A stretch of 64,000 bases of DNA from Xanthomonas sp. 3793 (GTDB lineage Bacteria > Pseudomonadota > Gammaproteobacteria > Xanthomonadales > Xanthomonadaceae), in NCBI RefSeq assembly GCF_024806835.1, contig NZ_JANTYU010000009.1:1-64000 (forward strand). Reading direction: 5' to 3'. Numbering within the stretch: the stretch's first letter is position 1; every line of letters starts with the position of its first letter. The position numbers were made by a program, and so were the translations under genes. The notes below the pieces were generated by a model. That model did no database searches, was not told the origin of the DNA, and worked only from the letters and a program-made list of their open reading frames with translations. Shown here piece after piece: positions 1 to 64,000 of the stretch.

Positions 1-93
1 CTGGCCAGCTACGCGGCCGGCAACGCGCCCAAGCAGGTCAGCGGGCGCCAGGAAGCGTATGAGAACCTGATCAACCAGTATCTGACGCGTTGA
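1..93 (+). CDS. xylA: Xylose isomerase, C-terminal end (partial)
   Basis: Only the last 30 residues and the stop are inside the window. They read ...[17 protein letters not shown], which matches the conserved C-terminal tail of xylose isomerase (E. coli XylA ends SGRQEQLENLVNHYLFDK). The enzyme converts D-xylose to D-xylulose in the cytoplasm. Its place next to a LacI regulator and a glucuronoxylan operon fits, because xylose is the end product of the neighbouring hydrolases. The call rests on a short tail and on context; the start and body of the gene lie upstream of the window. Confidence 0.8.
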
Positions 94-309
94 TGCCTGT
101 CATCGCACGCGCGTCGTGTAACGCCGCGCGCGCATGACAACCGCGTGCATTGCCACGGCGCTGCGGGCGACCGCATCAGGTATCGAGATGGCTGACAACA
201 TGGCGTGGCGATCAGGGGATCGCTGCGCCGACAACCGCACGGCATGCGTGCGACAGGAACACGCAGCTAGCGCCCACCCCGCAGCGACATCGCGGTGCGC
301 CAGCCGCTC

Positions 310-1377
310 TTATTCGGCCGGATCGATTGCGATCGGTGCGGCTACCGAATCCCGCTTGACCAGCAGGTGCGCGACCACATGATCGACCATCTTCGACGTG
401 CGCTCCTTGGCGCGAATCGTCTTCAACAAGATGTCCAGCGCGGCATCTGCCATGGCGGCGATGGGCTGCTGCACGGTGGTGAGTTCGGGCCAGACGGCAG
501 TGGCTGCCGAGGTGTCATCGAAACCCACGACCGACAGATCGCGCGGCACATCCAGCCCACGCCGGTGCGCCACCGAAATGGCCGCGGCGGCCATGTCGTC
601 GTTGCTGGCGAAGATCGCGCTGGGGCGACGCTTGCGTGCAAGCAGTTTTTCGGCCGCAAGCAGACCCGAGCGGTAGGTGTAGTCGCCCGGTTGTACCAGA
701 TGCCTGTCCAGGCGCAGGCCGGCGTCGGACAAGGCGGCCTGAAATCCTTCGAAACGCCGCGTGCTGGCCGACAGATTGGGGTGCCCGGCGATGTAGCCGA
801 TACGGGTATGCCCCTGCGCGATCAGGTGCTCGGTGATTTCCTTGGCAGCAGCGAATTCGTCGATGCGCACGCAGGCCACGTCGGGACTGAAATGGTTGGA
901 GGCGATCGCCACCACCGGCACCTTGGCACGTACAAGTTCCAGCACCGCAGCACGGGATTCGCACAACGGCGGCGGCAGGATCACCCCGGCCACACCCTTG
1001 GCGAGTTTGCGCGCGGCACGGCGTTCGGCATCGGCGTCAAGATCGTCCCAGCAATCGATCACCAGCTGGATCGACGTACGCGAGGCAACCCGCAGCACGC
1101 CCAGCAACAGTTCGCGCAGATATGCACCGCTGGGGTCGCTGTAGATCAGCGCAATGCGCGTACTCTGCGCAGCGGCCAGGGCGCTTGCGGCCAGATTGGG
1201 CGTGTAACCGAGTTTGTCGACTGCGCGCATCACGCGCTCACGGGTGGCGTCGCGCACGCTGCCGTTGTTGTTGACCACACGCGAGACCGTCATCGGCGAC
1301 ACCTTGGCCAGCGCCGCCACCTCGTCGATGGTGGTCGCGCGGCTGGTGCGGCGGACCGATTTCCTGACCTTCTCCAA
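310..1377 (-). CDS. xylR: LacI-family transcriptional regulator of xylan/xylose genes (XylR-like)
   Basis: A 355-residue LacI-type repressor. The N-terminal helix-turn-helix (TTIDEVAALAKVSPMTVSRV, then the LacI hinge LGYTPNLAASALA) is followed by a periplasmic-binding-protein-like ligand domain with typical blocks (IASNHF, GYIAGHPNLSASTRR, IFASNDDMA, VVGFDDT). No ATG gives a normal N-terminus. I chose a TTG at 1377 because an AAGAGG Shine-Dalgarno lies six bases upstream and the product then has the usual family length; reading further upstream adds low-complexity residues. It sits between xylA and, divergently, the alpha-glucuronidase operon, so it is the likely repressor of the xylan regulon. 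It probably binds the 14-bp boxes near 33440 and 33590. The XylR identity is by context. Confidence 0.85.
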   Translation of the reverse strand: MEKVRKSVRRTSRATTIDEVAALAKVSPMTVSRVVNNNGSVRDATRERVMRAVDKLGYTPNLAASALAAAQSTRIALIYSDPSGAYLRELLLGVLRVASRTSIQLVIDCWDDLDADAERRAARKLAKGVAGVILPPPLCESRAAVLELVRAKVPVVAIASNHFSPDVACVRIDEFAAAKEITEHLIAQGHTRIGYIAGHPNLSASTRRFEGFQAALSDAGLRLDRHLVQPGDYTYRSGLLAAEKLLARKRRPSAIFASNDDMAAAAISVAHRRGLDVPRDLSVVGFDDTSAATAVWPELTTVQQPIAAMADAALDILLKTIRAKERTSKMVDHVVAHLLVKRDSVAAPIAIDPAE

Positions 1378-1538
1378 GCATGGCCTCTTCAAATGCGAGC
1401 GAAAGTTGGCGCAAGCGCGCGTGCTGCTGCCGGTAGACCTGCAGCAGGTGCGGGCATGAGCATGCAAGCCATGGTACCGGGAAGCAGACAGAGCGGGGAG
1501 ATGCGCACAGATGCCATTGCCGCAGCGGAGCGTACGGC

Positions 1539-3740
1539 ATGAGCGCATGGCCGATGGGACGCAATCGCACAAGCGTGCGTGCGTTGGCACTGATGTGGCT
1601 GGTGGTGTTGGGTGGTGCACTGCTTCCGGTCGCAACGGTGCGGGCAGAAGATGGCTACGAGCTATGGTTGCGCTACCACATGGTGGGCGACGCCGCGCAA
1701 CTGCAGGCAGGCGCGCGGAGCTTGGTGATTGCCGGCGACTCGCCCACCCTGCATGCGGCGCGCGATGAGCTGACGCGCGGGGTGCAGGGCCTGCTCGGTC
1801 ATGCCCTGCAGAGCGCTGCCACGGTGACCGCCGATGGCGCGATCGTGCTGGGCGCCGCCAACGCACCGCAGATTGCCGCATTACAGCTCAAAACCGGCGA
1901 TCTTGGTCATGAGGGATATCTGATCCAGACGGTGCGCGTGGATGGGCATCGCGCCACGGCCATCGTGGGCGGCAGCGATGTCGGTGCGTTGTATGGCGCA
2001 TTTCATTTCCTGCGCCTGCTGCAGACCGCCCAGCCGATCACCGCACTCAACGTACGCGAATCGCCGCGATTGCAGCTGCGCATGCTCAACCATTGGGACA
2101 ACCTGGATGGCGTGGTGGAGCGCGGCTATGCCGGTGCATCGCTGTGGAACTGGCAGACGCTGCCCGGCTATCTGGACCCGCGCTACACCGACTATGCACG
2201 CGCCAACGCCTCGCTGGGCATCAACGGAACCGTGCTCAACAACGTCAACGCCAAGGCCTGGAGCCTGACGCCGGAATATCTGGACAAGGCCGCGGCGCTG
2301 GCCGCGGTGTTTCGTCCGTACGGCATCCGCGTGTTTCTCAGCGCGCGCTTCAGTGCACCGATCGAGATTGGCGGCCTGCGCACCGCCGACCCGCTGGATC
2401 CACAGGTACAACGCTGGTGGCGCGCCAAGGCCGAAGAAATCTACGCGCGCATTCCGGATTTTGGCGGGTTCCTGGTCAAGGCCAACTCCGAAGGCCAGCC
2501 CGGCCCGCAGGATTACGGGCGCTCCCATGCCGATGGCGCAAACCTGCTGGCCGACGCGCTGGCACCGCATGGAGGCGTGGTGATGTGGCGTGCCTTCGTA
2601 TATTCGCACGAGCAGCCGGACGACCGCGCCAAACAGGCGTACAGCGAGTTTGTTCCGCTCGATGGCGCATTTCGCGACAACGTGATCGTGCAGGTCAAGA
2701 ATGGTGCGATCGACTTCCAGCCGCGCGAACCGTTCCATCCGTTGTTCGGCGCGATGCGCAAGACGCCGTTGATGCCGGAGTTTCAGATCACCAAGGAATA
2801 TCTGGGCTTTTCCACGCATCTGGCGTATCTGGGCACCCTGTTCGCCGAGACCCTGCAGGCCGATACCTATGCGCGCGGCAAGGGCTGGAGCGTGGCAAAG
2901 ACGGTGGACGGCACGCTGTTCAACTCCGGCAAGCATGCCCGGCTCACCGGCATTGCCGGAGTGGCCAATCTCGGTGCCGATCGCAACTGGAGCGGCTCGC
3001 TCTTCGATCAGGCCAATTGGTACGCCTACGGGCGGCTGGCGTGGAATCCGGCGCTGTCGCCGGAGGCCATCGCGCAGGAGTGGGTGCGCATGACTTTGTC
3101 CAACGACGCCGCCGTGGTGACGCCGGTGGTCGGCATGATGCTGCGCTCGCGCGAGGCGGTCGTGGATTACATGACCCCGCTCGGGCTGCATCACCTGATG
3201 GGACGCGGCCATCACTACGGGCCGGCGCCGTGGGATGCCGGCAGCGAACGGCCGGACTGGGACCCGGTGTACTACCACCGTGCCGATCGCAATGGCATTG
3301 GCTTCGATCGCAGTGCCAGCGGCAGCAATGCGGTGGCGCAATACGCAGCACCGGTGGCGCGGGTATTCGGCGATGTGCAGCGCGTGCCCGAGCAGTATCT
3401 GCTGTGGTTCCACCATGTGCCGTGGGACCGACGCATGGCCTCCGGACGGCCACTCTGGGAAGAGCTGGTCTGGCACTACGACCATGGCGTGGACGAGGTG
3501 CGTGCGATGCGCGCGACCTGGCAGGGCCTGGCGGGCAAGATCGATGCGCCACGTTACCAGCAGGTGAGCGAGTTTTTGGCCATCCAGCAGGATGAGGCGC
3601 AGTGGTGGCGCGATGCCAGCATCGCCTATTTTCAAAGCGTGTCCGGGCGCGGCCTGCCGGCCGGCGTGGCACCGCCCGCGCATCCGCTGGCGTACTACCA
3701 GGCCTTGAAGTTTCCTTATGCACCAGGAAATCCGAAATGA
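1539..3740 (+). CDS. agu67A: Alpha-glucuronidase, GH67
   Basis: A 733-residue exported enzyme that removes (4-O-methyl-)glucuronosyl side groups from the non-reducing end of xylo-oligosaccharides. Residues 1 to about 36 form a signal peptide (basic start, [15 protein letters not shown], cleavage near [10 protein letters not shown]). The mature start [10 protein letters not shown] is typical of GH67. Likely catalytic residues by alignment to Cellvibrio GlcA67A are E318 (in [10 protein letters not shown]), D392 (in [11 protein letters not shown]) and E420 (in ITKEYLG); the D-to-E spacing of 28 matches the characterised enzyme. A GGAG ribosome site precedes the ATG. The stop overlaps the next ATG (ATGA), so this is the first gene of a coupled operon. 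The enzyme probably acts in the periplasm on imported decorated oligomers. Confidence 0.95.
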
Positions 3741-5701
3741 GCGCACGCGTGGCGACATCCCTGGCGGTGCTGCTGTCCGCGGCAGTGGTATCCAATGCTG
3801 CGCAGGCCGCCGATGCGCCCTTGCTGCACGCACTCTTCCAGGACCATGTGGTGCTGCAGCGCGATGCACCGATCAAGGTCTGGGGCGATGCGGCGCCGGG
3901 CACGCGCGTCACCGTACAGCTCCATACGCAGCAGGTGCAGGCACGCGCAGACCGTGACGGGCATTGGCAGGTACGCCTGCCTGCACACGCGGCCGGTGGC
4001 CCGTACCGCTTGCAGGCCAGCACGCCCGATGGCACCACGCAGCAGGTGAGCGATGTATTGATCGGCGATGTGTGGCTGTGTTCGGGCCAGTCGAACATGG
4101 AATTGCAGGTGCATCGCACGCTGGATGCGCGCAGCGAGATTGCCGATGCCGACCATCCCACCATCCGCATGTTCAAGGTGCCGGCGCAGTCCAGCCCCAC
4201 GCCGCAGACACGCTTCGGTGGGCAGGCGACGTGGCAGCCCACCACACCGGACACGGTGAAGGAGTTTTCTGCAGCGTGTTACTACTTCGCACGCGAATTG
4301 CAGAAGACCGTCGATGTGCCGATGGGTTTGATCAACGCTTCGTGGGGCGGCTCGCAGCTGCAGGCCTGGATCGGCGACAAGGCATTGCGTGCGGCAGGCG
4401 ACGATGGTCCGGCGCTGGACGTGCTGGCGCGTTATGCCACCAGCCCGACCGATGCTGCGCCACGCTGGGGCACGCTGTGGGAAACCTGGTGGCGTGCGCA
4501 TGGCGACGGCACGCCATGGCTGCCGGATGCGCCGGAAGCGTGGCAACCCGCACCTGCGGCGCTGGGCGCATGGGACGACTGGGGCGTGCCGCAGCTGGTC
4601 GGCTTCAATGGCATGGTCTGGTACCGCACCAGCGTGGAGCTGACCGCCGCGCAAGCCGCGCAGGAGGCCAGCCTGTTGCTGGGGCCGGTGGACGAACTGG
4701 ACCAGACCTGGGTCAATGGACGCGGCGTGGGCAGCAGTTATGGCGCCGATCAGCCGCGTCGCTACACGCTGCCACGCGGCCACCTGCATGCCGGGCGCAA
4801 CAGCATCGTGCTCAACGTGCTCAATACCTATCGCCGCGGTGGATTGCTGGGCGATGCATCGTCGCGTGCGCTGCAGTTGGCCGATGGCAGCCGCGTGCCG
4901 CTGGATGCGCCCTGGCAGTACCAGATCGTCTCGCCGCGCCTGGGCACACCGCCGCGCGCGCCATGGTCGTCGGCGGCCGGGCTGACCACCTTGTACAACG
5001 GCATGATCGCCCCGCTCGGCCAGCTCGGGCTGCGCGGCGTGCTGTGGTACCAGGGCGAATCCAATGCGGGCGATGCGGTGCATTACCCGGCGCTGCTGCA
5101 GGCGTGGCAGCGCGACTGGCGCGCACGCTTTGGTGCGCAGCTCCCGCTGCTGGTGGTGCAGCTGGCCAACTACGGCGCCCCACCCACGCAACCGGTGGAA
5201 AGCGGGTGGGCGCAGCTACGCGAGGCGCAGCGCCGCTTCGTTGCCGACGACGCGCATGCCGGCCTGGCGGTGGCCATCGACATCGGCGACCGCTACGACA
5301 TCCATCCGTCCAACAAGCAGGAACTTGGGCGACGCCTGGCACGCGCGGCGCGGCATGTGGTGTATGGCGAGGCGATTGCGCCCTCCGGCCCGGTGCCGCG
5401 TAGCGCGCGTCGCGAGGGCGATGCCATCCACGTCGCCTTCGACGACGTGGATGCGGCTTTGCTGAGCTATGGCAACGACGCACCGATCGGTTTTGAAGTC
5501 TGCGCTGCGGCAGCCGACAGTTGCCGCTACACCAGCACCACGCTGCAGGGCCGCGATGTCAGCCTGCGCCTTCCTTCGGGCATCGTCGCCACCCGCGTGC
5601 GCTACTGCTGGGCCGACAGCCCGGTGTGCACGCTGTACGACCGCAGCGGCCTGCCGGCCGGCCCGTTCGAACTCCCCGTCACTGCCGCCTCTTCCCCATG
5701 A
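3737..5701 (+). CDS. Sialate O-acetylesterase-like (SASA) acetyl-xylan esterase
   Basis: A 654-residue exported esterase of the SASA family. The signal peptide is [19 protein letters not shown]. The nucleophile is S119 in [10 protein letters not shown], and the Asp/His pair is D521-I-H523 in [14 protein letters not shown]. Around residues 290 to 390 there is an insert ([23 protein letters not shown]) that resembles the galactose-binding sugar-binding domain of GH2 enzymes. It overlaps the upstream GH67 gene by ATGA, which fixes this start and implies translational coupling. In this operon the natural job is removing acetyl groups from xylan or from its glucuronosylated oligomers. The substrate is inferred; the fold and catalytic motifs are visible. 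Confidence 0.85.
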
Positions 5702-6972
5702 GCGAGACCACGATGTCACAGACCCCCGACTCCCCTGCTCCGCTGCAAGGCTCGGCCCGCGATCGCGAGATCGTCGAGGCGCGCGTCATCGTCAGCTGCC
5801 CTGGCCGCAACTTCGTCACCCTGAAGATCCGCACCCGCTCGGGCATCACCGGGCTGGGCGATGCCACGCTCAATGGCCGCGAACTGGCGGTGGCGGCGTA
5901 TCTGCAGGAGCACCTGGTGCCCAACCTGATCGGCCGCGATGCCGGGCGTATCGAAGACATCTGGCAGTTCTTCTATCGCGGCGCGTACTGGCGCCGTGGC
6001 CCGGTGACGATGAGCGCCATTGCCGCAGTGGACGTAGCGCTGTGGGACATCCTGGGCAAGATGGCCGGGCTGCCCTTGTACCAGCTGCTCGGCGGGCGCT
6101 CGCGCGAGGGCGCGCTGGTGTACGGCCATGCCAACGGCCGCGACATCGCCGAAACCAGCGATGAAGTGGGCCGCTTCCGCGAGATGGGTTTCATCGCCAT
6201 CCGCGCGCAATGCGGCGTGCCCGGCATCAAGAAGACCTATGGCATTTCCAGTGGCGGAAAGCCGTACGAGCCGGCCGAAAGCGAACTGCCGACCGAAACA
6301 GTCTGGTCCACGCCGCGCTATCTCGGCGTGGTGCCCAAGCTGTTCGAGCAACTGCGCAACGACCACGGCGACGAGATCGAACTGCTGCACGACGCGCACC
6401 ACCGGCTCACCCCGATCGAGGCCGCGCGCCTGGGCCGCGATCTGGAGCCCTACCGGCTGTTCTGGCTGGAAGACGCCACGCCCGCGGAAAACCAGCGCGC
6501 CTTCGAGATCATTCGTCAGCACACGGTGACGCCGCTGGCGGTAGGCGAGGTGTTCAATTCGATCTGGGACTGCAAGCACCTGATCGAGCAGCAACTGATC
6601 GACTACATCCGCACCACGATTGTCCACGCCGGCGGCATCACCCACGTGCGGCGATTGGCGGATTTTGCCGCCCTGCACCAGGTGCGCACCGGCTTCCATG
6701 GCGCCACCGATCTGTCGCCGGTGTGCATGGGCGCGGCATTGCACTTCGACACCTGGGTGCCCAACTTCGGCATCCAGGAATACATGTTCCACTCCGACGA
6801 GGCCAATGCGGTGTTCCCGCACGACTACGTCTTCCGCGCTGGCCGCCTGCATTGCGGCGAGACACCCGGGCATGGCGTGGAGATCGACGAAGCGCTGGCG
6901 GCGAAGTACCCGTACGTGCCCAAACAGCTGCCGGTCGCGCGCCTGGAAGATGGCGCGATGTGGGATTGGTGA
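5698..6972 (+). CDS. manD: D-mannonate dehydratase, enolase superfamily (ManD/UxuA role)
   Basis: A 424-residue cytoplasmic enzyme of the ManD branch of the enolase superfamily; it dehydrates D-mannonate to 2-keto-3-deoxygluconate. Visible signatures are the metal-ligand and base region [11 protein letters not shown], the ligand glutamates in [12 protein letters not shown] and [34 protein letters not shown], and the C-terminal motif [15 protein letters not shown] start at 5698 because that ATG overlaps the esterase stop (ATGA); an ATG at 5713 would give 419 residues and is also possible. It is unrelated in sequence to E. coli UxuA but fills the same pathway step, with uxaC and uxuB elsewhere in the locus. 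Confidence 0.9.
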
Positions 6973-8795
6973 TGCGGCACGCGACGACCGTCGGCACGCC
7001 AGGCGCAAGCGCGTCCCAGACAACTTCCGTGCGGCGATCATGCTGGCTTGGCCAGTCTGCGCACTCGGCGCCGAAGCGCTTGCTTTTGCTTGTCACACGC
7101 GTTTCTGTGCTGCTGGCTCGCTACATGGTGGTCACCGTCATCGCAGTGCTCGCACCAGCGACGGCGCAAGCGCAGGCCGAGGTCGCCTTCGACTGGTTCG
7201 ACTATCGCGGCGACGATGCGGTGTTCGCCACGCCGCTGGCGCCCGGTCAATACCGCAACCCGATCCTGGCCGGCTTCTATCCGGACCCCAGCATCACCCG
7301 CGTCGGCGAGCGCTACTACCTGGTCAATTCCACGTTCGCGTATTTCCCCGCAATCCCGGTGTTCGAAAGCACGGATCTGGTGCACTGGACGCAGATCGGC
7401 AATGTGGTCGAACGGCGCGAGCAGCTGAACTACGACGGCCTGGGCGTGTCGCGCGGCATGTTCGCCGCCAGCATTCGGCATCACGACGGGCGGTTCTACG
7501 TGGTCGGCACCTCGGTGGACAGCGGTGGCAACTTCATCGCCAGCGCCGAGCGTGCTTCCGGGCCGTGGTCGGCGTTGACGTGGCTGCCCAGCATCGACGG
7601 CATCGACCCGTCGCTGTTCTTGGACAGCGACGGCAGCGCGTATCTGCTCAACAACGGCCCACCGGAAGGCACGCCGTTGTACGAAGGCCATCGCGCGATC
7701 TGGATGCAGCGTTTCGACCTCGCCAGCAATCAACCGGTCGGCCCGCGCAAGGTGCTGCTCAACGGCGGTGTGGATCTGGCCAGCAAGCCGATCTGGATCG
7801 AGGGCCCGCACCTGTATCAACGCGACGGCTGGTACTACCTGTCGTGCGCCGAAGGCGGCACCGGGCCGCAACACTCGCAGGTGGTATTACGCAGCCGCAA
7901 CCTGTGGGGGCCGTACGCGCCTTCGCCGCACAATCCCATCCTCACCCAGCGCGATCTGCCGGCCGAGCGCGCGCATCCGGTCAGCAATGCCGGTCACGCG
8001 GATTTTGTCGAAGCACCGGACGGACAATGGTGGGCAGTGTTTCTGGCCAGCCGGCCGTATTCCGGCGATCGCTACAACACCGGGCGCGAAACCTTCCTGT
8101 TGCCGGTGCAGTGGCGCGATGGCTGGCCATCGATCCTGCCTGCGGGCAAACCGATTCCGTACATCGTCAGCGCACCTGCCCGGGCAAAGACGCTTGTCGA
8201 TCAGGCGCCGCTATCAGGCAACTTCAGCTGGCACGACGATTTCACTGCCGCCACCTTGCAACGCGAATGGCTCACCCTGCGCGTGCCCAAACGCGCGGTA
8301 GCTGACACGCAAGCACGTGCCGGCTGGTTGACCCTGCATGCGACGACGCAGGGCCTGGAAGGTAACGGCACGCCAGCCTTTCTTGCGCGTCGCCAGCAAC
8401 ACACGCGCTTTCACGCCAGCACCGCGCTGGCGGTACCCACCCAGGCCGGCGTGCAGGCCGGGCTGGCCGCGTTCCAGAACGCCAACGCGTGGTATGCGCT
8501 GGGCGTGCGCCGCGACGGCGCCGCACTGGAGGTGTTTGTCGACAAGCGCGACGGCGCCACCACCACCACGCTGGCGCGTACCCGCATCCCGGCCACTACA
8601 ACGCAGTTGCGCCTGCAGATCAGCGGCGATGGCGGCGCCTACAGCTTCGACTACGACGCTACCGGTGCCGGCTGGCAATCGCTACGCCGCGACGACGACG
8701 CCGGCATGCTCAGCACCGCACAGGCCGGCGGCTTCGTCGGCAGCATGATCGGGCCCTTCGCCCGGTTGCAACCAGACCGCACCAAGGAGGACTGA
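6972..8795 (+). CDS. GH43 beta-xylosidase / alpha-L-arabinofuranosidase, exported
   Basis: A 607-residue GH43 enzyme. The five-bladed propeller begins near residue 90, with the general base Asp in ILAGFYPDPSIT, the pKa-modulating Asp in DGIDPSLFLDSDG and the acid Glu in WIEGPHLYQRDG. A C-terminal concanavalin-like beta-sandwich (about residues 415-600) is typical of GH43 beta-xylosidases. The ATG at 6972 shares one base with the manD stop (TGATG). The long N-terminus before a hydrophobic stretch ending ATAQAQA suggests either an extended signal peptide or an internal start near residue 45. It should trim xylosyl or arabinosyl residues from imported oligomers. Exact specificity cannot be read from sequence. 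Confidence 0.88.
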   Translation: MRHATTVGTPGASASQTTSVRRSCWLGQSAHSAPKRLLLLVTRVSVLLARYMVVTVIAVLAPATAQAQAEVAFDWFDYRGDDAVFATPLAPGQYRNPILAGFYPDPSITRVGERYYLVNSTFAYFPAIPVFESTDLVHWTQIGNVVERREQLNYDGLGVSRGMFAASIRHHDGRFYVVGTSVDSGGNFIASAERASGPWSALTWLPSIDGIDPSLFLDSDGSAYLLNNGPPEGTPLYEGHRAIWMQRFDLASNQPVGPRKVLLNGGVDLASKPIWIEGPHLYQRDGWYYLSCAEGGTGPQHSQVVLRSRNLWGPYAPSPHNPILTQRDLPAERAHPVSNAGHADFVEAPDGQWWAVFLASRPYSGDRYNTGRETFLLPVQWRDGWPSILPAGKPIPYIVSAPARAKTLVDQAPLSGNFSWHDDFTAATLQREWLTLRVPKRAVADTQARAGWLTLHATTQGLEGNGTPAFLARRQQHTRFHASTALAVPTQAGVQAGLAAFQNANAWYALGVRRDGAALEVFVDKRDGATTTTLARTRIPATTTQLRLQISGDGGAYSFDYDATGAGWQSLRRDDDAGMLSTAQAGGFVGSMIGPFARLQPDRTKED

Positions 8796-8797
8796 CC

Positions 8798-11488
8798 ATG
8801 CTTTTGCACCCTGCCCGTTTCGCTCCCGGCCCGCGCCGCATCCTGGCTGCCGGCCTGCTGGCCACTGCCCTTGCCGCCGGCTCATCGCATGCGGCGGCAC
8901 CGCCACCGCCGCCGTATCTGGACACCCAACTGTCGTTCGAAACGCGCGCCGCCGACCTGGTGTCGCGCATGACATTGGACGAAAAGGCCGCGCAGATGCA
9001 GAACGCCGCACCGGCCATCCCGCGCCTGCAGGTGCCCGAATACGATTGGTGGAACGAAGCGCTGCATGGTGTGGCACGCGCCGGTGGCGCCACGGTGTTT
9101 CCGCAGGCGATCGGGCTGGCAGCGACCTTCGACACCCCGCTGATGGCCGAGGTGGCCACCGCCATCGGCGACGAAGCGCGCGCCAAGCACCACGCGTTCC
9201 TGGCGCGCGGCGAGCACAAGCGCTATCAGGGGCTCACCTTCTGGTCGCCCAACATCAACATCTTCCGCGACCCGCGCTGGGGCCGCGGGCAGGAAACCTA
9301 TGGCGAAGACCCGTTCCTGACCGCGCGCATGGGGGTGACCTTCGTGCAAGGCCTGCAGGCCCAGCAGGGGCCGTACCGCAAGCTCGATGCCACTGCCAAG
9401 CACTTCGCGGTGCATAGCGGGCCGGAGGCCGACCGTCATCACTTCGATGTGCACCCAAGCGAACGCGATCTGTATGAGACCTACCTGCCGGCCTTCCAGG
9501 CCCTGGTACAGGAAGGCAAGGTCGCCGCGGTGATGGGCGCCTACAACCGTGTCAACGGCGAATCCGCCTCAGCCAGCACGCGGCTGGAAGGCATCCTGCG
9601 CCGCGACTGGGGCTTCGATGGCTACATCGTCAGCGACTGCGCCGCCATCCGCGACATCTGGCAGAACCACAAGATCGTGCCCACGCCCGAGGCCGCCGCC
9701 GCACTCGGCGTCAGGCACGGCACCGACCTGGATTGCGGCGACACCTATGCCGCGTTGCCCAAGGCGGTGCGTGCCGGCCTGATCGACGAAGCCAGCATCG
9801 ACACCGCACTCAAGCGCCTGATGACCACGCGCATGCGCCTGGGCATGTTCGATCCGCCGGCCAAGGTGCCGTGGGCGCAGATTCCCGCATCAATCAATCA
9901 ATCGCCGCAGCACGATGCACTGGCGCGCCGCACCGCGCGCGAATCGCTGGTGCTGCTGAAGAACGAGGGCGTGTTGCCGCTCAAACCCACGCTCAAGCGC
10001 ATCGCCGTGGTCGGCCCCACCGCCGACGATCCGATGTCGCTGCTGGGCAATTACTACGGCACCCCGGCCGCGCCGGTCACCATCCTGCAGGGCATTCGCG
10101 ATGCCGCACCGCAGGCGCAGGTGGTCTACGCGCGCGGCAGCGACCTGGTGGAAGGACGCGAAGACCCCAACGCCGCCGCACCGATCGACACGCGCTATCT
10201 GCGCCCCGCGGCAGATGCCAAGCAAAACGGCCTTACTGGTGAATACTTCAAAGGCCGCGCATTGGCCGGCACGCCGGTGCTGACCCGCATCGACCCGCGC
10301 ATCGCCTTCCGCTGGGATCGCAACGCACCCACCGACGATGCGGTGGGCCGCGGTGAACTGCAGGCAGACCGTGCGCTGGCCAGGGACGACTTCAGCGTGC
10401 GCTGGCATGGCCAGTTGTTGCCGCCGGTGTCGGGCAACTACGAGTTGCAGGTGGCCGCCGACGATGGCGTGCGTCTGTATCTGGATGGCAAGCTGCTGAT
10501 CGATTACTGGAGCGATGCCCCGCGCATGCGCGGCGGCAATGCCAGCGTCGCACTGGAAGCCGGCAAGGCCTACGACCTGCGTGTGGAGTATTACGAGGCC
10601 ACCCGCGATGCCGGCGTGCGTCTGGCCTGGCGCATGCCCGGCGCCAAACCGCCGCTGCAGGAGGCCGTGGACGCCGCACGCAACGCCGAAGTGGTGGTGT
10701 TCGTCGGCGGCCTCACCGGCGATGTCGAAGGCGAGGAGATGGACGTCAACTATCCCGGCTTTGCCGGGGGCGACCGCACCGACACCCGCCTGCCCAAACC
10801 GCAACGCGAATTGCTGCAGGCGCTGCAGGCCACCGGCACGCCGGTGGTGGCGGTGCTGACCACCGGCTCGGCACTGGCCATCGACTGGGCGCAGCAGCAT
10901 GTGCCCGCCATCCTGCTGGCCTGGTACCCCGGCCAACGCGGCGGCAGCGCGGTGGGCGATGTGCTGTTCGGCCAGGCCAGTCCCGGCGGCCGTTTGCCGA
11001 TCACGTTCTACAAGGAAGACGAGCGCCTGCCCGCCTTCGACGACTACGCCATGCGCGGGCGCACCTATCGCTACTTCACCGGCAAGCCGCTGTATCCGTT
11101 CGGCCATGGGCTGTCGTACACGCAGTTCGCCTACTCGGATCTGCAGCTGGACCGCAACACCGTGGCCGCCGACGGCACGCTCACGGCCACGGTCATGTTG
11201 AAGAACACCGGCCAACGCGCCGGCGATGAAGTGGTGCAGCTGTATCTGCATCCGCTCAAGCCGCAACGCGAACGCGCCGGCAAGGAGCTACGCGGCTTCC
11301 AACGCATCGCGCTGCAACCTGGCGAACAACGCCAGGTGCGCTTCACCATCAAGGCGCAGGACGCACTGCGCATCTACGACGAGCAGCGCAAGGCCTACGC
11401 AGTGGATCCAGGCGCATACGAGCTGCAGATCGGCGCTTCCAGCGCAGACATCCGCAGCAGGCAACGCTTCACCGTCACCGGCAACTAG
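8798..11488 (+). CDS. xyl3A: GH3 beta-xylosidase with PA14 insert
   Basis: An 896-residue exported GH3 enzyme that releases xylose from xylo-oligosaccharides. A signal peptide (ILAAGLLATALAAGSSHA) leads into the TIM barrel (MTLDEKAAQMQ, WWNEALHGVAR). The nucleophile is D280 in GYIVSDCAAIRDIW, followed by the alpha/beta sandwich. A PA14-type domain (about residues 478-615: TGEYFKGRALAG, DGVRLYLDGKLLIDYW) is inserted in that second domain, and a fibronectin-III-like domain closes the C-terminus (AGDEVVQLYL). A strong AAGGAGG ribosome site lies seven bases before the ATG. The gene follows GH43 by two bases in the same operon. The WWNEALHG motif favours xylosidase over glucosidase. Confidence 0.92.
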   Translation: MLLHPARFAPGPRRILAAGLLATALAAGSSHAAAPPPPPYLDTQLSFETRAADLVSRMTLDEKAAQMQNAAPAIPRLQVPEYDWWNEALHGVARAGGATVFPQAIGLAATFDTPLMAEVATAIGDEARAKHHAFLARGEHKRYQGLTFWSPNINIFRDPRWGRGQETYGEDPFLTARMGVTFVQGLQAQQGPYRKLDATAKHFAVHSGPEADRHHFDVHPSERDLYETYLPAFQALVQEGKVAAVMGAYNRVNGESASASTRLEGILRRDWGFDGYIVSDCAAIRDIWQNHKIVPTPEAAAALGVRHGTDLDCGDTYAALPKAVRAGLIDEASIDTALKRLMTTRMRLGMFDPPAKVPWAQIPASINQSPQHDALARRTARESLVLLKNEGVLPLKPTLKRIAVVGPTADDPMSLLGNYYGTPAAPVTILQGIRDAAPQAQVVYARGSDLVEGREDPNAAAPIDTRYLRPAADAKQNGLTGEYFKGRALAGTPVLTRIDPRIAFRWDRNAPTDDAVGRGELQADRALARDDFSVRWHGQLLPPVSGNYELQVAADDGVRLYLDGKLLIDYWSDAPRMRGGNASVALEAGKAYDLRVEYYEATRDAGVRLAWRMPGAKPPLQEAVDAARNAEVVVFVGGLTGDVEGEEMDVNYPGFAGGDRTDTRLPKPQRELLQALQATGTPVVAVLTTGSALAIDWAQQHVPAILLAWYPGQRGGSAVGDVLFGQASPGGRLPITFYKEDERLPAFDDYAMRGRTYRYFTGKPLYPFGHGLSYTQFAYSDLQLDRNTVAADGTLTATVMLKNTGQRAGDEVVQLYLHPLKPQRERAGKELRGFQRIALQPGEQRQVRFTIKAQDALRIYDEQRKAYAVDPGAYELQIGASSADIRSRQRFTVTGN

Positions 11489-11712
11489 CGCCTTCGAGGC
11501 CCCTCGCTCTGCAGACGTTGCCAACAGACCCTCCGGCCGCGATTGCCCCAAGCCCCTCTCCCGCCGGGGCGAAGCGGCACCGCTTGCGCGCCACTGGCGC
11601 GCGTGCCCTGGAGCGCCCGCGTCGCAAGACGTGGGCCGGGGCGCGGAGCCGGGGTTGGGGTGAGGGTACGGCGCAGGCGGCTCCACCAAATCCCTAGTCC
11701 GCGGACACCACG
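11489..11712. repeat. Intergenic GC-rich dispersed repeat (hairpin type)
   Basis: The 224-base spacer between the GH3 and uxuB genes holds a block of the kind found dispersed through Xanthomonas intergenic DNA: CCCCTCTCCCGCCGGGGCG near 11548 and GGGGTTGGGGTGAGGGTA near 11651, mutually near-complementary. It could form a long hairpin and separate uxuB transcription from the upstream operon. I see no gene in it. Confidence 0.5.
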
Positions 11713-13179
11713 ATGCAAGCCCCACGTCTTTCGCTCGATACCCTTGCCACCCTGACGCCAGCGGTTTTTTTAACGCCCGCTTACGATCCAGCGACAACCA
11801 CCCTCGGCATCGTCCATCTAGGCGCAGGCGCCTTTCATCGCGCCCACCAGGCCGTCTACATCGATGACCTGCTCGCAGACGATCCCCGCTGGGCCATCTG
11901 TGCCGTCTCCCTGCACAGCCCGAGCGTGCGCGACGCGCTGCGCCCACAGGACGGCCTGTACACCCTCGCCCTGCTCGACGAGCACCCGCAGCTGCGCATC
12001 ATCGGCGCCATCCGCGAGGTGCTGTGCGCCGCCGACGAACAAGCCGCCGTGCTCGCACGCCTGGCCGATCCCGCCGTGCGCCTGGTCACCCTCACCGTCA
12101 CCGAAAAAGGCTACTGCCTGGCTGGCGACACGCTCGACCTCACTCATCCGGACATCGCGCACGACATCGCCCACCCCGGCACACCGCGCAGCGCCATCGG
12201 CTATCTCGTCGCCGGCCTGCACCAGCGCAGGCAGCAAGGTATTGCGCCGTTCACCGTGCTCAGCTGCGACAACCTGCCCGACAACGGCAGCCTGCTGCGC
12301 CGCGCAGTGTTGCTGCTCACACAGCAGAACGATCCCGCGCTTGCGGATTGGATCGACCGGCACACCACCTTCCCACGCTCGATGGTCGACAGCATCACCC
12401 CCGCCACCGACGACGCGCTACGCGCAAACGTGCAAGCACAAACCAGCCTGCACGACGCCTGGCCGATCCAGCGCGAGCGCTACAGCCAGTGGGTGATCGA
12501 AGACCGCTTCTGCAACGGCCGTCCCGCCTTCGAGCGTGCCGGCGTGATCCTCAGCGACGACATCGCCGGCTATGCACGCACCAAGCTGCGCCTGCTCAAC
12601 GGCCCGCACTCCGCACTCGCCTATATCGGCAGCCTGCTCGGTCTGGAAACGGTCGCCGACGCCATGCGTCACCCGCCACTGGCCAGCTTTGTCGAAACCC
12701 TGATGCGCGAGGACATCGCCCCCACCCTGCAACCGATGCAAGGCTTCGACCCGCAGCAGTACATCGACGCCATCCTGGCCCGCTTCCGCAACCCCGCCAT
12801 CCGCCACCTGCTTGCGCAGATCGCCTGGGATGGCTCGCAGAAGATTCCGGTGCGCCTGCTCAGCGTCATCGGCGACGCATTGGATGCCGGGCGACGGGTC
12901 GACCGGCTCTGCATTCCGGTAGCGGCCTGGTTGCAGTTTGTGCGCAGGCAGTCACGTAATGGCATCGCCTTGATCGATCCGTTGAGCGATGTCCTCAGCG
13001 ACATCGGCCGCTCGACCACCGGCGATGCCGGCCATGACATCGCGTCATTCCTCACCGTGGATGCCGTGTTCGCTTCGCTCTCTGGCGATGCGCGTTTTGT
13101 GCAGGCGCTGCACGCTGCCTACGCTGCGCTGGGCAATGCAACACCAGCAGAGATACATCGGGCCATTGATTTGAGGTGA
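11713..13179 (+). CDS. uxuB: Fructuronate reductase / mannitol-type dehydrogenase
   Basis: A 488-residue cytoplasmic polyol-specific long-chain dehydrogenase that reduces D-fructuronate to D-mannonate with NADH. The N-terminal nucleotide-binding stretch is GIVHLGAGAFHRAHQAVY. The catalytic family signature K-x5-N-x2-H is present as KLRLLNGPHSALAY. Length matches the family. Mannitol dehydrogenase is the main alternative, but the company of manD, uxaC, exuT and an alpha-glucuronidase makes fructuronate the likely substrate. The product feeds ManD. Confidence 0.88.
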   Translation: MQAPRLSLDTLATLTPAVFLTPAYDPATTTLGIVHLGAGAFHRAHQAVYIDDLLADDPRWAICAVSLHSPSVRDALRPQDGLYTLALLDEHPQLRIIGAIREVLCAADEQAAVLARLADPAVRLVTLTVTEKGYCLAGDTLDLTHPDIAHDIAHPGTPRSAIGYLVAGLHQRRQQGIAPFTVLSCDNLPDNGSLLRRAVLLLTQQNDPALADWIDRHTTFPRSMVDSITPATDDALRANVQAQTSLHDAWPIQRERYSQWVIEDRFCNGRPAFERAGVILSDDIAGYARTKLRLLNGPHSALAYIGSLLGLETVADAMRHPPLASFVETLMREDIAPTLQPMQGFDPQQYIDAILARFRNPAIRHLLAQIAWDGSQKIPVRLLSVIGDALDAGRRVDRLCIPVAAWLQFVRRQSRNGIALIDPLSDVLSDIGRSTTGDAGHDIASFLTVDAVFASLSGDARFVQALHAAYAALGNATPAEIHRAIDLR

Positions 13180-13330
13180 TGCATCGCCCTGTGGCGTCGC
13201 ATACAACAAGCTCCGGCGTCTGCAGCGGGCGATTGGCGGACAGCAGTGCGCAGAACACGCCCATTGAGCTACCCGATCCAGGGCCTGTTGCGGATATGCA
13301 GGCCCGCAGATGCAGCGGGCGATTGGGTGC

Positions 13331-13717
13331 CTATTTACCGATTACCTGCCCAATCCTGAGCAGGTTGCCGTTCTCGTCGACAAGCGCAAATTCCCGCATT
13401 CCCCAGGGCTTGTCGCCGACAGGATCGAGCCGGGGGATGCCGTGCACCGGAAGGTCCGCCGCATGCATGGCGGCGTAGACCGCATCGACATCGCCAACCC
13501 GGATGTAGCACCCCGCATAGCAGGCAGCAGGATCCAGGTCCGGATGCACGAAGAAATGCAGCTCCACCTCGCCACGTGTCAGGATCGCGTAGCTTGCATC
13601 GTGCGGATGCGCGTCGCCGACAAAGCCCAGCCGCCGGTAGAAGGCGAGCGTGCGCTCGATGGAGCGGGCCGGTAGCAGCGGAATCGTACGGTCTGGCATT
13701 TGGGCACTGGAAGTCAT
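13331..13717 (-). CDS. VOC-family protein, bleomycin-resistance-like (copy 1)
   Basis: A 128-residue vicinal-oxygen-chelate protein with TIPLLPARSIERTLAFYRRLGF and a C-terminal WGMREFALVDENGNLLRIGQ, the hallmark of glyoxalase/bleomycin-resistance folds. Such proteins dimerise and bind a metal or sequester a drug; the actual ligand is unknown. The start at 13717 (MTSSAQMPDR) was chosen because it matches the N-terminus of the paralogue at 17926-18315, to which this protein is about four-fifths identical by eye. It is read toward uxuB and convergent with it. Confidence 0.82.
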   Translation of the reverse strand: MTSSAQMPDRTIPLLPARSIERTLAFYRRLGFVGDAHPHDASYAILTRGEVELHFFVHPDLDPAACYAGCYIRVGDVDAVYAAMHAADLPVHGIPRLDPVGDKPWGMREFALVDENGNLLRIGQVIGK

Positions 13718-14091
13718 CGCTTTCTCGCAGTGGGAGAACGAAGTCGTCGCTGGGCGCAACGATACGCCACATCCGACAGATCGGTTGAGCGTTGTGCCGT
13801 CCTGTCTTGACTCGCTCCAGTGGCGAGTCGCAAGATCTCCTTGCTGCGGCATATTCCGCAGCCGGGTTTAGCAGCCCGTAATCACAAGGCGCACCAGCGC
13901 CCATTGCACGATGTCGGCGCTTTTCTTTTGCCCGACGTGTCGCGTGGGCAGGCGTGCTCGCTTTACGGCGGGCGGTGCGCGGAGACCGCAAGGTCTGCCG
14001 GTTCCTTGTGACCGGTCTGCTAACCGCGCATCGTTCGCCACCCTTGTTTAGCAGCGAGGTGGCGGACTTCCTATCGCACAAGGAGTTCGAT
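13718..14091. other. Divergent intergenic region between VOC copy 1 and the SymE-type gene
   Basis: This 374-base spacer must carry the promoters of two divergent genes. I see no convincing coding sequence, operator palindrome or RNA. An AAGGAG ribosome site for the downstream gene ends the region. An antisense RNA of SymR type would lie at its right edge on the minus strand, but I cannot demonstrate one by eye. Confidence 0.4.
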
Positions 14092-14481
14092 ATGACCCGC
14101 CCCAAAGCGACTGCCCATGCACGCTCTGCATCGCGATCCAAGCGCTCTGTTGTCGCGCGTACCGGATCAAGGCAGAGCTCGGTGTGCGCCGTGACCGACA
14201 CGGAGTCGGCGGCAGATCCATCACCAGCACCCACGCCGCCCTTGCGCAAGCCCGGCTTCCGTATTCCCGAGCGGGTCACCATGAGCTGCCAGCACTACGA
14301 CGTGCGGCGGGCCGAGGATGTCGTCGGCTGCGCAGTACCCAAGCTGCGGCTGTCGGGCCGTTGGCTGGAACACTGCGGTTTCGCGGTTGGCGATGCGTTG
14401 CGGGTCACGGTGGGAAGCGGCGTGGTGTTGATCAGCCGCGTGGCGCCTGCGGTACCTACGGTGAGATCGCGCCGAAAGTGA
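14092..14481 (+). CDS. SymE-family toxin-like protein
   Basis: A 129-residue protein. Its C-terminal half (about residues 80-120: VPKLRLSGRWLEHCGFAVGD, then ALRVTVGSGVVLISR) matches the SymE toxin domain, a compact AbrB-like fold. In E. coli SymE is an SOS-induced nucleic-acid-binding toxin repressed by the antisense RNA SymR. The N-terminal 70 residues are basic, Ser/Pro/Ala-rich and probably disordered. AAGGAG lies six bases before the ATG. No LexA-like box and no antisense RNA could be established by eye, so toxin activity is an inference from the family. It may be an orphan or domesticated copy. Confidence 0.72.
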   Translation: MTRPKATAHARSASRSKRSVVARTGSRQSSVCAVTDTESAADPSPAPTPPLRKPGFRIPERVTMSCQHYDVRRAEDVVGCAVPKLRLSGRWLEHCGFAVGDALRVTVGSGVVLISRVAPAVPTVRSRRK

Positions 14482-14806
14482 TGCGCGTGGGTCGAGTGCG
14501 CTGATACGGCGCTTGCGTTGCTTCTCCCTGCACGGGAGAGGGAACGCTCTTTGCGCTTGTCCGGATTGGAGAAGGGAGGCTGCCTTGATCCTGTTTGCAT
14601 TGAAGAAGGGAGGCTGCCTGTGCCGTCTGCACGCGAGAGGACAGTGTCCGTTTCGAAGCGGAGCTGTGAAGCAAAGCCGTGTGGCGCGCGTGCCGTCAGC
14701 GACACAGAGCTTGTTGCCTGCACTGGCATCTGCACTGCACCGCGCGACATGACATGCTTGGCCTCATCTACGCCCCCACCCACCTCCGCTTAGGCTCACG
14801 CGCCGC
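14482..14806. other. Intergenic region with short direct repeats
   Basis: A 325-base spacer with two copies of GAAGGGAGGCTGCCT about 40 bases apart (near 14572 and 14604) and a GC-rich inverted block (CTTCTCCCTGCACGGGAGAG near 14521) that may end symE transcription. No gene is supported here. Confidence 0.4.
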
Positions 14807-14965
14807 ATGGCCATGCGCAAGAAACACGAGTTGCCTGAGAAACCCTGCATGCAGTGCGGGCGGCCGTTCCGTTGGCGCAAGAAATGGGAGCGCGTGTGGG
14901 ACGAGGTGAAATACTGCTCCGACCGTTGCCGCGGCGAAAGCAAGCGGACGCGTCCGACTCCGTGA
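14807..14965 (+). CDS. DUF2256 small zinc-ribbon protein
   Basis: A 52-residue protein that is easy to miss because of its size. It contains [20 protein letters not shown] followed by VKYCSDRCR: four cysteines in a C-x2-C ... C-x3-C layout, the complete DUF2256 signature. Small proteins of this family are widespread in bacteria, often near cryptochrome/photolyase-related genes, and have no established function; zinc binding is inferred from the cysteines. A second ATG two codons downstream is an equally possible start. Confidence 0.8.
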
Positions 14966-15194
14966 CCTGCGCGGTGTGTTGATCGCCGATCGACAACACG
15001 TGCAACTCCATCGCCAAACCGGCGCACACCGGCGCATGCGCGTAGTGTTGCGCGACATGCTTAGACTCTATCCGTCAGGCTGACGTCCATGCCGCCGCTT
15101 GAGCTAGCCACATCCGCACTGATTGGCGAATGTCAGTGGCAGACACATGGCATCTGATGGGTCACTGTACTTCCGTATCGATGGAGTTCTCTGC

Positions 15195-16199
15195 ATGAAA
15201 ATGGCTGTCTTCAGCACGCGCCCTTACGACAAGCGATTTCTCGACGAAGCGAAACTGCGCTTGAGGGAGCAATCCATAGCCGAGTTTTTTTACTTCGAAG
15301 CATCGCTGGATCTGCAGACCGTAGCATTGGCACAGGGCTGCGAGGTGGTGTGCGTGTTCGTCAACGACCGGCTCGATGCGGCCGTGTTGCAGGCATTGCA
15401 CGCGATCGGTGTGCGCGCAGTGCTGCTGCGCTGCGCCGGCTTCAACAACATCGACCTCGCCGCAGCCAAGGCCCTGGAGTTGTTCGTGGCACGCGTACCG
15501 GCCTACTCACCCGAGGCGGTGGCCGAGCACACCCTGGCACTGGTGATGACGCTCAACCGCCAGACACACCGCGCCTACAACCGCGTGCGCGAGGGCAACT
15601 TCATGCTCAACGGCCTGCTTGGGCGCACCTTGCACGGCAAGACGGTCGGCCTTGTGGGCCTGGGCAAGATCGGCCTTGCGACCGCACGGATCTTTCGTGG
15701 CATGGGCTGCCGCATGCTCGGCTACGATCCCTATCCCTCGCCGGGATTCGATGGGCTCGGTGAGCGGGTCGCACTGGATGCGCTGTTCGCACAGGCCGAT
15801 ATCGTCTCGCTGCACTGCCCGCTGACGCCGGTCACCCAGCACCTCATCGACGATGCCGCGCTGACAGCGATGAAGCCCGGCGCGATGCTGGTCAACACCT
15901 CACGCGGTGGGCTGGTGGATACCGATGCGGTGATCCGTGCACTCAAGTCCCGCCAGCTCGGTCATCTGGCCATCGATGTCTACGAGCAGGAAAGCGCCTT
16001 GTTCTTTCAGGACCGCTCCGGCGAGATCATCGACGACGACGTGTTCCAGCGCCTGATGACCTTCCCCAATGTGCTGGTCACCGGGCACCAGGGCTTTTTC
16101 ACTGCCGAAGCACTTGAGGAGATCTCCGGGATCACGCTGCTGAATCTGGCGCATTTCGCCGCAGGCACGGCGTGCCCGAACCTGGTTCCGAGCGCCTGA
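15195..16199 (+). CDS. ldhA: D-lactate dehydrogenase (2-hydroxyacid dehydrogenase family)
   Basis: A 334-residue NAD-dependent D-lactate dehydrogenase that interconverts pyruvate and D-lactate in the cytoplasm. Visible are the Rossmann motif VGLVGLGKIGLATA, the substrate-binding arginine in NTSRGGLVDT, the glutamate region YEQESALFF and the catalytic histidine in VTGHQGFFTAEAL. The start MKMAVFSTRPYDKRFL matches E. coli LdhA, with a GGAG upstream. Thirty-seven bases separate it from the lactate permease, so the two probably form a lactate operon. Confidence 0.93.
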   Translation: MKMAVFSTRPYDKRFLDEAKLRLREQSIAEFFYFEASLDLQTVALAQGCEVVCVFVNDRLDAAVLQALHAIGVRAVLLRCAGFNNIDLAAAKALELFVARVPAYSPEAVAEHTLALVMTLNRQTHRAYNRVREGNFMLNGLLGRTLHGKTVGLVGLGKIGLATARIFRGMGCRMLGYDPYPSPGFDGLGERVALDALFAQADIVSLHCPLTPVTQHLIDDAALTAMKPGAMLVNTSRGGLVDTDAVIRALKSRQLGHLAIDVYEQESALFFQDRSGEIIDDDVFQRLMTFPNVLVTGHQGFFTAEALEEISGITLLNLAHFAAGTACPNLVPSA

Positions 16200-16236
16200 C
16201 TCCGCGTTTCCCTTTCACTCCCGCGCAGGTCCGACC

Positions 16237-17859
16237 ATGTGGCAACAACTCTACGACCCGCTCGGTAACGCCAACCTCTCGGCATTGCTCGCCGCGCTGC
16301 CGGTGCTGTTCTTCCTGCTGGCGCTGACGCTGCTGCGGCTCAAGGGGCTGACCGCCGCGTCACTGGCGGTGCTGGTCTCGGTGGCGGTGTCGTCGCTGGT
16401 GTTCGGTATGCCGCTGGCCAGCATCGTGGGCGCCGCGTTGTTGGGCATTGCCAACGGCCTCTTCCCGATCGGCTTCATCGTGCTGATGGCGGTATGGCTG
16501 TACAAGCTGGCGATCCGCAGCGGCAAGTTCGAGGTGATCCGCGGCAGCATCGCCACGGTGTCCGAAGACCAGCGCATCCAGGTGTTACTGATCGCGTTCT
16601 GCTTCGGTGGATTTCTGGAAGGCGCTGCCGGTTTTGGCGTGCCGATCGCGATCTGCGCGGCGTTGCTGGTGGAGCTGGGCTTCCGTCCGCTCAAGGCGGC
16701 GATGTTGTGCCTGCTGGCCAACGGCGCGGCGGGCGCTTATGGGGCCATCGGCATCCCGGTGCTGGTGGGCGCGCAGCAGGGCGGCGTGCGCCTGGAAGAG
16801 ATGTCGCTGATGCTGATCGCGCTGGTGCAGGTCTGCGCGCTGCTGGTGCCGGCGGGGCTGGTGGCGATGCTCGATGGCTGGCGCGGCGTGCGCGAGACCT
16901 GGCCGGTGCTGCTGTTTGTCGGCGTGGTGTTCAGTGGCGTGCAGACGCTGACCTTGTACTTTCTGGGGCCGGAACTGGTGGACATCCTCGGGCCGCTGGC
17001 CGGCATGGGCGGGCTGGCCCTTTTCATGCGGTTCTGGCGCCCCAGGCGCATCTACCGCGAAGCGCAGGCACCGCCTTGCTCCACCCAGCGCTGGGCGCTT
17101 GCCCAGGTGCTGCGTGCGTGGTCGCCGTTCTACATCCTCACCGGCGCGATCCTGGTATGGAGCCTGCCTGCGTTCAAGGCGCTGTTTGCCGCAGACGGCG
17201 CGTTGGCCGCCACGGTGCTGCATCTGCCCATCGGCCTGCTCGATCAACGCGTGCAGGAAGTGCCGCCGTTGGTCGCCAGCGTGCGCACGCTGCCTGCGGT
17301 GTGGAATGTCGGTTGGCTCAATGCTTCCGGCACGGCGATCCTGATCGCCGCGCTGCTCACGGTGCTGCTGTCGTCGCGCTTGACCCTGCGCTCGGCAACC
17401 GGCGAGTTGGTCAAGTCCGCGCGCGAGATGTGGAGACCGCTGGCCACCGTGTCGCTGGTGATGGCGGTGGCCTATGTCACCAACTATTCCGGTGCATCGT
17501 CGTCCATCGGCCTGGCGCTGGCGCAGGCCGGTGGCGTGTTCCCGCTGCTGTCGCCGGTGATCGGCTGGATGGGGGTGTTCATCACCGGCTCGGTGGTCAA
17601 CAGCAACACCTTGTTTGCCCATCTGCAGGCGGTGACGGCGGCACAGATCGGCGTGTCTGCGCCGTTGCTGGTGGCGGCCAATACCGCCGGTGGCGTGATG
17701 GCCAAGCTGGTCTCGCCGCAATCGATTGCCATTGCCGCCGCTGCGGTCAAGTTGGTGGGGCAGGAGTCGGCGATCATGCGGACCACGCTGGCGGCAAGTC
17801 TTGGATTGCTGGTTTATGTCTGTCTTTGCACGTGGCTGTTGTCGATGCTGCTGCAATGA
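16237..17859 (+). CDS. lctP: L-lactate permease
   Basis: A 540-residue inner-membrane carrier of the LctP family (lactate:proton symport), with about a dozen hydrophobic segments spread through the chain. The conserved block GGFLEGAAGFGVPIAICAAL, the FITGSVVNSNTLFAHLQ segment and the closing MAKLVSPQSIAIA stretch are family hallmarks. It directly follows ldhA in the same direction and supplies or exports its substrate. Carriers of this family take both lactate enantiomers and glycolate. Confidence 0.93.
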   Translation: MWQQLYDPLGNANLSALLAALPVLFFLLALTLLRLKGLTAASLAVLVSVAVSSLVFGMPLASIVGAALLGIANGLFPIGFIVLMAVWLYKLAIRSGKFEVIRGSIATVSEDQRIQVLLIAFCFGGFLEGAAGFGVPIAICAALLVELGFRPLKAAMLCLLANGAAGAYGAIGIPVLVGAQQGGVRLEEMSLMLIALVQVCALLVPAGLVAMLDGWRGVRETWPVLLFVGVVFSGVQTLTLYFLGPELVDILGPLAGMGGLALFMRFWRPRRIYREAQAPPCSTQRWALAQVLRAWSPFYILTGAILVWSLPAFKALFAADGALAATVLHLPIGLLDQRVQEVPPLVASVRTLPAVWNVGWLNASGTAILIAALLTVLLSSRLTLRSATGELVKSAREMWRPLATVSLVMAVAYVTNYSGASSSIGLALAQAGGVFPLLSPVIGWMGVFITGSVVNSNTLFAHLQAVTAAQIGVSAPLLVAANTAGGVMAKLVSPQSIAIAAAAVKLVGQESAIMRTTLAASLGLLVYVCLCTWLLSMLLQ

Positions 17860-17925
17860 TGCCGGTGGCGGCGTGTCAACTGGCTGCCGTAGCAGGTTGC
17901 TTGCACTGGCCTGCTCCAGGCTGTG

Positions 17926-18315
17926 TCAGCGATTGGCGATGACCTGCCCGATCCGCAGCAGATTGCCGCTCTCGTCCACGATCGCAAATTCGCGCATGCC
18001 CCAGGGCTTGTCGCCCACCGGGTCGATCCTTGGAATTCCCCGGGCCGGGAGCGCCGCTGCCTGCATCGCTGCATGGATGGCATCGACATCGCCCACCCGC
18101 AGATAGCAACCCGCGTAGCAGCTCGCCGGATCCAGATCCGGGTGCGCGAAGAAGTGCAGCTCTACATCGCCGCGCCGCACAATCGCATACCCGGCATCAT
18201 GCGGATGCGCATCGCCCTCGAAGCCAAGCCGGCGGTAGAAAGCCAGCGTCTGCGCAATGGCGCGGCTGGGCAGGATCGGGATGGTCTGGTCAGCGGTGTT
18301 GGCCTTGGCGTTCAT
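17926..18315 (-). CDS. VOC-family protein, bleomycin-resistance-like (copy 2)
   Basis: A 129-residue paralogue of the protein at 13331-13717, with near-identical blocks HPDLDPASCYAGCYLRVGDV and DPVGDKPWGMREFAIVDES. Same orientation and same family; ligand unknown. The two copies bracket the SymE, DUF2256, ldhA and lctP genes. Start MNAKANTADQT was chosen by alignment to copy 1; an upstream ATG would add 19 residues. Confidence 0.82.
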   Translation of the reverse strand: MNAKANTADQTIPILPSRAIAQTLAFYRRLGFEGDAHPHDAGYAIVRRGDVELHFFAHPDLDPASCYAGCYLRVGDVDAIHAAMQAAALPARGIPRIDPVGDKPWGMREFAIVDESGNLLRIGQVIANR

Positions 18316-18381
18316 CGTCAACTCGTCTGAAGTGGTAATCGGATTCAAACCGGGACGGCCATTGCTGGCCACACGAAGCGC

Positions 18382-18717
18382 TCAGATGCGCGCGCAACCA
18401 GTAACGACAGCTAGCCCCAGCTGCCGGGTGTACCAGCTCAGCTGGCGCAAGTATCCACCGATGCAGGAGCTGACTGCATACCCCAATGGCCGCACCAGCT
18501 TGTGGCCCCATCGCGTATAGGCGTCTCGTAGTGCCGGGGCCAGGCCCTGCAGCAGCGCGGTGCCCAGCTGGCTGACCAGCAGGTAGGCGAATACGTCGAT
18601 GCCCAGCATATCCAGCAATGGCACAGCCGCTGCAAGCTCCGGATTCGATGCGATGCAGGCGATCACCAACGCGGTGACTGCAACGGCTGCCCTGCGATTC
18701 ACGATGATTCGCCACAT
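18382..18717 (-). CDS. Small hydrophobic protein of unknown function
   Basis: A 111-residue protein starting MWRIIVNRRAAVAVTALVIA, with one clear N-terminal hydrophobic segment and two weaker ones (LLDMLGIDVFAYLLVSQLG, AVSSCIGGYL). I recognise no family. It lies downstream of another small membrane protein on the same strand with a 73-base gap. Its being a real gene is plausible rather than proven: codon use fits the region but the ribosome site is weak. Confidence 0.5.
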   Translation of the reverse strand: MWRIIVNRRAAVAVTALVIACIASNPELAAAVPLLDMLGIDVFAYLLVSQLGTALLQGLAPALRDAYTRWGHKLVRPLGYAVSSCIGGYLRQLSWYTRQLGLAVVTGCARI

Positions 18718-18790
18718 AGGGATGAACCCGCATATCGTCTCGATGTCAAAGATAGCAGCACCGTCCAGCCGACCCTGGTCTGCTGCTCGA

Positions 18791-19213
18791 TCACGATGCC
18801 CGGACGCCCTGCCTGGCACCGGACGTGCTGAAAATGCGCATCAGCACCAGCACCAGCAGCACCAGAAAGCTCAACTCCCACACATAGAACGCGACACCCA
18901 CGTGGTCGATCATGACCTGATGGCCGGCCTCGTTTTTGTCGAACCGGGTTGCGCGGAAGGTATCCAGCCCGATCAGGCACGCCGCTACCAACAGCGCCGC
19001 CGCCAACTTGTCCACCTTGACGAAGTAACACAGCCACGCCAGGAAGAACAACGGATTGCTCATCCATGCCACGCACTGGCCATCGACCACCTGCATCCAG
19101 CCAAGCAGCAGGATGACGAATCCACCCAGGTGATCATTGCCGCCGTGCAATGCAGGAAGGCACAGCGCAACCCCGTACAGCAGGGCCGATAACACGAGTA
19201 GAAAAAGCTTCAC
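18791..19213 (-). CDS. Small integral membrane protein of unknown function
   Basis: A 140-residue protein with four evident transmembrane segments: residues about 2-20 (LFLLVLSALLYGVALCLPAL), 28-45, 52-85 and 108-128 (ELSFLVLLVLVLMRIF). The N-terminus could also act as a signal anchor. No motif points to a function. It is probably transcribed with the gene at 18382. Confidence 0.6.
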   Translation of the reverse strand: MKLFLLVLSALLYGVALCLPALHGGNDHLGGFVILLLGWMQVVDGQCVAWMSNPLFFLAWLCYFVKVDKLAAALLVAACLIGLDTFRATRFDKNEAGHQVMIDHVGVAFYVWELSFLVLLVLVLMRIFSTSGARQGVRAS

Positions 19214-19686
19214 GGGCGTCCTTGTCCAGGATGAGGCGAGTGCGCGTGTTCGCTTGCGGAACTCCGGATCGCAGCTGCACGGGCGAGCTTGCTTACTATA
19301 GACAATGCGTGCACAGCTTTCACCGACGCCTTGCGCAGCCTGCCGACGCGTGGCATGGACGGGCGAAGCAGCAGGGACGTTGCTTCAAGCGGCGCCATGA
19401 CATGCTTGAAGCACCAGCGCATGACTCCGGGACCCGGCACCACCATGACGGCCCACGGGAGCAGCGCTTGTCGGCGCCGGTGCAGCGTCCGCTGCGGGCG
19501 AGCGCTGCACCGGCCCAAGGAGCGGAAAATGGTGGGGAACGCGGTGACGTATCGTCCGGAGCGCTGCCGCAGTGACAGCGGGCGGCATCGCCCGGCCCAG
19601 TCGTCTGCTGTCACGCCCGCCCGGGTTGGCATGCCTCGTAGCGCCTGCGCCAACCCGGGGGGCGGCCTTCCCCCCACTGGTTGCGG
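19214..19686. other. Intergenic region with two long perfect inverted repeats
   Basis: A 473-base region without a convincing gene. It contains GCCGGTGCAGCG (19476-19487) with its exact complement at 19503-19514, and CCCGGGTTGGC (19620-19630) with its exact complement at 19649-19659. The second lies just past the stop of the lysine-rich gene and may stop its transcription, though no T-run follows. The first lies well away from either neighbouring gene end. Confidence 0.5.
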
Positions 19687-20790
19687 CTAACGTTTGCCGG
19701 CTTTTTTCGTAGCGCCCGCTCCGCTTGCCCGCTTGGCAGCGTTGCCCTTACGCGCCACGGCCATGTTGTCGACCAGGTTGGGATAGGGCCGGCCTGCTGC
19801 CTTGGCACGCTGTCTGGCCTGTGTCTTCTGCGCTGGGGAAAGCGAACTTGAGCGCGAGGCACGCTTCGGGTTCGGTTTTTTCCATGGCGCCGAGGCCTTG
19901 CCCTCGCGCTTCTTCGCAGTGCTGCGTGCAGAGGCGCTCTTGTTGGCCGAAGGCCGGCGAGCGGCTGTCTTTTTTGTCGCGGTCTTTTTTACCGCCCTTT
20001 TTTTCGCCGTCGCTTTCCTGACTGCGGTCTTCTTTGCTGCAGTCTTCTTTGCTGCAGTCTTCTTTGCTGCAGTCTTCTTTGCTGCAGTCTTCTTTGCTGC
20101 AGTCTTCTTTGCTGCGGTCTTCTTTGCTGCAGTCTTCTTTGCTGCGGTCTTCTTTGCTGCGGTCGTGGCGGTCGTCTTGCGGGCAACGGTCGAAGACCTG
20201 GACGTGGGTGTCGCCGCGCTACCGGCCCCTGCTTTCCTTGCTGCGCTTTTTCTCGCCGCAGGTTTCTTCACGGAGGGCATTCCGGTTGTTTTTCTTGCGG
20301 CCTTCTTTGCGGCGGTCTTCTTTGCGGTGCGTTTTGCTGCGGTCTTTCCGGCGGTGCGTGTCGTCGTACCACTGGCGTCGGCAGCGGCCGTGCTGCTGGA
20401 CCTGCTGCTCTTCCCTGTCGCGGTCTTCGCGTTGGCTGCATCCTCCAGCCGCTGATACAGCCGCGCCGCCCAGCGCTGACCTGCATCGCCGCCCCAGAGC
20501 AGCCAGGCGATATAGCCAGCCGATGGCGCGCTACGATCGGCCCAGCCCTTGCCGTTCTTGTCCACGCTGTGACGCGCGAAATAGGCGTGCATGCGTCGAA
20601 TGGTCTGGGTGGAAAGCGTTTTCTGCGCCGACAGATCGCGTGCACGCGCGACGCCGATCGCGGTACCGCCGCGCCCGTGCAGCTCACGCAAGCGCAGACC
20701 GCGCGCCGCTGCGTTGGCAACATTCCTGGGCGGCACTGTAGACATCGCCCGCTTTGCTGGTGTGCGTGCCACGAATTTCTCCGGTTGCAT
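19687..20790 (-). CDS. Histone H1-like, AAKKT-repeat DNA-binding protein
   Basis: A 367-residue, extremely basic protein. The first ~120 residues form a compact domain (AAARGLRLRELHGRGGTAIGV, ARARDL, RRMHAYFARHSVDKNGKGW, GYIAWLLWGGDAGQRWA) that resembles a domain seen in phage head and DNA-associated proteins. The rest is Lys/Ala/Thr-rich like the tail of histone H1 or AlgP-type proteins. Nine perfect AAKKT pentapeptides are encoded by a 15-bp tandem repeat. The tail should bind DNA without sequence specificity and compact the nucleoid. A start at residue 16 (MSTVPPRN) is possible. Function beyond DNA binding is unknown. Confidence 0.75.
   Translation of the reverse strand: MQPEKFVARTPAKRAMSTVPPRNVANAAARGLRLRELHGRGGTAIGVARARDLSAQKTLSTQTIRRMHAYFARHSVDKNGKGWADRSAPSAGYIAWLLWGGDAGQRWAARLYQRLEDAANAKTATGKSSRSSSTAAADASGTTTRTAGKTAAKRTAKKTAAKKAARKTTGMPSVKKPAARKSAARKAGAGSAATPTSRSSTVARKTTATTAAKKTAAKKTAAKKTAAKKTAAKKTAAKKTAAKKTAAKKTAAKKTAVRKATAKKRAVKKTATKKTAARRPSANKSASARSTAKKREGKASAPWKKPNPKRASRSSSLSPAQKTQARQRAKAAGRPYPNLVDNMAVARKGNAAKRASGAGATKKAGKR
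20026..20160. repeat. 15-bp tandem repeat, nine units, inside the H1-like gene
   Basis: Nine consecutive copies of RGTCTTCTTTGCTGC (R is A or G; G in units 1, 7 and 9). On the coding strand each unit spells Ala-Ala-Lys-Lys-Thr. The unit length is a multiple of three, so copy-number change by slippage would lengthen or shorten the tail without a frameshift. Confidence 0.95.
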
Positions 20791-21049
20791 CGAGTTGCCG
20801 TAGTGTTCGCAGGCGCCGTGCTGCTGCATGTGAAGAGGCTGGCAACTGGCCGTGCACACCACACGGCGATGAATGTGACTCGGCGACACGCAGGCACGCC
20901 ACGCGGCGCGCGGCGGCGCTGTCGCAAAGGGCGCGTCGGCGGCGACGTCCACCGCACCGGACGCAGCTGCAGATCAGCCTGCTTGGGACGCTGAATCGCC
21001 GTGCATGTGTCGCTACACTGGCCTGCCACGGCTATCGCAAGAGTGCTGC

Positions 21050-22093
21050 ATGCGCCTGTTGAAGACCTCGTTCCACGCGGGCCTGCTCGCTGCCGCGATC
21101 GGCATTGTCCCCGCGCTTGCGCAGGCCGCCGACAAGGCGCCGTTGTCCAAATCGGCGCCGTCGAAACAGTCTGCCCGGTGGCAGGCCCTGAGCACGCGCA
21201 ACCAACCGCATGCGCGCCATGAAAACAGCCTGGTGGCCATCGGCGACCGCCTGTATCTGATCGGCGGACGCGATCAGCGCCCGCTGGAGATCTTCGACAC
21301 CCGCACGCGCCGCTGGTCGCAAGGCAGTGCGCCGCCGCTGATGGTGAGCCACGCACAGGCGGTGGTGTCGTCCGGCAAGTTGTATTTCGTGGGCGGCTTC
21401 ACCGGCGACTATCCCGAGGAAGCGTCGCTGAGCAATCTGCTGATCTACGATCCCCGCACCGACCACTGGCAGGTCGGGCCGGAGATTCCCAAGCATCGCC
21501 GCCGCGGCGCGGCCGGCGCGGTGGAACACGACGGCGTGCTGTACCTGGTCGGCGGCAACACGCGCGGCCATATGAGCGGTTATGTGCCATGGCTGGATGC
21601 GTTCGACACCAGAACGCAGCAATGGACGCAGCTGGCCGATGCGCCGCATGCGCGCGACCATTTCCATGCGGCGGTGATCGACGGAAAACTCTATGCCGCC
21701 GGTGGCCGCAGGTCGGCACACGAAAGCGGCAACACCCTGGCGCAAACGATTTCCGAAGTCGATGTGTATGACATCAAGCGCGGCACCTGGTCGGTGGCAC
21801 CGGCCGCGCTGCCGACGCAGCGCGCAGGCACTGCCGCCATCGCACACAATGGCCGCCTGCTGATCATCGGTGGCGAGAGCATGCGGCAGGTCAAGGCGCA
21901 CGACGAAGTGGAAGCCTACGATCCGACCAGTTCCAGCTGGGCAACGCTGGCCGCACTACCGCAAGGGCGGCATGGCACCCAAGTTGCCGCCGTCGGCGAC
22001 ACTCTATACATCGCTGCGGGCAGCGGTAACCGCGGCGGCGGGCCTGAGCTGGATGATGTGTTGATGTTGGCTGAGGCGGAAGCCACACGCTAG
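21050..22093 (+). CDS. Secreted Kelch-repeat beta-propeller protein
   Basis: A 347-residue exported protein. Signal peptide MRLLKTSFHAGLLAAAIGIV to AQA, then about six Kelch units with the typical double-glycine strands (LYLIGGRDQRP, LYFVGGFTGD, LYLVGGNTRG, LYAAGGRRS, LLIIGGES, LYIAAGSGN). Such propellers bind sugars or proteins, or act as N-acetylneuraminate epimerase-like or galactose-oxidase-like scaffolds, but I see no catalytic signature. The start at MRLLK is chosen over an upstream ATG because it begins the signal peptide. Confidence 0.85.
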   Translation: MRLLKTSFHAGLLAAAIGIVPALAQAADKAPLSKSAPSKQSARWQALSTRNQPHARHENSLVAIGDRLYLIGGRDQRPLEIFDTRTRRWSQGSAPPLMVSHAQAVVSSGKLYFVGGFTGDYPEEASLSNLLIYDPRTDHWQVGPEIPKHRRRGAAGAVEHDGVLYLVGGNTRGHMSGYVPWLDAFDTRTQQWTQLADAPHARDHFHAAVIDGKLYAAGGRRSAHESGNTLAQTISEVDVYDIKRGTWSVAPAALPTQRAGTAAIAHNGRLLIIGGESMRQVKAHDEVEAYDPTSSSWATLAALPQGRHGTQVAAVGDTLYIAAGSGNRGGGPELDDVLMLAEAEATR

Positions 22094-22189
22094 GCAAGGT
22101 GGGCTGCATCCAAGCCCGATCGCAGTCCTGGCCCGAAGGGAAAGCGACGTGTCATGCAGGTCTCTCGGTAACGCTCCATCGCGGCCAGG

Positions 22190-22209
22190 GCCGCTCCTGC
22201 AGGAGCGGC
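22190..22209. terminator. Perfect 20-bp palindrome between convergent genes
   Basis: GCCGCTCCTGCAGGAGCGGC is a perfect palindrome located between the ends of the Kelch and SMP-30 genes, 97 and 30 bases from the two stops. As RNA it would form a tight hairpin from either strand and may act as a bidirectional terminator or belong to a dispersed palindromic repeat family; no T-run follows. Confidence 0.45.
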
Positions 22210-22238
22210 GACTGGATCAGCTGAGGTCCCGACAGACG

Positions 22239-23276
22239 CTACTGCGCAAACTGCAATCCCAGCGACTTGACACGCACGCGTGTCAGCATCGCGTGCGAGG
22301 TCATGTAGAGGGTATGACCGTCGTTGCCGAACGCGCAGTTGGAGACGGCTTCACCGGTTTCGATACGGCCCAGGCGCTGCCCGGCCGGATCGAAGACGAT
22401 GACGCCACCGGGGCCGGTGGCGAACAGGTAGCCGTCGGCGGACACCGCCATGCCGTCGGGCAGGCCGGGCGCATCCTTTGCCACCAGATCCGACGCATCG
22501 GCGAACACGCGCTTGCCGGTGACGGCGCCTTGCGCATCCAGCGCGTAGGCCATCCAGATCGGTCGTTCCGGATCGGAATTGGACACGTACAAGGTGCGCT
22601 CATCGGGCGACAGCGCGATACCGTTGGGGAAGCTCAGGCTGTCGTCCAGCAGATGCACGCTGCCGTCGACATCCAGCCGGTACACACCATTGAAGCGCAA
22701 TTGCTTGACCGGCGAGTCGTTGAGATCCTTCAAGCCGTACGGTGGGTCGGTGAAGAACACCACGCCGTCGCGACGACGCACCACGTCGTTGGGGCTATTG
22801 AAGCGCTTGCCGCCGAAGCTGGTGGCCAGCGGCGTCTTCTTGCGGGTGGCCGGATCGAGCCTGGCAACGATGCGGGTACCGGAATCGGCAAGCAATACGG
22901 TGCCATCGGGCTCGGCATACAGCCCGTTGGCACCGGCCTCGCGCAGCGTGGCCTGTTCCGGACCGGTATAGCCGGACGGCGACAGCAAGACCGACAACCC
23001 TGCCTCTTCGGACCAGCGATACAGCTTGTTTTCCGGCACATCGGTAAACAGCAGGTAGCCACCGTTGCGCACCCATGCCGGGCCTTCGGACCAGGTGAAG
23101 CCTTCGGTGAGCTTCTCGATGCGCGCGTCGCTGGCGACCACGTCGCTGAAGCTGCGATCGAAAGTTGTCAGATGCCCGATCGCAGAAAAGCGCGGCGGGG
23201 GCACCTCCTTCCTGGCGCAGGCGGCGAGGATCGCCAGCAGCGGAACAGCCAACAACAGATAGGGCGGCAAGCGCAT
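22239..23276 (-). CDS. SMP-30/gluconolactonase-family lipoprotein
   Basis: A 345-residue protein with lipoprotein signal (LLAVPLLAILAAC, Cys20) followed by an SMP-30/gluconolaconase/LRE-type six-bladed propeller. Typical metal and active-site regions are FTWSEGPAWV (ligand Glu), FNSPNDVVRRRDGVVFFTDP (Asn and Asp) and LSFPNGIALSPDERTLYVSN. It should hydrolyse a sugar lactone at the envelope. A gluconolactonase or xylonolactonase role is possible given the neighbourhood, but the substrate is not readable from the sequence. Confidence 0.85.
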   Translation of the reverse strand: MRLPPYLLLAVPLLAILAACARKEVPPPRFSAIGHLTTFDRSFSDVVASDARIEKLTEGFTWSEGPAWVRNGGYLLFTDVPENKLYRWSEEAGLSVLLSPSGYTGPEQATLREAGANGLYAEPDGTVLLADSGTRIVARLDPATRKKTPLATSFGGKRFNSPNDVVRRRDGVVFFTDPPYGLKDLNDSPVKQLRFNGVYRLDVDGSVHLLDDSLSFPNGIALSPDERTLYVSNSDPERPIWMAYALDAQGAVTGKRVFADASDLVAKDAPGLPDGMAVSADGYLFATGPGGVIVFDPAGQRLGRIETGEAVSNCAFGNDGHTLYMTSHAMLTRVRVKSLGLQFAQ

Positions 23277-23352
23277 CGGTCAGTCCAGTAACGAAGTCGA
23301 GCCATGATGCCATCATGCGTGTGCAGGTCTGCTGCGCACGCTGACGACCGCG

Positions 23353-24540
23353 CTAGCGCCCGCTAGCCGCCGCAGGCACCGCCAGCACCGCATCCAAGGC
23401 CGGTTTGGGCCGGTGATTGCGATCGAACAGCAGCGGGTAATTGGTGCGGCCGGGCACCGGGTAATCGTTCTTCCACGACATGCCGTCGCTGACGCCCCAG
23501 ACGCTCACGCGCGCAAGCTTGTCGCGCTTGCGCCAGAACAGCGCGAACAGCTCCGCATAGCGATCGCTCAGTTGCGCCTGTACGGCAGGCGGCAATCCAT
23601 CGCGGTAAGGATCGAGAAAGCGCTTGAATTCCGGCAGCTGGAACTGCTTGTGCGCAAGCCCGGTGCCGATGACCTGGCCTTGCTTGGTGAGCGGCAGCAC
23701 ATCCACGTCGAGCTCGGTGATCATGACCTTGATGCCAAGTGCGGCGTATGCGTCGATGGCGTCCTCGATATCGCGCAGGCTGGGGTAGTCCAGGCCCCAG
23801 TGCCCTTGCATGCCGACGCCGTCGATACGGATGCCGGACTGCTGCAGCATCTTGACCATCCGCACGATGCCGTCGCGCTTGCTCGGCCGCCATGCATTGA
23901 AGTCGTTGTAGTAGAGCTCTGCATCCGGTGCATACCGCTGCGCAAAGGTGAAGGCATTCCGCACCACGGTGTCGCCGTCGCCGACCCGCTGCACCCAGTT
24001 GGTATCGCGGTAGCGCCCATCTTCGTCGATGATTTCATTGACCACGTCCCAGCCCTGCACCTTGCCGGCGTAGCGGCCCGCCACCAGCGCGATATGCTCG
24101 CGCATGCGCTCCAGTTGCTGCGCTGGCGTATTGGGCCGGCCATCGGCGGTGGTGAAGAACCAGTCCGGCGTCTGGTTGTGCCACACCAGGGTGTGGCCGA
24201 CCACGAACATATGCTGCGCACGCGCTTCATCGACGAAGGCATCGGCGGCGGTGAAATCGTTGACGCCGCGACGCGGCGACACCACTTCGGCCTTCATCAC
24301 GTTCTCGGGCGTGAGCGCATTGAAATGGCAGGCGACCAAGGCCGCCGACGCGGCGTCGTGGCCTGACACGATCTCGGCATTGACGGCGGTGCCGATCAGG
24401 AAGGCATCGGCATAGACCTGCTTGAGCGTCTGTGCCGGACAAGGAGAGGCGGTAACCGCCGACGGCGCAGCGCTGGCGGTTGCGCTGCCAGCCAGCATGC
24501 CGGCCAGCAACAAGAAGGAAAACCGGTGACGTGCAAACAT
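23353..24540 (-). CDS. xyn10A: Endo-1,4-beta-xylanase, GH10
   Basis: A 395-residue exported GH10 xylanase that cuts internal bonds of glucuronoxylan. Signal peptide FSFLLLAGMLAGSATASA. The acid/base is E169 in GWDVVNEIIDE and the nucleophile E276 in VMITELDVDVL; the substrate motif VVGHTLVWHNQTPDWFF is intact. It stands as a single gene on the minus strand, with a 599-base gap upstream of its start. The GH10 at 30962 is clearly distinct in sequence, so the locus has two GH10 enzymes of probably different cleavage pattern. Confidence 0.95.
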   Translation of the reverse strand: MFARHRFSFLLLAGMLAGSATASAAPSAVTASPCPAQTLKQVYADAFLIGTAVNAEIVSGHDAASAALVACHFNALTPENVMKAEVVSPRRGVNDFTAADAFVDEARAQHMFVVGHTLVWHNQTPDWFFTTADGRPNTPAQQLERMREHIALVAGRYAGKVQGWDVVNEIIDEDGRYRDTNWVQRVGDGDTVVRNAFTFAQRYAPDAELYYNDFNAWRPSKRDGIVRMVKMLQQSGIRIDGVGMQGHWGLDYPSLRDIEDAIDAYAALGIKVMITELDVDVLPLTKQGQVIGTGLAHKQFQLPEFKRFLDPYRDGLPPAVQAQLSDRYAELFALFWRKRDKLARVSVWGVSDGMSWKNDYPVPGRTNYPLLFDRNHRPKPALDAVLAVPAAASGR

Positions 24541-25139
24541 GGCGGCAGCTCGTTGAGGAAGGCGCGGGCGACTGACCGGGGCGCAGGGACGACACTGCAG
24601 TGCAGCGTGTGTCGCAAGGGATGCGCAAGGCCATGGCACAGCCTGCCTAGGCCCACGACGGCGGTGATGCAGCATAGCCGCTTGCGTCTCCGCGGGCAGC
24701 GCCGACCTGCATCGGTACATGCATGCCGGCCAACAGCCGCGCCCAACGGCGTCGGGCATTTGCGAGGACCAGTGGGCGCACCACTGTTGGCGTTGCTTCC
24801 AAGTCCAACGGCTGCGGAGCGACATGGCGCGTCGGCGACTCTGCGACACGAAGCCTCAGCAGTCGCGTCGATCATTGCGCGAAGATCGATGCACCGTTGG
24901 CAGTAGCATCGATCAACGCGCCTGCGTTGTGCGGGGCCTACTGCCCCAGCCTGTGCCCGCGCGCGATGACAGATGCAGGCACGGCACTGCGCAATGCACA
25001 GCGGCACTGGCCGCGACAGGCTGCGTTGCCAGAAGATGATAGATGTCGCGCGCCGGAGCGGGATCCACGCGGCCGCTGGCAAGTTCTACAACGACAAACG
25101 CCCGGGAAGGCCAGGACCTTCCCGGGCGTTGAGCACGCG
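24541..25139. other. Intergenic region upstream of xyn10A
   Basis: About 600 bases. The left part should hold the xyn10A promoter (minus strand). I did not find a copy of the TGGTAGCGCTAACA-type box in it. The right edge holds the terminator of the next minus-strand gene (separate entry). Long reading frames here lack ribosome sites and family resemblance. Confidence 0.45.
25097..25130 (-). terminator. Strong stem-loop terminator of the secreted-protein gene
   Basis: A perfect 14-bp stem (AACGCCCGGGAAGG with its complement at 25117-25130) and a six-base loop, starting ten bases past the stop of the minus-strand gene at 25140. A moderately T-rich stretch follows on the minus strand. A rho-independent terminator is the simplest reading. 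Confidence 0.8.
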
Positions 25140-26186
25140 TTAGTTGCTTTGGGTGAAGCTGATGCGCGGCGACGAACCGCCCGAGGCAGTGCAGCTGCCG
25201 AGGGTCAGGTTGTTCTGCTCGAACGTGGTGCCGGCGTTGCCCAGACACGTCGGGGCATTGGTCGTGCCGTCGTTGACGGCCACGTTCACGGTAACGCTCG
25301 AGCCGCGATTGAACGACACCACCGGATTGACGCTGCCATTGCCGAAGATATTGAACTCGGACTGCCGCCAGATCTTGTTGATGTTCAACGTCGAGGCGGG
25401 CTGGTTCACGCTATAGGCCTGGCCGTTGACCGAGAACGAGACGGTGTCCACACCACCAGCGGTCGCCGAGCCGGTCAGCTTGATGCTACCGATGTTCTTC
25501 ACCGCCACCAGCGGTGCGTCCACTGCGTCGCTATTGCGATAACAGGCGTTCTGGTCGGGATAGGCATACCAGCCGGACGGGCAGCCGACCGCGTTGTACT
25601 GCGAGGCGCTACCGGCAAAGAACCAGTCCTGGATGAAGGCGATCGGAGTGCGGCCATTGCCGGCGTCGCCGTCACCATCGGTGGAGTAGATGAACTGCTC
25701 CCAGGTCTGGCACGTGGAGTAACCGAACTGCGAGCAGGTGGTGGGATTACTGGCGATGTCGGTATTGATCTGCAACGAATAATCGGCCACGCCGGTGGTC
25801 ACGCCGCTCACGCTCGGGAACGAGCCCACGGCAGAGCGCGTGGACCTGCCGGTGCGTGCAGCGTAGTCGGTGCCGTTACCGACCGTGAAGGAACCACCGT
25901 TGCGCGCGGCAGTGGTGCGGCCATTGCCATTGGTGACGGCCGGCGGCACCGACACGAGCTTGGGTGGCGCCGCACAACGTGTCGCCTGCCAGCCATTGTT
26001 CGGGAACGCCGAGCGGAAGCACCCCTCCATCGACGGCGCTTGCTGATGGATCGTCGCTTCCCAGGACGACAGGGCCTCGGCGCGACCGGCGGCGTTGATG
26101 GCCGCGCTCTGGGTCGCGGCCCCTGCGCTGGCCACACTTCCGATGATGCAGGCAACAAGCACTGACCTTGAACCGATCTTCTTCAT
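25140..26186 (-). CDS. Secreted protein of unknown function
   Basis: A 348-residue exported protein with signal peptide MKKIGSRSVLVACIIGSVASAGA. I do not recognise the family. It has paired cysteines (FGYSTCQTWEQFIYSTDGDG, CPSGWYAYPDQNACY), a Ser/Thr/Asn-rich beta-type composition, and a C-terminal part with jelly-roll-like alternation (VSFNRGSSVTVNVAVNDGT). AAGGAA precedes the ATG, and a perfect hairpin terminator follows. It is a monocistronic gene placed between two xylan-degradation transcription units. A carbohydrate-active or structural extracellular role is possible but unproven. Confidence 0.75.
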   Translation of the reverse strand: MKKIGSRSVLVACIIGSVASAGAATQSAAINAAGRAEALSSWEATIHQQAPSMEGCFRSAFPNNGWQATRCAAPPKLVSVPPAVTNGNGRTTAARNGGSFTVGNGTDYAARTGRSTRSAVGSFPSVSGVTTGVADYSLQINTDIASNPTTCSQFGYSTCQTWEQFIYSTDGDGDAGNGRTPIAFIQDWFFAGSASQYNAVGCPSGWYAYPDQNACYRNSDAVDAPLVAVKNIGSIKLTGSATAGGVDTVSFSVNGQAYSVNQPASTLNINKIWRQSEFNIFGNGSVNPVVSFNRGSSVTVNVAVNDGTTNAPTCLGNAGTTFEQNNLTLGSCTASGGSSPRISFTQSN

Positions 26187-26641
26187 TTCCGTTCCTTATG
26201 GATGTGGAGCAACCGATCTTCCTCGCACCGCCGAGCCCCCCATGCGGCGCCAGGAAGTGATGTCCTGGAAAGCGAAGTCAACAATTCGGTAAATGCGCCA
26301 ACTTTGGGCTCTGTCACGCTCTTGTGTTAACCGGGCATAGCTGTGACGTCGATGCTGCGTTACGGCATTTCGCAATGCGGGCCTTCGTTGCGCGCGCGAG
26401 CCCCCCAACCATTGCCTTGCCATGGCCGGACCGAACTGCGTGCCTCGACGGCGCCATGCGGCGCACGTGCTCAAGCCGCCTCCATCACGCAAGCGTCGTG
26501 GCAGGCGGCTTTCCTGGGAGGTTTGTCACGGCATGGCCGACCAGTTTGGCCGCACCCGAGCACGCCTGCTGTCTGAGCAGGCGTTGTCTCTAACGCTGGC
26601 TGCAGGGTAAGTGCCTGCAGCGACAGGTCATGCGCACTCCA
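26187..26641. other. Intergenic region with two hairpins, between the secreted-protein gene and the GH2 gene
   Basis: 455 bases. Near the GH2 stop lie GCTGCAGG/CCTGCAGC (26599-26606 with 26614-26621) and a perfect 9-bp hairpin ACGCCTGCT/AGCAGGCGT (26562-26570 with 26576-26584). Either may end the exuT-to-GH2 transcript, which runs leftward; neither is followed by a T-run. The left part should contain the promoter of the secreted-protein gene. No gene is supported. Confidence 0.45.
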
Positions 26642-29404
26642 TCACTGCGCCACGATCTGCGCCTGCGCGGCATCCAGGCTGTCAGATTCGACATGCAGCG
26701 TGATGGTGCCGCGTGCGCCCGCCTTCGCCCTCACGATCGCCAGGCACAGCCCGTTGAAGGCATTGCGTTGCGGCGAGCCGAACGACTCCAGGTTGGTGGG
26801 GTCGCCGTTGTCGGTTGCGACCAGCTCGCCCGGGCCGTCGATCCGGAACCGCAGGCGGTCGCCGGCAGTGGGCGCAGGACGCCCATCGCGATCCAACAGC
26901 CGCACGGTGACGAAGCTCAGATCACGGCCGTCGCCACGGATGCTGCTGCGGTCGGGCGTGACCTGCATGTGCGCGGCGGTGCCGGCGGTCTGCACCTGGT
27001 CGCTGGCCCATGGCTTGCCGTCCTTGTACGCCTGCACGCGCAGCTCGCCGGGCTGGTAGACCACCTCGTCCCAGCGCAACCGGTATTGCAGCGGGCCCTT
27101 GCGCTTGCGCCCCTGCGAGACGCCATTGACGAACAGCTCGGCCTCGTCGCCGGAGGTGAACACATGCACCGGTGTCACCTGGCCCTCGCGACCGGGCCAG
27201 CTCCAGTGCGGCAGCAGATGCGCCATCGGCAGATCAGGGCGCCAACGCGACTGGTACAGCCAGTAGCGGTCCTTGGGAAAACCGGCCAGATCCAAGATGC
27301 CCGAATACGAACTGCGCGAGCTGTAGTACGGCGTGGGCTCGCCCAGATAATCGAAGCCGGTCCAGACGAATTCGCCGGCAACATACCGATGCCGGTCCAG
27401 CGCGGCGAACACCTTGTCGGCGCTGGAGCCGAAGTCCACCGCATGCAGTTCGTAGGCGCTGACCTGATGCGCAACCGAGTCGCCGCCGCGCCCATCGCGC
27501 ACCGGCGCGCTGGTGTCTGGCGTCACCGGAAACAGGTACACGCCGCGGCTGCTCAACGCCGAAGCGGTCTCGCTGCTGAGGATGGCCTTGTGCGGAAACC
27601 TCGCATGGAATGCCGGGTATTGCGGTTGCTTGCGGATGCGCTCGGTGCCTTCGAACTCCGGCGTATCGCGGATGCCTTCGCCCTGGTAGTTGAGGCTGAT
27701 GACATCCAGCGCAGCGGGCAGCGGCATTTCGGGCGAGGCGTAGTTCATCGCCACCGTGGCCGGGCGCGATGGATCTTCGTCATGCACGATCGCATGCAGG
27801 GTGCGTGCGATCGCCGCGCCCTGCTCGCCGGTGTATTGCTCGCCGACTTCGTTGCCGACACTCCACAGCATCACCGAGGGATGGTTGCGGTCGCGCCGCA
27901 ACATGGCGCGCAGGTCCGGCTCGTGCCATTGCCCAAACACCAGATGGAAATCCAGCGGGGTCTTCTTCATCTCCCAACTGTCGAACACCTCGTCCACCAC
28001 CAGCAGGCCCATGCGGTCGGTGAGTTCCAGCAGCTCCGGCGTGGGCGGGTTATGGCTCATGCGGATGGCATTGGCGCCCATCTGCTGCAGCAACTGCAGC
28101 TGGCGCTCGGCGGCGCGCACATTGAACGCAGCACCGAGTGCGCCGAGGTCGTGATGGTTGTTCACCCCACGAATCGGCACATGCTCGCCGTTGACCAGCA
28201 GACCCTTGCCGGCATCGAACACGATGCTGCGGATACCGAACGGGGTCCGATAGCGATCCACCACCTGCCCCTGCTGGCGCACCTCGGTCACCGCGACATA
28301 GCGATGCGGCTGCTGGGTGGGCGGTGGGCCCCACAGGCGTGGTGCGTCGATCTGCACGCGCCCCTGCACGCGGGCGCTGCCACCGGCAGGTACGGTAATC
28401 TGCGTTGCGGGAATCTGCGCGACCGCCGCGCCGCTGGGGTTGCCGCTTGCCGCGTCGAGCACGTAGATGGCAGTGCTGACCTGCGCCTGCGCGGCAGTGC
28501 GCGCGGCGTTGTCCAATGTGACAGCCAGGTGGATCTGTGCAGATGCCGCCGATACCTGGGGCGTGGTGAGCTGCGTGCCCCACTGCGCGACATGCAGCGG
28601 CGCGGTCTTGGTGAGCCACACATGGCGATACAGCCCGCCACCGGGATACCAGCGCGCCGAGTCCGGTGGATTGTCCAGACGGATCGCAAGCTGGTTGCGG
28701 GCACCGACAAGCGCATACGGCGTCAGATCCACACGCCAGGAGCTATAGCCGTAAGGCCAGCCGCCGACCAGCTGGCCGTTGAGCCAGACCGTGGCATAGG
28801 ACATGGCGCCATCGAGATCGAGAAACAGCGAGCGGCCGCGATCGCTGGCCGGAATGTCCAGCGTCTTGCGATACCAGCCGATGCCCCAGCTGGGCAGGCG
28901 CCCCATGCCGCCGTAAGGACCATCGGCCAGGAACGGCCCGGCGATGGCCCAGTCGTGCGGCAGGTCCACCGGTTGCCAGCGGCTGTCGTCGAAGTGCGGC
29001 TGCACATATGCCACGGTATGGCCCGGATTGCCGGGCGGGCGTCGATGCCGTTGCGCCGGGTCGGCAATGAACGCATTGGCGGTTGGCAGAATCCACGGCT
29101 TGAGCACGTCCTTGGCCGATGGATGCAGCTGCTGCGCCTGATCCGGGCGTGCATCGGCCACCTTGCCGTCTTCGCTGCGCAGCACCTGCGGACGCGCATC
29201 GTAATCGAGCACCACCGTATTTCCCGGTGGGTCGCCACGCTGAAAGCGCCACTGCGCGTCGAGCGACACACGCTCGCGTGGCGCGTCGGTTTGTGCGGTG
29301 GCGTGCAGCGGAGCCAGTGCAACGCCGGCGCAGGTCATGCCGGCGCAAATCAGGCGCAAGGCGTTGCGCCACACCTCAGCGCGTGGGAATCGCGTCTGGG
29401 TCAT
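26642..29404 (-). CDS. GH2 glycoside hydrolase (beta-galactosidase family), exported
   Basis: A 920-residue GH2 enzyme. Signal peptide region near residues 15-38 (MTCAGVALAPLHATA), N-terminal sugar-binding domain (DLPHDWAI, ATVWLNGQLVGGWPYGYSSW), immunoglobulin-like domain, TIM barrel and C-terminal beta domains. The acid/base is E519 in WSVGNEVGEQ and the likely nucleophile E612 in ILSSETASALSSRG; GEFVWTGFDYLGEPTPY is the family's aromatic active-site loop. It closes a minus-strand run after uxaC (88-base gap). In xylan context it may remove galactosyl or other side chains from decorated xylan; specificity is not readable. Confidence 0.88.
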   Translation of the reverse strand: MTQTRFPRAEVWRNALRLICAGMTCAGVALAPLHATAQTDAPRERVSLDAQWRFQRGDPPGNTVVLDYDARPQVLRSEDGKVADARPDQAQQLHPSAKDVLKPWILPTANAFIADPAQRHRRPPGNPGHTVAYVQPHFDDSRWQPVDLPHDWAIAGPFLADGPYGGMGRLPSWGIGWYRKTLDIPASDRGRSLFLDLDGAMSYATVWLNGQLVGGWPYGYSSWRVDLTPYALVGARNQLAIRLDNPPDSARWYPGGGLYRHVWLTKTAPLHVAQWGTQLTTPQVSAASAQIHLAVTLDNAARTAAQAQVSTAIYVLDAASGNPSGAAVAQIPATQITVPAGGSARVQGRVQIDAPRLWGPPPTQQPHRYVAVTEVRQQGQVVDRYRTPFGIRSIVFDAGKGLLVNGEHVPIRGVNNHHDLGALGAAFNVRAAERQLQLLQQMGANAIRMSHNPPTPELLELTDRMGLLVVDEVFDSWEMKKTPLDFHLVFGQWHEPDLRAMLRRDRNHPSVMLWSVGNEVGEQYTGEQGAAIARTLHAIVHDEDPSRPATVAMNYASPEMPLPAALDVISLNYQGEGIRDTPEFEGTERIRKQPQYPAFHARFPHKAILSSETASALSSRGVYLFPVTPDTSAPVRDGRGGDSVAHQVSAYELHAVDFGSSADKVFAALDRHRYVAGEFVWTGFDYLGEPTPYYSSRSSYSGILDLAGFPKDRYWLYQSRWRPDLPMAHLLPHWSWPGREGQVTPVHVFTSGDEAELFVNGVSQGRKRKGPLQYRLRWDEVVYQPGELRVQAYKDGKPWASDQVQTAGTAAHMQVTPDRSSIRGDGRDLSFVTVRLLDRDGRPAPTAGDRLRFRIDGPGELVATDNGDPTNLESFGSPQRNAFNGLCLAIVRAKAGARGTITLHVESDSLDAAQAQIVAQ

Positions 29405-29492
29405 ACGCTGGGCCTCTGCGCTTGCGTACGGGGTGACCCTGCACGCCGATGCGGCGTCGTACCGACATCGCACACGCAGCGCAACCACTGCA

Positions 29493-30914
29493 TCACAGCT
29501 TGTAGGCCTGCTTGGGCAGCCGATACGCAAGGTCCATCGCCACCTCCACCGCTTCGTCTTCCTCCAACCGGTGCTCGGCGACCAGCTTGGCCAGGAACGC
29601 GCTGTCCACGCGCCGCGCCACATCGTGGCGGGCCGGGATCGACAGGAAGGCGCGCGTATCGTCGTTGAAGCCCACCGTGTTGTAGAAGCCGGCACTGGCC
29701 AGGGTCTGCTCGCGGAACCGCCACATGCCCTCCGGTGCGTCATGGAACCACCACGCCGGGCCCAGCAGCAGCGACGGGTAATGGCCGGCCAATGGCGCCA
29801 GTTCGCGGCTGTAGCTGGTTTCGTCCAGGGTGAAGACGATCAGGCGCAGGCGCGGATCGTTGCCGTGGCGATCCAGCAAGGGTTTGAGCGCATGCACGTA
29901 GTCGGTGCGCATCGGAATATCGGCGCCCTTGTCGCGCCCGTAGCGTGCGAACAGCGACCGGTTGTGGTTGCGAAAGCAACCCGGATGCAGCTGCATCACC
30001 AGGCCATCGTCCAGGCTCATCGCCGCCATTTCGGTCAGCACCTGCGCGCGGAACAGCTCGGCCTGCGCGGGTGTCGCCGCACCACGCACAACAGTCTCGA
30101 ACAGGCGTTGCGCCTCATTCGCCGACAGATCGGCGGTAGCGGCGCTGGGATGCCCGTGGTCGGTCGACGTCGCACCGTGCGCGGCAAAGAACGCGCGGCG
30201 CTGCCGATGCGCACGCAGGTAGCCCTGCCAGGTCAACACATCTTCGCCGGTGAGCGCGCCAAACTGCTGCAGCGCGCCGGCAAACTGCTCGTGCTCGGGG
30301 TCGACCACCGGGTCCGGACGATACGCGGTGAGCACGCGTCCCTTCCAGCCGCTGTCGCGAATGGCTGCGTGATGCTGCAGCGTGTCCAGCGGAGATTCGG
30401 TGGTGGCGATCACCTCGATATTGAAACGCTCGAACAGTGCGCGCGGGCGAAAGCCAGGCGTCTGCAGCGCTGCAGTGATGTGGTCGTAGTAGTGATCGGC
30501 GGTGCCGGCATCCAGGCGGATGCGTAGATCGAAGACGGTGTGGAAGACATGATTGAGCCACACCGCCGAAGGCGTGCCCCGTAGCAAGGTGAAGTGCGCG
30601 GCAAACACGCGCCACGCCGCGCGCGGGTCCACCGGTGCGCGCGTGCCGTCGGCACGCGGAATGCCCAGCGCATCCAGGTCGATCCCCTGGCTGTACAGCA
30701 TGCGGAACACGTAGTGATCGGGCACCAGCAACAGCTCGGTGGCATTGGCGAACACGGCATCGGTCGCAAACCAGGCCGGGTCGGTGTGGCCGTGCGGGCT
30801 GATGATGGGCAGCGTGGCGATCTGCGCATACACCCGGCGCGCGATCGCCCGCGTGCCGGGGTCGGCCGGCAACAGGCGGTCGTCGTGCAAGGTCAACGGC
30901 AAGGAGGTAGACAT
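29493..30914 (-). CDS. uxaC: Glucuronate isomerase
   Basis: A 473-residue cytoplasmic uronate isomerase converting D-glucuronate to D-fructuronate. Family blocks include LPIISPHGHTDPAWF (metal-binding histidines near the N-terminus), WLNHVFHTVFDL, IEVIATTESPLDTL, MQLHPGCFRNHN and FNDDTRAFLSIPARHD. It provides the substrate for UxuB, so glucuronate freed by GH67 is processed by UxaC, UxuB and ManD. It lies 47 bases past the GH10 gene, in the same transcription unit. Confidence 0.95.
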   Translation of the reverse strand: MSTSLPLTLHDDRLLPADPGTRAIARRVYAQIATLPIISPHGHTDPAWFATDAVFANATELLLVPDHYVFRMLYSQGIDLDALGIPRADGTRAPVDPRAAWRVFAAHFTLLRGTPSAVWLNHVFHTVFDLRIRLDAGTADHYYDHITAALQTPGFRPRALFERFNIEVIATTESPLDTLQHHAAIRDSGWKGRVLTAYRPDPVVDPEHEQFAGALQQFGALTGEDVLTWQGYLRAHRQRRAFFAAHGATSTDHGHPSAATADLSANEAQRLFETVVRGAATPAQAELFRAQVLTEMAAMSLDDGLVMQLHPGCFRNHNRSLFARYGRDKGADIPMRTDYVHALKPLLDRHGNDPRLRLIVFTLDETSYSRELAPLAGHYPSLLLGPAWWFHDAPEGMWRFREQTLASAGFYNTVGFNDDTRAFLSIPARHDVARRVDSAFLAKLVAEHRLEEDEAVEVAMDLAYRLPKQAYKL

Positions 30915-30961
30915 GGGGTCGGGGTACCAGACAAAACGGGGTGGGTCGTGCAGCGCCTGCG

Positions 30962-31954
30962 TCAGGGCGCAGGCGTGCCGGGATGGGCGGCAACGTAATC
31001 ACGCAACCAGGTCAGCGCCGGGCGCTCGCTACCGTCGCCACGCACCAGATAGGCCGCTTCCTTGTCGCGCCACAGGCCGGGGCGGAATCCCCACAGCGTG
31101 ATGCCGCGCACCGCGGGGTGCTCCCAGAAAATCGGGAACACGCGCTGGTAATCGGCCAGCTGCTGCGCATCGCTTGGACCATCGAGGTCGAATTCGGTGA
31201 TGTAGATCGGCAAGCCGGTGGCGGCCAGCGCATCCAGATTGGTGCGATGCACCGACATCGCCACATTCGATGTGGTCTCGAACGCATGCTCCTGAATCCC
31301 GATCGCATCGATCAGCCGCTCGCGCTGCAGCAACCGCACGATCTGCAGATACTTCTGCGTGGCCTGCGCGTTGTTGGTGATGCTGTAGTCGTTGATCATC
31401 AGCCTGGTATGCGGAAAGTGTTGGCGCGCCAGCCGAAACGACTGCAGTACCCACTCCCAGCCGCTGGCGCCGTCGCCGCCGAGCGCCTGCAGATAATTGC
31501 CGCCACCGGTGTCGTCCTTGCTGGGCGGGTCGTTGAGCGGTTCGTTGACCACTTCCAGCAGGTCGATGTCCGGGTAACGCTGCGCCACCGCAGCAAACCA
31601 CTGCTCGATCTCGCGGCGCTGCTCGGCCGGCCGCAGCGACTTGATCCATTCCGGCTGCTGGTTGCCCCACACCATCACATGCATCTGGAACGGCATGCCG
31701 TTGGCCTTGGCGAACCGGTAGGCGGTATCCAGCGTGCGCCAGTCCATCTGGTCCCGCACCGCTTCCACCGTGCCCCACTTGCCGCCATTTTCCGGGGTGA
31801 GCTTGTTCCAGTACTGCGCAAAACCCTGCGCCTGTTGCGGGCTGTAGGCGCTGCCCAGAAACTTGGCCGCGCCCGCGGCCAAGGGCGCGGCCTGCGCAAC
31901 CGATGCCATGCTTGCCGCCAGCAACAGTCCGATTCTCGCGATGTGCAGGTACAT
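30962..31954 (-). CDS. Endo-1,4-beta-xylanase, GH10 (second)
   Basis: A 330-residue compact GH10 enzyme. Signal peptide GLLLAASMASVAQA. Acid/base E138 in LLEVVNEPLND and nucleophile E254 in IYITEFDLDG; NKLTPENGGKWG and WGFRPGLWRD are intact. It begins nine bases past the exuT stop, so it is part of the exuT-GH10-uxaC-GH2 unit. Being cotranscribed with an inner-membrane uronate carrier suggests it may act on imported oligomers in the periplasm as much as outside the cell. It corresponds to the enzyme called XynB or Xyn10C in other Xanthomonas, by recall. Confidence 0.93.
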   Translation of the reverse strand: MYLHIARIGLLLAASMASVAQAAPLAAGAAKFLGSAYSPQQAQGFAQYWNKLTPENGGKWGTVEAVRDQMDWRTLDTAYRFAKANGMPFQMHVMVWGNQQPEWIKSLRPAEQRREIEQWFAAVAQRYPDIDLLEVVNEPLNDPPSKDDTGGGNYLQALGGDGASGWEWVLQSFRLARQHFPHTRLMINDYSITNNAQATQKYLQIVRLLQRERLIDAIGIQEHAFETTSNVAMSVHRTNLDALAATGLPIYITEFDLDGPSDAQQLADYQRVFPIFWEHPAVRGITLWGFRPGLWRDKEAAYLVRGDGSERPALTWLRDYVAAHPGTPAP

Positions 31955-31963
31955 GGTGATTCC

Positions 31964-33280
31964 TCAGGAAGATGGAGGCGTTACGGTGGCCGCAGGCAGC
32001 TGCGCCGGCTGCAGCTGCGGCACCAGCGCATGCACGACGGCCAATGCCAGCAGATAGGCCGAGCCGGCCATCAGAAACACCGGCACGTAGCTGCCGGTCG
32101 CCTGCAGTAAAAACCCGATGAAGGTGGCAATCAACATGCCGCCCACCGCGCCGGCAAATCCGCCGATACCCACCACGGTGGCCACCGCATGGCGTGGAAA
32201 CATGTCCGACGGCAGCGTAAACAGATTGGCCGACCAGCCCTGGTGCGCGGCGGTGGCCAAGCCGATCAGGCCCACCGCCAGCCAAAGATTATCGGCGCGT
32301 GCGGCGAACACGATCGGTACCACCGACACGGCGCAGAGCAGCATCGCGGTCTTGCGCGCGCGGTTGACGCTCCAGCCGCGCGCGATGAACCGCCCCGCCA
32401 TCCAGCCACCGGCGATGCTGCCGATATCGGCCAGCACGAAGATCACGATCAGTGGCGCACCCAGCTGCAGCAGGCTCAAGCCGTACTCGGCGTGCAGGAA
32501 CTTGGGCAGCCAGAACAGGAAGAACCACCAGATCGGGTCGGTGATGAACTTGCCCAGCACGAAGGCCCAGGCCTGGCGGTGCCGCAGCACCTGCAACCAC
32601 GACAGCCGCCGCTGCACCGGCTCGTGCGCATCGCTGCGGATATGCGCCAGTTCTGCCGCCGACAGGCCAGGCTGCTGCTCCGGCGGGTGATAGCTGAGCC
32701 ACCACACCAGCAGCCAGGTGGCGCTGAGCACACCGGTGAACAGAAACGCCGCCTGCCAGCCCCAGGCGGTGGCGATCACCGGCACCAGTAACGGCGCGAC
32801 GATGGCACCGATATTGGAGCCGGAATTGAAGATGCCGGTGGCCAGTGCGCGCTCGCGACGCGGGAACCACTCCGCCACCGTCTTGAGCGCGGCGGGGAAG
32901 TTGCCGGACTCGCCCAGCCCCAGGAAGAAACGCGCGATCGCAAAGCCCACCACACTGGTGGCCAGCGCATGCCCCATCGCCGCCAGGCTCCAGATGCCGA
33001 TCGCCAGCGCGTAGCCGACGCGCGTGCCGAAGCGGTCGATCACCGCACCGCTGCACAACAACCCCAGCGCGTAGGCGGCCTGGAAGGCGGTGACGATGTA
33101 GCCGTACTGGATTTCGTTCCAGCCGATCTGCGTCTGCAGGAACGGCGCCAGCACGCCGAGCACCTGGCGGTCCACATAGTTGATGGTGGTCGCAGCCAGC
33201 AGCAGCGCGCAGACACGCCAACGCACCCGCCCCAGGCCCGCGCGCGGGCCGGCAGCGTCGGCCGCAGGCACATCGCTCAT
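31964..33280 (-). CDS. exuT: Hexuronate transporter, MFS
   Basis: A 438-residue major-facilitator carrier of the anion:cation symporter (ExuT/GudP) branch, importing glucuronate or galacturonate across the inner membrane. About twelve hydrophobic segments; the family start ALLLAATTINYVDRQVLGVL, the loop FLGLGESGNFPAALKTVAEW and WWFFLFWLPKFL are diagnostic. I start at MSDVPAAD (33280); upstream sequence reads as non-coding. It is the first gene of the minus-strand xylan run, 157 bases from a XylR-like box. Confidence 0.92.
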   Translation of the reverse strand: MSDVPAADAAGPRAGLGRVRWRVCALLLAATTINYVDRQVLGVLAPFLQTQIGWNEIQYGYIVTAFQAAYALGLLCSGAVIDRFGTRVGYALAIGIWSLAAMGHALATSVVGFAIARFFLGLGESGNFPAALKTVAEWFPRRERALATGIFNSGSNIGAIVAPLLVPVIATAWGWQAAFLFTGVLSATWLLVWWLSYHPPEQQPGLSAAELAHIRSDAHEPVQRRLSWLQVLRHRQAWAFVLGKFITDPIWWFFLFWLPKFLHAEYGLSLLQLGAPLIVIFVLADIGSIAGGWMAGRFIARGWSVNRARKTAMLLCAVSVVPIVFAARADNLWLAVGLIGLATAAHQGWSANLFTLPSDMFPRHAVATVVGIGGFAGAVGGMLIATFIGFLLQATGSYVPVFLMAGSAYLLALAVVHALVPQLQPAQLPAATVTPPSS

Positions 33281-33436
33281 GGGCGCAGCCCCTGCAAGCG
33301 CGCAACCGCCACGCATGCGCGCTGGCACGTGCTGCAGCTCGCAACATCGGCGGGCGCATGCAGCATCCCGCTTGCACGTTGTCCGGTTCGGATCATCGAC
33401 CACTGCACCTGCACGAAGGTGGCCTTGCGCCACGGG

Positions 33437-33450
33437 TGATAGCGCTACCA
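33437..33450. promoter_or_regulatory. XylR-like operator, exuT side
   Basis: TGATAGCGCTACCA, reading TGGTAGCGCTATCA on the minus strand: a 14-bp near-palindrome with a central CG, the usual LacI-family operator form. It lies 157 bases upstream of the exuT start and differs in one half-site position from the box at 33586. From memory, the published xyl-box of X. campestris is essentially this sequence. Confidence 0.75.
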
Positions 33451-33585
33451 TTACCATGCCGTCGGCATAAATCCATCGCGCACTGCAGCACGCCGCAACC
33501 GTTCGTCAGCATGTCAGGCCGCACGACAACGCCAATGCGCCACGCCCCGGCAACTATGCTGCCCTGCAGCGTGCTGTTCCGAATT

Positions 33586-33599
33586 TGGTAGCGCTAACA
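33586..33599. promoter_or_regulatory. XylR-like operator, TonB-receptor side
   Basis: TGGTAGCGCTAACA, a 14-bp near-palindrome 125 bases upstream of the receptor start. It matches the reported xyl-box form. The two boxes are 149 bases apart, so repressor bound at both could bridge or loop the divergent promoters. Confidence 0.8.
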
Positions 33600-33723
33600 T
33601 CCAGCGCCACTGATCGCCCGTTCTTCCCCACCGCACCATCGCCGCGCCACGCATCGGCAGCGGCACTCCCTGCGCAGGGGCGATGCGTGGGACATCTGCT
33701 CACCTGTTAGGGAAGGGAATACG

Positions 33724-36663
33724 GTGAAGAACAGCTACGCACAAACCGCGTTGTCCTGCGCGTTGGGGTCCATCCTGCTGGGCATGGCCAGTACTGCCGC
33801 CTGGGCACAGTCCACCGACGCCGACGCCGACAGCGCCACGCAAACGCCACCGGCCACGGCCGGCAACAACGATGCCGTGACCCAGCTCGATACCGTCACC
33901 GTCTCCGGCTACCGACGCAGCATCCAGTTTTCCACCGACGCCAAGCGCGACTCGGTCGGCTTTGCCGACACCGTGTTTGCCGAAGACATCGGCAAGTTTC
34001 CGGACATGAACATCGCCGAGTCGCTCAACCGCATCCCCGGCGTGCAGCTGTCGCGCGACGTCAATGGCGAAGGCCTCAACATCGCCATCCGAGGCCTGGG
34101 CACCAGCTTCACCAAGACCACGCTCAACGGCGCCAGCATCGCCACCGCCTCGATCGGCCTGAACGCGCAGAACCAGAACCGCGAAGTCGACCTGAACCTG
34201 TTTCCCACCGAGTTCTTCACCCAGCTCACCGTGAGCAAGACGCCTACCGCCAGCATGCTCGAAGGCGGCGTCTCCGGTGTGGTGGACATGCGCAGCGCGC
34301 GGCCGTTCGACCGCCCCGGCGTGCACTTCACCTATCAGGCGCAGGCCGACTGGAACAGCACCAGCGAAAAGACCACTCCGCGTGGCGCCTTCATGGGTAG
34401 CTGGACCAACGAGGAAGGCACCTTCGGCGCACTGTTCGGCGTGGCCTCGGTGCGCAGCAAGCTGGGCGTGCGCGGCTTCGAAAGCGTGGGCTGGACCAAC
34501 CCGGGCCTGACCTATACGCAGTGCGGCCTCACCCCGCCTGCGGGCACGCCGGCCACCAATCAACCGGCCGCGTGCAACGTCAATGGCGGCGGCAACTGGC
34601 GCATTCCCGACCGCGTGCCGGCCACCGCCGGCAGCGGCCTGACCACCGGCGAGACCATCGATGCAGCCTGGCTGCTGGCGCGCAACCCGGGGCTGAGCAT
34701 CGACCAGATCAGCGACGCGCTGATTCCGCGCCTGGGCCGCAGCGTCTACATGAATGGCGATCGCGACCGGGACGCGTCGGTGATGTCGCTGGAATGGCGC
34801 CCGTCCGACAGCATGCATTTTTACCTGGATACGCTGTATTCGGAAGCCAAGCGCACCACCGAGCGGATCAGCATGAATCTGATCGGCCGCAACGGCAACA
34901 TGATCCCGCTGGGCATGCAGCTGGACCAGAACAATGTGGTCACCAGCGCCACCTTCGCCAATGCGCAGTACTTCCTGGAAGCGCGCCCGTACCGGGAGGA
35001 GGTCAAGTTCTGGAGCGTCAACCCTGGTGCCGAGCTGTTGTTCGGCGCGGACCAGGACATCAAGCTCAACGTGCAGGCCAATGCCACGCGCAGCTGGCTG
35101 GATCGCGAGTCGCCCAGCATCCTGGTCACCTCGCCGTTCACCACCGTGGACTATCGCAACCAAGGCGGCGACCGCCCCAGCATCACCAGCCCGCTGGATC
35201 TCAACGACCCCAATCTGGGCTGGGGCTGGAGCGGCGGCCGGGTCAATATCCAGAACGAAAAGCGCGTGACCGAAACGCGTGGCGGACGCGCCGACCTGCA
35301 GTTTGGCGAGGACAAGCGCAACATCAAGATCGGCGCCGCCTACGACCAGGCCGAGCGCACCATTCGCGGTTTCGACAACAGCATCGCCTGGGAGCAGGTG
35401 GTCTGCCGCGGCGGCGGCGGCACCATCTGCAACGGCGGCCCCGGCTCGGCAATTCCGAATGCGGCCCTGGCCGGTTATCTGCGCCCCGGCCCGGACGGCT
35501 TCATCACCGCCGATTTCAACCGCTTCCTGGGCGATACCAACTACTACGCCTTACGCGATTCCGCCCCGGAAACCAACTCCGCCAACACCGGCGCCTCGGC
35601 CGGCGGCATCCGCGAAAAGAACCTGGGTTTCTACATCGAAACCAACGCCGAAACCGAAGTGTGGAACCGTACGCTGCGCTTCAACGCAGGCGTGCGCTAC
35701 GTGACCACCGACCAGACCATCACCGGCCCGGTCACCATCAACGGCATCCGCCGCATCCAGGTGCTGGATTCGGACTACAAGGAAACCCTGCCCTCGTTCA
35801 ACGCCGCCTGGGACGTGGCCGACAACGTGGTGCTGCGCCTGTCCAGCTCGCGTACGCTCACCCGCCCCGATCCCAGCGCAATGCTGCCCAACACCAACTT
35901 CAGCGACCCCTCCGCGCAGACCGCAACCCAGGGCAACCCGAACCTGGCGCCATATCTGTCCACCAACGTGGATTTCGGCGGCGAGTGGTACACCGGCGGC
36001 GAAGGCTATGTGGGCCTGACGCTGTTCAACAAGCGCATCAGCGGCTTCACCGTCAACGGTGTGCGGCGCATTCCCTTCAACGACCTGGGCGTGCCGTACG
36101 AAAGCCTGCTGCCGATCCAGCAGGCCGGCCTGGATCAGCGCGGCGGCCCGAATGCGGCCACCGTGGACGTGCAGACCCAGGTCAACGCCGATGGCGTACT
36201 CAACATCCGCGGCACCGAGGCGATCTGGGTGCAGCCGCTGGACAGGCTCATCGACGGCATGGGCTTCAGCGTCAACTACACCCATGTCAATCAGTCGTCC
36301 GAAGGCGAAGGCGTGCCGGCGGTGGCCGTCGGCGTCGCACCCAACCTGTGGAACGGCACCGTGTACTGGGAAAAGAACGCTGCATCGGTGCGCCTGTCCT
36401 ACACCTGGAACGACGACATGGTGATCTCCGGCGCCAACCAGAACGGCATCCCGTATGCACGCCTCAACGCCGATGCGCGTGGCCAGCTGGATCTGTCGGC
36501 CAGCTACGCACTGGACTGGCTGCCGTCCAAACCGCAACTCACCCTCAACGTCACCAACATCACCGACGAGCCGCTGCGCACCACCTATGCGTGGCCCAAC
36601 GCCACCTACGACCTGTACGAGCCCGGGCGCACGGTCATGCTCGGCATTCGCGGTACGTTCTGA
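33724..36663 (+). CDS. TonB-dependent receptor for xylan oligosaccharides (XytB-like)
   Basis: A 979-residue outer-membrane active transporter of the TIGR01782 Xanthomonas/Caulobacter class. Signal peptide ending AAWA, then a TonB-box-like LDTVTVSGYRRS, the plug (VFAEDIGKFPDMNIAESLNR, IPGVQLSRD, RGLGTSF) and a 22-strand barrel ending in the aromatic residue of GIRGTF. Start is GTG with a GGGAAGGGA ribosome site five bases away. It is flanked by an operator box and by the inner-membrane xyloside carrier, so it should import xylo-oligosaccharides. It corresponds in position to XytB of the described X. campestris xylan CUT system, by recall. Confidence 0.9.
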   Translation: MKNSYAQTALSCALGSILLGMASTAAWAQSTDADADSATQTPPATAGNNDAVTQLDTVTVSGYRRSIQFSTDAKRDSVGFADTVFAEDIGKFPDMNIAESLNRIPGVQLSRDVNGEGLNIAIRGLGTSFTKTTLNGASIATASIGLNAQNQNREVDLNLFPTEFFTQLTVSKTPTASMLEGGVSGVVDMRSARPFDRPGVHFTYQAQADWNSTSEKTTPRGAFMGSWTNEEGTFGALFGVASVRSKLGVRGFESVGWTNPGLTYTQCGLTPPAGTPATNQPAACNVNGGGNWRIPDRVPATAGSGLTTGETIDAAWLLARNPGLSIDQISDALIPRLGRSVYMNGDRDRDASVMSLEWRPSDSMHFYLDTLYSEAKRTTERISMNLIGRNGNMIPLGMQLDQNNVVTSATFANAQYFLEARPYREEVKFWSVNPGAELLFGADQDIKLNVQANATRSWLDRESPSILVTSPFTTVDYRNQGGDRPSITSPLDLNDPNLGWGWSGGRVNIQNEKRVTETRGGRADLQFGEDKRNIKIGAAYDQAERTIRGFDNSIAWEQVVCRGGGGTICNGGPGSAIPNAALAGYLRPGPDGFITADFNRFLGDTNYYALRDSAPETNSANTGASAGGIREKNLGFYIETNAETEVWNRTLRFNAGVRYVTTDQTITGPVTINGIRRIQVLDSDYKETLPSFNAAWDVADNVVLRLSSSRTLTRPDPSAMLPNTNFSDPSAQTATQGNPNLAPYLSTNVDFGGEWYTGGEGYVGLTLFNKRISGFTVNGVRRIPFNDLGVPYESLLPIQQAGLDQRGGPNAATVDVQTQVNADGVLNIRGTEAIWVQPLDRLIDGMGFSVNYTHVNQSSEGEGVPAVAVGVAPNLWNGTVYWEKNAASVRLSYTWNDDMVISGANQNGIPYARLNADARGQLDLSASYALDWLPSKPQLTLNVTNITDEPLRTTYAWPNATYDLYEPGRTVMLGIRGTF

Positions 36664-36904
36664 GCGTGGTCATCGACACGCCAGCGCAGGGACCCGGCGG
36701 GTGTGGCCGATCTGCGCGGAGCGCAGGGTCTTGCCGCATGGCACGCGCACCGCATGCCGCGTGCGCCTCCCTGGCGACGGCGCACGCGGTTTTGCCGGAC
36801 ACTTCAGGCGCCATGCCCGCTGCCGCGATCCGGACCGATCGCGGTCGGCGGCATCGCGCGCACTGCGGCGTTTCCCGCAGCATTCGACGAGACCGCCCCA
36901 CCTC

Positions 36905-38392
36905 ATGAACGATCGGTCACAGCAGCTCTCCTTGCGCGAAAAGATCGGCTACAGCCTGGGCGACCTGGCGGCCAATCTGATCTTCCAGACGCTGGTCACC
37001 TTCCTGGCGTTCTTCTATACCGATGTGTTCCGCATCCCGGCGGGTGTGGCCGCCACGTTGATCTTCGTGGTGGGCATGCTCGGCGCGTTCGTGTTCACGC
37101 CCATCATCGGCATCCTGGCCGACCGCACCCGCACGCGCTGGGGCAAGTTCCGGCCGTGGATCCTGTGGACGGCAGTGCCGTTCGGTGCGTTGTCGCTGGC
37201 CGCGTTCAATACGCCCACGCTCGGCGAGCAGGGCAAGATCGCCTACGCCTTCGCCACCTACACGCTGCTGATGCTGGTGTACGTGGCCAACAACCTGCCC
37301 TATTCGGCATTGAGCGGCGTGCTCACCGGCAGCATGGAGCAGCGCAACAGCCTGTCGGCATATCGCTTTCTGGCGGTGACAATGGCGCAGTTCGTGATTC
37401 AGGTGCTGCTGCTGCCGCTGGTACTGATCCTGGGCAATGGCGACAAGGCGCAGGGCTTTCGCAACACCATGGCGCTGTTTGCCGCCGTCGGCACGCTGTG
37501 CTTTTTGATCACCTTTTTCACCACGCGCGAGCGCGTGCTGCCGATCGCCGAACAACGCACCAGCGTGCGCCAGGACCTCACCGACCTGGTCCGCAACAAA
37601 CCCTGGCTGGTGATGCTGGCGTTGACCATCCTGGTCTTCATCAATCTCGCCATGAAGGGCGGGATGTACATCTACTACTTCAAGTACTACCTCGACGCGA
37701 ACGCATTGACGCTGTTCCTCGACAATGCCGGTTTCAACCGCTTCATCGCTGCAATCAACAACGTGCTCACCGGCGCCGGCATGAGCGCGCTGCAATGGCC
37801 GCAGGACGCGCCGACCTCGGCCTTCAGCGTGTTCAGTGCCGGCGGCATTCTGGCGATGATCGTGGGTATCGGTTTTTCCAAGCGCCTGGCCGATCGCTAC
37901 GGCAAGCGCAACGTGTTCGGTGGCGCGCTGCTGATCTCCACCGTGTTTCTGCTGGCGTTCTACGTCTACCCGCCGACGGCGATCGGCTGGGTGTTCGCCT
38001 CCTACGTGCTGCACGGCTTCTTCTACGGCATCACCATCCCGCTGCTGTGGGCGATGATCGCCGACGTGGCGGACTACTCCGAGTGGAAGAACCACCGCCG
38101 CGCCACCGCGATCATTTTCTCGGCGATGTTGTGCGGCCTGAAGATCGGCCTGAGCGTCGGCGGCGCATTGGTCGCCGGCATTCTGGCGTTCTATGGCTAC
38201 GACGCCGCGCTACCGCTGCAAAGCGATGCAGTGACGAGCGGCATTCGCCTGGCCATCAGCGTGTATGCGTCCATTCCGTTTCTGCTCGGCACCGCACTGC
38301 TGGCGCTGTACGAGATCGACAAGACGCTGGAAACCCGCATCGAACACGAGCTGGGTGCCCGCCGACAGACCGCAACGCCAGCTACTCACTGA
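36905..38392 (+). CDS. GPH-family (glycoside-pentoside-hexuronide:cation) xyloside symporter
   Basis: A 495-residue inner-membrane carrier with twelve predicted segments and the GPH signature (LREKIGYSLGDLAANLIFQT, IIGILADRTRTRWGKFRPWI, IADVADYSEWKNHRRATAI). Family members such as XynT and XylP move xylosides or melibiose with a cation. The position between the outer-membrane receptor and a cytoplasmic GH43 argues for import of short xylo-oligosaccharides or arabinosides. A 241-base gap follows the receptor gene; I see no terminator in it, so cotranscription is possible. Confidence 0.9.
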   Translation: MNDRSQQLSLREKIGYSLGDLAANLIFQTLVTFLAFFYTDVFRIPAGVAATLIFVVGMLGAFVFTPIIGILADRTRTRWGKFRPWILWTAVPFGALSLAAFNTPTLGEQGKIAYAFATYTLLMLVYVANNLPYSALSGVLTGSMEQRNSLSAYRFLAVTMAQFVIQVLLLPLVLILGNGDKAQGFRNTMALFAAVGTLCFLITFFTTRERVLPIAEQRTSVRQDLTDLVRNKPWLVMLALTILVFINLAMKGGMYIYYFKYYLDANALTLFLDNAGFNRFIAAINNVLTGAGMSALQWPQDAPTSAFSVFSAGGILAMIVGIGFSKRLADRYGKRNVFGGALLISTVFLLAFYVYPPTAIGWVFASYVLHGFFYGITIPLLWAMIADVADYSEWKNHRRATAIIFSAMLCGLKIGLSVGGALVAGILAFYGYDAALPLQSDAVTSGIRLAISVYASIPFLLGTALLALYEIDKTLETRIEHELGARRQTATPATH

Positions 38393-38426
38393 CGCCCTCC
38401 CCTCCACTTCATGCACAGGTACGCGC

Positions 38427-39461
38427 ATGTCCGATGAACTGCACACCGCTGCACTGCAGGCGCTGGCGCGCACCGCCATTTCCGCACCGCTGGTCACCCA
38501 TCTCTACACCGCCGATCCTTCCGCACACGTATTCGACGGCGCGTTGTACCTCTACCCCTCGCACGACATCGATGCCGGCGTTGCCTTCAGCGACGACGGC
38601 TCGCATTTCGACATGGCCGACTACCACGTGCTGCGCATGGCGCATCCGAACGCGCCGGTGGAAGACCTGGGACAAGTGCTGCACGTACGCGACGTCCCCT
38701 GGGCACAGCGGCAGATGTGGGCACCGGATGCCGCACAGCGCGACGGCAAGACCTACCTGTATTTTCCCGCGAAGCGGGCCGACGGCATCTTCCAGATCGG
38801 CGTGGCGGTCGGCGATGGCCCGCACGGCCCGTTCGTCGCCGAACCCGAGCCCATCGCCGGCACCTATTCGATCGACCCGGCCGTCTTCGCCGACGACGAC
38901 GGTGCGCATTACCTGTACTTCGGCGGCATCTGGGGCGGCCAGCTGCAGCACTACCGCGACAACGTCTACGCGCAGACCCATCAGGAACCCGCCGACGACG
39001 CACCCGCACTCGGCCCGCGCGTGGCGCGCCTGCGCGAGGACATGACGCAACTGGCAGAACCCACCCGCGAGATCGTCATCCTCGACGAACACGGCACCCC
39101 GCTCCGCGCCGGCGACCACGCCCGGCGCTTCTTCGAAGGCCCCTGGGTGCATCGCCATGCGGGCCGCTACTACCTGTCGTATTCCACCGGCGACACCCAC
39201 CTGATCTGCTACGCCACCAGCGATTCCCCATATGGACCGTTCGCCTACCAAGGCGTGCTGCTCGCACCGGTGATTGGCTGGACCACGCATCACTCCATCT
39301 GTGCGTTCGAAGACCAGTGGTATCTGTTCTATCACGACGCTGTCTTGTCGGGCGGGCAGACGCATCTGCGCAGCATCAAGATGGCACCGTTGCAGCACGA
39401 TGCCGACGGCAAGATCGCGACGATCTACCCGTACGGGGAAGCGGCTGTGTCGCCCTGGTGA
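38427..39461 (+). CDS. GH43 hydrolase without signal peptide (cytoplasmic)
   Basis: A 344-residue GH43 enzyme lacking any export signal. The catalytic triad regions are visible: the base Asp near the N-terminus (TADPSAHVFDGALYLYPSHD), the modulator Asp in YSIDPAVFADDDG and the acid Glu in FFEGPWVHRHAGRYYLSYST. It follows the GPH carrier by 34 bases and so probably hydrolyses what that carrier brings in. Beta-xylosidase and alpha-L-arabinofuranosidase are both possible. It ends the xylan locus on this side. Confidence 0.9.
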   Translation: MSDELHTAALQALARTAISAPLVTHLYTADPSAHVFDGALYLYPSHDIDAGVAFSDDGSHFDMADYHVLRMAHPNAPVEDLGQVLHVRDVPWAQRQMWAPDAAQRDGKTYLYFPAKRADGIFQIGVAVGDGPHGPFVAEPEPIAGTYSIDPAVFADDDGAHYLYFGGIWGGQLQHYRDNVYAQTHQEPADDAPALGPRVARLREDMTQLAEPTREIVILDEHGTPLRAGDHARRFFEGPWVHRHAGRYYLSYSTGDTHLICYATSDSPYGPFAYQGVLLAPVIGWTTHHSICAFEDQWYLFYHDAVLSGGQTHLRSIKMAPLQHDADGKIATIYPYGEAAVSPW

Positions 39462-39643
39462 ATGGTCGCCGCTGTGCGGTCAGTTGCAGACGCTAGTCAT
39501 TGGCTGGCGCCAAGGCAAGTGAGCCATGGCCCGCTCGTTGCCGCTGACTGGCGGTCCTCCGGGGAGCGTGCTGTAGCGCGTCGATACTGCATTGCATGCT
39601 TTGTGCAGCCAGCCACTCAGGCCTTGTCTCCATCGCGCACGCC

Positions 39644-40294
39644 TCACGCCTCGCGCATGGCCACCAAGGGACGCAGATCGTCCACAAGGCGCTTTCTGCT
39701 GCTACGCGCGTACTCGACCGGGGAGAACGGCATTGCCGAGTCTGCGTAGGCATCGATGAGCTGCAAGAGTGCTTCCCTGCCAATCTCCTCCGACGCGGGA
39801 TTACTGCCGGCCTCGGTCAGCGATGTCAGCCGTTCCTGAAGCATTTCCTTCCTGGCGATCTCCATGCCGAGGGAAGGATCTGCCACGCACAGGCCAAAGG
39901 TCCCATCAAGAAAATAGGGGATGAACCCCTGGATCCTTTTTTCGATGGCATCCGTGTCCTCGATGTGCGCGCGCAGCCCTGTCTCCAATTCCCGACCCAA
40001 TGCCGCAAGCACGGCATCACGCGCGTCCCCCTTTGCGGCTCGGTCGGCGATGTCCACCCATTTCCTGCATTCGGGACGGAAGTAGTCGCCCACAAGGCGC
40101 TCGTCGATGTGTGTGACTCCAAACGCCGCCGAACGGATGGAATGTCCGTCGCACGTATACGTCGGTTTTGGTATGGCATCCGCTTCCAGAAGCGCATCGA
40201 GCCGATCGACCGTGATGCCGGCAAGCGATGCGAACGTTGGCTTGTCGACGAAGTGCGTTTGCAGATAGTTTGCCAGCGTCACCGACTGCTGCAT
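39644..40294 (-). CDS. DUF6058-type protein of unknown function
   Basis: A 216-residue protein with the start motif LANYLQTHFVDKPTFASLAG followed by ITVDRLDALLEADAIPKPTY, which I recall as the DUF6058 family (labelled in databases as natural-product-biosynthesis related, without proof). The N-terminal part looks like a helix-turn-helix followed by a helical domain. The ATG at 40294 has GGGTGA upstream; a TTG two codons earlier is less likely. It stands alone, with no biosynthetic genes beside it. Confidence 0.65.
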   Translation of the reverse strand: MQQSVTLANYLQTHFVDKPTFASLAGITVDRLDALLEADAIPKPTYTCDGHSIRSAAFGVTHIDERLVGDYFRPECRKWVDIADRAAKGDARDAVLAALGRELETGLRAHIEDTDAIEKRIQGFIPYFLDGTFGLCVADPSLGMEIARKEMLQERLTSLTEAGSNPASEEIGREALLQLIDAYADSAMPFSPVEYARSSRKRLVDDLRPLVAMREA

Positions 40295-40547
40295 GGACAA
40301 TCACCCGTGTTTGTAGAGGTGCGAGACGCTATCACACCGGTACGCAGGCAGGCACAAGATCGGCCTCTGTTCGCGAGAGCTGGACAGACGACGACCAAAC
40401 GCTGCCACGACTTCTCGCACGGTACCGTCATGTCACTGGCACCGAGGGCCAGCTTGCACCTGGGCCGGAACTACATCGCATGGGGCCGCATCCAAGCGCA
40501 TTGCAGTTACGTAGGCCTATGTATGTGCTCTTTTGATGGAGGTTGCC

Positions 40548-41081
40548 ATGCGACATCGTTCGATGCTGTTGTTACTGACGCTTGCGGTCTACGGGAGTGC
40601 CAGCGCAAGCGACCCACGCGCTGCCCTGCCGCGCGCAGACACCGTTGACGTGCCACGTTTCATGGGCGACTGGTACGTCATCGCGCACATTCCTACCCGG
40701 CCGGAGCGCAAGGCCTACGATGCCGTGGAGCGCTATGCGTTGCGACCGGATGGCCGCATCCAGACCACCTTCACCTTCCGCAAGGGAAGTTTCGAGGCGC
40801 CGCTCAAGTCCATGCATCCGATCGGCCAGGTGGCGAAGGAGGGCAATGGCGCGCTGTGGAGCATGCAATTCTTCTGGCCATTCAAGGCCGAATACGTGAT
40901 CGCCTGGCGGGATGCAGACTATTCGCAGACCATCGTGGCACGCAGCAAGCGCGATTACGTCTGGTATATGGCGCGCACGCCGCAGGTCTCCGAGGCCGAC
41001 TATCAGCAGGCCGTCCAACGTATCGCCGCCATGGGCTACGACGTGTCGCAGCTGCGCCGCGTCCCGCAGTCGCAGCGGTGA
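40548..41081 (+). CDS. blc: Bacterial lipocalin (Blc-like)
   Basis: A 177-residue exported protein. The lipocalin signature GDWYVIAHIPTRPERKAYDA is followed by an eight-strand barrel pattern (IQTTFTFRKGSF, LWSMQFFWPFKAEYVIAW, DYVWYMARTP). Signal peptide MLLLLTLAVYGSASA has no lipobox cysteine, so unlike E. coli Blc it is probably a soluble periplasmic protein. GGAGG precedes the ATG. Members bind lysophospholipids and help envelope maintenance. Confidence 0.88.
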   Translation: MRHRSMLLLLTLAVYGSASASDPRAALPRADTVDVPRFMGDWYVIAHIPTRPERKAYDAVERYALRPDGRIQTTFTFRKGSFEAPLKSMHPIGQVAKEGNGALWSMQFFWPFKAEYVIAWRDADYSQTIVARSKRDYVWYMARTPQVSEADYQQAVQRIAAMGYDVSQLRRVPQSQR

Positions 41082-41164
41082 CGCGGTGACGCGGTGACAC
41101 GGCAAGGGTGCAACGAGCTCAGCGATGCAGTGACTGCATCGCCAGCTCTCGCACACTGGCGGCG

Positions 41165-41530
41165 TCAGGTGTCCTTGTCATCCACAGAAAACTCCCAGCC
41201 GTCATTCAAGCCACCCAAGGGCTTGGCCTCCACGGCCAGCTCTTCCTCTAAGGCCGAAATCGCCTTGTGCGACGGCACCATGGTCGGATACACCGTCACG
41301 TCCATCGGAAACGCCGTGTTGTCCGGGTAATGGCAGCAACGCACCTTCTGCTCGAAGCGCAGCAGCATCACCGAAAATTCCAGTGCCGACTCCTTCGTGG
41401 GGAAGACCACGGAGAACGCGATCTCGCGCGGCTTCGATAGATCCACTCCTTGCTGGGCAATGTGCCAGAGGGTGTCGCCGTTATCGTCGTTAGGATACAG
41501 ATCCGGATTTCGTTGCATGGGAAGCTTCAT
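41165..41530 (-). CDS. RraB-like (ribonuclease E inhibitor B family) protein
   Basis: A 121-residue protein with PNDDNGDTLWHIAQQGVDLS, FSVVFPTKESALEF and DVTVYPTMVPSHKAISALEE, which fit the RraB/DUF1260 fold (YPNDDNGDxL start, C-terminal beta strands). RraB proteins bind RNase E and dampen RNA decay. The acidic tail (EEELAVEA, VDDKD) is consistent. A run of eight A residues precedes the ATG and no good Shine-Dalgarno is visible, so translation may be weak or begin at the ATG four codons in. RNase E binding is inferred. Confidence 0.7.
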   Translation of the reverse strand: MKLPMQRNPDLYPNDDNGDTLWHIAQQGVDLSKPREIAFSVVFPTKESALEFSVMLLRFEQKVRCCHYPDNTAFPMDVTVYPTMVPSHKAISALEEELAVEAKPLGGLNDGWEFSVDDKDT

Positions 41531-41860
41531 TTTTTTTGACCAATTTACCGAGGAGGAATCCTAGCGCCCGGCTTGTGTGGGGCCTGTCATTAACTGCGTG
41601 CATGAAATCAAATGGTGTCAGAATGCCCTTCGAGCTCACTATATTTCTGGCGATCACACCATTTTCCGCTTCATCAGCAGGCGCATTCGAGTCGCCTAAG
41701 TATTCCCCTGAGCTGAAATGTCTGCATGTTAATACCTACATCTCTGCGACACGGCATTGATAACCGAAAGGGCGCGAAGACTCCAGGCCTGCACCTTGAC
41801 TCCTCCATGCATCGGTAGCACACTCCTTCACGGAGCGTAGCAACTCCACAGATAGCGGTG

Positions 41861-41886
41861 CCACCCCCGTCAAGCGGTGGTTTTTT
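41861..41886 (+). terminator. Stem-loop plus T6, probable rho-independent terminator
   Basis: CCACC (41861-41865), a ten-base loop and GGTGG (41876-41880), followed immediately by six T. A smaller hairpin (CTCC/GGAG, 41823-41834) lies 27 bases upstream. The stem is short but GC-rich. It would end a transcript coming from the left, or act as an attenuator ahead of the structured element at 41905. Confidence 0.45.
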
Positions 41887-41904
41887 GTGCCTGATGTTTG
41901 GGCG

Positions 41905-42000
41905 CATGCTCGGCGTTTCCACGTCGGGAGGGCGGCGAATACAACACCCGCAAGGGAAATAAGCCCGCCGGCTATCTGCGGTTGCTAACCTCCCGGCATC
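41905..42000 (+). ncRNA. C4-like antisense RNA (putative)
   Basis: The sequence folds into a closing stem GTCGGGAGG (41923-41931) with CCTCCCGGC (41989-41997), nine pairs including one G-U. Inside is GGGCGG/CCCGCC enclosing the tetraloop hairpin CCC-GCAA-GGG (41947-41956), then a second small arm. This primary sequence and layout match my memory of the C4 antisense RNA of phages P1 and P7 and prophage relatives, which represses an adjacent gene by pairing near its ribosome site. A gene with GGAGGAG starts 43 bases further on, and CTAACCTCC in the RNA is complementary to GGAGG. Family assignment is from recall, not a covariance search. Confidence 0.6.
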
Positions 42001-42020
42001 CCGCCGCATCGTGCGGCGGG
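42000..42020 (+). promoter_or_regulatory. Leader hairpin before the XAC0095-like gene
   Basis: A perfect stem CCCGCCGCA (42000-42008) with TGCGGCGGG (42012-42020) and a three-base loop, ending ten bases before the GGAGGAG ribosome site. It abuts the C4-like element. It could be a target site or a translation-control structure for the downstream gene. Confidence 0.55.
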
Positions 42021-42042
42021 AGCCTGTTCCGGAGGAGTGAGC

Positions 42043-42297
42043 ATGGAGCAGTCTCTGTTCGGGTATTACCTGTTGCCGGAAAACGCGCAGCTTCGGTTGC
42101 TGCAAACGCGCGATCATTTGCGCTTCCTGGCGACGCTGGCGCAGCCAAGTGCAACCATCGAGAGTCATTTCAATGAGCCGCACGTGAGCCTGAATGCACT
42201 TGCATTCTGCTTTGATCTGTTGGCTGAGCAGTTGGAAAACGTGTTGAACCAGACGCTGACGCCCGATGATTTTCTAGGACCTAACTTGACGCAGTAG
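42043..42297 (+). CDS. XAC0095-like small protein
   Basis: An 84-residue protein (GYYLLPENAQLRLLQTRDHL, FLATLAQPSA, ALAFCFDLLAEQLENVL) that resembles the XAC0095 family of small helical proteins restricted to xanthomonads; the family has no known function. A very good GGAGGAG ribosome site lies seven bases before the ATG. The gene lies just downstream of a putative C4-like antisense RNA and a hairpin, so it is probably regulated at translation. In phages C4 controls an antirepressor-type gene, but nothing in this protein suggests that role. Confidence 0.7.
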   Translation: MEQSLFGYYLLPENAQLRLLQTRDHLRFLATLAQPSATIESHFNEPHVSLNALAFCFDLLAEQLENVLNQTLTPDDFLGPNLTQ

Positions 42298-42316
42298 CGG
42301 CGGCAAGATCGGGGGG

Positions 42317-42345
42317 CTGGCACCCCAAGGTGCCCAGCCCGCAGT
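42317..42345. terminator. Hairpin between convergent genes
   Basis: GGGCTGGCACC pairs with GGTGCCCAGCCC with one bulged base. It lies in the 65-base gap between the XAC0095-like gene and the convergent lipoprotein gene, so it may serve both as a terminator. No T-run. Confidence 0.5.
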
Positions 42346-42362
42346 TGCAGCCACGCCTTCGA

Positions 42363-42716
42363 TTATTCGAAACCAATCAAATTTATATAAGACACACCCT
42401 TGACGCCCATCTGAGATTCGGTGTGGCCTGATTCAACGTAGGCGCGACTGACCCCACACTGGCAGACTTTCTTGATGTTGTTCTTGATGGCGCCTTCGAT
42501 GCTGTGGTTGAAGCTAAATGCACTACTTCCTTCGACAACGCACACTTCTCTTTTCAGCCCACCCTCTATGGCCTGACTCTTTGTTTGATAGACCGTCACT
42601 TCGCAGCTGCCGCTCTTATAGTTGTTAGCTACGCCTATCATCCTCACCGATCCAGTTGCGCAACCAGACAGACAACAAAAAATAATAGCTGAAAAAATTA
42701 TTTTATTACTAATCAA
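42363..42716 (-). CDS. AT-rich lipoprotein of unknown function
   Basis: A 117-residue predicted lipoprotein. TTG start at 42716 with GAGG five to six bases upstream, then LISNKIIFSAIIFCCLSGCA: a clean lipobox LSGC. The mature part (VRMIGVANNYKSGSCEVTVY, CQCGVSRAYVESG) has four cysteines and no family I recognise. Base composition is far more AT-rich than the neighbouring genes, which suggests recent acquisition. An upstream ATG would add 34 residues that do not look like a signal peptide. Confidence 0.65.
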   Translation of the reverse strand: MISNKIIFSAIIFCCLSGCATGSVRMIGVANNYKSGSCEVTVYQTKSQAIEGGLKREVCVVEGSSAFSFNHSIEGAIKNNIKKVCQCGVSRAYVESGHTESQMGVKGVSYINLIGFE

Positions 42717-42948
42717 GAAAACCTCGCTGTTTGAGCGGACCTGCCATGATGAAAGCGCTTCCGGCCAGGATCGTAAAATATTTTCAAGCACGAATTTCTT
42801 TACATACCGCAGGACCAAATAAATTCATGAGACCTGGGCTTTATAGCCACCCAACGATAGAGCTAAAAAAGAGCGGATTAACTTGATAATTTGACCGTCT
42901 CAGCAAAAGCCAAGAGGCGGAGGCATCTATCCGCTCCGCCAGTGATTG

Positions 42949-43521
42949 TTACGGCACCCAAACCAGATTCATCAACTGCGGGTCGGCGGTGACCTTGACC
43001 AGCTTGCCGCTGGGGCCGAACTGCACCTGGTACTCGGAAAAGCTGTCGCGCCAGTAGCGCCACAGCGACGCTTCCAGGTTGGGGTTCTCGCTGCTGATCG
43101 GGTAGCCGACTGCCATCAGCACCTGCTCGCGGGTCATGCCGCCGGTGAGCTTGCCATCGTTGATCGCCTGGCGAATCTTGGGCGGGAAGGTGGCCAGCTT
43201 GAGCTTGGGGTCGGCGGTCACCACGTAGCGGGCGGCGAAGGCGGTGTTGTCCAGATCGCGGCTGTAGTCGTTGCCGATGGACTGCTTTTCGCCGGCGATC
43301 TTGAGGTTGACGCGGTTGCGGCCGAAGCCGGTGACGCTGACCGGGGTGCCCACCGGAAGCACGCGCTTGCCGTCTTCGGCGTAGTTGCTGTCGCTGATCC
43401 AGCTGCCGTCGGTGCGCAGGTTGCAGCACAGAAAGCCGTCGTACTTGGCCACATCGGCGGCCGAGGCCAGGTTGACGGCGGTGAGCAGGCTCAGGGCCAG
43501 CAGGGAAGAACGCAAACGCAT
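42949..43521 (-). CDS. Periplasmic protein with BamE/SmpA-like domain
   Basis: A 190-residue exported protein with signal peptide RSSLLALSLLTAVNLASA. Residues about 128-190 (INDGKLTGGMTREQVLMAVG, WRYWRDSFSEYQVQFGPSGK) resemble the SmpA/OmlA (BamE) fold, with GMTREQV as its usual start. The N-terminal half looks like a small beta domain. There is no lipobox, so it is not BamE itself. AAGGAG lies upstream of the ATG. Function unknown. Confidence 0.7.
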   Translation of the reverse strand: MRLRSSLLALSLLTAVNLASAADVAKYDGFLCCNLRTDGSWISDSNYAEDGKRVLPVGTPVSVTGFGRNRVNLKIAGEKQSIGNDYSRDLDNTAFAARYVVTADPKLKLATFPPKIRQAINDGKLTGGMTREQVLMAVGYPISSENPNLEASLWRYWRDSFSEYQVQFGPSGKLVKVTADPQLMNLVWVP

Positions 43522-43676
43522 CGTAAAGACTCCTTTCTCGACGGCCGGGGCCGCGCGGCAATGATGGGATCGGGTGCGCCGCCGTGTCCCCGTCGGCGCC
43601 CGGACATTGTCGCAGCCGGCGGCCACTTGGCAAGCGCAGGTGACGCGTGTCGCCCGGGGTTGTGTATGCTCGGGGC

Positions 43677-43880
43677 GTGGAAACCCTCTCACCCGCCGAG
43701 ATCGCCGAGCAGATCGCTGAGTTGCGACGCGCCCATCGCGCGTTGGACGAGGAGATCCAGCGCGTGCCCGCAAACGTGGAGGACGAACTGCAGATGAAGC
43801 GCTTGAAGAAGCGCAAGTTGCATCTCAAGGACTGCATCACGCGGCTGGAGATGGAGCTGGTGCCTGACGAGCCGGCGTGA
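43677..43880 (+). CDS. YdcH-like DUF465 small protein
   Basis: A 67-residue coiled-coil protein (IAEQIAELRRAHRALDEEIQ, KRLKKRKLHLKDCITRLEME) of the YdcH/DUF465 type; these are short helical hairpins with the KKxKLxLKDxI motif and no assigned function. I prefer the GTG at 43677 (VETLSPAEI) because upstream residues are not conserved in kind and this gives the usual length. Confidence 0.75.
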   Translation: METLSPAEIAEQIAELRRAHRALDEEIQRVPANVEDELQMKRLKKRKLHLKDCITRLEMELVPDEPA

Positions 43881-44287
43881 GGCCATGCCTGCAGTTGGGT
43901 TCGCCTGTCGACACCCGCGCGCTGATCGCTGCGTCTGCCCGCTCTTGGGGCCAACTCCCCTGCGTAGGAGCGCACCTGGGCGCGATGAGGCGCTCCCCCA
44001 GAAGGCCCGTCGCGCTCAGGCGCGCTCCTACGGTGCCTGTCAGCAGATTGGCTGAAGGGGTGCGAATGCGCAACATGTGATTCGCGATGGGGGACGCGGC
44101 GTGTCATGGCTGGTTGAGCAAGCTTGGCCTTGACGTGGCGTTGCGCGCACGTAACCGCCTGACCGCCAGTCCGCAGACGTTGACCAACTGTCGCTGCGTT
44201 GCCCGCATGCGCCCTTCGGGCACCTCCCCCCCGCAAGCGGGAGAAGGAAGCGCCAAGGCGAGACAATCAGATTCCTGCGTGCAGCGC
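43881..44287. repeat. Intergenic region with REP-like inverted repeat
   Basis: 407 bases without a gene. GTAGGAGCGCACCTGGGCGCGA (43964-43985) is matched in inverted orientation at 44010-44031 with two mismatches, a typical REP/BIME-type GTAGGAGCG pair. Further right (44206-44255) lies another dispersed element, CGCCCTTCGGGC with GGGAGAAGG, near the end of the reductase gene. Both are probably mobile-repeat remnants or transcription stops. Confidence 0.65.
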
Positions 44288-45268
44288 TCAGCCTGCGCGC
44301 AGCAGGATCTTGCCGCGGCGCCCGGGTTCGTCGCTCGCGGCAGCAGCCTTGGCGGCGTCTTCCAGGTCGAACACCGCCTCCACCGGCAAGGCCAGGCTGC
44401 CATCGACGGCAGCCTTGAGCAGTTCGCCGATCATGCGGCGCTTGTCTTCTGGCTTGGTGGCGGCCATGACCTTGCTGCCCCAAAAGCCGCGCACGCTGGC
44501 CTGCTTGAAGATCACATCGCCGCTGGAAATCTGCAGCGGCTCGCCAGTCATCGAGCCGAACGAAACCAGCTCGCCGCCTTCGGCCAGCAGCCCCATCAGG
44601 TCGCCGGCCGCGCTGCCGGCGACCGAATCGATCGCGCGCACGATGGGTGCGTCGCCGGCCAGCGCGCGCGCGGTGTCCTGCCAGCCGTCCTGCGCGGTGG
44701 AGACTGCGTTGCCAATACCCAGCGCCTGCAACTCGTCCACGCCGGCATCGCGGCGCACCAGGTTGATCACGTTGATGCCGCGTGCGGCGGCGAGCATGGC
44801 CACGGTCTTGCCGACCGCGCCGTTGGCGGTGTTCTGCACGATCCAGTCGCCCTTTTCCACGCGCAGGAATTCGATCAGCATCAGCGCGCTCAGCGGCATG
44901 GCGATCAGCTGGCAACCACGGTCGTCATCAAGCGCGTCGGGCAGCGGCACCACGCCGGCGGCATCAGCCAGGAAGTACTCCGCCCAGCTTTCGTGCACGC
45001 CGGCGGCGACGACGCGTTGGCCTGTCTGCAGGCCTTCAACGCCTTCGCCGAGTGCGTCGATCACGCCAGCCGCTTCGCTGCCGCCGATCGCCGGTAGCTC
45101 GGGCTTGTAGCCGTAGTTGCCGCGCACCGTCCACAGGTCGTGGTTGTGGATGGGCGAGCGACGCATCGCGATGCGCACCTGTCCCTTGCCGGGTTGCGGC
45201 ACGGGCCGTTGGCCGAGTTCGAGCACCTTGGCGGGATCGCCGAATTGGGTGTGGATGGCTGCGCGCAT
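44288..45268 (-). CDS. MDR-family NAD(P)H-dependent reductase (enoyl-reductase/quinone-reductase-like)
   Basis: A 326-residue medium-chain dehydrogenase/reductase without the zinc-binding cysteines of alcohol dehydrogenases. GNYGYKPELPAIGGSEAAGV and the cofactor region WIVQNTANGAVGKTVAMLAA resemble mitochondrial-type trans-2-enoyl-CoA reductase and quinone oxidoreductases. NADPH use is likely; the substrate is unknown. AGGAGA lies six bases before the ATG at 45268. It stands alone on the minus strand. Confidence 0.82.
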   Translation of the reverse strand: MRAAIHTQFGDPAKVLELGQRPVPQPGKGQVRIAMRRSPIHNHDLWTVRGNYGYKPELPAIGGSEAAGVIDALGEGVEGLQTGQRVVAAGVHESWAEYFLADAAGVVPLPDALDDDRGCQLIAMPLSALMLIEFLRVEKGDWIVQNTANGAVGKTVAMLAAARGINVINLVRRDAGVDELQALGIGNAVSTAQDGWQDTARALAGDAPIVRAIDSVAGSAAGDLMGLLAEGGELVSFGSMTGEPLQISSGDVIFKQASVRGFWGSKVMAATKPEDKRRMIGELLKAAVDGSLALPVEAVFDLEDAAKAAAASDEPGRRGKILLRAG

Positions 45269-45858
45269 GAGAAATCTCCTGCCGGGCACGCCTGTCGTAC
45301 AACGCCCCCGATCGTGATGAAAGGTGACGCGATGCTATCGGCAGGGCTGCAAGAGGCGGATGAAACGGACGGAACTGTTATGTGAAGTCGTTGGGGTCAA
45401 TGGACGACGCCAGGGGTGAGTTGGTTTTGTGCAACGCCCGGTGACTGCGTGCTGGCCGACCCTCATCCGCCCTTCGGGCACCTTCTCCCGGAAGGGAGAA
45501 GGGAAACATCGTCGTCGGCGTGGGGAGCGCCGCTTTGCCCTGCTGCTCCCACCATTGCATCGCGACTTTATTCAGCCGGCGGCAGCATCACATTGCTTGC
45601 TGGCTGGCCCTCATCCGCCCTTCGGGCGCCTTCTCCCGGAGGGAGAAGGAAACGTCGTCGTCGGCATGGGGAGCGCCTCTTTGCCTTGCTGCTCCCACCA
45701 TTGCATCGCCACTTTATTCAGCCGGTGGCAGCATCACATCGCTTGCTGGCCGGCCCTCATCCGCCCTTCGGGCGTCTTCTCCCGGAGAGAGGAAGGGAGC
45801 GGCGTCCGCACAGGGGCACCGCTCTGCCCTGCTACGGCTCCGCTATCGTACCGCCGCC
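45269..45858. other. Gene-free region containing a degenerate triplicated plsB tail
   Basis: 590 bases between the reductase and plsB. The right-hand 400 bases are tandem copies of about 146 bases (separate entry). The left part (45269-45450) should hold the reductase promoter. No gene is supported. Confidence 0.7.
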
Positions 45859-45890
45859 TTACTCGGCCGGTGGCAGCACGACACCCGGCT
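45451..45890. repeat. Three tandem copies of a ~146-bp unit including the plsB 3' end
   Basis: Units begin at GCTGGC (45451, 45599 and 45745). Each has a CCTCATCCGCCCTTCGGGC block, a CCTTCTCCCGG...GGGAGAAGG hairpin (perfect 9-bp stem in the first), a GGGGAGCGC...TGCTCCC... stretch, and a TTA followed by the reverse complement of the plsB C-terminus. In the third, that segment is the real end of plsB (VVLPPAE and stop, stop at 45859-45861). In the first two it reads VMLPPAE and stop (45568-45570, 45714-45716). Spacing between the stops is 146 and 145 bases. Units one and two are the most alike. Confidence 0.9.
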
Positions 45891-48528
45891 TGACCGCTTC
45901 GGGACTGACCCGCTCGATGGTGTGGCGCAGTTCGCGGCCGAGGATGAACTTGGCGTCCTTGGCCCAGGCGTCCAGGCGTTCGTCGAACAGCAGCTTGCTG
46001 TTCTCGTCCGGCCACACCAGGCGCAGCTCGCGCAGTTTCTGGATGAAGCTGCGGAACAGGGTCTTGTCGAAGAACTCGGGGGCGGCCGGGGCGTACAACA
46101 GGCTCAGGCGTTGCGCCGCCTGCTGGCACAGGCTTTCCAGTTCGCCGGCACCGAGCACGCCGGGGCCGTTCTTCACCAGCACCGAGATGGCGATGTAATA
46201 GCGCTCGAATGCCTGCTGCAGCGAGTGGCCGATGGCGCGCAGACGGAACACCTCATCGGTCTGCCCGGTATTGCGGGTCAGGATGCCGCCGTCGTCGTCG
46301 GTGACATTGAGCAGCAGGCCTTCGCGCACGAACATATCGATGGTCTGTTCGATGCGCTCGGCAAAACGGTCTTCGCTCCATGGCAGGAACAGCTCGGCCT
46401 GCAGGAACGGATACACCGTGCGCCCCAGCCGGATCAGACCGGCGCGGCTCATGCGGCGGTTGTTCTGGAAACAGCACGCCACCCACGAGGAGGCGGTGAA
46501 CAAGTGCAGCACGTTGTTGCGGAAGTAGCTCAGCAACACTGCGGTGTCGCCGCTGACGCTGAGCACATCGCCCAGCGGGTGCGACACGCGCGTGAGCACG
46601 TTGATCTCTTCGGCGTGGGTGATGATGCGTGCCGGGGTATGCGGAGTCACGGTGACGCGGTCCGAGTACGGCATTTCCGCCAGCAGTTTCTTGCACAGCT
46701 CGATCTGCGCAATCAGATCGGCCTCGCCCATCGCGTGCTTGGGCGTGGACAGCAGCGCCAGCGCCAGCAGGTTGATCGGATTGACGTCGGCAGCGCAGTT
46801 GATGCGGGTCTGGATCTGGGTGGACAAGGTGTCCACCGCCGGTGCCAGCCAGCTGGGCTTGGCGTCCTCCGGCAGCGGCTCGCCATCCCAATCCGGGGCG
46901 TGCTTGGCCAGCACATCGTTGAGCGCGATCGGCTCGCCGAAGTTCACCACCACCTGGCCGTAGTTCTGCTTGAGCACCTTGGGGATCGACCACAGCAGGC
47001 CCCAGATGGATTCCTTTTCCTTCGGCCGGCCGGTGAGCTCGTCCAGGTAGCTGTTGCCTTCCATCAGCTTCTCGTAGCCGATGTAGACCGGCTGGAACAG
47101 CACCGGCTTGCGCGGCTGGCGCAGGTAGGCGCGCAGCGTCATCGCGATCATGCCGCCCTTGGGCTGCAGCAGACGCCCGGTGCGCGAGCGCCCGCCTTCG
47201 ACGAAGTATTCGATCGAGTAACCGCCGGCCACCAGCTGGGCGACGTATTCGCTCAGCACCGCCGAATACAGCGCATTGCCCTTGATCGAGCGGCGGATGA
47301 AGAACGCGCCGCCCTTGCGCAGCAGCGTGCCGACCACCGGCAGGTTGAGGTTGATGCCGGCCACGATGTGCGGCGGCACGATGCCGCGTTCGTACAGCAG
47401 GTAGCTCAGCAGCAGGTAGTCCATGTGGCTGCGGTGGCTGGGCACGTAGACCACTTCGTGCCCGGGCGCGGCCTGCTTGAGCTTGTCCAGGTGATGCACC
47501 AGCACGCCGGCGTAGATGCGGTTCCACACATGAGTGAGCAGGAAGCTGGCCGAGCGCACCACCGGGCTGGAATAGTCGGCGGCGATTTCCCACGCATAGG
47601 CATGCGCCTTGCGCCAGGCATCGACCGGCTTGGAGTTGTCGCGCTTGGCCTGGGTGGCGATAGCTTCGCGTACCGAATCGGCAGCCAGCACCTGGTCCAC
47701 CAGCAAGCGGCGGGTGGACAGGTCCGGCCCGATCACCGCCTCGCGGATACGGCGGAAATGCGTGCGCAGCACGCGCTGCAGCTTGCGCAGGGTGCGCTCG
47801 GGCGGCAGGCCTTCGGCCATGGTCTGGCGCAGCGAGATCGGCGGCGCGAAACGCACGATGGTGGTGCGGCCATTGAGCAGCACCGCCAGCAGGCGACGGA
47901 AGCGGCCGACCAGCGCCCAGTTTTCCGAGAACAGCACCGCAAACCAGCCGCTCTGTTTGTCCGGCGCGCGGCCGACGAAGATCGACACCGGCACCAGGTG
48001 CACGTCCAGGTCGGCACGCACGCGATGCGCCTGCAGCAACTTGGCCAGCGAATCGGAGTGGGTCTTGCCGCCCCGCTGTTCGGGGATCAGCGAATTGCTG
48101 CTGCTGCGCCGCGACAGCGCCAGGTAGGCGCGCTTGCGCTGCAGCGGGTCGCCCGGCAGCGGCACCAGCGGCGAGGGCAGCCCGGCTTCGCGGCAGGCCT
48201 TGTCCAGGATCAGCGCGCTGGACAGGCCGTAGTCCTCCAGCACATAGACCACCGGCGTGCCGTCGTCGTAGCGGCTCGGTTGGTCCGGTTCGATGGTCAG
48301 GCTCAGCCAGGGGTCGGCCAGCCGGCCGAGCAGGCGCGCCCACCACGGGCGCTTGGCGTTGCGGGCGGCAGCGACGGCAGGCGCGATCGACGGCGCAACC
48401 TCCGGCGGAACCGGTGTGGCGGTCGGCAAGGCGGCGGCCGTGGCGCCGAGATCGGCGGCGGCAGCGCTGGGCGGGGCGGGCTGGCCGTCCGGGAACGGCA
48501 GGGGATTCTGTTCTGGCATCGCGGTCAT
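45859..48528 (-). CDS. plsB: Glycerol-3-phosphate 1-O-acyltransferase
   Basis: An 889-residue inner-membrane enzyme making lysophosphatidate from acyl-CoA or acyl-ACP and sn-glycerol 3-phosphate, the first step of phospholipid synthesis. The HX4D acyltransferase motif is H365-R-S-H-M-D370; the further blocks GAFFIRRS, YFVEGGRSRTGR and PVYIGYEKLMEG are intact. About 60 extra residues at the N-terminus (Pro/Ala-rich) precede the family start. The ATG shares its A with the TAA of the upstream lipoprotein gene, so the two are coupled. The 3' end is the source of the tandem copies at 45451-45858. Confidence 0.95.
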   Translation of the reverse strand: MTAMPEQNPLPFPDGQPAPPSAAAADLGATAAALPTATPVPPEVAPSIAPAVAAARNAKRPWWARLLGRLADPWLSLTIEPDQPSRYDDGTPVVYVLEDYGLSSALILDKACREAGLPSPLVPLPGDPLQRKRAYLALSRRSSSNSLIPEQRGGKTHSDSLAKLLQAHRVRADLDVHLVPVSIFVGRAPDKQSGWFAVLFSENWALVGRFRRLLAVLLNGRTTIVRFAPPISLRQTMAEGLPPERTLRKLQRVLRTHFRRIREAVIGPDLSTRRLLVDQVLAADSVREAIATQAKRDNSKPVDAWRKAHAYAWEIAADYSSPVVRSASFLLTHVWNRIYAGVLVHHLDKLKQAAPGHEVVYVPSHRSHMDYLLLSYLLYERGIVPPHIVAGINLNLPVVGTLLRKGGAFFIRRSIKGNALYSAVLSEYVAQLVAGGYSIEYFVEGGRSRTGRLLQPKGGMIAMTLRAYLRQPRKPVLFQPVYIGYEKLMEGNSYLDELTGRPKEKESIWGLLWSIPKVLKQNYGQVVVNFGEPIALNDVLAKHAPDWDGEPLPEDAKPSWLAPAVDTLSTQIQTRINCAADVNPINLLALALLSTPKHAMGEADLIAQIELCKKLLAEMPYSDRVTVTPHTPARIITHAEEINVLTRVSHPLGDVLSVSGDTAVLLSYFRNNVLHLFTASSWVACCFQNNRRMSRAGLIRLGRTVYPFLQAELFLPWSEDRFAERIEQTIDMFVREGLLLNVTDDDGGILTRNTGQTDEVFRLRAIGHSLQQAFERYYIAISVLVKNGPGVLGAGELESLCQQAAQRLSLLYAPAAPEFFDKTLFRSFIQKLRELRLVWPDENSKLLFDERLDAWAKDAKFILGRELRHTIERVSPEAVKPGVVLPPAE

Positions 48529-49502
48529 TATCGCCCAGCCGGGCGCTGCCCGGCGTCCGTGGCCGGTGCAGGCGGTGCCAGTGCCGTATCAGGAGCTGCC
48601 GCGGCACCGGGTAGGGGCGGGGCCGGCATGGCGTCGAGCAGCGCCTGTATCTCGTTCTGGGTCTGCTGCTGGTACCAGTGCCCATCGCGCTTGATCAGCG
48701 CCACGGTCAGGTCGATGGCGTGTGCGGCCAGCGGATAGCGCAGCCGCACCTGGGCGCTATCGCCGTCCTGCTTGATCAACCCGGTGCGCAGCGCGTCCAG
48801 GCTGGTGTCGATCGACAGGTCGTAGCGCTCCAGCACCTTTTTGCACGCCGCCCAGAACGGCCCGAGCCGGCGCAGGCTGTCTTCCATGCCCAGCCGTTGC
48901 AGGTCGGCGTCGGAGGTGATGCCGGTGGCGCGGGCCGCAGCCACCAGGTCGGCGATGCTGGCCTTGGCGCGCGCGCGATCAGCCAGCGGCGCGGTGGCCG
49001 CCCAGGCGCTCAGCGCGTCGACCAACTGCACGTAATGGGCGCGCTGCTCGGGCTGGTAATCGTTGCGGCTGCGCAGGTACTGCACGCCGAACTGACCCAG
49101 CGACTGCGCCGCCTGGGCGATGCCGCGCGATTGCCCGGCCAGCTGCGCGTCGAAGGCCTGCTGCAGACGACGCTCGGCATCGGGCGCCGACAACGACCCC
49201 AGCAGCGCACCGACCTCGTTGGGCAGCGGCAGCTCGGTCAGCGGCCAGCGGCTGGCACCGCTGCGCCAGGCCGCTTCCAACTGGGTGTATTGCGCCGGCG
49301 TCACCCGGATCCGCGCATAGGCGACCAGGTCGTTGCGCCGCAGCGGCAGGGTCATCGACTGCATCGCGGCGGCCGGTTCGGCGTCGGCACCGGGCAAGGG
49401 AGCGGCAGCGTCGTTGCGCTGGCAGCCGCCGACGCACAGCGCAGCAAGCAACACCCATGCGATGGACTGACACCGGCCTGCGCGGACGGTAAATGGCGAC
49501 AT
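48528..49502 (-). CDS. Predicted lipoprotein, coupled to plsB
   Basis: A 324-residue protein with lipoprotein signal (WVLLAALCVGGC, lipobox VGGC). The mature part is mostly helical (YTQLEAAWRSGASRWPLTEL, DAERRLQQAFDAQLAGQSRG) and ends in a Pro/Ala tail; I recognise no family. The stop overlaps the plsB start (TAATG), so they are translated together, and an envelope or lipid-related role is plausible. The start at MSPFTVRAG was chosen because it begins the signal peptide; a GTG two codons earlier is also possible. Confidence 0.7.
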   Translation of the reverse strand: MSPFTVRAGRCQSIAWVLLAALCVGGCQRNDAAAPLPGADAEPAAAMQSMTLPLRRNDLVAYARIRVTPAQYTQLEAAWRSGASRWPLTELPLPNEVGALLGSLSAPDAERRLQQAFDAQLAGQSRGIAQAAQSLGQFGVQYLRSRNDYQPEQRAHYVQLVDALSAWAATAPLADRARAKASIADLVAAARATGITSDADLQRLGMEDSLRRLGPFWAACKKVLERYDLSIDTSLDALRTGLIKQDGDSAQVRLRYPLAAHAIDLTVALIKRDGHWYQQQTQNEIQALLDAMPAPPLPGAAAAPDTALAPPAPATDAGQRPAGR

Positions 49503-49907
49503 GCGCACGATGTTCCCCTGATCGATCGGCGCATCTTGCTGTCTGAATGCACCGGCGGCAAGGCGTGGCGCCACCGTGCGTCACGGTATGGTGCAAAGAT
49601 GTTACTTTTTCGTAGTTCCCGTGCGATGTCAGCCGGTGTCCGACATTGGCTGCTGTTGTCTTATTCGGACAACTTTGTCCACCAATCAGGTCGCAACCCT
49701 TGTCCCAGCTCTGTTTGACGCAATGGTGCGGCGCATCATGTAAGCGCTTGCAGTTCCTGCTAGCGTGCGCGCCATCTCGCTTCGAGGTCGCCATCGGATG
49801 GGGCCGATGACATTCATGAGCCTGTGCGACACGAACGTTCTGCGCCAGCAGACCGTGCGCCCTGTACTGGCGTGCGGTCGCCACCGCCTTGCCTTGGAGA
49901 AAGCGCC
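49503..49907. promoter_or_regulatory. Divergent region between the lipoprotein-plsB pair and the LacI regulator
   Basis: 405 bases between divergent genes, AT-richer around 49590-49740 (TTACTTTTTCGTAG, GTTGTCTTATTCGG), where the promoters probably lie. It holds one LacI-type palindrome at 49739 (separate entry). No gene is visible. Confidence 0.5.
49739..49752. promoter_or_regulatory. LacI-type operator upstream of the LacI regulator
   Basis: TGTAAGCGCTTGCA, a 14-bp near-palindrome with central CG, 156 bases before the regulator start. It differs from the xylan boxes in both half-sites (TGTAAG rather than TGGTAG). Autoregulation by the adjacent gene is the simplest idea; this is an inference. 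Confidence 0.55.
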
Positions 49908-50960
49908 ATGAGTCGGCCACGTTCGGAAGGCGGCAGCGTCACCATCAAGGATGTCGCGCGCGAGGCGCAGGTCTCGGTGGCCACGGTGTCGCGCACCATG
50001 AACGGGCATCAGCACGTGGCCGAATCGGTGCGCGAACGCGTGCTGCAGGTGGCACGGGCGCTGAACTACATCCCCCATCACGCTGCGCGCAGCCTGAGCA
50101 GCCGTCGCACCCACACCATCGGCGTGGTGTTGCCGGACCTGCATGGCGAGTTCTTTTCCGAATTGATCCGCGGCATCGACCAGGTGGCGCGCGACCAGGG
50201 CTACCACTTGCTGGTGTCCAGTTCGCACGGCGACCCGCAGGCGCAGCGCCGCGCACTCGAACGCCTGCCCGGGCGCGTGGATGGCGTGGTGGTGATGTCG
50301 CCGTCGCTGGGCGATTCGGGCGTGCATGAGGACGCATTGCCCGGCGGCCTGCCGGCGGTGCTGCTCAACTGCGCCGGCAGCGCCAGCCAGCGCCCGGTGC
50401 TCAATGTCGACAACTACGGCGGGGCGCGGGTGATGACCCGCCATCTGCGCGACAGCGGCCACCGCCGCATCGCCTTCATCGCCGGCCCGGACGACAACTT
50501 CGACGCGCACGAGCGCCTGCGCGGCTATCGCGACGAGCTGGCGGTGGATGCCGACGCGCAGCCGTGGGTGCTGCCTGGCAACTTCGACGAGGAATCCGGC
50601 TACCGCGCCGGCCAGGTGCTGGCGCAGGATGCGCGCCCGGACGCGGTGTTCGCCGCCAACGACATGATGGCGCTGGGCTGCCTGTTCGCGCTCGGCCATG
50701 CCGGGCTGAAGGTGCCGCACGACATCGCGCTGGCCGGCTTCGACGATGTGCCGATGGCGCGTTACGTGCTGCCAGCGCTGACCACCATGCGCGTGGACAT
50801 CGCCGGGCTGGGCGCGCGTGCGCTGCGCCTGCTGCTGGGCCAGCAGCTGGTGGACGCACCCGCGCCACCCGCCGATGCCGCACCGCCGGCGTTTTCGGAA
50901 ATGGTGCCCGAGCTGATCGTGCGTGCGTCCAGTGCCCCGCGTAGCGCGGCTGGAGGCTAG
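49908..50960 (+). CDS. LacI-family regulator of the TonB-receptor/halogenase locus
   Basis: A 350-residue LacI-type repressor: helix-turn-helix VTIKDVAREAQVSVATVSRT, hinge ALNYIPHHAARSLSS, then the sugar-binding domain (IGVVLPDLHGEFFSELIRGI, IAFIAGPDDNFDAHERLRGY, VFAANDMMALGC). A GGAGAAAGC ribosome site precedes the ATG. It sits upstream of two TonB receptors and a halogenase, all in the same direction, so it probably senses a sugar-like molecule from the substrate those receptors import. The ligand is unknown. Confidence 0.9.
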   Translation: MSRPRSEGGSVTIKDVAREAQVSVATVSRTMNGHQHVAESVRERVLQVARALNYIPHHAARSLSSRRTHTIGVVLPDLHGEFFSELIRGIDQVARDQGYHLLVSSSHGDPQAQRRALERLPGRVDGVVVMSPSLGDSGVHEDALPGGLPAVLLNCAGSASQRPVLNVDNYGGARVMTRHLRDSGHRRIAFIAGPDDNFDAHERLRGYRDELAVDADAQPWVLPGNFDEESGYRAGQVLAQDARPDAVFAANDMMALGCLFALGHAGLKVPHDIALAGFDDVPMARYVLPALTTMRVDIAGLGARALRLLLGQQLVDAPAPPADAAPPAFSEMVPELIVRASSAPRSAAGG

Positions 50961-51105
50961 ACACATGCGCCACGTCGCATCTTCACGAATTCTTTGCGGT
51001 TTCTTATGTTTTTTATAACACCTGTCGTTTGCCTGTTGCCGTCCTGCAGTCCTTGAAACAACGCACTACCCGCGCCACGCCGACCACTTTGCCGGTACGC
51101 GCCTG

Positions 51106-51134
51106 ACCCCTGGGAGGGGGAAAGTCATGAAGAC
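51106..51134 (+). promoter_or_regulatory. Leader hairpin over the ribosome site of receptor 1
   Basis: CCCCT (51107-51111) can pair with AGGGG (51115-51119), so the strong Shine-Dalgarno GGAGGGGG lies inside a short stem just before the ATG at 51127. The whole block from 51106 to 51134 recurs base for base at 54442-54470. It may limit translation. Confidence 0.55.
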
Positions 51135-54100
51135 CTACCGCACCGTGTCCACCCTGCCGGCACGCAGCCTGTTGTGCTGCGCCCTCGCCGCTTCGTTGTT
51201 GTCCGCCGCCCCGGCGATGGCCCAGTCCAGCAATGCCACCTTGCGCGGACAGGTCGCCACATCCCAGGCAGGCACCACCGTGACCGCGACCAACGTCGCC
51301 AGCGGCGCAGTGCGACGGGTGACCACCGGTGCGGACGGTACCTATGCGCTGGTGGGCCTGCCGCCGGGCACCTACAAGGTGGAAGCCGGCCCCGGCACCG
51401 AGAAGACCGTGACCCTGTCGGTGGCCTCGTCGGTCAGCCTGGATCTGGGCGGCGGCGGCGAAGCGACGGCTCCGGCAGGCGACGCCACCACGCTGGATGC
51501 GGTGCAGGTCACCGCCACCACGCTGCAGGAGGTCAAGACCTCCGAGGTGGGCACCAATATTTCGTTGAAGCAGATCAACACGGTGCCGCAGCTGACGCGC
51601 AACTTCCTGGAGTTTGCCGACACCGTGCCGGGCATGCAGTTCGAGACCGATGCCAATGGCAACAGCCGCATCCGTGGCGGCGCGCAGGCCAGCTCGGCGG
51701 TCAACGTCTATATCGATGGTGTGGGCCAGAAGAGCTACCTGTTCGGTGGCGTGTCCGGCCAGCAGCAGAGCGCGGGCAACCCGTTCCCGCAGCTGGCGAT
51801 CGGCGAGTACAAGGTCATCACCTCCAACTACAAGGCCGAGTTCGACCAGGTGGGATCGGCGGCGATCGTGGCGTCCACCAAGTCCGGCGGCAACGAATTC
51901 CACGGCGAGATCTTCGGGCGCACCACCAATACCGATTTCCGTGCGCGCCAGGCCGACGAGCGCGCCGGTGCGCCCAACGCCGACGGCAACAAGCGCCAGA
52001 CCCACCAGGACGAGTACGGCATGGCCTTCAGCGGGCCGATCGTCAAGGACAAGGCGCACTTCTTCCTCAGCTACGAAGGCAAGGGGTTCGAGGTGTCGGC
52101 CAATCCGGTGTCGGTGCCCGATAACTTCAGCAGCCTGCGCGACGACTTGCCGGCCGGCGTGCAAAGCCGCCTGGGCTCGGTCACCCGTCCCTTCAACGAA
52201 GACCTGTACTTCGGCAAGATCGATTGGGACATCGGCGACAACGACCGCCTGGAGCTCACCGCCAAGTACCGCGACGAAGAAAGCCGCGACAGCGTGGGCG
52301 ATCGCAATACCGCCATCGCCGCCAAGATCAACCTCAATACCGAAGAGCGCTACGACCTGCGCTGGCAGCATTTCGGCGAGAACTACGTCAACGAAGCGCG
52401 CGTGTCGTACGAAGACGTGCTGTTCAACCCCACCGCCTACACCATCGGCAGCCAGACCGTGTACACGCGCGGCATTGCCGAAGACGATGTGCTGATCAAC
52501 GACGACGCCACCAGCGGCCTGGCGATCCAGCGCAAGGGGCAGAAAGGCCCGAGCTTCCAGAACGATCTGACCTTCAACAACATCGAGTGGCATGGCAGCC
52601 ACGTCATCAAGATGGGCGTGAAGTACAAGGAAGTGGAGCTGACCCAGAGCGAGAATTCGGCGGCCAACCCGTCGTTCTACTACGCGGTGGGCGATGGCGC
52701 AGGCACCGCGCCCATTCCCTACCAGGTGCGCTTCAACCTGCCGTTTGCCGGCGCCGCGCCGTCGGTCACCACCACCAGCAAGCAGCTTGGCCTGTACATC
52801 CAGGACGATTGGGACGTCAACGACAAGCTGCAGTTGAACATCGGCGTACGCTGGGATGGCGAGAAGATTCCATCCTACCTGGACAACGTGACCCCGCCGG
52901 AAGTGGTCGCCGCACTGAACGGCCCCGGTACCGACCCGGCGGTCAGCGCCACCTATGCCGAGCAACTGGCCAAGGGTGGAGTGAACGTCAACGACTACAT
53001 CAGCAACGGCCGTAATCGCAAACAGGACAACAACAACTTCGCGCCGCGCCTGGGCTTTTCCTACGACTTCCGTGGCGACGAATCGCTGGTGCTGTTCGGT
53101 GGCGCCGGGCGCAGCTACGACCGCAACCTGTTCGACATCATGGGCCTGGAGCAGGTCAAGTCTGCGCTGTCGCAGTACACCATCCGCTTTGTCGAATCCT
53201 CCGGTTGCACCCCGGCGGCCGGCACCTGCACCAACTTCAACCCGTCCTTTGTCAGCAATCCGGACAGCCTGGGCGGCCTGGTCGATGCACGTGTGCGCAA
53301 CGGCGAGATCGACCTGCTCAACAACGATCTGAAGACGCCGTATTCGGACCAGTATTCGCTTGGCCTGCGTACCCGTGTGGGCGAGTGGAGCAATTCGGCC
53401 ACGGTGTCCTACATCCACAGCAAGGATGGTTTGATCCTCACGCTGGGTAATCGCTATCCCAACGGCGATTTCTTCCAGGCCGGTGCGCAACCGTGGACCC
53501 AGTCACCGGCGGGCTTCGGCAACCTGATCATCGGCAACAACGGTGTCGAAACCAAGACCGCGCAGTTGCTGTTGTCCACCGACAAGGCCTACACCAAGGA
53601 AAGCGGCTGGGGCCTGACCGCGGCGTACACGTTCTCGCGCGCACGCGGCAATCGCGGCAACGACGATCAGTACGGCTTCGATGCCGCGACCATCGCCAAT
53701 TACCCGTTCCTGGATCTGAACTCGGTGCCGCGCCACCGGCTGGTGTTGACCGGGATCTACGACCTGTTCTGGGGCATCAGTGCCTCGGCCAAGCTGACCC
53801 TGGCCACGGTGGCGCCGCGCAACGAGGCGGTGTCGTACGACCTGTATGGCGGCCCGCCATCGGACAACATCCGCATCGTCTCGGTGGATGCGCCGGGCGG
53901 CAAGTTCATCGCCGGTGGCGACATCTTCGGCACGCGCCAGCTGGATCTGTCCTTGTCCAAGGACATGCATGTCACCGACGCACTCACCGTGCAGGTGCGC
54001 GGCGATCTGATCAATGCGCTGAACTTCCGCAACTACGATCAGTACTCCATCGACTGGGGCGATGCCGGCGTGTACAACCCGCGCGTGAGCATCAACCAGT

Positions 54101-54159
54101 ACGGCGCGATCTCCACTCCGCCGCGCACCCTGTTTTTGAGCGCCCGCATCATCTGGTAA
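51127..54159 (+). CDS. TonB-dependent receptor, Oar-like with N-terminal carboxypeptidase-regulatory domain (copy 1)
   Basis: A 1010-residue outer-membrane receptor. Signal peptide ends PAMA/QSSNATLRG. Residues about 34-105 form a CarbopepD_reg-like beta-sandwich (NATLRGQVATSQAGTTVTAT, GTYALVGLPPGTYKVEAG). The plug starts near residue 125 (LDAVQVTATTLQEVKTSEVG) and includes FLEFADTVPGM, IRGGAQASSAVNVYIDG and ITSNYKAEFDQVGSAAI. The barrel ends LFLSARIIW, with the aromatic C-terminus needed for outer-membrane assembly. A sugar or peptide substrate is likely but unknown. It is followed by a paralogue of equal length. Confidence 0.9.
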   Translation: MKTYRTVSTLPARSLLCCALAASLLSAAPAMAQSSNATLRGQVATSQAGTTVTATNVASGAVRRVTTGADGTYALVGLPPGTYKVEAGPGTEKTVTLSVASSVSLDLGGGGEATAPAGDATTLDAVQVTATTLQEVKTSEVGTNISLKQINTVPQLTRNFLEFADTVPGMQFETDANGNSRIRGGAQASSAVNVYIDGVGQKSYLFGGVSGQQQSAGNPFPQLAIGEYKVITSNYKAEFDQVGSAAIVASTKSGGNEFHGEIFGRTTNTDFRARQADERAGAPNADGNKRQTHQDEYGMAFSGPIVKDKAHFFLSYEGKGFEVSANPVSVPDNFSSLRDDLPAGVQSRLGSVTRPFNEDLYFGKIDWDIGDNDRLELTAKYRDEESRDSVGDRNTAIAAKINLNTEERYDLRWQHFGENYVNEARVSYEDVLFNPTAYTIGSQTVYTRGIAEDDVLINDDATSGLAIQRKGQKGPSFQNDLTFNNIEWHGSHVIKMGVKYKEVELTQSENSAANPSFYYAVGDGAGTAPIPYQVRFNLPFAGAAPSVTTTSKQLGLYIQDDWDVNDKLQLNIGVRWDGEKIPSYLDNVTPPEVVAALNGPGTDPAVSATYAEQLAKGGVNVNDYISNGRNRKQDNNNFAPRLGFSYDFRGDESLVLFGGAGRSYDRNLFDIMGLEQVKSALSQYTIRFVESSGCTPAAGTCTNFNPSFVSNPDSLGGLVDARVRNGEIDLLNNDLKTPYSDQYSLGLRTRVGEWSNSATVSYIHSKDGLILTLGNRYPNGDFFQAGAQPWTQSPAGFGNLIIGNNGVETKTAQLLLSTDKAYTKESGWGLTAAYTFSRARGNRGNDDQYGFDAATIANYPFLDLNSVPRHRLVLTGIYDLFWGISASAKLTLATVAPRNEAVSYDLYGGPPSDNIRIVSVDAPGGKFIAGGDIFGTRQLDLSLSKDMHVTDALTVQVRGDLINALNFRNYDQYSIDWGDAGVYNPRVSINQYGAISTPPRTLFLSARIIW

Positions 54160-54462
54160 GCCGGCCCTGCGGTCTGCCACGACTGTTGCAGACCGCAGGT
54201 TTCGCACACTTCCTTCTTCCCCCGCACGAAGATCGCGCCGCTCTGGACTGGTAACGCTTACGGTCCGTTGCGGTGCATGCCGTGCAGCGCGAGCAATGAC
54301 GCGCTGCGCGTGCTGCAACGCTTGCTGGTTTGTGGTTCTTGTTTGCAGTTGCTGTCGTTTGTTGCGTTGCCTGCTGTCCCCGTATCACTCACATCAAAGT
54401 ACCAACCTCGACGCGCCAGTCACTCCACTGGTTCGCGCTTTACCCCTGGGAGGGGGAAAGTC
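54160..54462. promoter_or_regulatory. Intergenic region between the two receptors
   Basis: 303 bases. It has a LacI-type box at 54249 and the repeated leader block at 54442, so the second receptor probably has its own promoter under the same regulator. No gene is visible. Confidence 0.5.
54249..54262. promoter_or_regulatory. LacI-type operator upstream of receptor 2
   Basis: TGGTAACGCTTACG, a near-palindrome with central CG, 201 bases before the receptor start. The right half (CTTACG) resembles that of the box at 49739; only the last base departs from symmetry. Candidate site for the regulator at 49908. Confidence 0.5.
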
Positions 54463-54470
54463 ATGAAGAC
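54442..54470 (+). promoter_or_regulatory. Leader hairpin over the ribosome site of receptor 2
   Basis: The same block as at 51106: CCCCT (54443-54447) pairs with AGGGG (54451-54455), placing the Shine-Dalgarno in a short stem eight bases before the ATG at 54463. Sequence identity extends into the first coding triplets. Confidence 0.55.
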
Positions 54471-57400
54471 CCACCGTACCGTCTCCACCCTGCCGGCGCG
54501 CAGCCTGTTGTGCTGCGCCCTGGCCGCCTCGTTGTTCGCCACCACTCCGGCCATGGCCCAGTCCAGCAACGCCACGTTGCGCGGCCAGGTCGCCTCCGCA
54601 CAGAGCGGCAGCGAAGTCGTCGTCACCAACCTCGCCACCGGCTCGGTGCGTCGCGCGCCGGTCAATGCGAACGGCAACTACACCATCGTCGGTCTGCAGC
54701 CGGGCACCTACAAGGTCGAATCCAACGGCGTCAGCCGCACGGTTACCTTGTCGGTGGCCTCCAGCGCCACCGTCGATCTCGGCACGGAGACGGCGGCCGC
54801 GCCCGCCGGCGATGCGACCACGCTGGACACGGTGACGGTCAGCGCGCCAATGATTCGCGACGTCAAGACGTCGGAGGTGGGCAACACGGTCTCTCTGCGT
54901 CAGATCCAACAGCTGCCGCAGGCGACGCGTAACTTCCTTGAGTTTGCCGATACCGTGCCGGGCATGGTGTTCACGATCGACCAGGACGGCAATACAAAAC
55001 TGCGCGGTGGCGCTTCCAATGCCAGCTCCAGCAACTTGTATATCGACGGCGTGAGCCAGAAGAGCTACGTGTCCGGCGGTGGTATTGCCGGGCAGGACGA
55101 GACCCAGGGCAATCCATTCCCGCAGCTCGCCATCGGCGAGTACAAGGTGATCACCTCCAATTACAAGGCCGAATACGGCCAGATCAGCGGCGCGGCGATC
55201 ACTGCAGCCACCAAGTCCGGCACCAATGAGTTCCACGGCGAAGCGTTCTACCGCTTCACCAACCAGGATCTGCGCAAGGAACGTCCGGACGAAGAAGATG
55301 GAAAGGTGGACTCGCAGACCAAGGAGTACGGCTTTGCGATCGGCGGCCCGCTGATCCAGGACCGCATGCATTTCTTCTTCGCTTATGAAGGCAAGGACAA
55401 CGTGGCGCCCAAGAGCGTGCAGCCCAGCGCCGAAGCCTCGCCGTTCATTGGCCTGCTGCCGTCCAACCTGCGCGATCAGTACGGTGCGTCCAACATGCCG
55501 TTCACCGAAGACCTGTACTTCGGCAAGATCGACTTCGAACCGACCGATAACGATCGCATCGAACTGGCAACGCAGTACCGCGATGAAACCCAGGTCAGTA
55601 ACGTCGGCGGCCAGAACGCGCCCGACCGCGCGGTGGACAAGATCAACAAGGACAAGCGCACCAGCCTGCGTTGGCAGCACAGCGCCGACAGCTGGTTCAA
55701 CGAAGCGATCCTCACCACCGAGGATTCGCGCAACGTGCCAACGCCGCGCGGTACCGGCAACGGCTCCATCTACACCTACATCGACCGGACCCAGGCCGAT
55801 CCGCGCCAGTGGGTGTTCCTCAACACCGGCGCCGCCAGCGGCGAAGACTTCAAGTTGCGTAGTCAAAAGGGCTGGTCGTTCCAGAACGATCTGACCTTCA
55901 ACGCACTGCAGTGGCATGGCGAGCACACCATCAAGACCGGCGTGACCTACCGCGACATCAAGCTGACCTCACGCGAATCCAGCTCGCTCAACCCGCAGTT
56001 CAGCTATGAGGTTGGCCAGAACGGCGTGGCGCCGGTGCCGTTCCAGGTGCGCTATATCCGTGCCTTCGATAACCCTGGCCAGTTGCCGGTGGTGGAGTCG
56101 CCGTCCAAGCAATACGGCATCTACCTGCAGGACGATTGGGCGGTGAACGACAAGCTTATGCTCAACATCGGCGTGCGTTATGACTACGAGGACACACCTG
56201 CGTACACCGACTTCGTGACGTCGCAGCCGTTTGTGGACGCGTTGTATTCGAACGATCCTGACAACCCGGGTCAGCCGTGGGCCAACCGCCTGCTGCCCAG
56301 CGGCATCAACGTGGCCGACTACATCAGCACCGGCAACAACCGCAAGAACTTCAAGGATGCCTGGGCGCCGCGCTTGGGCTTCTCGTATGACTTCTTCGGC
56401 GACGAGAGCGCGGTGCTGCACGGCGGTGCCGGCCGTTCCTACGATCGCAACCTGTTCGAGCAGCTCGCACTGGAATCGGTCAAGGCTGCATTGTCGCCGG
56501 TGGTGGTGTATTTCAGCGATGCCGCCAGCGGACAGCCCTGCTTCCGCGACGACCGTGCGTGCACGCCGTGGAACCCGGGGTATCTCAGTGGTATCGATCA
56601 GCTGAACACCATCCCGGGCACCAGCGACAGCTCCGAGCTTTTCATGTTCAAGAACAAGCTCAAGACCCCGTACAGCGACCAGTACAGCATCGGTATCAGC
56701 AACCAGGTGGGCGACTGGCTGACCGACGTCACCTTCCAGCGCGTGCTGGCCTATGACGGCCTGGTGATGAGCCTGGTCAACCGCTACCCGAACGGCGCGT
56801 ATTTCGACGCCACCGGCAGCGTGCCGTGGGGCGAGCCGGTGCCGGGTTACCGCAACACCATCCTGGGCTACAACGGCCTGGAGCAACGCAGCAGCCAGGT
56901 GCTGCTGTCGGCTGAGAAGCCCTATACCAAGGAATCGGGCTGGGGCTTGAACCTGTCCTACACCCACACCAGCGCGCGCCAGAACCGCACCATCGACGAG
57001 CCGTTCGCGTTCGACAAGGCGACCATTCGCGACTACCCGTTCGTGAAGTCCGATGCCGTCTCGGCGCATCGTTTTGTTGCGTCCGGCTCGATCGACGGTC
57101 CGTGGGGCGTGACCTTCGGTGCCAAGCTGGTGCTGGCCACGCCGGAGCCGATCAACACGATCGCCTGCTATGGCTTCACCGATCCCGATGGTGGCACCTG
57201 CCAGGCAGTGGGCGTGACCCCGCCGGGCAATGGCAAGTTCCTGCTCGGTGGCAAGATCTGGGGCTACCGCACCGTGGACCTGCAGGCCAACAAGGAGTTC
57301 ACGGTGGTGGGCGATTTCAAGCTCAATGCCCGCATCAACGTGCTCAACGCCTTCAACTTCAAGAACTTCACCCAGTACCAGTACAACAGCTTCGGCAGCG

Positions 57401-57495
57401 ATGGACGCCTGCAGCCCGACATCACCGTGGTCGACAACGGCGAAATCAGCTACGTGCCACGCAGTGTCGTGCTGGAAGTGGGCGCCAAGTTCTGA
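54463..57495 (+). CDS. TonB-dependent receptor, Oar-like (copy 2)
   Basis: A second 1010-residue receptor with the same plan as copy 1: signal peptide (nearly identical first 38 residues), CarbopepD_reg-like domain (TLRGQVASAQSGSEVVVTNL), plug with QLPQATRNFLEFADTVPGMV and KLRGGASNASSSNLYIDGV, and a barrel ending LEVGAKF. Identity is highest in the signal peptide, plug and first barrel strands, and lowest in barrel loops, which suggests two related but different ligands. The ATG at 54463 is fixed by alignment to copy 1. The gene is followed by the halogenase with a 110-base gap. Confidence 0.9.
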   Translation: MKTHRTVSTLPARSLLCCALAASLFATTPAMAQSSNATLRGQVASAQSGSEVVVTNLATGSVRRAPVNANGNYTIVGLQPGTYKVESNGVSRTVTLSVASSATVDLGTETAAAPAGDATTLDTVTVSAPMIRDVKTSEVGNTVSLRQIQQLPQATRNFLEFADTVPGMVFTIDQDGNTKLRGGASNASSSNLYIDGVSQKSYVSGGGIAGQDETQGNPFPQLAIGEYKVITSNYKAEYGQISGAAITAATKSGTNEFHGEAFYRFTNQDLRKERPDEEDGKVDSQTKEYGFAIGGPLIQDRMHFFFAYEGKDNVAPKSVQPSAEASPFIGLLPSNLRDQYGASNMPFTEDLYFGKIDFEPTDNDRIELATQYRDETQVSNVGGQNAPDRAVDKINKDKRTSLRWQHSADSWFNEAILTTEDSRNVPTPRGTGNGSIYTYIDRTQADPRQWVFLNTGAASGEDFKLRSQKGWSFQNDLTFNALQWHGEHTIKTGVTYRDIKLTSRESSSLNPQFSYEVGQNGVAPVPFQVRYIRAFDNPGQLPVVESPSKQYGIYLQDDWAVNDKLMLNIGVRYDYEDTPAYTDFVTSQPFVDALYSNDPDNPGQPWANRLLPSGINVADYISTGNNRKNFKDAWAPRLGFSYDFFGDESAVLHGGAGRSYDRNLFEQLALESVKAALSPVVVYFSDAASGQPCFRDDRACTPWNPGYLSGIDQLNTIPGTSDSSELFMFKNKLKTPYSDQYSIGISNQVGDWLTDVTFQRVLAYDGLVMSLVNRYPNGAYFDATGSVPWGEPVPGYRNTILGYNGLEQRSSQVLLSAEKPYTKESGWGLNLSYTHTSARQNRTIDEPFAFDKATIRDYPFVKSDAVSAHRFVASGSIDGPWGVTFGAKLVLATPEPINTIACYGFTDPDGGTCQAVGVTPPGNGKFLLGGKIWGYRTVDLQANKEFTVVGDFKLNARINVLNAFNFKNFTQYQYNSFGSDGRLQPDITVVDNGEISYVPRSVVLEVGAKF

Positions 57496-57605
57496 TGCAG
57501 CCCAACGCCATCTGACTGCGCTGTGCAGGCAGATGACCCGGACGGGGCCAGCTGGCCCCGTCCGCTTGTTGGCGGTTTCCACGTTTGTACAGGGTCGAAC
57601 GCCGC

Positions 57606-59132
57606 ATGATCCCCGCTCCACTTCGCAACATCGTCATCGTCGGCGGCGGTACCGCTGGCTGGATGGCGGCCGCCGCCTTTGCGCACGTGCTTGGCCCCAC
57701 CTTCAACGTGCAGCTGATCGAGTCCGAACAGCTCGGTACCGTCGGTGTCGGCGAGGCCACCGTGCCGCACATCAAGGCCTTCAACAATCTGCTCGGCATC
57801 AATGAGGCAGAGTTCGTGCGACAGACCCAGGGCAGTTTCAAGCTCGGCATCGAGTTTGTCGACTGGCAACGCCCCGGCACCTCCTACATCCATGGGTTCG
57901 GCACCCAGATAGGCCACCCGCTCGGCTTGCTGCCGTTCCATCAGTACTGGATCAAGCAACACTTGCGCGGCAAGGCGCAGCCGTTGGGCGCCTATACGCT
58001 CAATACCGTAGCCGCGGTGCGCGGCAAGTTCATGACCTCGGCCGGCGATGTGCCGGCCAATTCACCGTTGGCCAACATCGCCTACGCGTATCACTTCGAT
58101 GCCTCGCTGTACGCGCGCTTCTTGCGCGGCTTTGCCGAAGCGCGCGGCGTGCGCCGCATCGAAGGCATGGTGGACCGTGTGCACCTGCATCCCGAGTCGG
58201 GCCATGTGGTGTCGCTACAGCTGGCGTCCGGCCAGCTCATCGCTGGCGATCTGTTTATCGATTGCTCGGGCTTTCGCGGCCTGTTGATCGAAGACGCGCT
58301 GCACACCGGCTACCACGACTTCACCCACTGGCTGCCGTGCGACCGCGCACTGGCGTTGCCTAGCGAAAACGTCGGCCCGCCCACGCCGTACACGCGCTCC
58401 ACTGCGTGCGCGGCCGGCTGGCAGTGGCGCATCCCGCTGCAGCACCGCACCGGCAATGGCTATGTGTATTCCAGCGCGCACATCAGCGACGACGAAGCCG
58501 CCGCTAGCCTGCTCGCCAACCTGGATGGCAAGCCCTTGGGCGACCCGCGTCCGCTGCGCTTCACCACCGGCCGGCGCAAGCAGTTCTGGAACCGCAACGT
58601 GGTTGCGCTGGGGCTCGCCAGCGGCTTTCTGGAGCCGCTGGAATCGACCAGCATCCATCTGATCCAGTCCGGCATTTCCAAGTTGCTGGAGCTGTTCCCG
58701 CGCGAAGGCATCAGCCCGGTGCTGGTGCAGCGCTACAACGACCGGCTGGCGTTCGAGTTCGACCGCATCCGCGATTTCCTGCTGCTGCACTACCACGCCA
58801 CCGAACGCGACGACAGCGCGTTCTGGCGGCATTGCCGCCAAATGCCGATCACCCCGGAACTACAGACCACCTTGGACTTGTTCCGCGACAGCGGGCGTTT
58901 CTATCGCAATGCCGAAGAGATGTTTGCCGAGATCAGCTGGGTGCAGGTACTGGTGGGCCAAGGCGTGCTGCCGCAGGGTTATCACCCGCTGGTGGACCAG
59001 GTGCCCGACCGCGACGCCGAAGGCTTCCTAACCAGCGTGGCGCAGACCATCTCGCACTGCGTGGATGTCATGCCGTCGCACCAACAGTTCATCGATCGCT
59101 ATTGTAAGGCGGCAACTCTGCCGTACAGCTAA
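57606..59132 (+). CDS. Flavin-dependent tryptophan-halogenase-family protein
   Basis: A 508-residue protein of the PrnA/RebH family. FAD-binding motif IVGGGTAGWMAAAAF at residues 11-25; the lysine that carries the halogenating species is at position 79 (GSFKLGIEF), the same number as in PrnA and RebH. The WxWxIP motif is present (GWQWRIPLQ), and the glutamate region is FLEPLESTSIHLI. So the catalytic equipment looks complete. Such genes often sit beside TonB receptors in xanthomonads and caulobacters, and related X. campestris enzymes halogenate indoles in vitro (from memory). Here it follows two receptors and no biosynthetic genes; the natural substrate is unknown. A flavin reductase partner is not in the window. 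Confidence 0.9.
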   Translation: MIPAPLRNIVIVGGGTAGWMAAAAFAHVLGPTFNVQLIESEQLGTVGVGEATVPHIKAFNNLLGINEAEFVRQTQGSFKLGIEFVDWQRPGTSYIHGFGTQIGHPLGLLPFHQYWIKQHLRGKAQPLGAYTLNTVAAVRGKFMTSAGDVPANSPLANIAYAYHFDASLYARFLRGFAEARGVRRIEGMVDRVHLHPESGHVVSLQLASGQLIAGDLFIDCSGFRGLLIEDALHTGYHDFTHWLPCDRALALPSENVGPPTPYTRSTACAAGWQWRIPLQHRTGNGYVYSSAHISDDEAAASLLANLDGKPLGDPRPLRFTTGRRKQFWNRNVVALGLASGFLEPLESTSIHLIQSGISKLLELFPREGISPVLVQRYNDRLAFEFDRIRDFLLLHYHATERDDSAFWRHCRQMPITPELQTTLDLFRDSGRFYRNAEEMFAEISWVQVLVGQGVLPQGYHPLVDQVPDRDAEGFLTSVAQTISHCVDVMPSHQQFIDRYCKAATLPYS

Positions 59133-59209
59133 AGACGACGTTCGGAGTGCTGTCTTCAGTCTTTCCGCTTTCCCGTCTTCACGTACCACCTGACGTTAGT
59201 GAAACTCAA

Positions 59210-59240
59210 AGGACGCTTAGCCTTTATGGCTAAGTGTCCT
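59210..59240 (+). terminator. Stem-loop after the halogenase gene
   Basis: AGGACGCTTAGCC (59210-59222), a five-base loop TTTAT and GGCTAAGTGTCCT (59228-59240): a 13-pair stem with one G-U. It lies 78 bases past the halogenase stop and is followed by an A/T-rich stretch without a clean T-run. Probable terminator or 3' stabiliser. Confidence 0.6.
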
Positions 59241-59363
59241 ATAGTTAAAATCTCGTAGAGAAAATTAATCAGGTAACGCTGCTCAGGTTACTTATCAACC
59301 ACTGCTGCGCAACAACCAAACTAATTATCACGCCTTTGAATCTGAAGCGTCGCGTATGCGCCA

Positions 59364-59765
59364 TCAGTCCACGTTGACATAAACGCTTGCAGGCGGGTTG
59401 AAATTCTGTCCCGGAGAGGTCGCAATCGCTGATATACGATACGTTCCCGGAGTCCGGATAGTGGCTTTACAGTGTCTTACTGGAGTCGCGCTGTAGAATT
59501 CATCTGAAGTGTTGCAGAGGTATTCACCATTTGCATATATTTTGAAATTACTACCGTAATCAACAGTATTACCCCCTGTGATGTAAATGTCGGCTTGCAC
59601 GCCTACAAATTTGGGAAGCGTGCCTGGCTGCAAAATCGCTTGGACCATGTTTGGCCCCGGACACGGAACCACGAAACCATCTGAGTTAAAACAAGTTGCA
59701 GCAAGCGAAGATCCCGCCACTGAAAAAATAAAAATTGCTGATGCACCCAGATAAAATCGTTTCAT
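59364..59765 (-). CDS. AT-rich small secreted protein of unknown function
   Basis: A 133-residue protein with signal peptide MKRFYLGASAIFIFSVAGSS to LAA. The mature part has four cysteines (TCFNSDGFVVPC, LCNTS, RHCKATI) and ends with a beta-rich segment (TYRISAIATSPGQNFNPPAS). AAAGGA precedes the ATG. Base composition is clearly AT-richer than the genes around it, suggesting transfer. I recognise no family. Confidence 0.7.
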   Translation of the reverse strand: MKRFYLGASAIFIFSVAGSSLAATCFNSDGFVVPCPGPNMVQAILQPGTLPKFVGVQADIYITGGNTVDYGSNFKIYANGEYLCNTSDEFYSATPVRHCKATIRTPGTYRISAIATSPGQNFNPPASVYVNVD

Positions 59766-60115
59766 TTAAAATCCTTTAAATTAATTTAAACATCCGTTTA
59801 GTTACAGAGGGCTCTGCAACAAATTACAATTAGCAGCGATATCATTAATTTTTTGTGTTTTTTAAGTTAAACACAGATAAAGTTTGGCCGCGTGCATACA
59901 AAGCACGTTCTGGCTGCAAAAAAAAGGATCGGGCACAAGGCCCGATCCCTTCGAAAACCGGGACAAGCCCGGTGGACAATGAGTGGCACAGCTTCCGACT
60001 GACATCGGACGCCGGCATGTTAACGAGACTTTCACGTTAAAGCAATACTTTAATTTTACCTGCTCAAATTATTGATTTTGTTCGACAAACGCATACTGAG
60101 CAATAGCACCGGCAC
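59766..60115. other. Intergenic region with the pyrF terminator
   Basis: 350 bases. The left part is strongly AT-rich (promoter of the secreted-protein gene). The minus-strand terminator at 59918-59948 lies 168 bases past the pyrF stop, so the pyrF transcript has a long 3' end. No gene is supported. Confidence 0.5.
59918..59948 (-). terminator. Rho-independent terminator of the acid phosphatase-pyrF transcript
   Basis: On the minus strand GGATCGGGC (59948-59940), a five-base loop and GCCCGATCC (59934-59926) are followed directly by eight T (59925-59918). This is a textbook terminator. It is 168 bases downstream of pyrF. Confidence 0.9.
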
Positions 60116-60847
60116 TCAGTCCCGGCGCTGCACCACCGCCGCGCGGATCTCGTCCTGGATGGCGGCGGCAGCGGCGGCCGGGTCGGCAGCCAGGCGGATC
60201 GGCCGGCCGACCACAATCGCGTCGGCGCCATCGGTGAACGCCTGCGCCACGCCCACGGTGCGTTGCTGGTCGTCGCCGACCGGGCCACCGGGGCGGATGC
60301 CGGGGCAGACGATCGAAAACCCCGGGCCGGTGGCGCGGCGGATCGGGCCGGCTTCCTGGCCGGAGGCGATCACCCCGTCGATGCCGGCGGCCTGGGCGGC
60401 CAGCGCGCGCTCCACCACTACGTCCACCGGTTCGCGGTCGATGCCCATCGCGGCCAGGTCCGGGCGGCCCATCGAGGTCAGCACGGTCACCGCCAGCAGG
60501 CGCATGTCGCCCTGGTTGGCTTCGGCGGCGGCCTGCAGCATGCCGGCATGCCAGCCGTGCACGGTGCAATAACTCACCGGCCACTGCGACAGGCGGCGGA
60601 TGGTGCCGGCCACGGTGGCGGGGATGTCGAAGAACTTCAGGTCGACGAACACGCGCTTGTTGCGCTTGGCCAGCGCATCGAGCACATGGAAGTACTCGCC
60701 CGAGGCCAGCAGTTCCATGCCGATCTTGTAGAAGGACACCGACTCGCCCAACCGGTCCACCCAGGCGATCGCCTGGTCATGGCCGGGCACGTCCAGCGCG
60801 AAGATCAGCCGCTCGTGCGCGGCCAGCGGCAACGGTGCGCGGCTCAT
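60116..60847 (-). CDS. pyrF: Orotidine 5'-phosphate decarboxylase
   Basis: A 243-residue cytoplasmic enzyme for the last step of UMP synthesis. [20 protein letters not shown] starts the barrel; the catalytic D-x-K-x2-D motif is intact in [14 protein letters not shown]; the C-terminal phosphate grip is VCPGIRPGG and [11 protein letters not shown]. Start 60847 has GGAGG seven bases upstream and overlaps the stop of the upstream phosphatase gene (ATGA). Confidence 0.96.
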
Positions 60848-61782
60848 CGGGCCACCTCCAGCGCGGCGCGCTTGGCGTCGTGGCGGGTCTGCCAGGGTTG
60901 CGAATAATCGTTGTTGAACTGCGCCGGCTCCCAGCCGCCATAGCTGGGATTGGGCAGCATCCACCAGCGCTCGCCGAACCAGTCGTGGTACTGCTGCAGC
61001 AATGCGCCGCGCGCCTGGCCGGTGTTGGCGGTGACCTGCACGAAGTCGCCCAGCTGGTCGCCGAACTGCATCAGCACGCGGTAGGTCTGCCCGGCCAGCT
61101 GGCGCCGGCAGTTCTTCTCGCTACCGTTCTGCTCGCAGCCCTTGACCACCGTGCCCAGGCCCAGAAACACGCTGTCGTCGGCCACCGGCAGGCCGGCGCT
61201 GCGCAGGTTGGCCAGAGTGGCGTCCTTGAGGTGCACGGCGCGGTTGGAGATGTAGATCAGGGTGATGCCGCGGGCGTTGGCGGCCTTGGCGAAATCCACG
61301 ACGCCCGGAATCGGCTTGGCCTTCTTCTCGGCCACCCACTGGTCCCAGCTCAACTCGTCGTATTCCTTGCCGTCGCGCAACAGGCGCGCCTGATAGGGCG
61401 AGTTGTCCAGCACGGTCTCGTCCACGTCCAGCACCACCGCCGGCTTCAGGCCGGTGGCGGCATTGCCGCGTTCTTCGGGGACCAGCGCGTCCCAGTTGGG
61501 CTGCTTGAGCGCGGCATCGAGCTTGTCGGCCGCAGCGCGGTAGGTCTGCTCGGCCACGGCGCGGTATTCCTCCGAGCGCTGCATCCACAGCACTGCGTTG
61601 AGATTGTCGTCGCCGGCAGGGAGCGTGCTGGCAGGTGTCGCGGGCGTGGCAGACGCCGTGCCGGCAGCATCGGCGGAGGCGGCCGCAGGCTGCGCCGGCG
61701 ACTTGTCGGCGGGCTTGCAGGCGCTCAAGGCCAGCACGGTGCAGGCGAGCAGGGACAACGGTGCGTAAAGCGAGGGGCGCAT
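60844..61782 (-). CDS. Acid phosphatase / 5'-nucleotidase, lipoprotein e(P4) family
   Basis: A 312-residue outer-membrane lipoprotein of the HAD class C acid phosphatases. Lipobox LSAC after a short signal; HAD motif [18 protein letters not shown], motif [13 protein letters not shown], and the later GDQLGDFVQ region. It should dephosphorylate nucleotides so that nucleosides can be taken up. Coupling to pyrF by an ATGA overlap joins nucleotide salvage with pyrimidine synthesis. I prefer the ATG at 61782, which gives a normal signal peptide; one at 61809 is possible. Confidence 0.9.
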
Positions 61783-62097
61783 GGCATCCACCAGAACAGG
61801 AGCGGTCATTAAGCCCGCGATTTTAGCGGGTTCGCGCCTGGCCGCCCGCTGTTGGCGACAGCAAGGCCAGTGGACGCGACACGCACCCATGGGAGGTGAC
61901 CGCAGCGATGGCCTGCATGGTAGTGGTGGCTGGAAACCGCGTAGCGGCCGACGACTGCCATGGCGCATGGGCTGCGACGGCGCACGCGCTGCCGCCCGCA
62001 GCAGCTTGGCCGCACGCACAGGCTGATCGCAGACGCCTGGAAGAACACCGACACAGGATCGGCATATCCTTGTGCGCTGATTGCCCCGGAGTCACCG

Positions 62098-62754
62098 ATG
62101 ACAGAGACCTCGCCACCGCCCGTTCTCGATACCGCCCAGGCCCGCGTGCTTGGCTGTCTGATCGAAAAAGAGGCCACCACCCCGGACGCCTACCCGCTCA
62201 CCGTCAACGCCGCACAGGTGGCCGCCAATCAGAAGACCGCGCGCGAGCCGGTGCTGAACCTGCAGACCGGCGTGGTGCATCACGCGCTACGCCAGCTGGA
62301 AACGCTGGGCCTGGTGCGCCAGCAGTTCTCCTCGCGTGCCGAGCGTTACGAACACCGGCTGGGCAGCGTGCTGGATCTGACGCGCCAGCAGGTGGCCCTG
62401 ATCGGCCTGCTGCTGTTGCGCGGCCCGCAAACCCTGGGCGAGTTGTTCGCGCGCAGCGAGCGGCTGGCGCGCTTCAACGATGCCGACGACGTGCGCCATC
62501 ACCTGGACCGGCTGATCCAGCGCAGCCTGGCGGTGCAACTGCCGCGCGCCAGCGGCCAGCGCGAGGACCGCTACATGCATCTGCTCGGCGGCGAGCTGGA
62601 CCTGGACGCGCTGCAGGCCGCAGCTGCCACGCGCGAGAGCACGCCGCGCGGCGCCGACAGCGCTGCGCTGGAAGCGCGCGTGCAGAGCTTGGAAGAGCAG
62701 TTGCAGGAACTGCGCGAGCAGGTGACCGCGCTGCGCACCCGCCTGGGCGAGTAA
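62098..62754 (+). CDS. yceH: YceH family protein (DUF480)
   Basis: A 218-residue cytoplasmic protein with two winged-helix-like units ([55 protein letters not shown]) and a C-terminal coiled coil ([20 protein letters not shown]). All YceH hallmarks are present, including EKExTTPDxYPLTxNA. Function is unknown in general; a DNA-binding role is inferred from the fold. Confidence 0.92.
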
Positions 62755-62913
62755 ACGCGGGAAGCGAAGCGCTCGCGCCGCCGCCGGGCGCACGCCGGCG
62801 ATGCCTGGTGGGGCACGGACCGCGCGCGCACTGCGGTGACTGCGCGCCATCCCCGATAACTGCCCGCCACGCTGCGAGCCGCTCCGGGCAAGTCACCGGT
62901 CGGCATTGGCGGA

Positions 62914-63765
62914 TCACACAGTCGCCGGCACCCGCTCCAGCACGCCGCCCGCATAGTCGGCCTGGAACGGAAGGTCCGGCCGGTGCGCGTAGCCGATGAA
63001 GCAATCGCACCGCGTATTGGGGCAGCTGCGGGCACGCAGCTGCGCGGCGAAACTGCCGTCGTAGAGATTGCCCAGCGGCGTAGCGACGAAGTGGCAGCGC
63101 CGCACGGTGCCGTCGCCATCCACCGACAGCACCGACTCGCCGGTCAGGCAGGGCGCGCCGAAGCTGGGCGGCGGGGCGAGGTTGTAGCCGAAATGCGGAT
63201 CGATCCGGCTCAAGCGCTGCACCTGCTCGGGCGTGTAGTAGTCCGACGGGCGCGGATCGAAGGCGTTGAGCCACATCGGCGTGGCGGCAGGCAGCGCAGC
63301 ACGTAGCGCCTCGATCTCGTCCATGTGCGCGTGCGAGGCCACCATGCCCACGCTGTGGCGCACGCCGCGTTCGCGCAACGCCTGGCAGCGCCGCAGGAAG
63401 GCTGCGCGCGTCACCTGGCTGGGATGGTAGGTGCACCACAGCGCCAGGCGGTCGAGATTGGCCGCGTCCAGCCAGCGCATGCCCGTGCACAGGTTGGTCT
63501 GGATCGCCACGCGGCGCAGCTGCGGCAGCTGGCTCAGCTGCACCATCGCATCGCGGTAATGCCGCCGCACCAGGCCCTCGCCCCAGGGCGTGAACAGGAT
63601 CGACAACGGCCGCGTCTGCGCCTGTGCCCAGCCGACGAACCGCGCCAGATCCTGCGCATCGCGGCGCAGCGCGGCGGGGCTGTCGTAGGTCTTGGCGAAC
63701 GGGCAGTAATCGCAGGCGTAATTGCAGCTGCTCAGCCGTCCCCGATAGAGCAATGACAGATGCAT
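62914..63765 (-). CDS. STM4011-family radical SAM protein
   Basis: A 283-residue radical SAM enzyme. The cluster motif CNYACDYC lies at the N-terminus (MHLSLLYRGRLSSCNYACDY), followed by LFTPWGEG and WCTYHPSQVTR. A second cysteine group near the C-terminus (CPNTRCDCF, and CH in RRCHFVA) suggests an auxiliary iron-sulfur site. It directly follows the STM4012 homologue with a seven-base gap, the order seen in the STM4011-STM4014 cluster of Salmonella. The pathway and product are unknown. Confidence 0.88.
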   Translation of the reverse strand: MHLSLLYRGRLSSCNYACDYCPFAKTYDSPAALRRDAQDLARFVGWAQAQTRPLSILFTPWGEGLVRRHYRDAMVQLSQLPQLRRVAIQTNLCTGMRWLDAANLDRLALWCTYHPSQVTRAAFLRRCQALRERGVRHSVGMVASHAHMDEIEALRAALPAATPMWLNAFDPRPSDYYTPEQVQRLSRIDPHFGYNLAPPPSFGAPCLTGESVLSVDGDGTVRRCHFVATPLGNLYDGSFAAQLRARSCPNTRCDCFIGYAHRPDLPFQADYAGGVLERVPATV

Positions 63766-63772
63766 CGGTCGC

Positions 63773-64000
63773 TTACCCGACCTGATACTGCTGCATGCGC
63801 TCGACAATCGGCGCAGAGGTCAGCCAGGGGCCGATGGTGTCGGCCCGCTCCATGCCTGCGGCGGTGAGCGCCAGCAGCGCTCCGTGCTGCTGCGCCAGCC
63901 CCAGCGCCAGCAACTCCTGCAGCTGCGGCAAGGCCTCCAGGCAATCGAGGCCGAAGCGCCGACCAAAGTCGTCGCGGTCCAGCCCCGGGAACACCAGCAA
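63773..64000 (-). CDS. STM4012-family radical SAM protein (partial, C-terminus)
   Basis: Only the last 75 residues and stop are in the window; the gene continues past 64000. GLDRDDFGRRFGLDCLEALP, LALGLAQQHGALLALTAAGM and ERADTIGPWL resemble the C-terminal winged-helix part of HemN/coproporphyrinogen-oxidase-like proteins, as in STM4012. Its neighbour is the STM4011 partner, which supports the call. No cluster motif is visible in this fragment. Confidence 0.75.
   Translation of the reverse strand: MLVFPGLDRDDFGRRFGLDCLEALPQLQELLALGLAQQHGALLALTAAGMERADTIGPWLTSAPIVERMQQYQVG

Follow-up and report, generated by a model that had tools for sequence, protein, structure and literature searches.

An sRNA-Xcc1-family RNA upstream of an XAC0095-like gene in Xanthomonas sp. 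3793 as a probable C4-type antisense unit directed at its own leader

Introduction

What does the small structured RNA that lies immediately in front of an XAC0095-like gene in Xanthomonas sp. 3793 act on? The gene and the RNA are located in a stretch of 64,000 nucleotides (contig NZ_JANTYU010000009.1, assembly GCF_024806835.1, positions 1 to 64,000 of the forward strand), which is called the window here and to which all positions refer unless another source is named. An initial interpretation of the bare letters (the sequence-only reading) described the RNA as a C4-like antisense RNA that blocks translation of the neighbouring gene by pairing close to its start. The C4 RNA of phages P1 and P7 controls the phage antirepressor operon. 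The RNA family to which the element was assigned in this study, sRNA-Xcc1, is reportedly under HrpG/HrpX control. It was described as an integron-encoded trans-acting sRNA, and a 2025 paper placed it in front of symE in the cassettes of integrons (PMC12444791); both sRNA-Xcc1 and its link to symE are already known. An 88-nt RNA was reported for the X. campestris member of the family on the basis of Northern and RACE analyses (PMC2996969), and predicted targets of sRNA-Xcc1 are already in print (PMC2996969, PMC12189769).

Results

The RNA and its family

The Rfam covariance model of RF02221 (sRNA-Xcc1) matched positions 41923–42005 of the plus strand with 72.8 bits (gathering score 53, E 2.5e-11). 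The closing stem described in the sequence-only reading is present (41923–41931 with 41989–41997, nine pairs, one of them U-G), as are the CCC-GCAA-GGG hairpin, the perfect nine-pair hairpin with the loop TCG at 42000–42020 (+) and the GGAGGAG ribosome binding site, read from the sequence at 42031–42037 (+). The inner GGGCGG/CCCGCC arm does not pair antiparallel over its full length as it was written, but GGCGG and CCGCC could pair, and the Rfam alignment pairs GGC with GCC. The hairpin at 42000–42020 begins inside the Rfam match, in its last bases, and may mark the 3′ end of the RNA or serve as a spacer in the leader of the gene; hairpins resembling it come after the RNA at other XAC0095 loci (read by eye, uncounted). 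The stretch 41898–42040 folds no better than its dinucleotide shuffles (z = −0.93, 29 of 200 shuffles equally good), so that the hairpins alone are no proof of an RNA; the proof is given by the covariance model. Compensatory changes in the stems were found among distant relatives (8 of 14 pairs, 23 sequences), whereas among close relatives a double change occurred in only 1 of 19 pairs of the alignment described below.

Copies of RF02221 were present in all 35 Xanthomonas genomes searched. Xanthomonas sp. 3793 itself carries five copies, together with three XAC0095 genes. With this genome included, the RNA was found in at least 74 of 247 genomes and at least 22 of 54 genera of a sample of the family and in 26 of 369 genomes of a sample of the class (12 above the cut-off). 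The Xanthomonas sRNA sX14 (RF02233, 119.2 bits) is located elsewhere in the window, at 59919–60010 on the minus strand.

The family name C4 had to be given up for this element, since the Rfam C4 model produced no hit at E ≤ 10 in 41800–42320. Membership in RF01695 was also rejected for the family at large: no C4 match was listed at E ≤ 0.5 on 19 RF02221-bearing sources and, in the reverse test, a model built from 23 RF02221-type RNAs gave no hit at E ≤ 10 on 15 C4-bearing sources.

The leader and its target words

The decisive element lies at 41832–41886, just outside the coordinates given in the sequence-only reading. The loop word of the RNA, CTATCTG (41972–41978, +; b′ in the P1 naming), is the reverse complement of the b1-like target CAGATAG at 41849–41855 (+), and its tail word, GTTGCTA (41981–41987, +; a′), matches the a1-like target TAGCAAC at 41838–41844 (+). 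Both targets are assigned by sequence match and covariation, and the loop and tail matches are colinear in the leader. A consensus fold of 56 leaders (L228 and L054 left out) placed a 5′ hairpin, GGAG...CTCC, at 41832–41847 (+).

The leader is probably transcribed from the conserved TTGAC box at 41796, where TTGACT (41796–41801, +) forms a −35-like element, followed after 17 nt by a weak putative −10-like element, CACACT (41819–41824, +), assigned by its position; other loci often show CAATCT or CAACCT there, as read by eye. The TTGAC box occurred 36–39 nt 5′ of the leader GGAG in 143 of 148 loci, compared with 23 of 1375 control windows, and a generic promoter scan made no call at the box. 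Between the leader and the RNA, CCACC...GGTGG followed by TTTTTT resembles an intrinsic terminator (41861–41886, +). The terminator scan found one such site where 1.0 was expected by chance, so that the support for this hairpin comes from its conservation in the alignment.

Among the 35 Xanthomonas genomes there were 190 RNA hits, 160 of them unique, of which 159 could be parsed (all except L059). An exact match to the loop word was found within the 200 nt upstream of the own RNA in 145 of these 159 loci, while 2000 leader swaps gave a mean of 16.9 and a maximum of 30. The tail word was matched exactly in the own leader at 153 of the 159 loci (swaps: mean 66.0, maximum 86), and both words at 143. 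The 7-mer complementary to the loop mostly starts 74–85 nt 5′ of the RNA. As many as 21 different loop words occur in the set, and leaders of loci with another word contained the match in 770 of 23,130 comparisons. The upstream region has been replaced in three of the 14 loci lacking an exact loop match, and the rest match partly. The leader pattern was found at five places in the genome of Xanthomonas sp. 3793 and, when reversed, at none; the five leaders precede the five RNAs of that genome and each bears the loop word of its own RNA, although the pattern misses the diverged leader L008.

Covariation was evaluated in an alignment that comprised 58 sequences. For Xanthomonas, only the 152 loci whose tail is matched exactly were eligible, and 47 non-redundant ones were kept; L012, which has the integron form, L214, which is interrupted by N, and the decayed second copies of L033 and L104 were then removed. 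From other genera, 15 of 22 loci were used and the seven of the integron form (L217–L222, L224) were left out. The seven loop pairs were intact in 98.3% of the cells (73.8% after shuffling) and showed 92 double changes (22.0) and a score of 0.665 (0.169). When the loop partner was slid by 1–3 columns, at most 53.9% remained intact and the score reached 0.128. Loop and tail together gave 98.5% (80.8%), 133 double changes (36.3) and a score of 0.468 (0.126), a joint count weaker than that of the loop by itself and partly selected in its tail half because the rows were chosen by tail match; the loop half, which was not selected for matching, provides the fair test. The pairing of the loop and tail of the RNA with the words of its own leader is thus well supported by these comparisons.

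Possible action of the RNA on read-through

As the words targeted by the RNA lie upstream in the leader, its action is to be expected at the leader and terminator and not at the ribosome binding site of the XAC0095-like gene. Drawing on an RNA family, target words, covariation, architecture, phage relatives and gene association that have all been brought out by sequence comparison, we consider it likely that the element is an antisense unit of the phage immunity type which has been domesticated and which acts on its own leader and terminator. The order of the unit would be promoter, target leader, terminator, antisense RNA and gene. Most transcripts would stop at the terminator, and the read-through message would carry the RNA of about 83 nt together with the XAC0095-like gene. 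The released RNA would then pair by its loop and tail with the two leader words, in its own leader or in any leader with the same words, and would limit further expression of the unit. Release of the RNA and its action in trans are suggested by the 88-nt RNA of X. campestris, the terminator between leader and RNA, the P1 system and the words common to both partners in all eight divergent pairs described below.

The most likely role of the RNA is to control read-through in its own leader: the pairing is well supported, whereas the sign and the mechanism of the regulation are our inference. Pairing would presumably lower read-through, with the XAC0095-like gene as the regulated output. In equilibrium folding of 53 of the 56 leaders, the mean terminator probability was 0.907 with the target sites free and 0.927 with the sites blocked, which is no switch, so that the folding does not fix the direction of regulation. 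According to the same model, a CGG/CCG hairpin that is conserved in the nascent leader could be a weak candidate antiterminator; its probability was 0.26 with the sites free and 0.22 with the sites blocked.

That the terminator forms either way in folding, and that the leader has a conserved promoter box and a terminator of its own, would also suit a decoy: the terminated leader would be a short RNA soaking up the antisense RNA, and leader transcription would relieve silencing. We regard this as unlikely, since the form found in the window has no downstream target, and a decoy could relieve silencing only if the RNA acted on other loci. A cis-acting leader, in which the loop and tail pair with the leader within one read-through transcript and tune XAC0095 expression with no separate RNA, is rather improbable. 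It would agree with the data for the window, which all concern one strand and one likely transcript, and covariation cannot separate pairing in cis from pairing in trans; however, with a terminator-like hairpin in between, most leaders should be terminated ahead of the RNA, an RNA of 88 nt has been reported for the family (PMC2996969), and in many relatives and phages a second match lies close to the ribosome binding site of the next gene, as it does for P1 C4.

The view that sRNA-Xcc1 acts in trans as a general virulence sRNA, on many targets among mRNAs or in the plant, draws on HrpG/HrpX control, as given in the title of Chen 2011, and on the predicted targets in print. As an account of the present unit it is very improbable because the free-to-pair loop and tail covary with the own leader, with which extra targets would still be compatible. 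In Xylella fastidiosa Temecula1, five sRNA-Xcc1 homologues lie in a row at 1,313,466–1,315,082 of that genome, 381–386 nt apart, and four of them were reported in vesicles, with plant targets predicted (PMC12189769); these homologues may have their own leaders as targets rather than plant ones.

The sequence-only reading had placed the target downstream, at the GGAGG of the ribosome binding site and in the hairpin at 42000–42020. On paper CCTCC and GGAGG form 5 bp and GCGGCG allows 6 bp, both short and the first one generic. Pairing of this kind was rejected for the window, as the longest downstream run of loop and tail was 5 nt. Exact downstream loop matches were found in only 4 of the 159 loci, all of the integron-type SymE form, which in our view is the cassette named "symE and sRNA-Xcc1" in PMC12444791; no exact second site similar to a2/b2 of P1 was found in the other 155 Xanthomonas loci, the window included. 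The chromosomal forms therefore seem to have lost a2/b2 and to have kept a1/b1. A C4 RNA proper that blocks translation of the XAC0095-like gene can hardly be the explanation, considering the lack of a C4 score and of exact downstream matches in 155 of 159 loci, and the fact that the 5-bp match, the longer GCGGCG one aside, is to a generic Shine-Dalgarno sequence and lies within the closing stem of the RNA.

Comparison with C4 and other systems

In the P1 record the order is promoters, putative a1 and b1, C4, a2, b2, icd and ant1/2, with a terminator-like stretch, CCGCA...TGCGGTATTTTTG, between b1 and C4; a1, a2 and b2 match C4 exactly and the listed b1 does so except for one end base. The promoter, the a1/b1 sites, the terminator-like stretch and the RNA of the window follow each other in the same order as those of P1/P7 C4 (RF01695), and, as in C4, two unpaired words of the RNA are complementary to a1/b1 sites that lie downstream of the promoter and upstream of the RNA. 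RF02221 further resembles C4 in its loop-plus-tail pairing, in having a closing stem, a tetraloop hairpin and a target-loop hairpin, and in its use with antirepressor genes in relatives. It differs in a conserved AATACAA/GAATA internal loop. The window element, unlike C4, has no a2/b2 at the ribosome binding site, where many phage and distant relatives have second sites, and its next gene belongs to the XAC0095 family instead of encoding an antirepressor.

The true C4 loci of Xanthomonas (30 loci with 23 unique RNAs) had complementary runs of at least 7 nt upstream in 22 and downstream in 23 of the 23 (swaps: mean 7.8, maximum 15). Since these C4 RNAs and P1 C4 show the same target layout, RF02221 is, judged by sequence, an RNA that works like C4. 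The idea of a C4-type antisense device domesticated from a phage thus holds in terms of layout, leader pairing and phage relatives.

A true C4 RNA is also present in the window (RF01695, 75.2 bits, 13961–14045), within a unit at 13868–14481 (+) that has the full P1 layout: a1 at 13868–13874, b1 at 13882–13889, a terminator-like hairpin and then C4, followed by a2 at 14048–14054 and by b2 at 14077–14083 over the ribosome binding site of a SymE-like ORF (14092–14481; PF08845, 37 bits, cut-off 29). This C4 RNA is, by its layout, a probable keeper of a SymE-type gene.

Other known systems resemble the unit in part. The published form of RF02221 differs in that the accounts consulted describe neither C4-type leader targets nor an XAC0095 link. 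The c4-a1b1 motif (Weinberg 2010, PMC2864571), given there for gamma-proteobacteria and phages and with no Rfam accession, points by its name to the a1b1 region. SymE-like genes are shared with the SymE/SymR type I toxin–antitoxin system, in which SymR is described as encoded opposite symE, whereas the RF02221 RNA lies upstream of the SymE-like gene on the same strand. The C4-like sRNAs of Acinetobacter baumannii, for which targets were proposed, are similarly many, chromosomal and phage-derived with a variable target-specificity part, but unlike RF02221 they are described as matching the Rfam C4 motif (PMC5320573).

Phages and distant relatives

RF02221 RNAs above the cut-off occur in two named phages beside annotated antirepressor genes, which bears out the phage link that had been proposed, and the core of the motif is found in viral contigs. 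Phage Smp131 carries the RNA with 73.5 bits; a gene annotated as anti-repressor (as hypothetical protein in a second record) overlaps it as annotated, and each word occurs on both sides of the RNA, the downstream copies lying at an AGGAG (read by eye). In Bordetella phage IFTN1 (68.1 bits) the match is followed after about 70 nt by the start of the annotated antirepressor gene. A similar RNA, found by blastn and not scored by the model, precedes a KilA-N gene in Acinetobacter phage 4316. No RF02221 match was found in the P1 genome.

The core motif was present in at least 120 stretches of viral contigs. Among the matches listed, there were 124 cores, 110 of them unique with flanks and 84 with a following ORF. 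Runs of at least 7 nt were found upstream of 79 of the 110 listed unique cores (swaps 25.6), downstream of 85 (swaps 23.3) and on both sides of 70, the other 40 not matching on both sides. One cluster contains 65 of the 84 listed ORFs, and its single member scanned against Pfam has a Bro-N domain. In 28 distant loci, 14 of which score below the RF02221 cut-off, such runs occurred upstream in 25 (swaps: mean 6.4, maximum 14) and downstream in 18 (mean 5.0, maximum 13).

XAC0095 and SymE genes associated with the unit

The ORF behind the RNA (42043–42297, +) encodes a small protein of 84 aa which was assigned to the XAC0095 family as expected (NF047335, 79 bits, cut-off 34, E 2.1e-22). The founder of this family is said to interact with HrpG (PMC2883993). 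An AlphaFold model based on six sequences shows two helices with medium confidence (pLDDT 71.6, pTM 0.49) and is too plain for a structure search; no match to XAC0095 was found in PHROGs. An RraB-like ORF (PF06877, 75.7 bits) adjoins the unit on the opposite strand at 41165–41530 (−).

The co-occurrence of the element with XAC0095-family genes was confirmed in the 35 Xanthomonas genomes, where a listed RF02221 RNA lies 60–89 nt upstream of at least 64 of the 87 XAC0095 hits (three of the 87 being below the family cut-off). The other 23 comprise six genes with a leader and no RNA, two remnants, 12 with an unrelated upstream region and three that belong to two loci with an RNA that is either present or interrupted by N. 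XAC0095 therefore does not need the RNA, as shown by the 12 unrelated upstream regions and the six leaders without it. The terminator T run is broken in all six of the latter (L008, L042, L056, L058, L066, L276). Two of the three XAC0095 genes of Xanthomonas sp. 3793 directly follow an RF02221 RNA, and the third is preceded by the diverged leader L008, which is of the same kind and has a word that matches none of the five RNAs of this genome exactly. Two Rhodanobacter units (L282:6975–7577 and L284:6807–7475) encode proteins of 201 and 223 aa which align with XAC0095 at 33–34% identity, so the link between the unit and XAC0095 extends beyond Xanthomonas.

SymE-like genes are the commonest neighbours of the Xanthomonas RNAs. 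Behind the 159 unique RNAs, a SymE-like gene was found in 97 cases, an XAC0095 gene in 51 and neither in 11, most of the last being cut short or interrupted; these classes come from profiles built on two typed seeds, the SymE calls of L206 and L207 being weak (21 bits), and the SymE-like class was checked against Pfam on four representatives, the neighbour of the window's C4 RNA included. Three layouts occur: the RNA followed by a SymE-like ORF, by an XAC0095-like and then a SymE-like ORF (in L025 with 44.9 and 59.4 bits, respectively), or by XAC0095 alone as in the window.

Divergent pairs and words within genomes

Eight divergent XAC0095/SymE-type pairs were found (L033, L036, L037, L099, L104, L112, L124, L144), with RNA starts 358–364 nt apart. 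The loop word is common to both partners in all eight, CTGTGTG in four and CTGTCTG in four, and the RNA on the SymE side has a decayed 5′ part in each of them. One side carries XAC0095; a SymE domain was found on the other side in three, and in the remaining five that stretch is too short for a domain call, its ORF beginning with the same ATGCGTCG. Descent from a common ancestor or gene conversion may be the source of the likeness of the words.

Pairs of units with the same loop and tail within one genome numbered 4 of 378, compared with 13.8 expected (none of 2000 permutations as low), and pairs with the same loop 19, compared with 28.2 (3% of permutations as low). After stratification by lineage and tail word, 4 were found and 8.9 expected, with 5% of 3000 permutations as low, and the rarity of word repeats is accordingly taken as suggestive and is not claimed.

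Discussion

The literature searched, as far as its accessible parts go, contained no description of sRNA-Xcc1 as an RNA of the C4 type that targets leaders, and no link between it and XAC0095. Likewise, no connection of symE with a C4 antisense RNA or of sRNA-Xcc1 with an antirepressor was found in that literature, which did not include the 2011 sRNA-Xcc1 paper and the P1 originals. The sRNA-Xcc1, which has been studied as a virulence sRNA with predicted targets, gains a concrete and testable candidate target, its own leader, and RF02221 is joined to the C4 type of phage antisense control via named phages with an annotated antirepressor. The route suggested by these findings leads from a phage lysogeny device to a regulator on the chromosome that controls SymE-like and XAC0095-family genes. 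The matched words make a clean swap experiment possible.

A broader proposal, which we offer tentatively and with the balance somewhat against it, is that Xanthomonas carries a set of domesticated phage immunity units with private words and that the XAC0095-like proteins are partners of SymE-like toxins. If this is true, each private word would be common to an antisense RNA and its own leader and would differ from those of the other units in the cell. Every XAC0095-like or SymE-like gene would then have a control of its own, and a unit entering the cell with a word already in use would be silenced.
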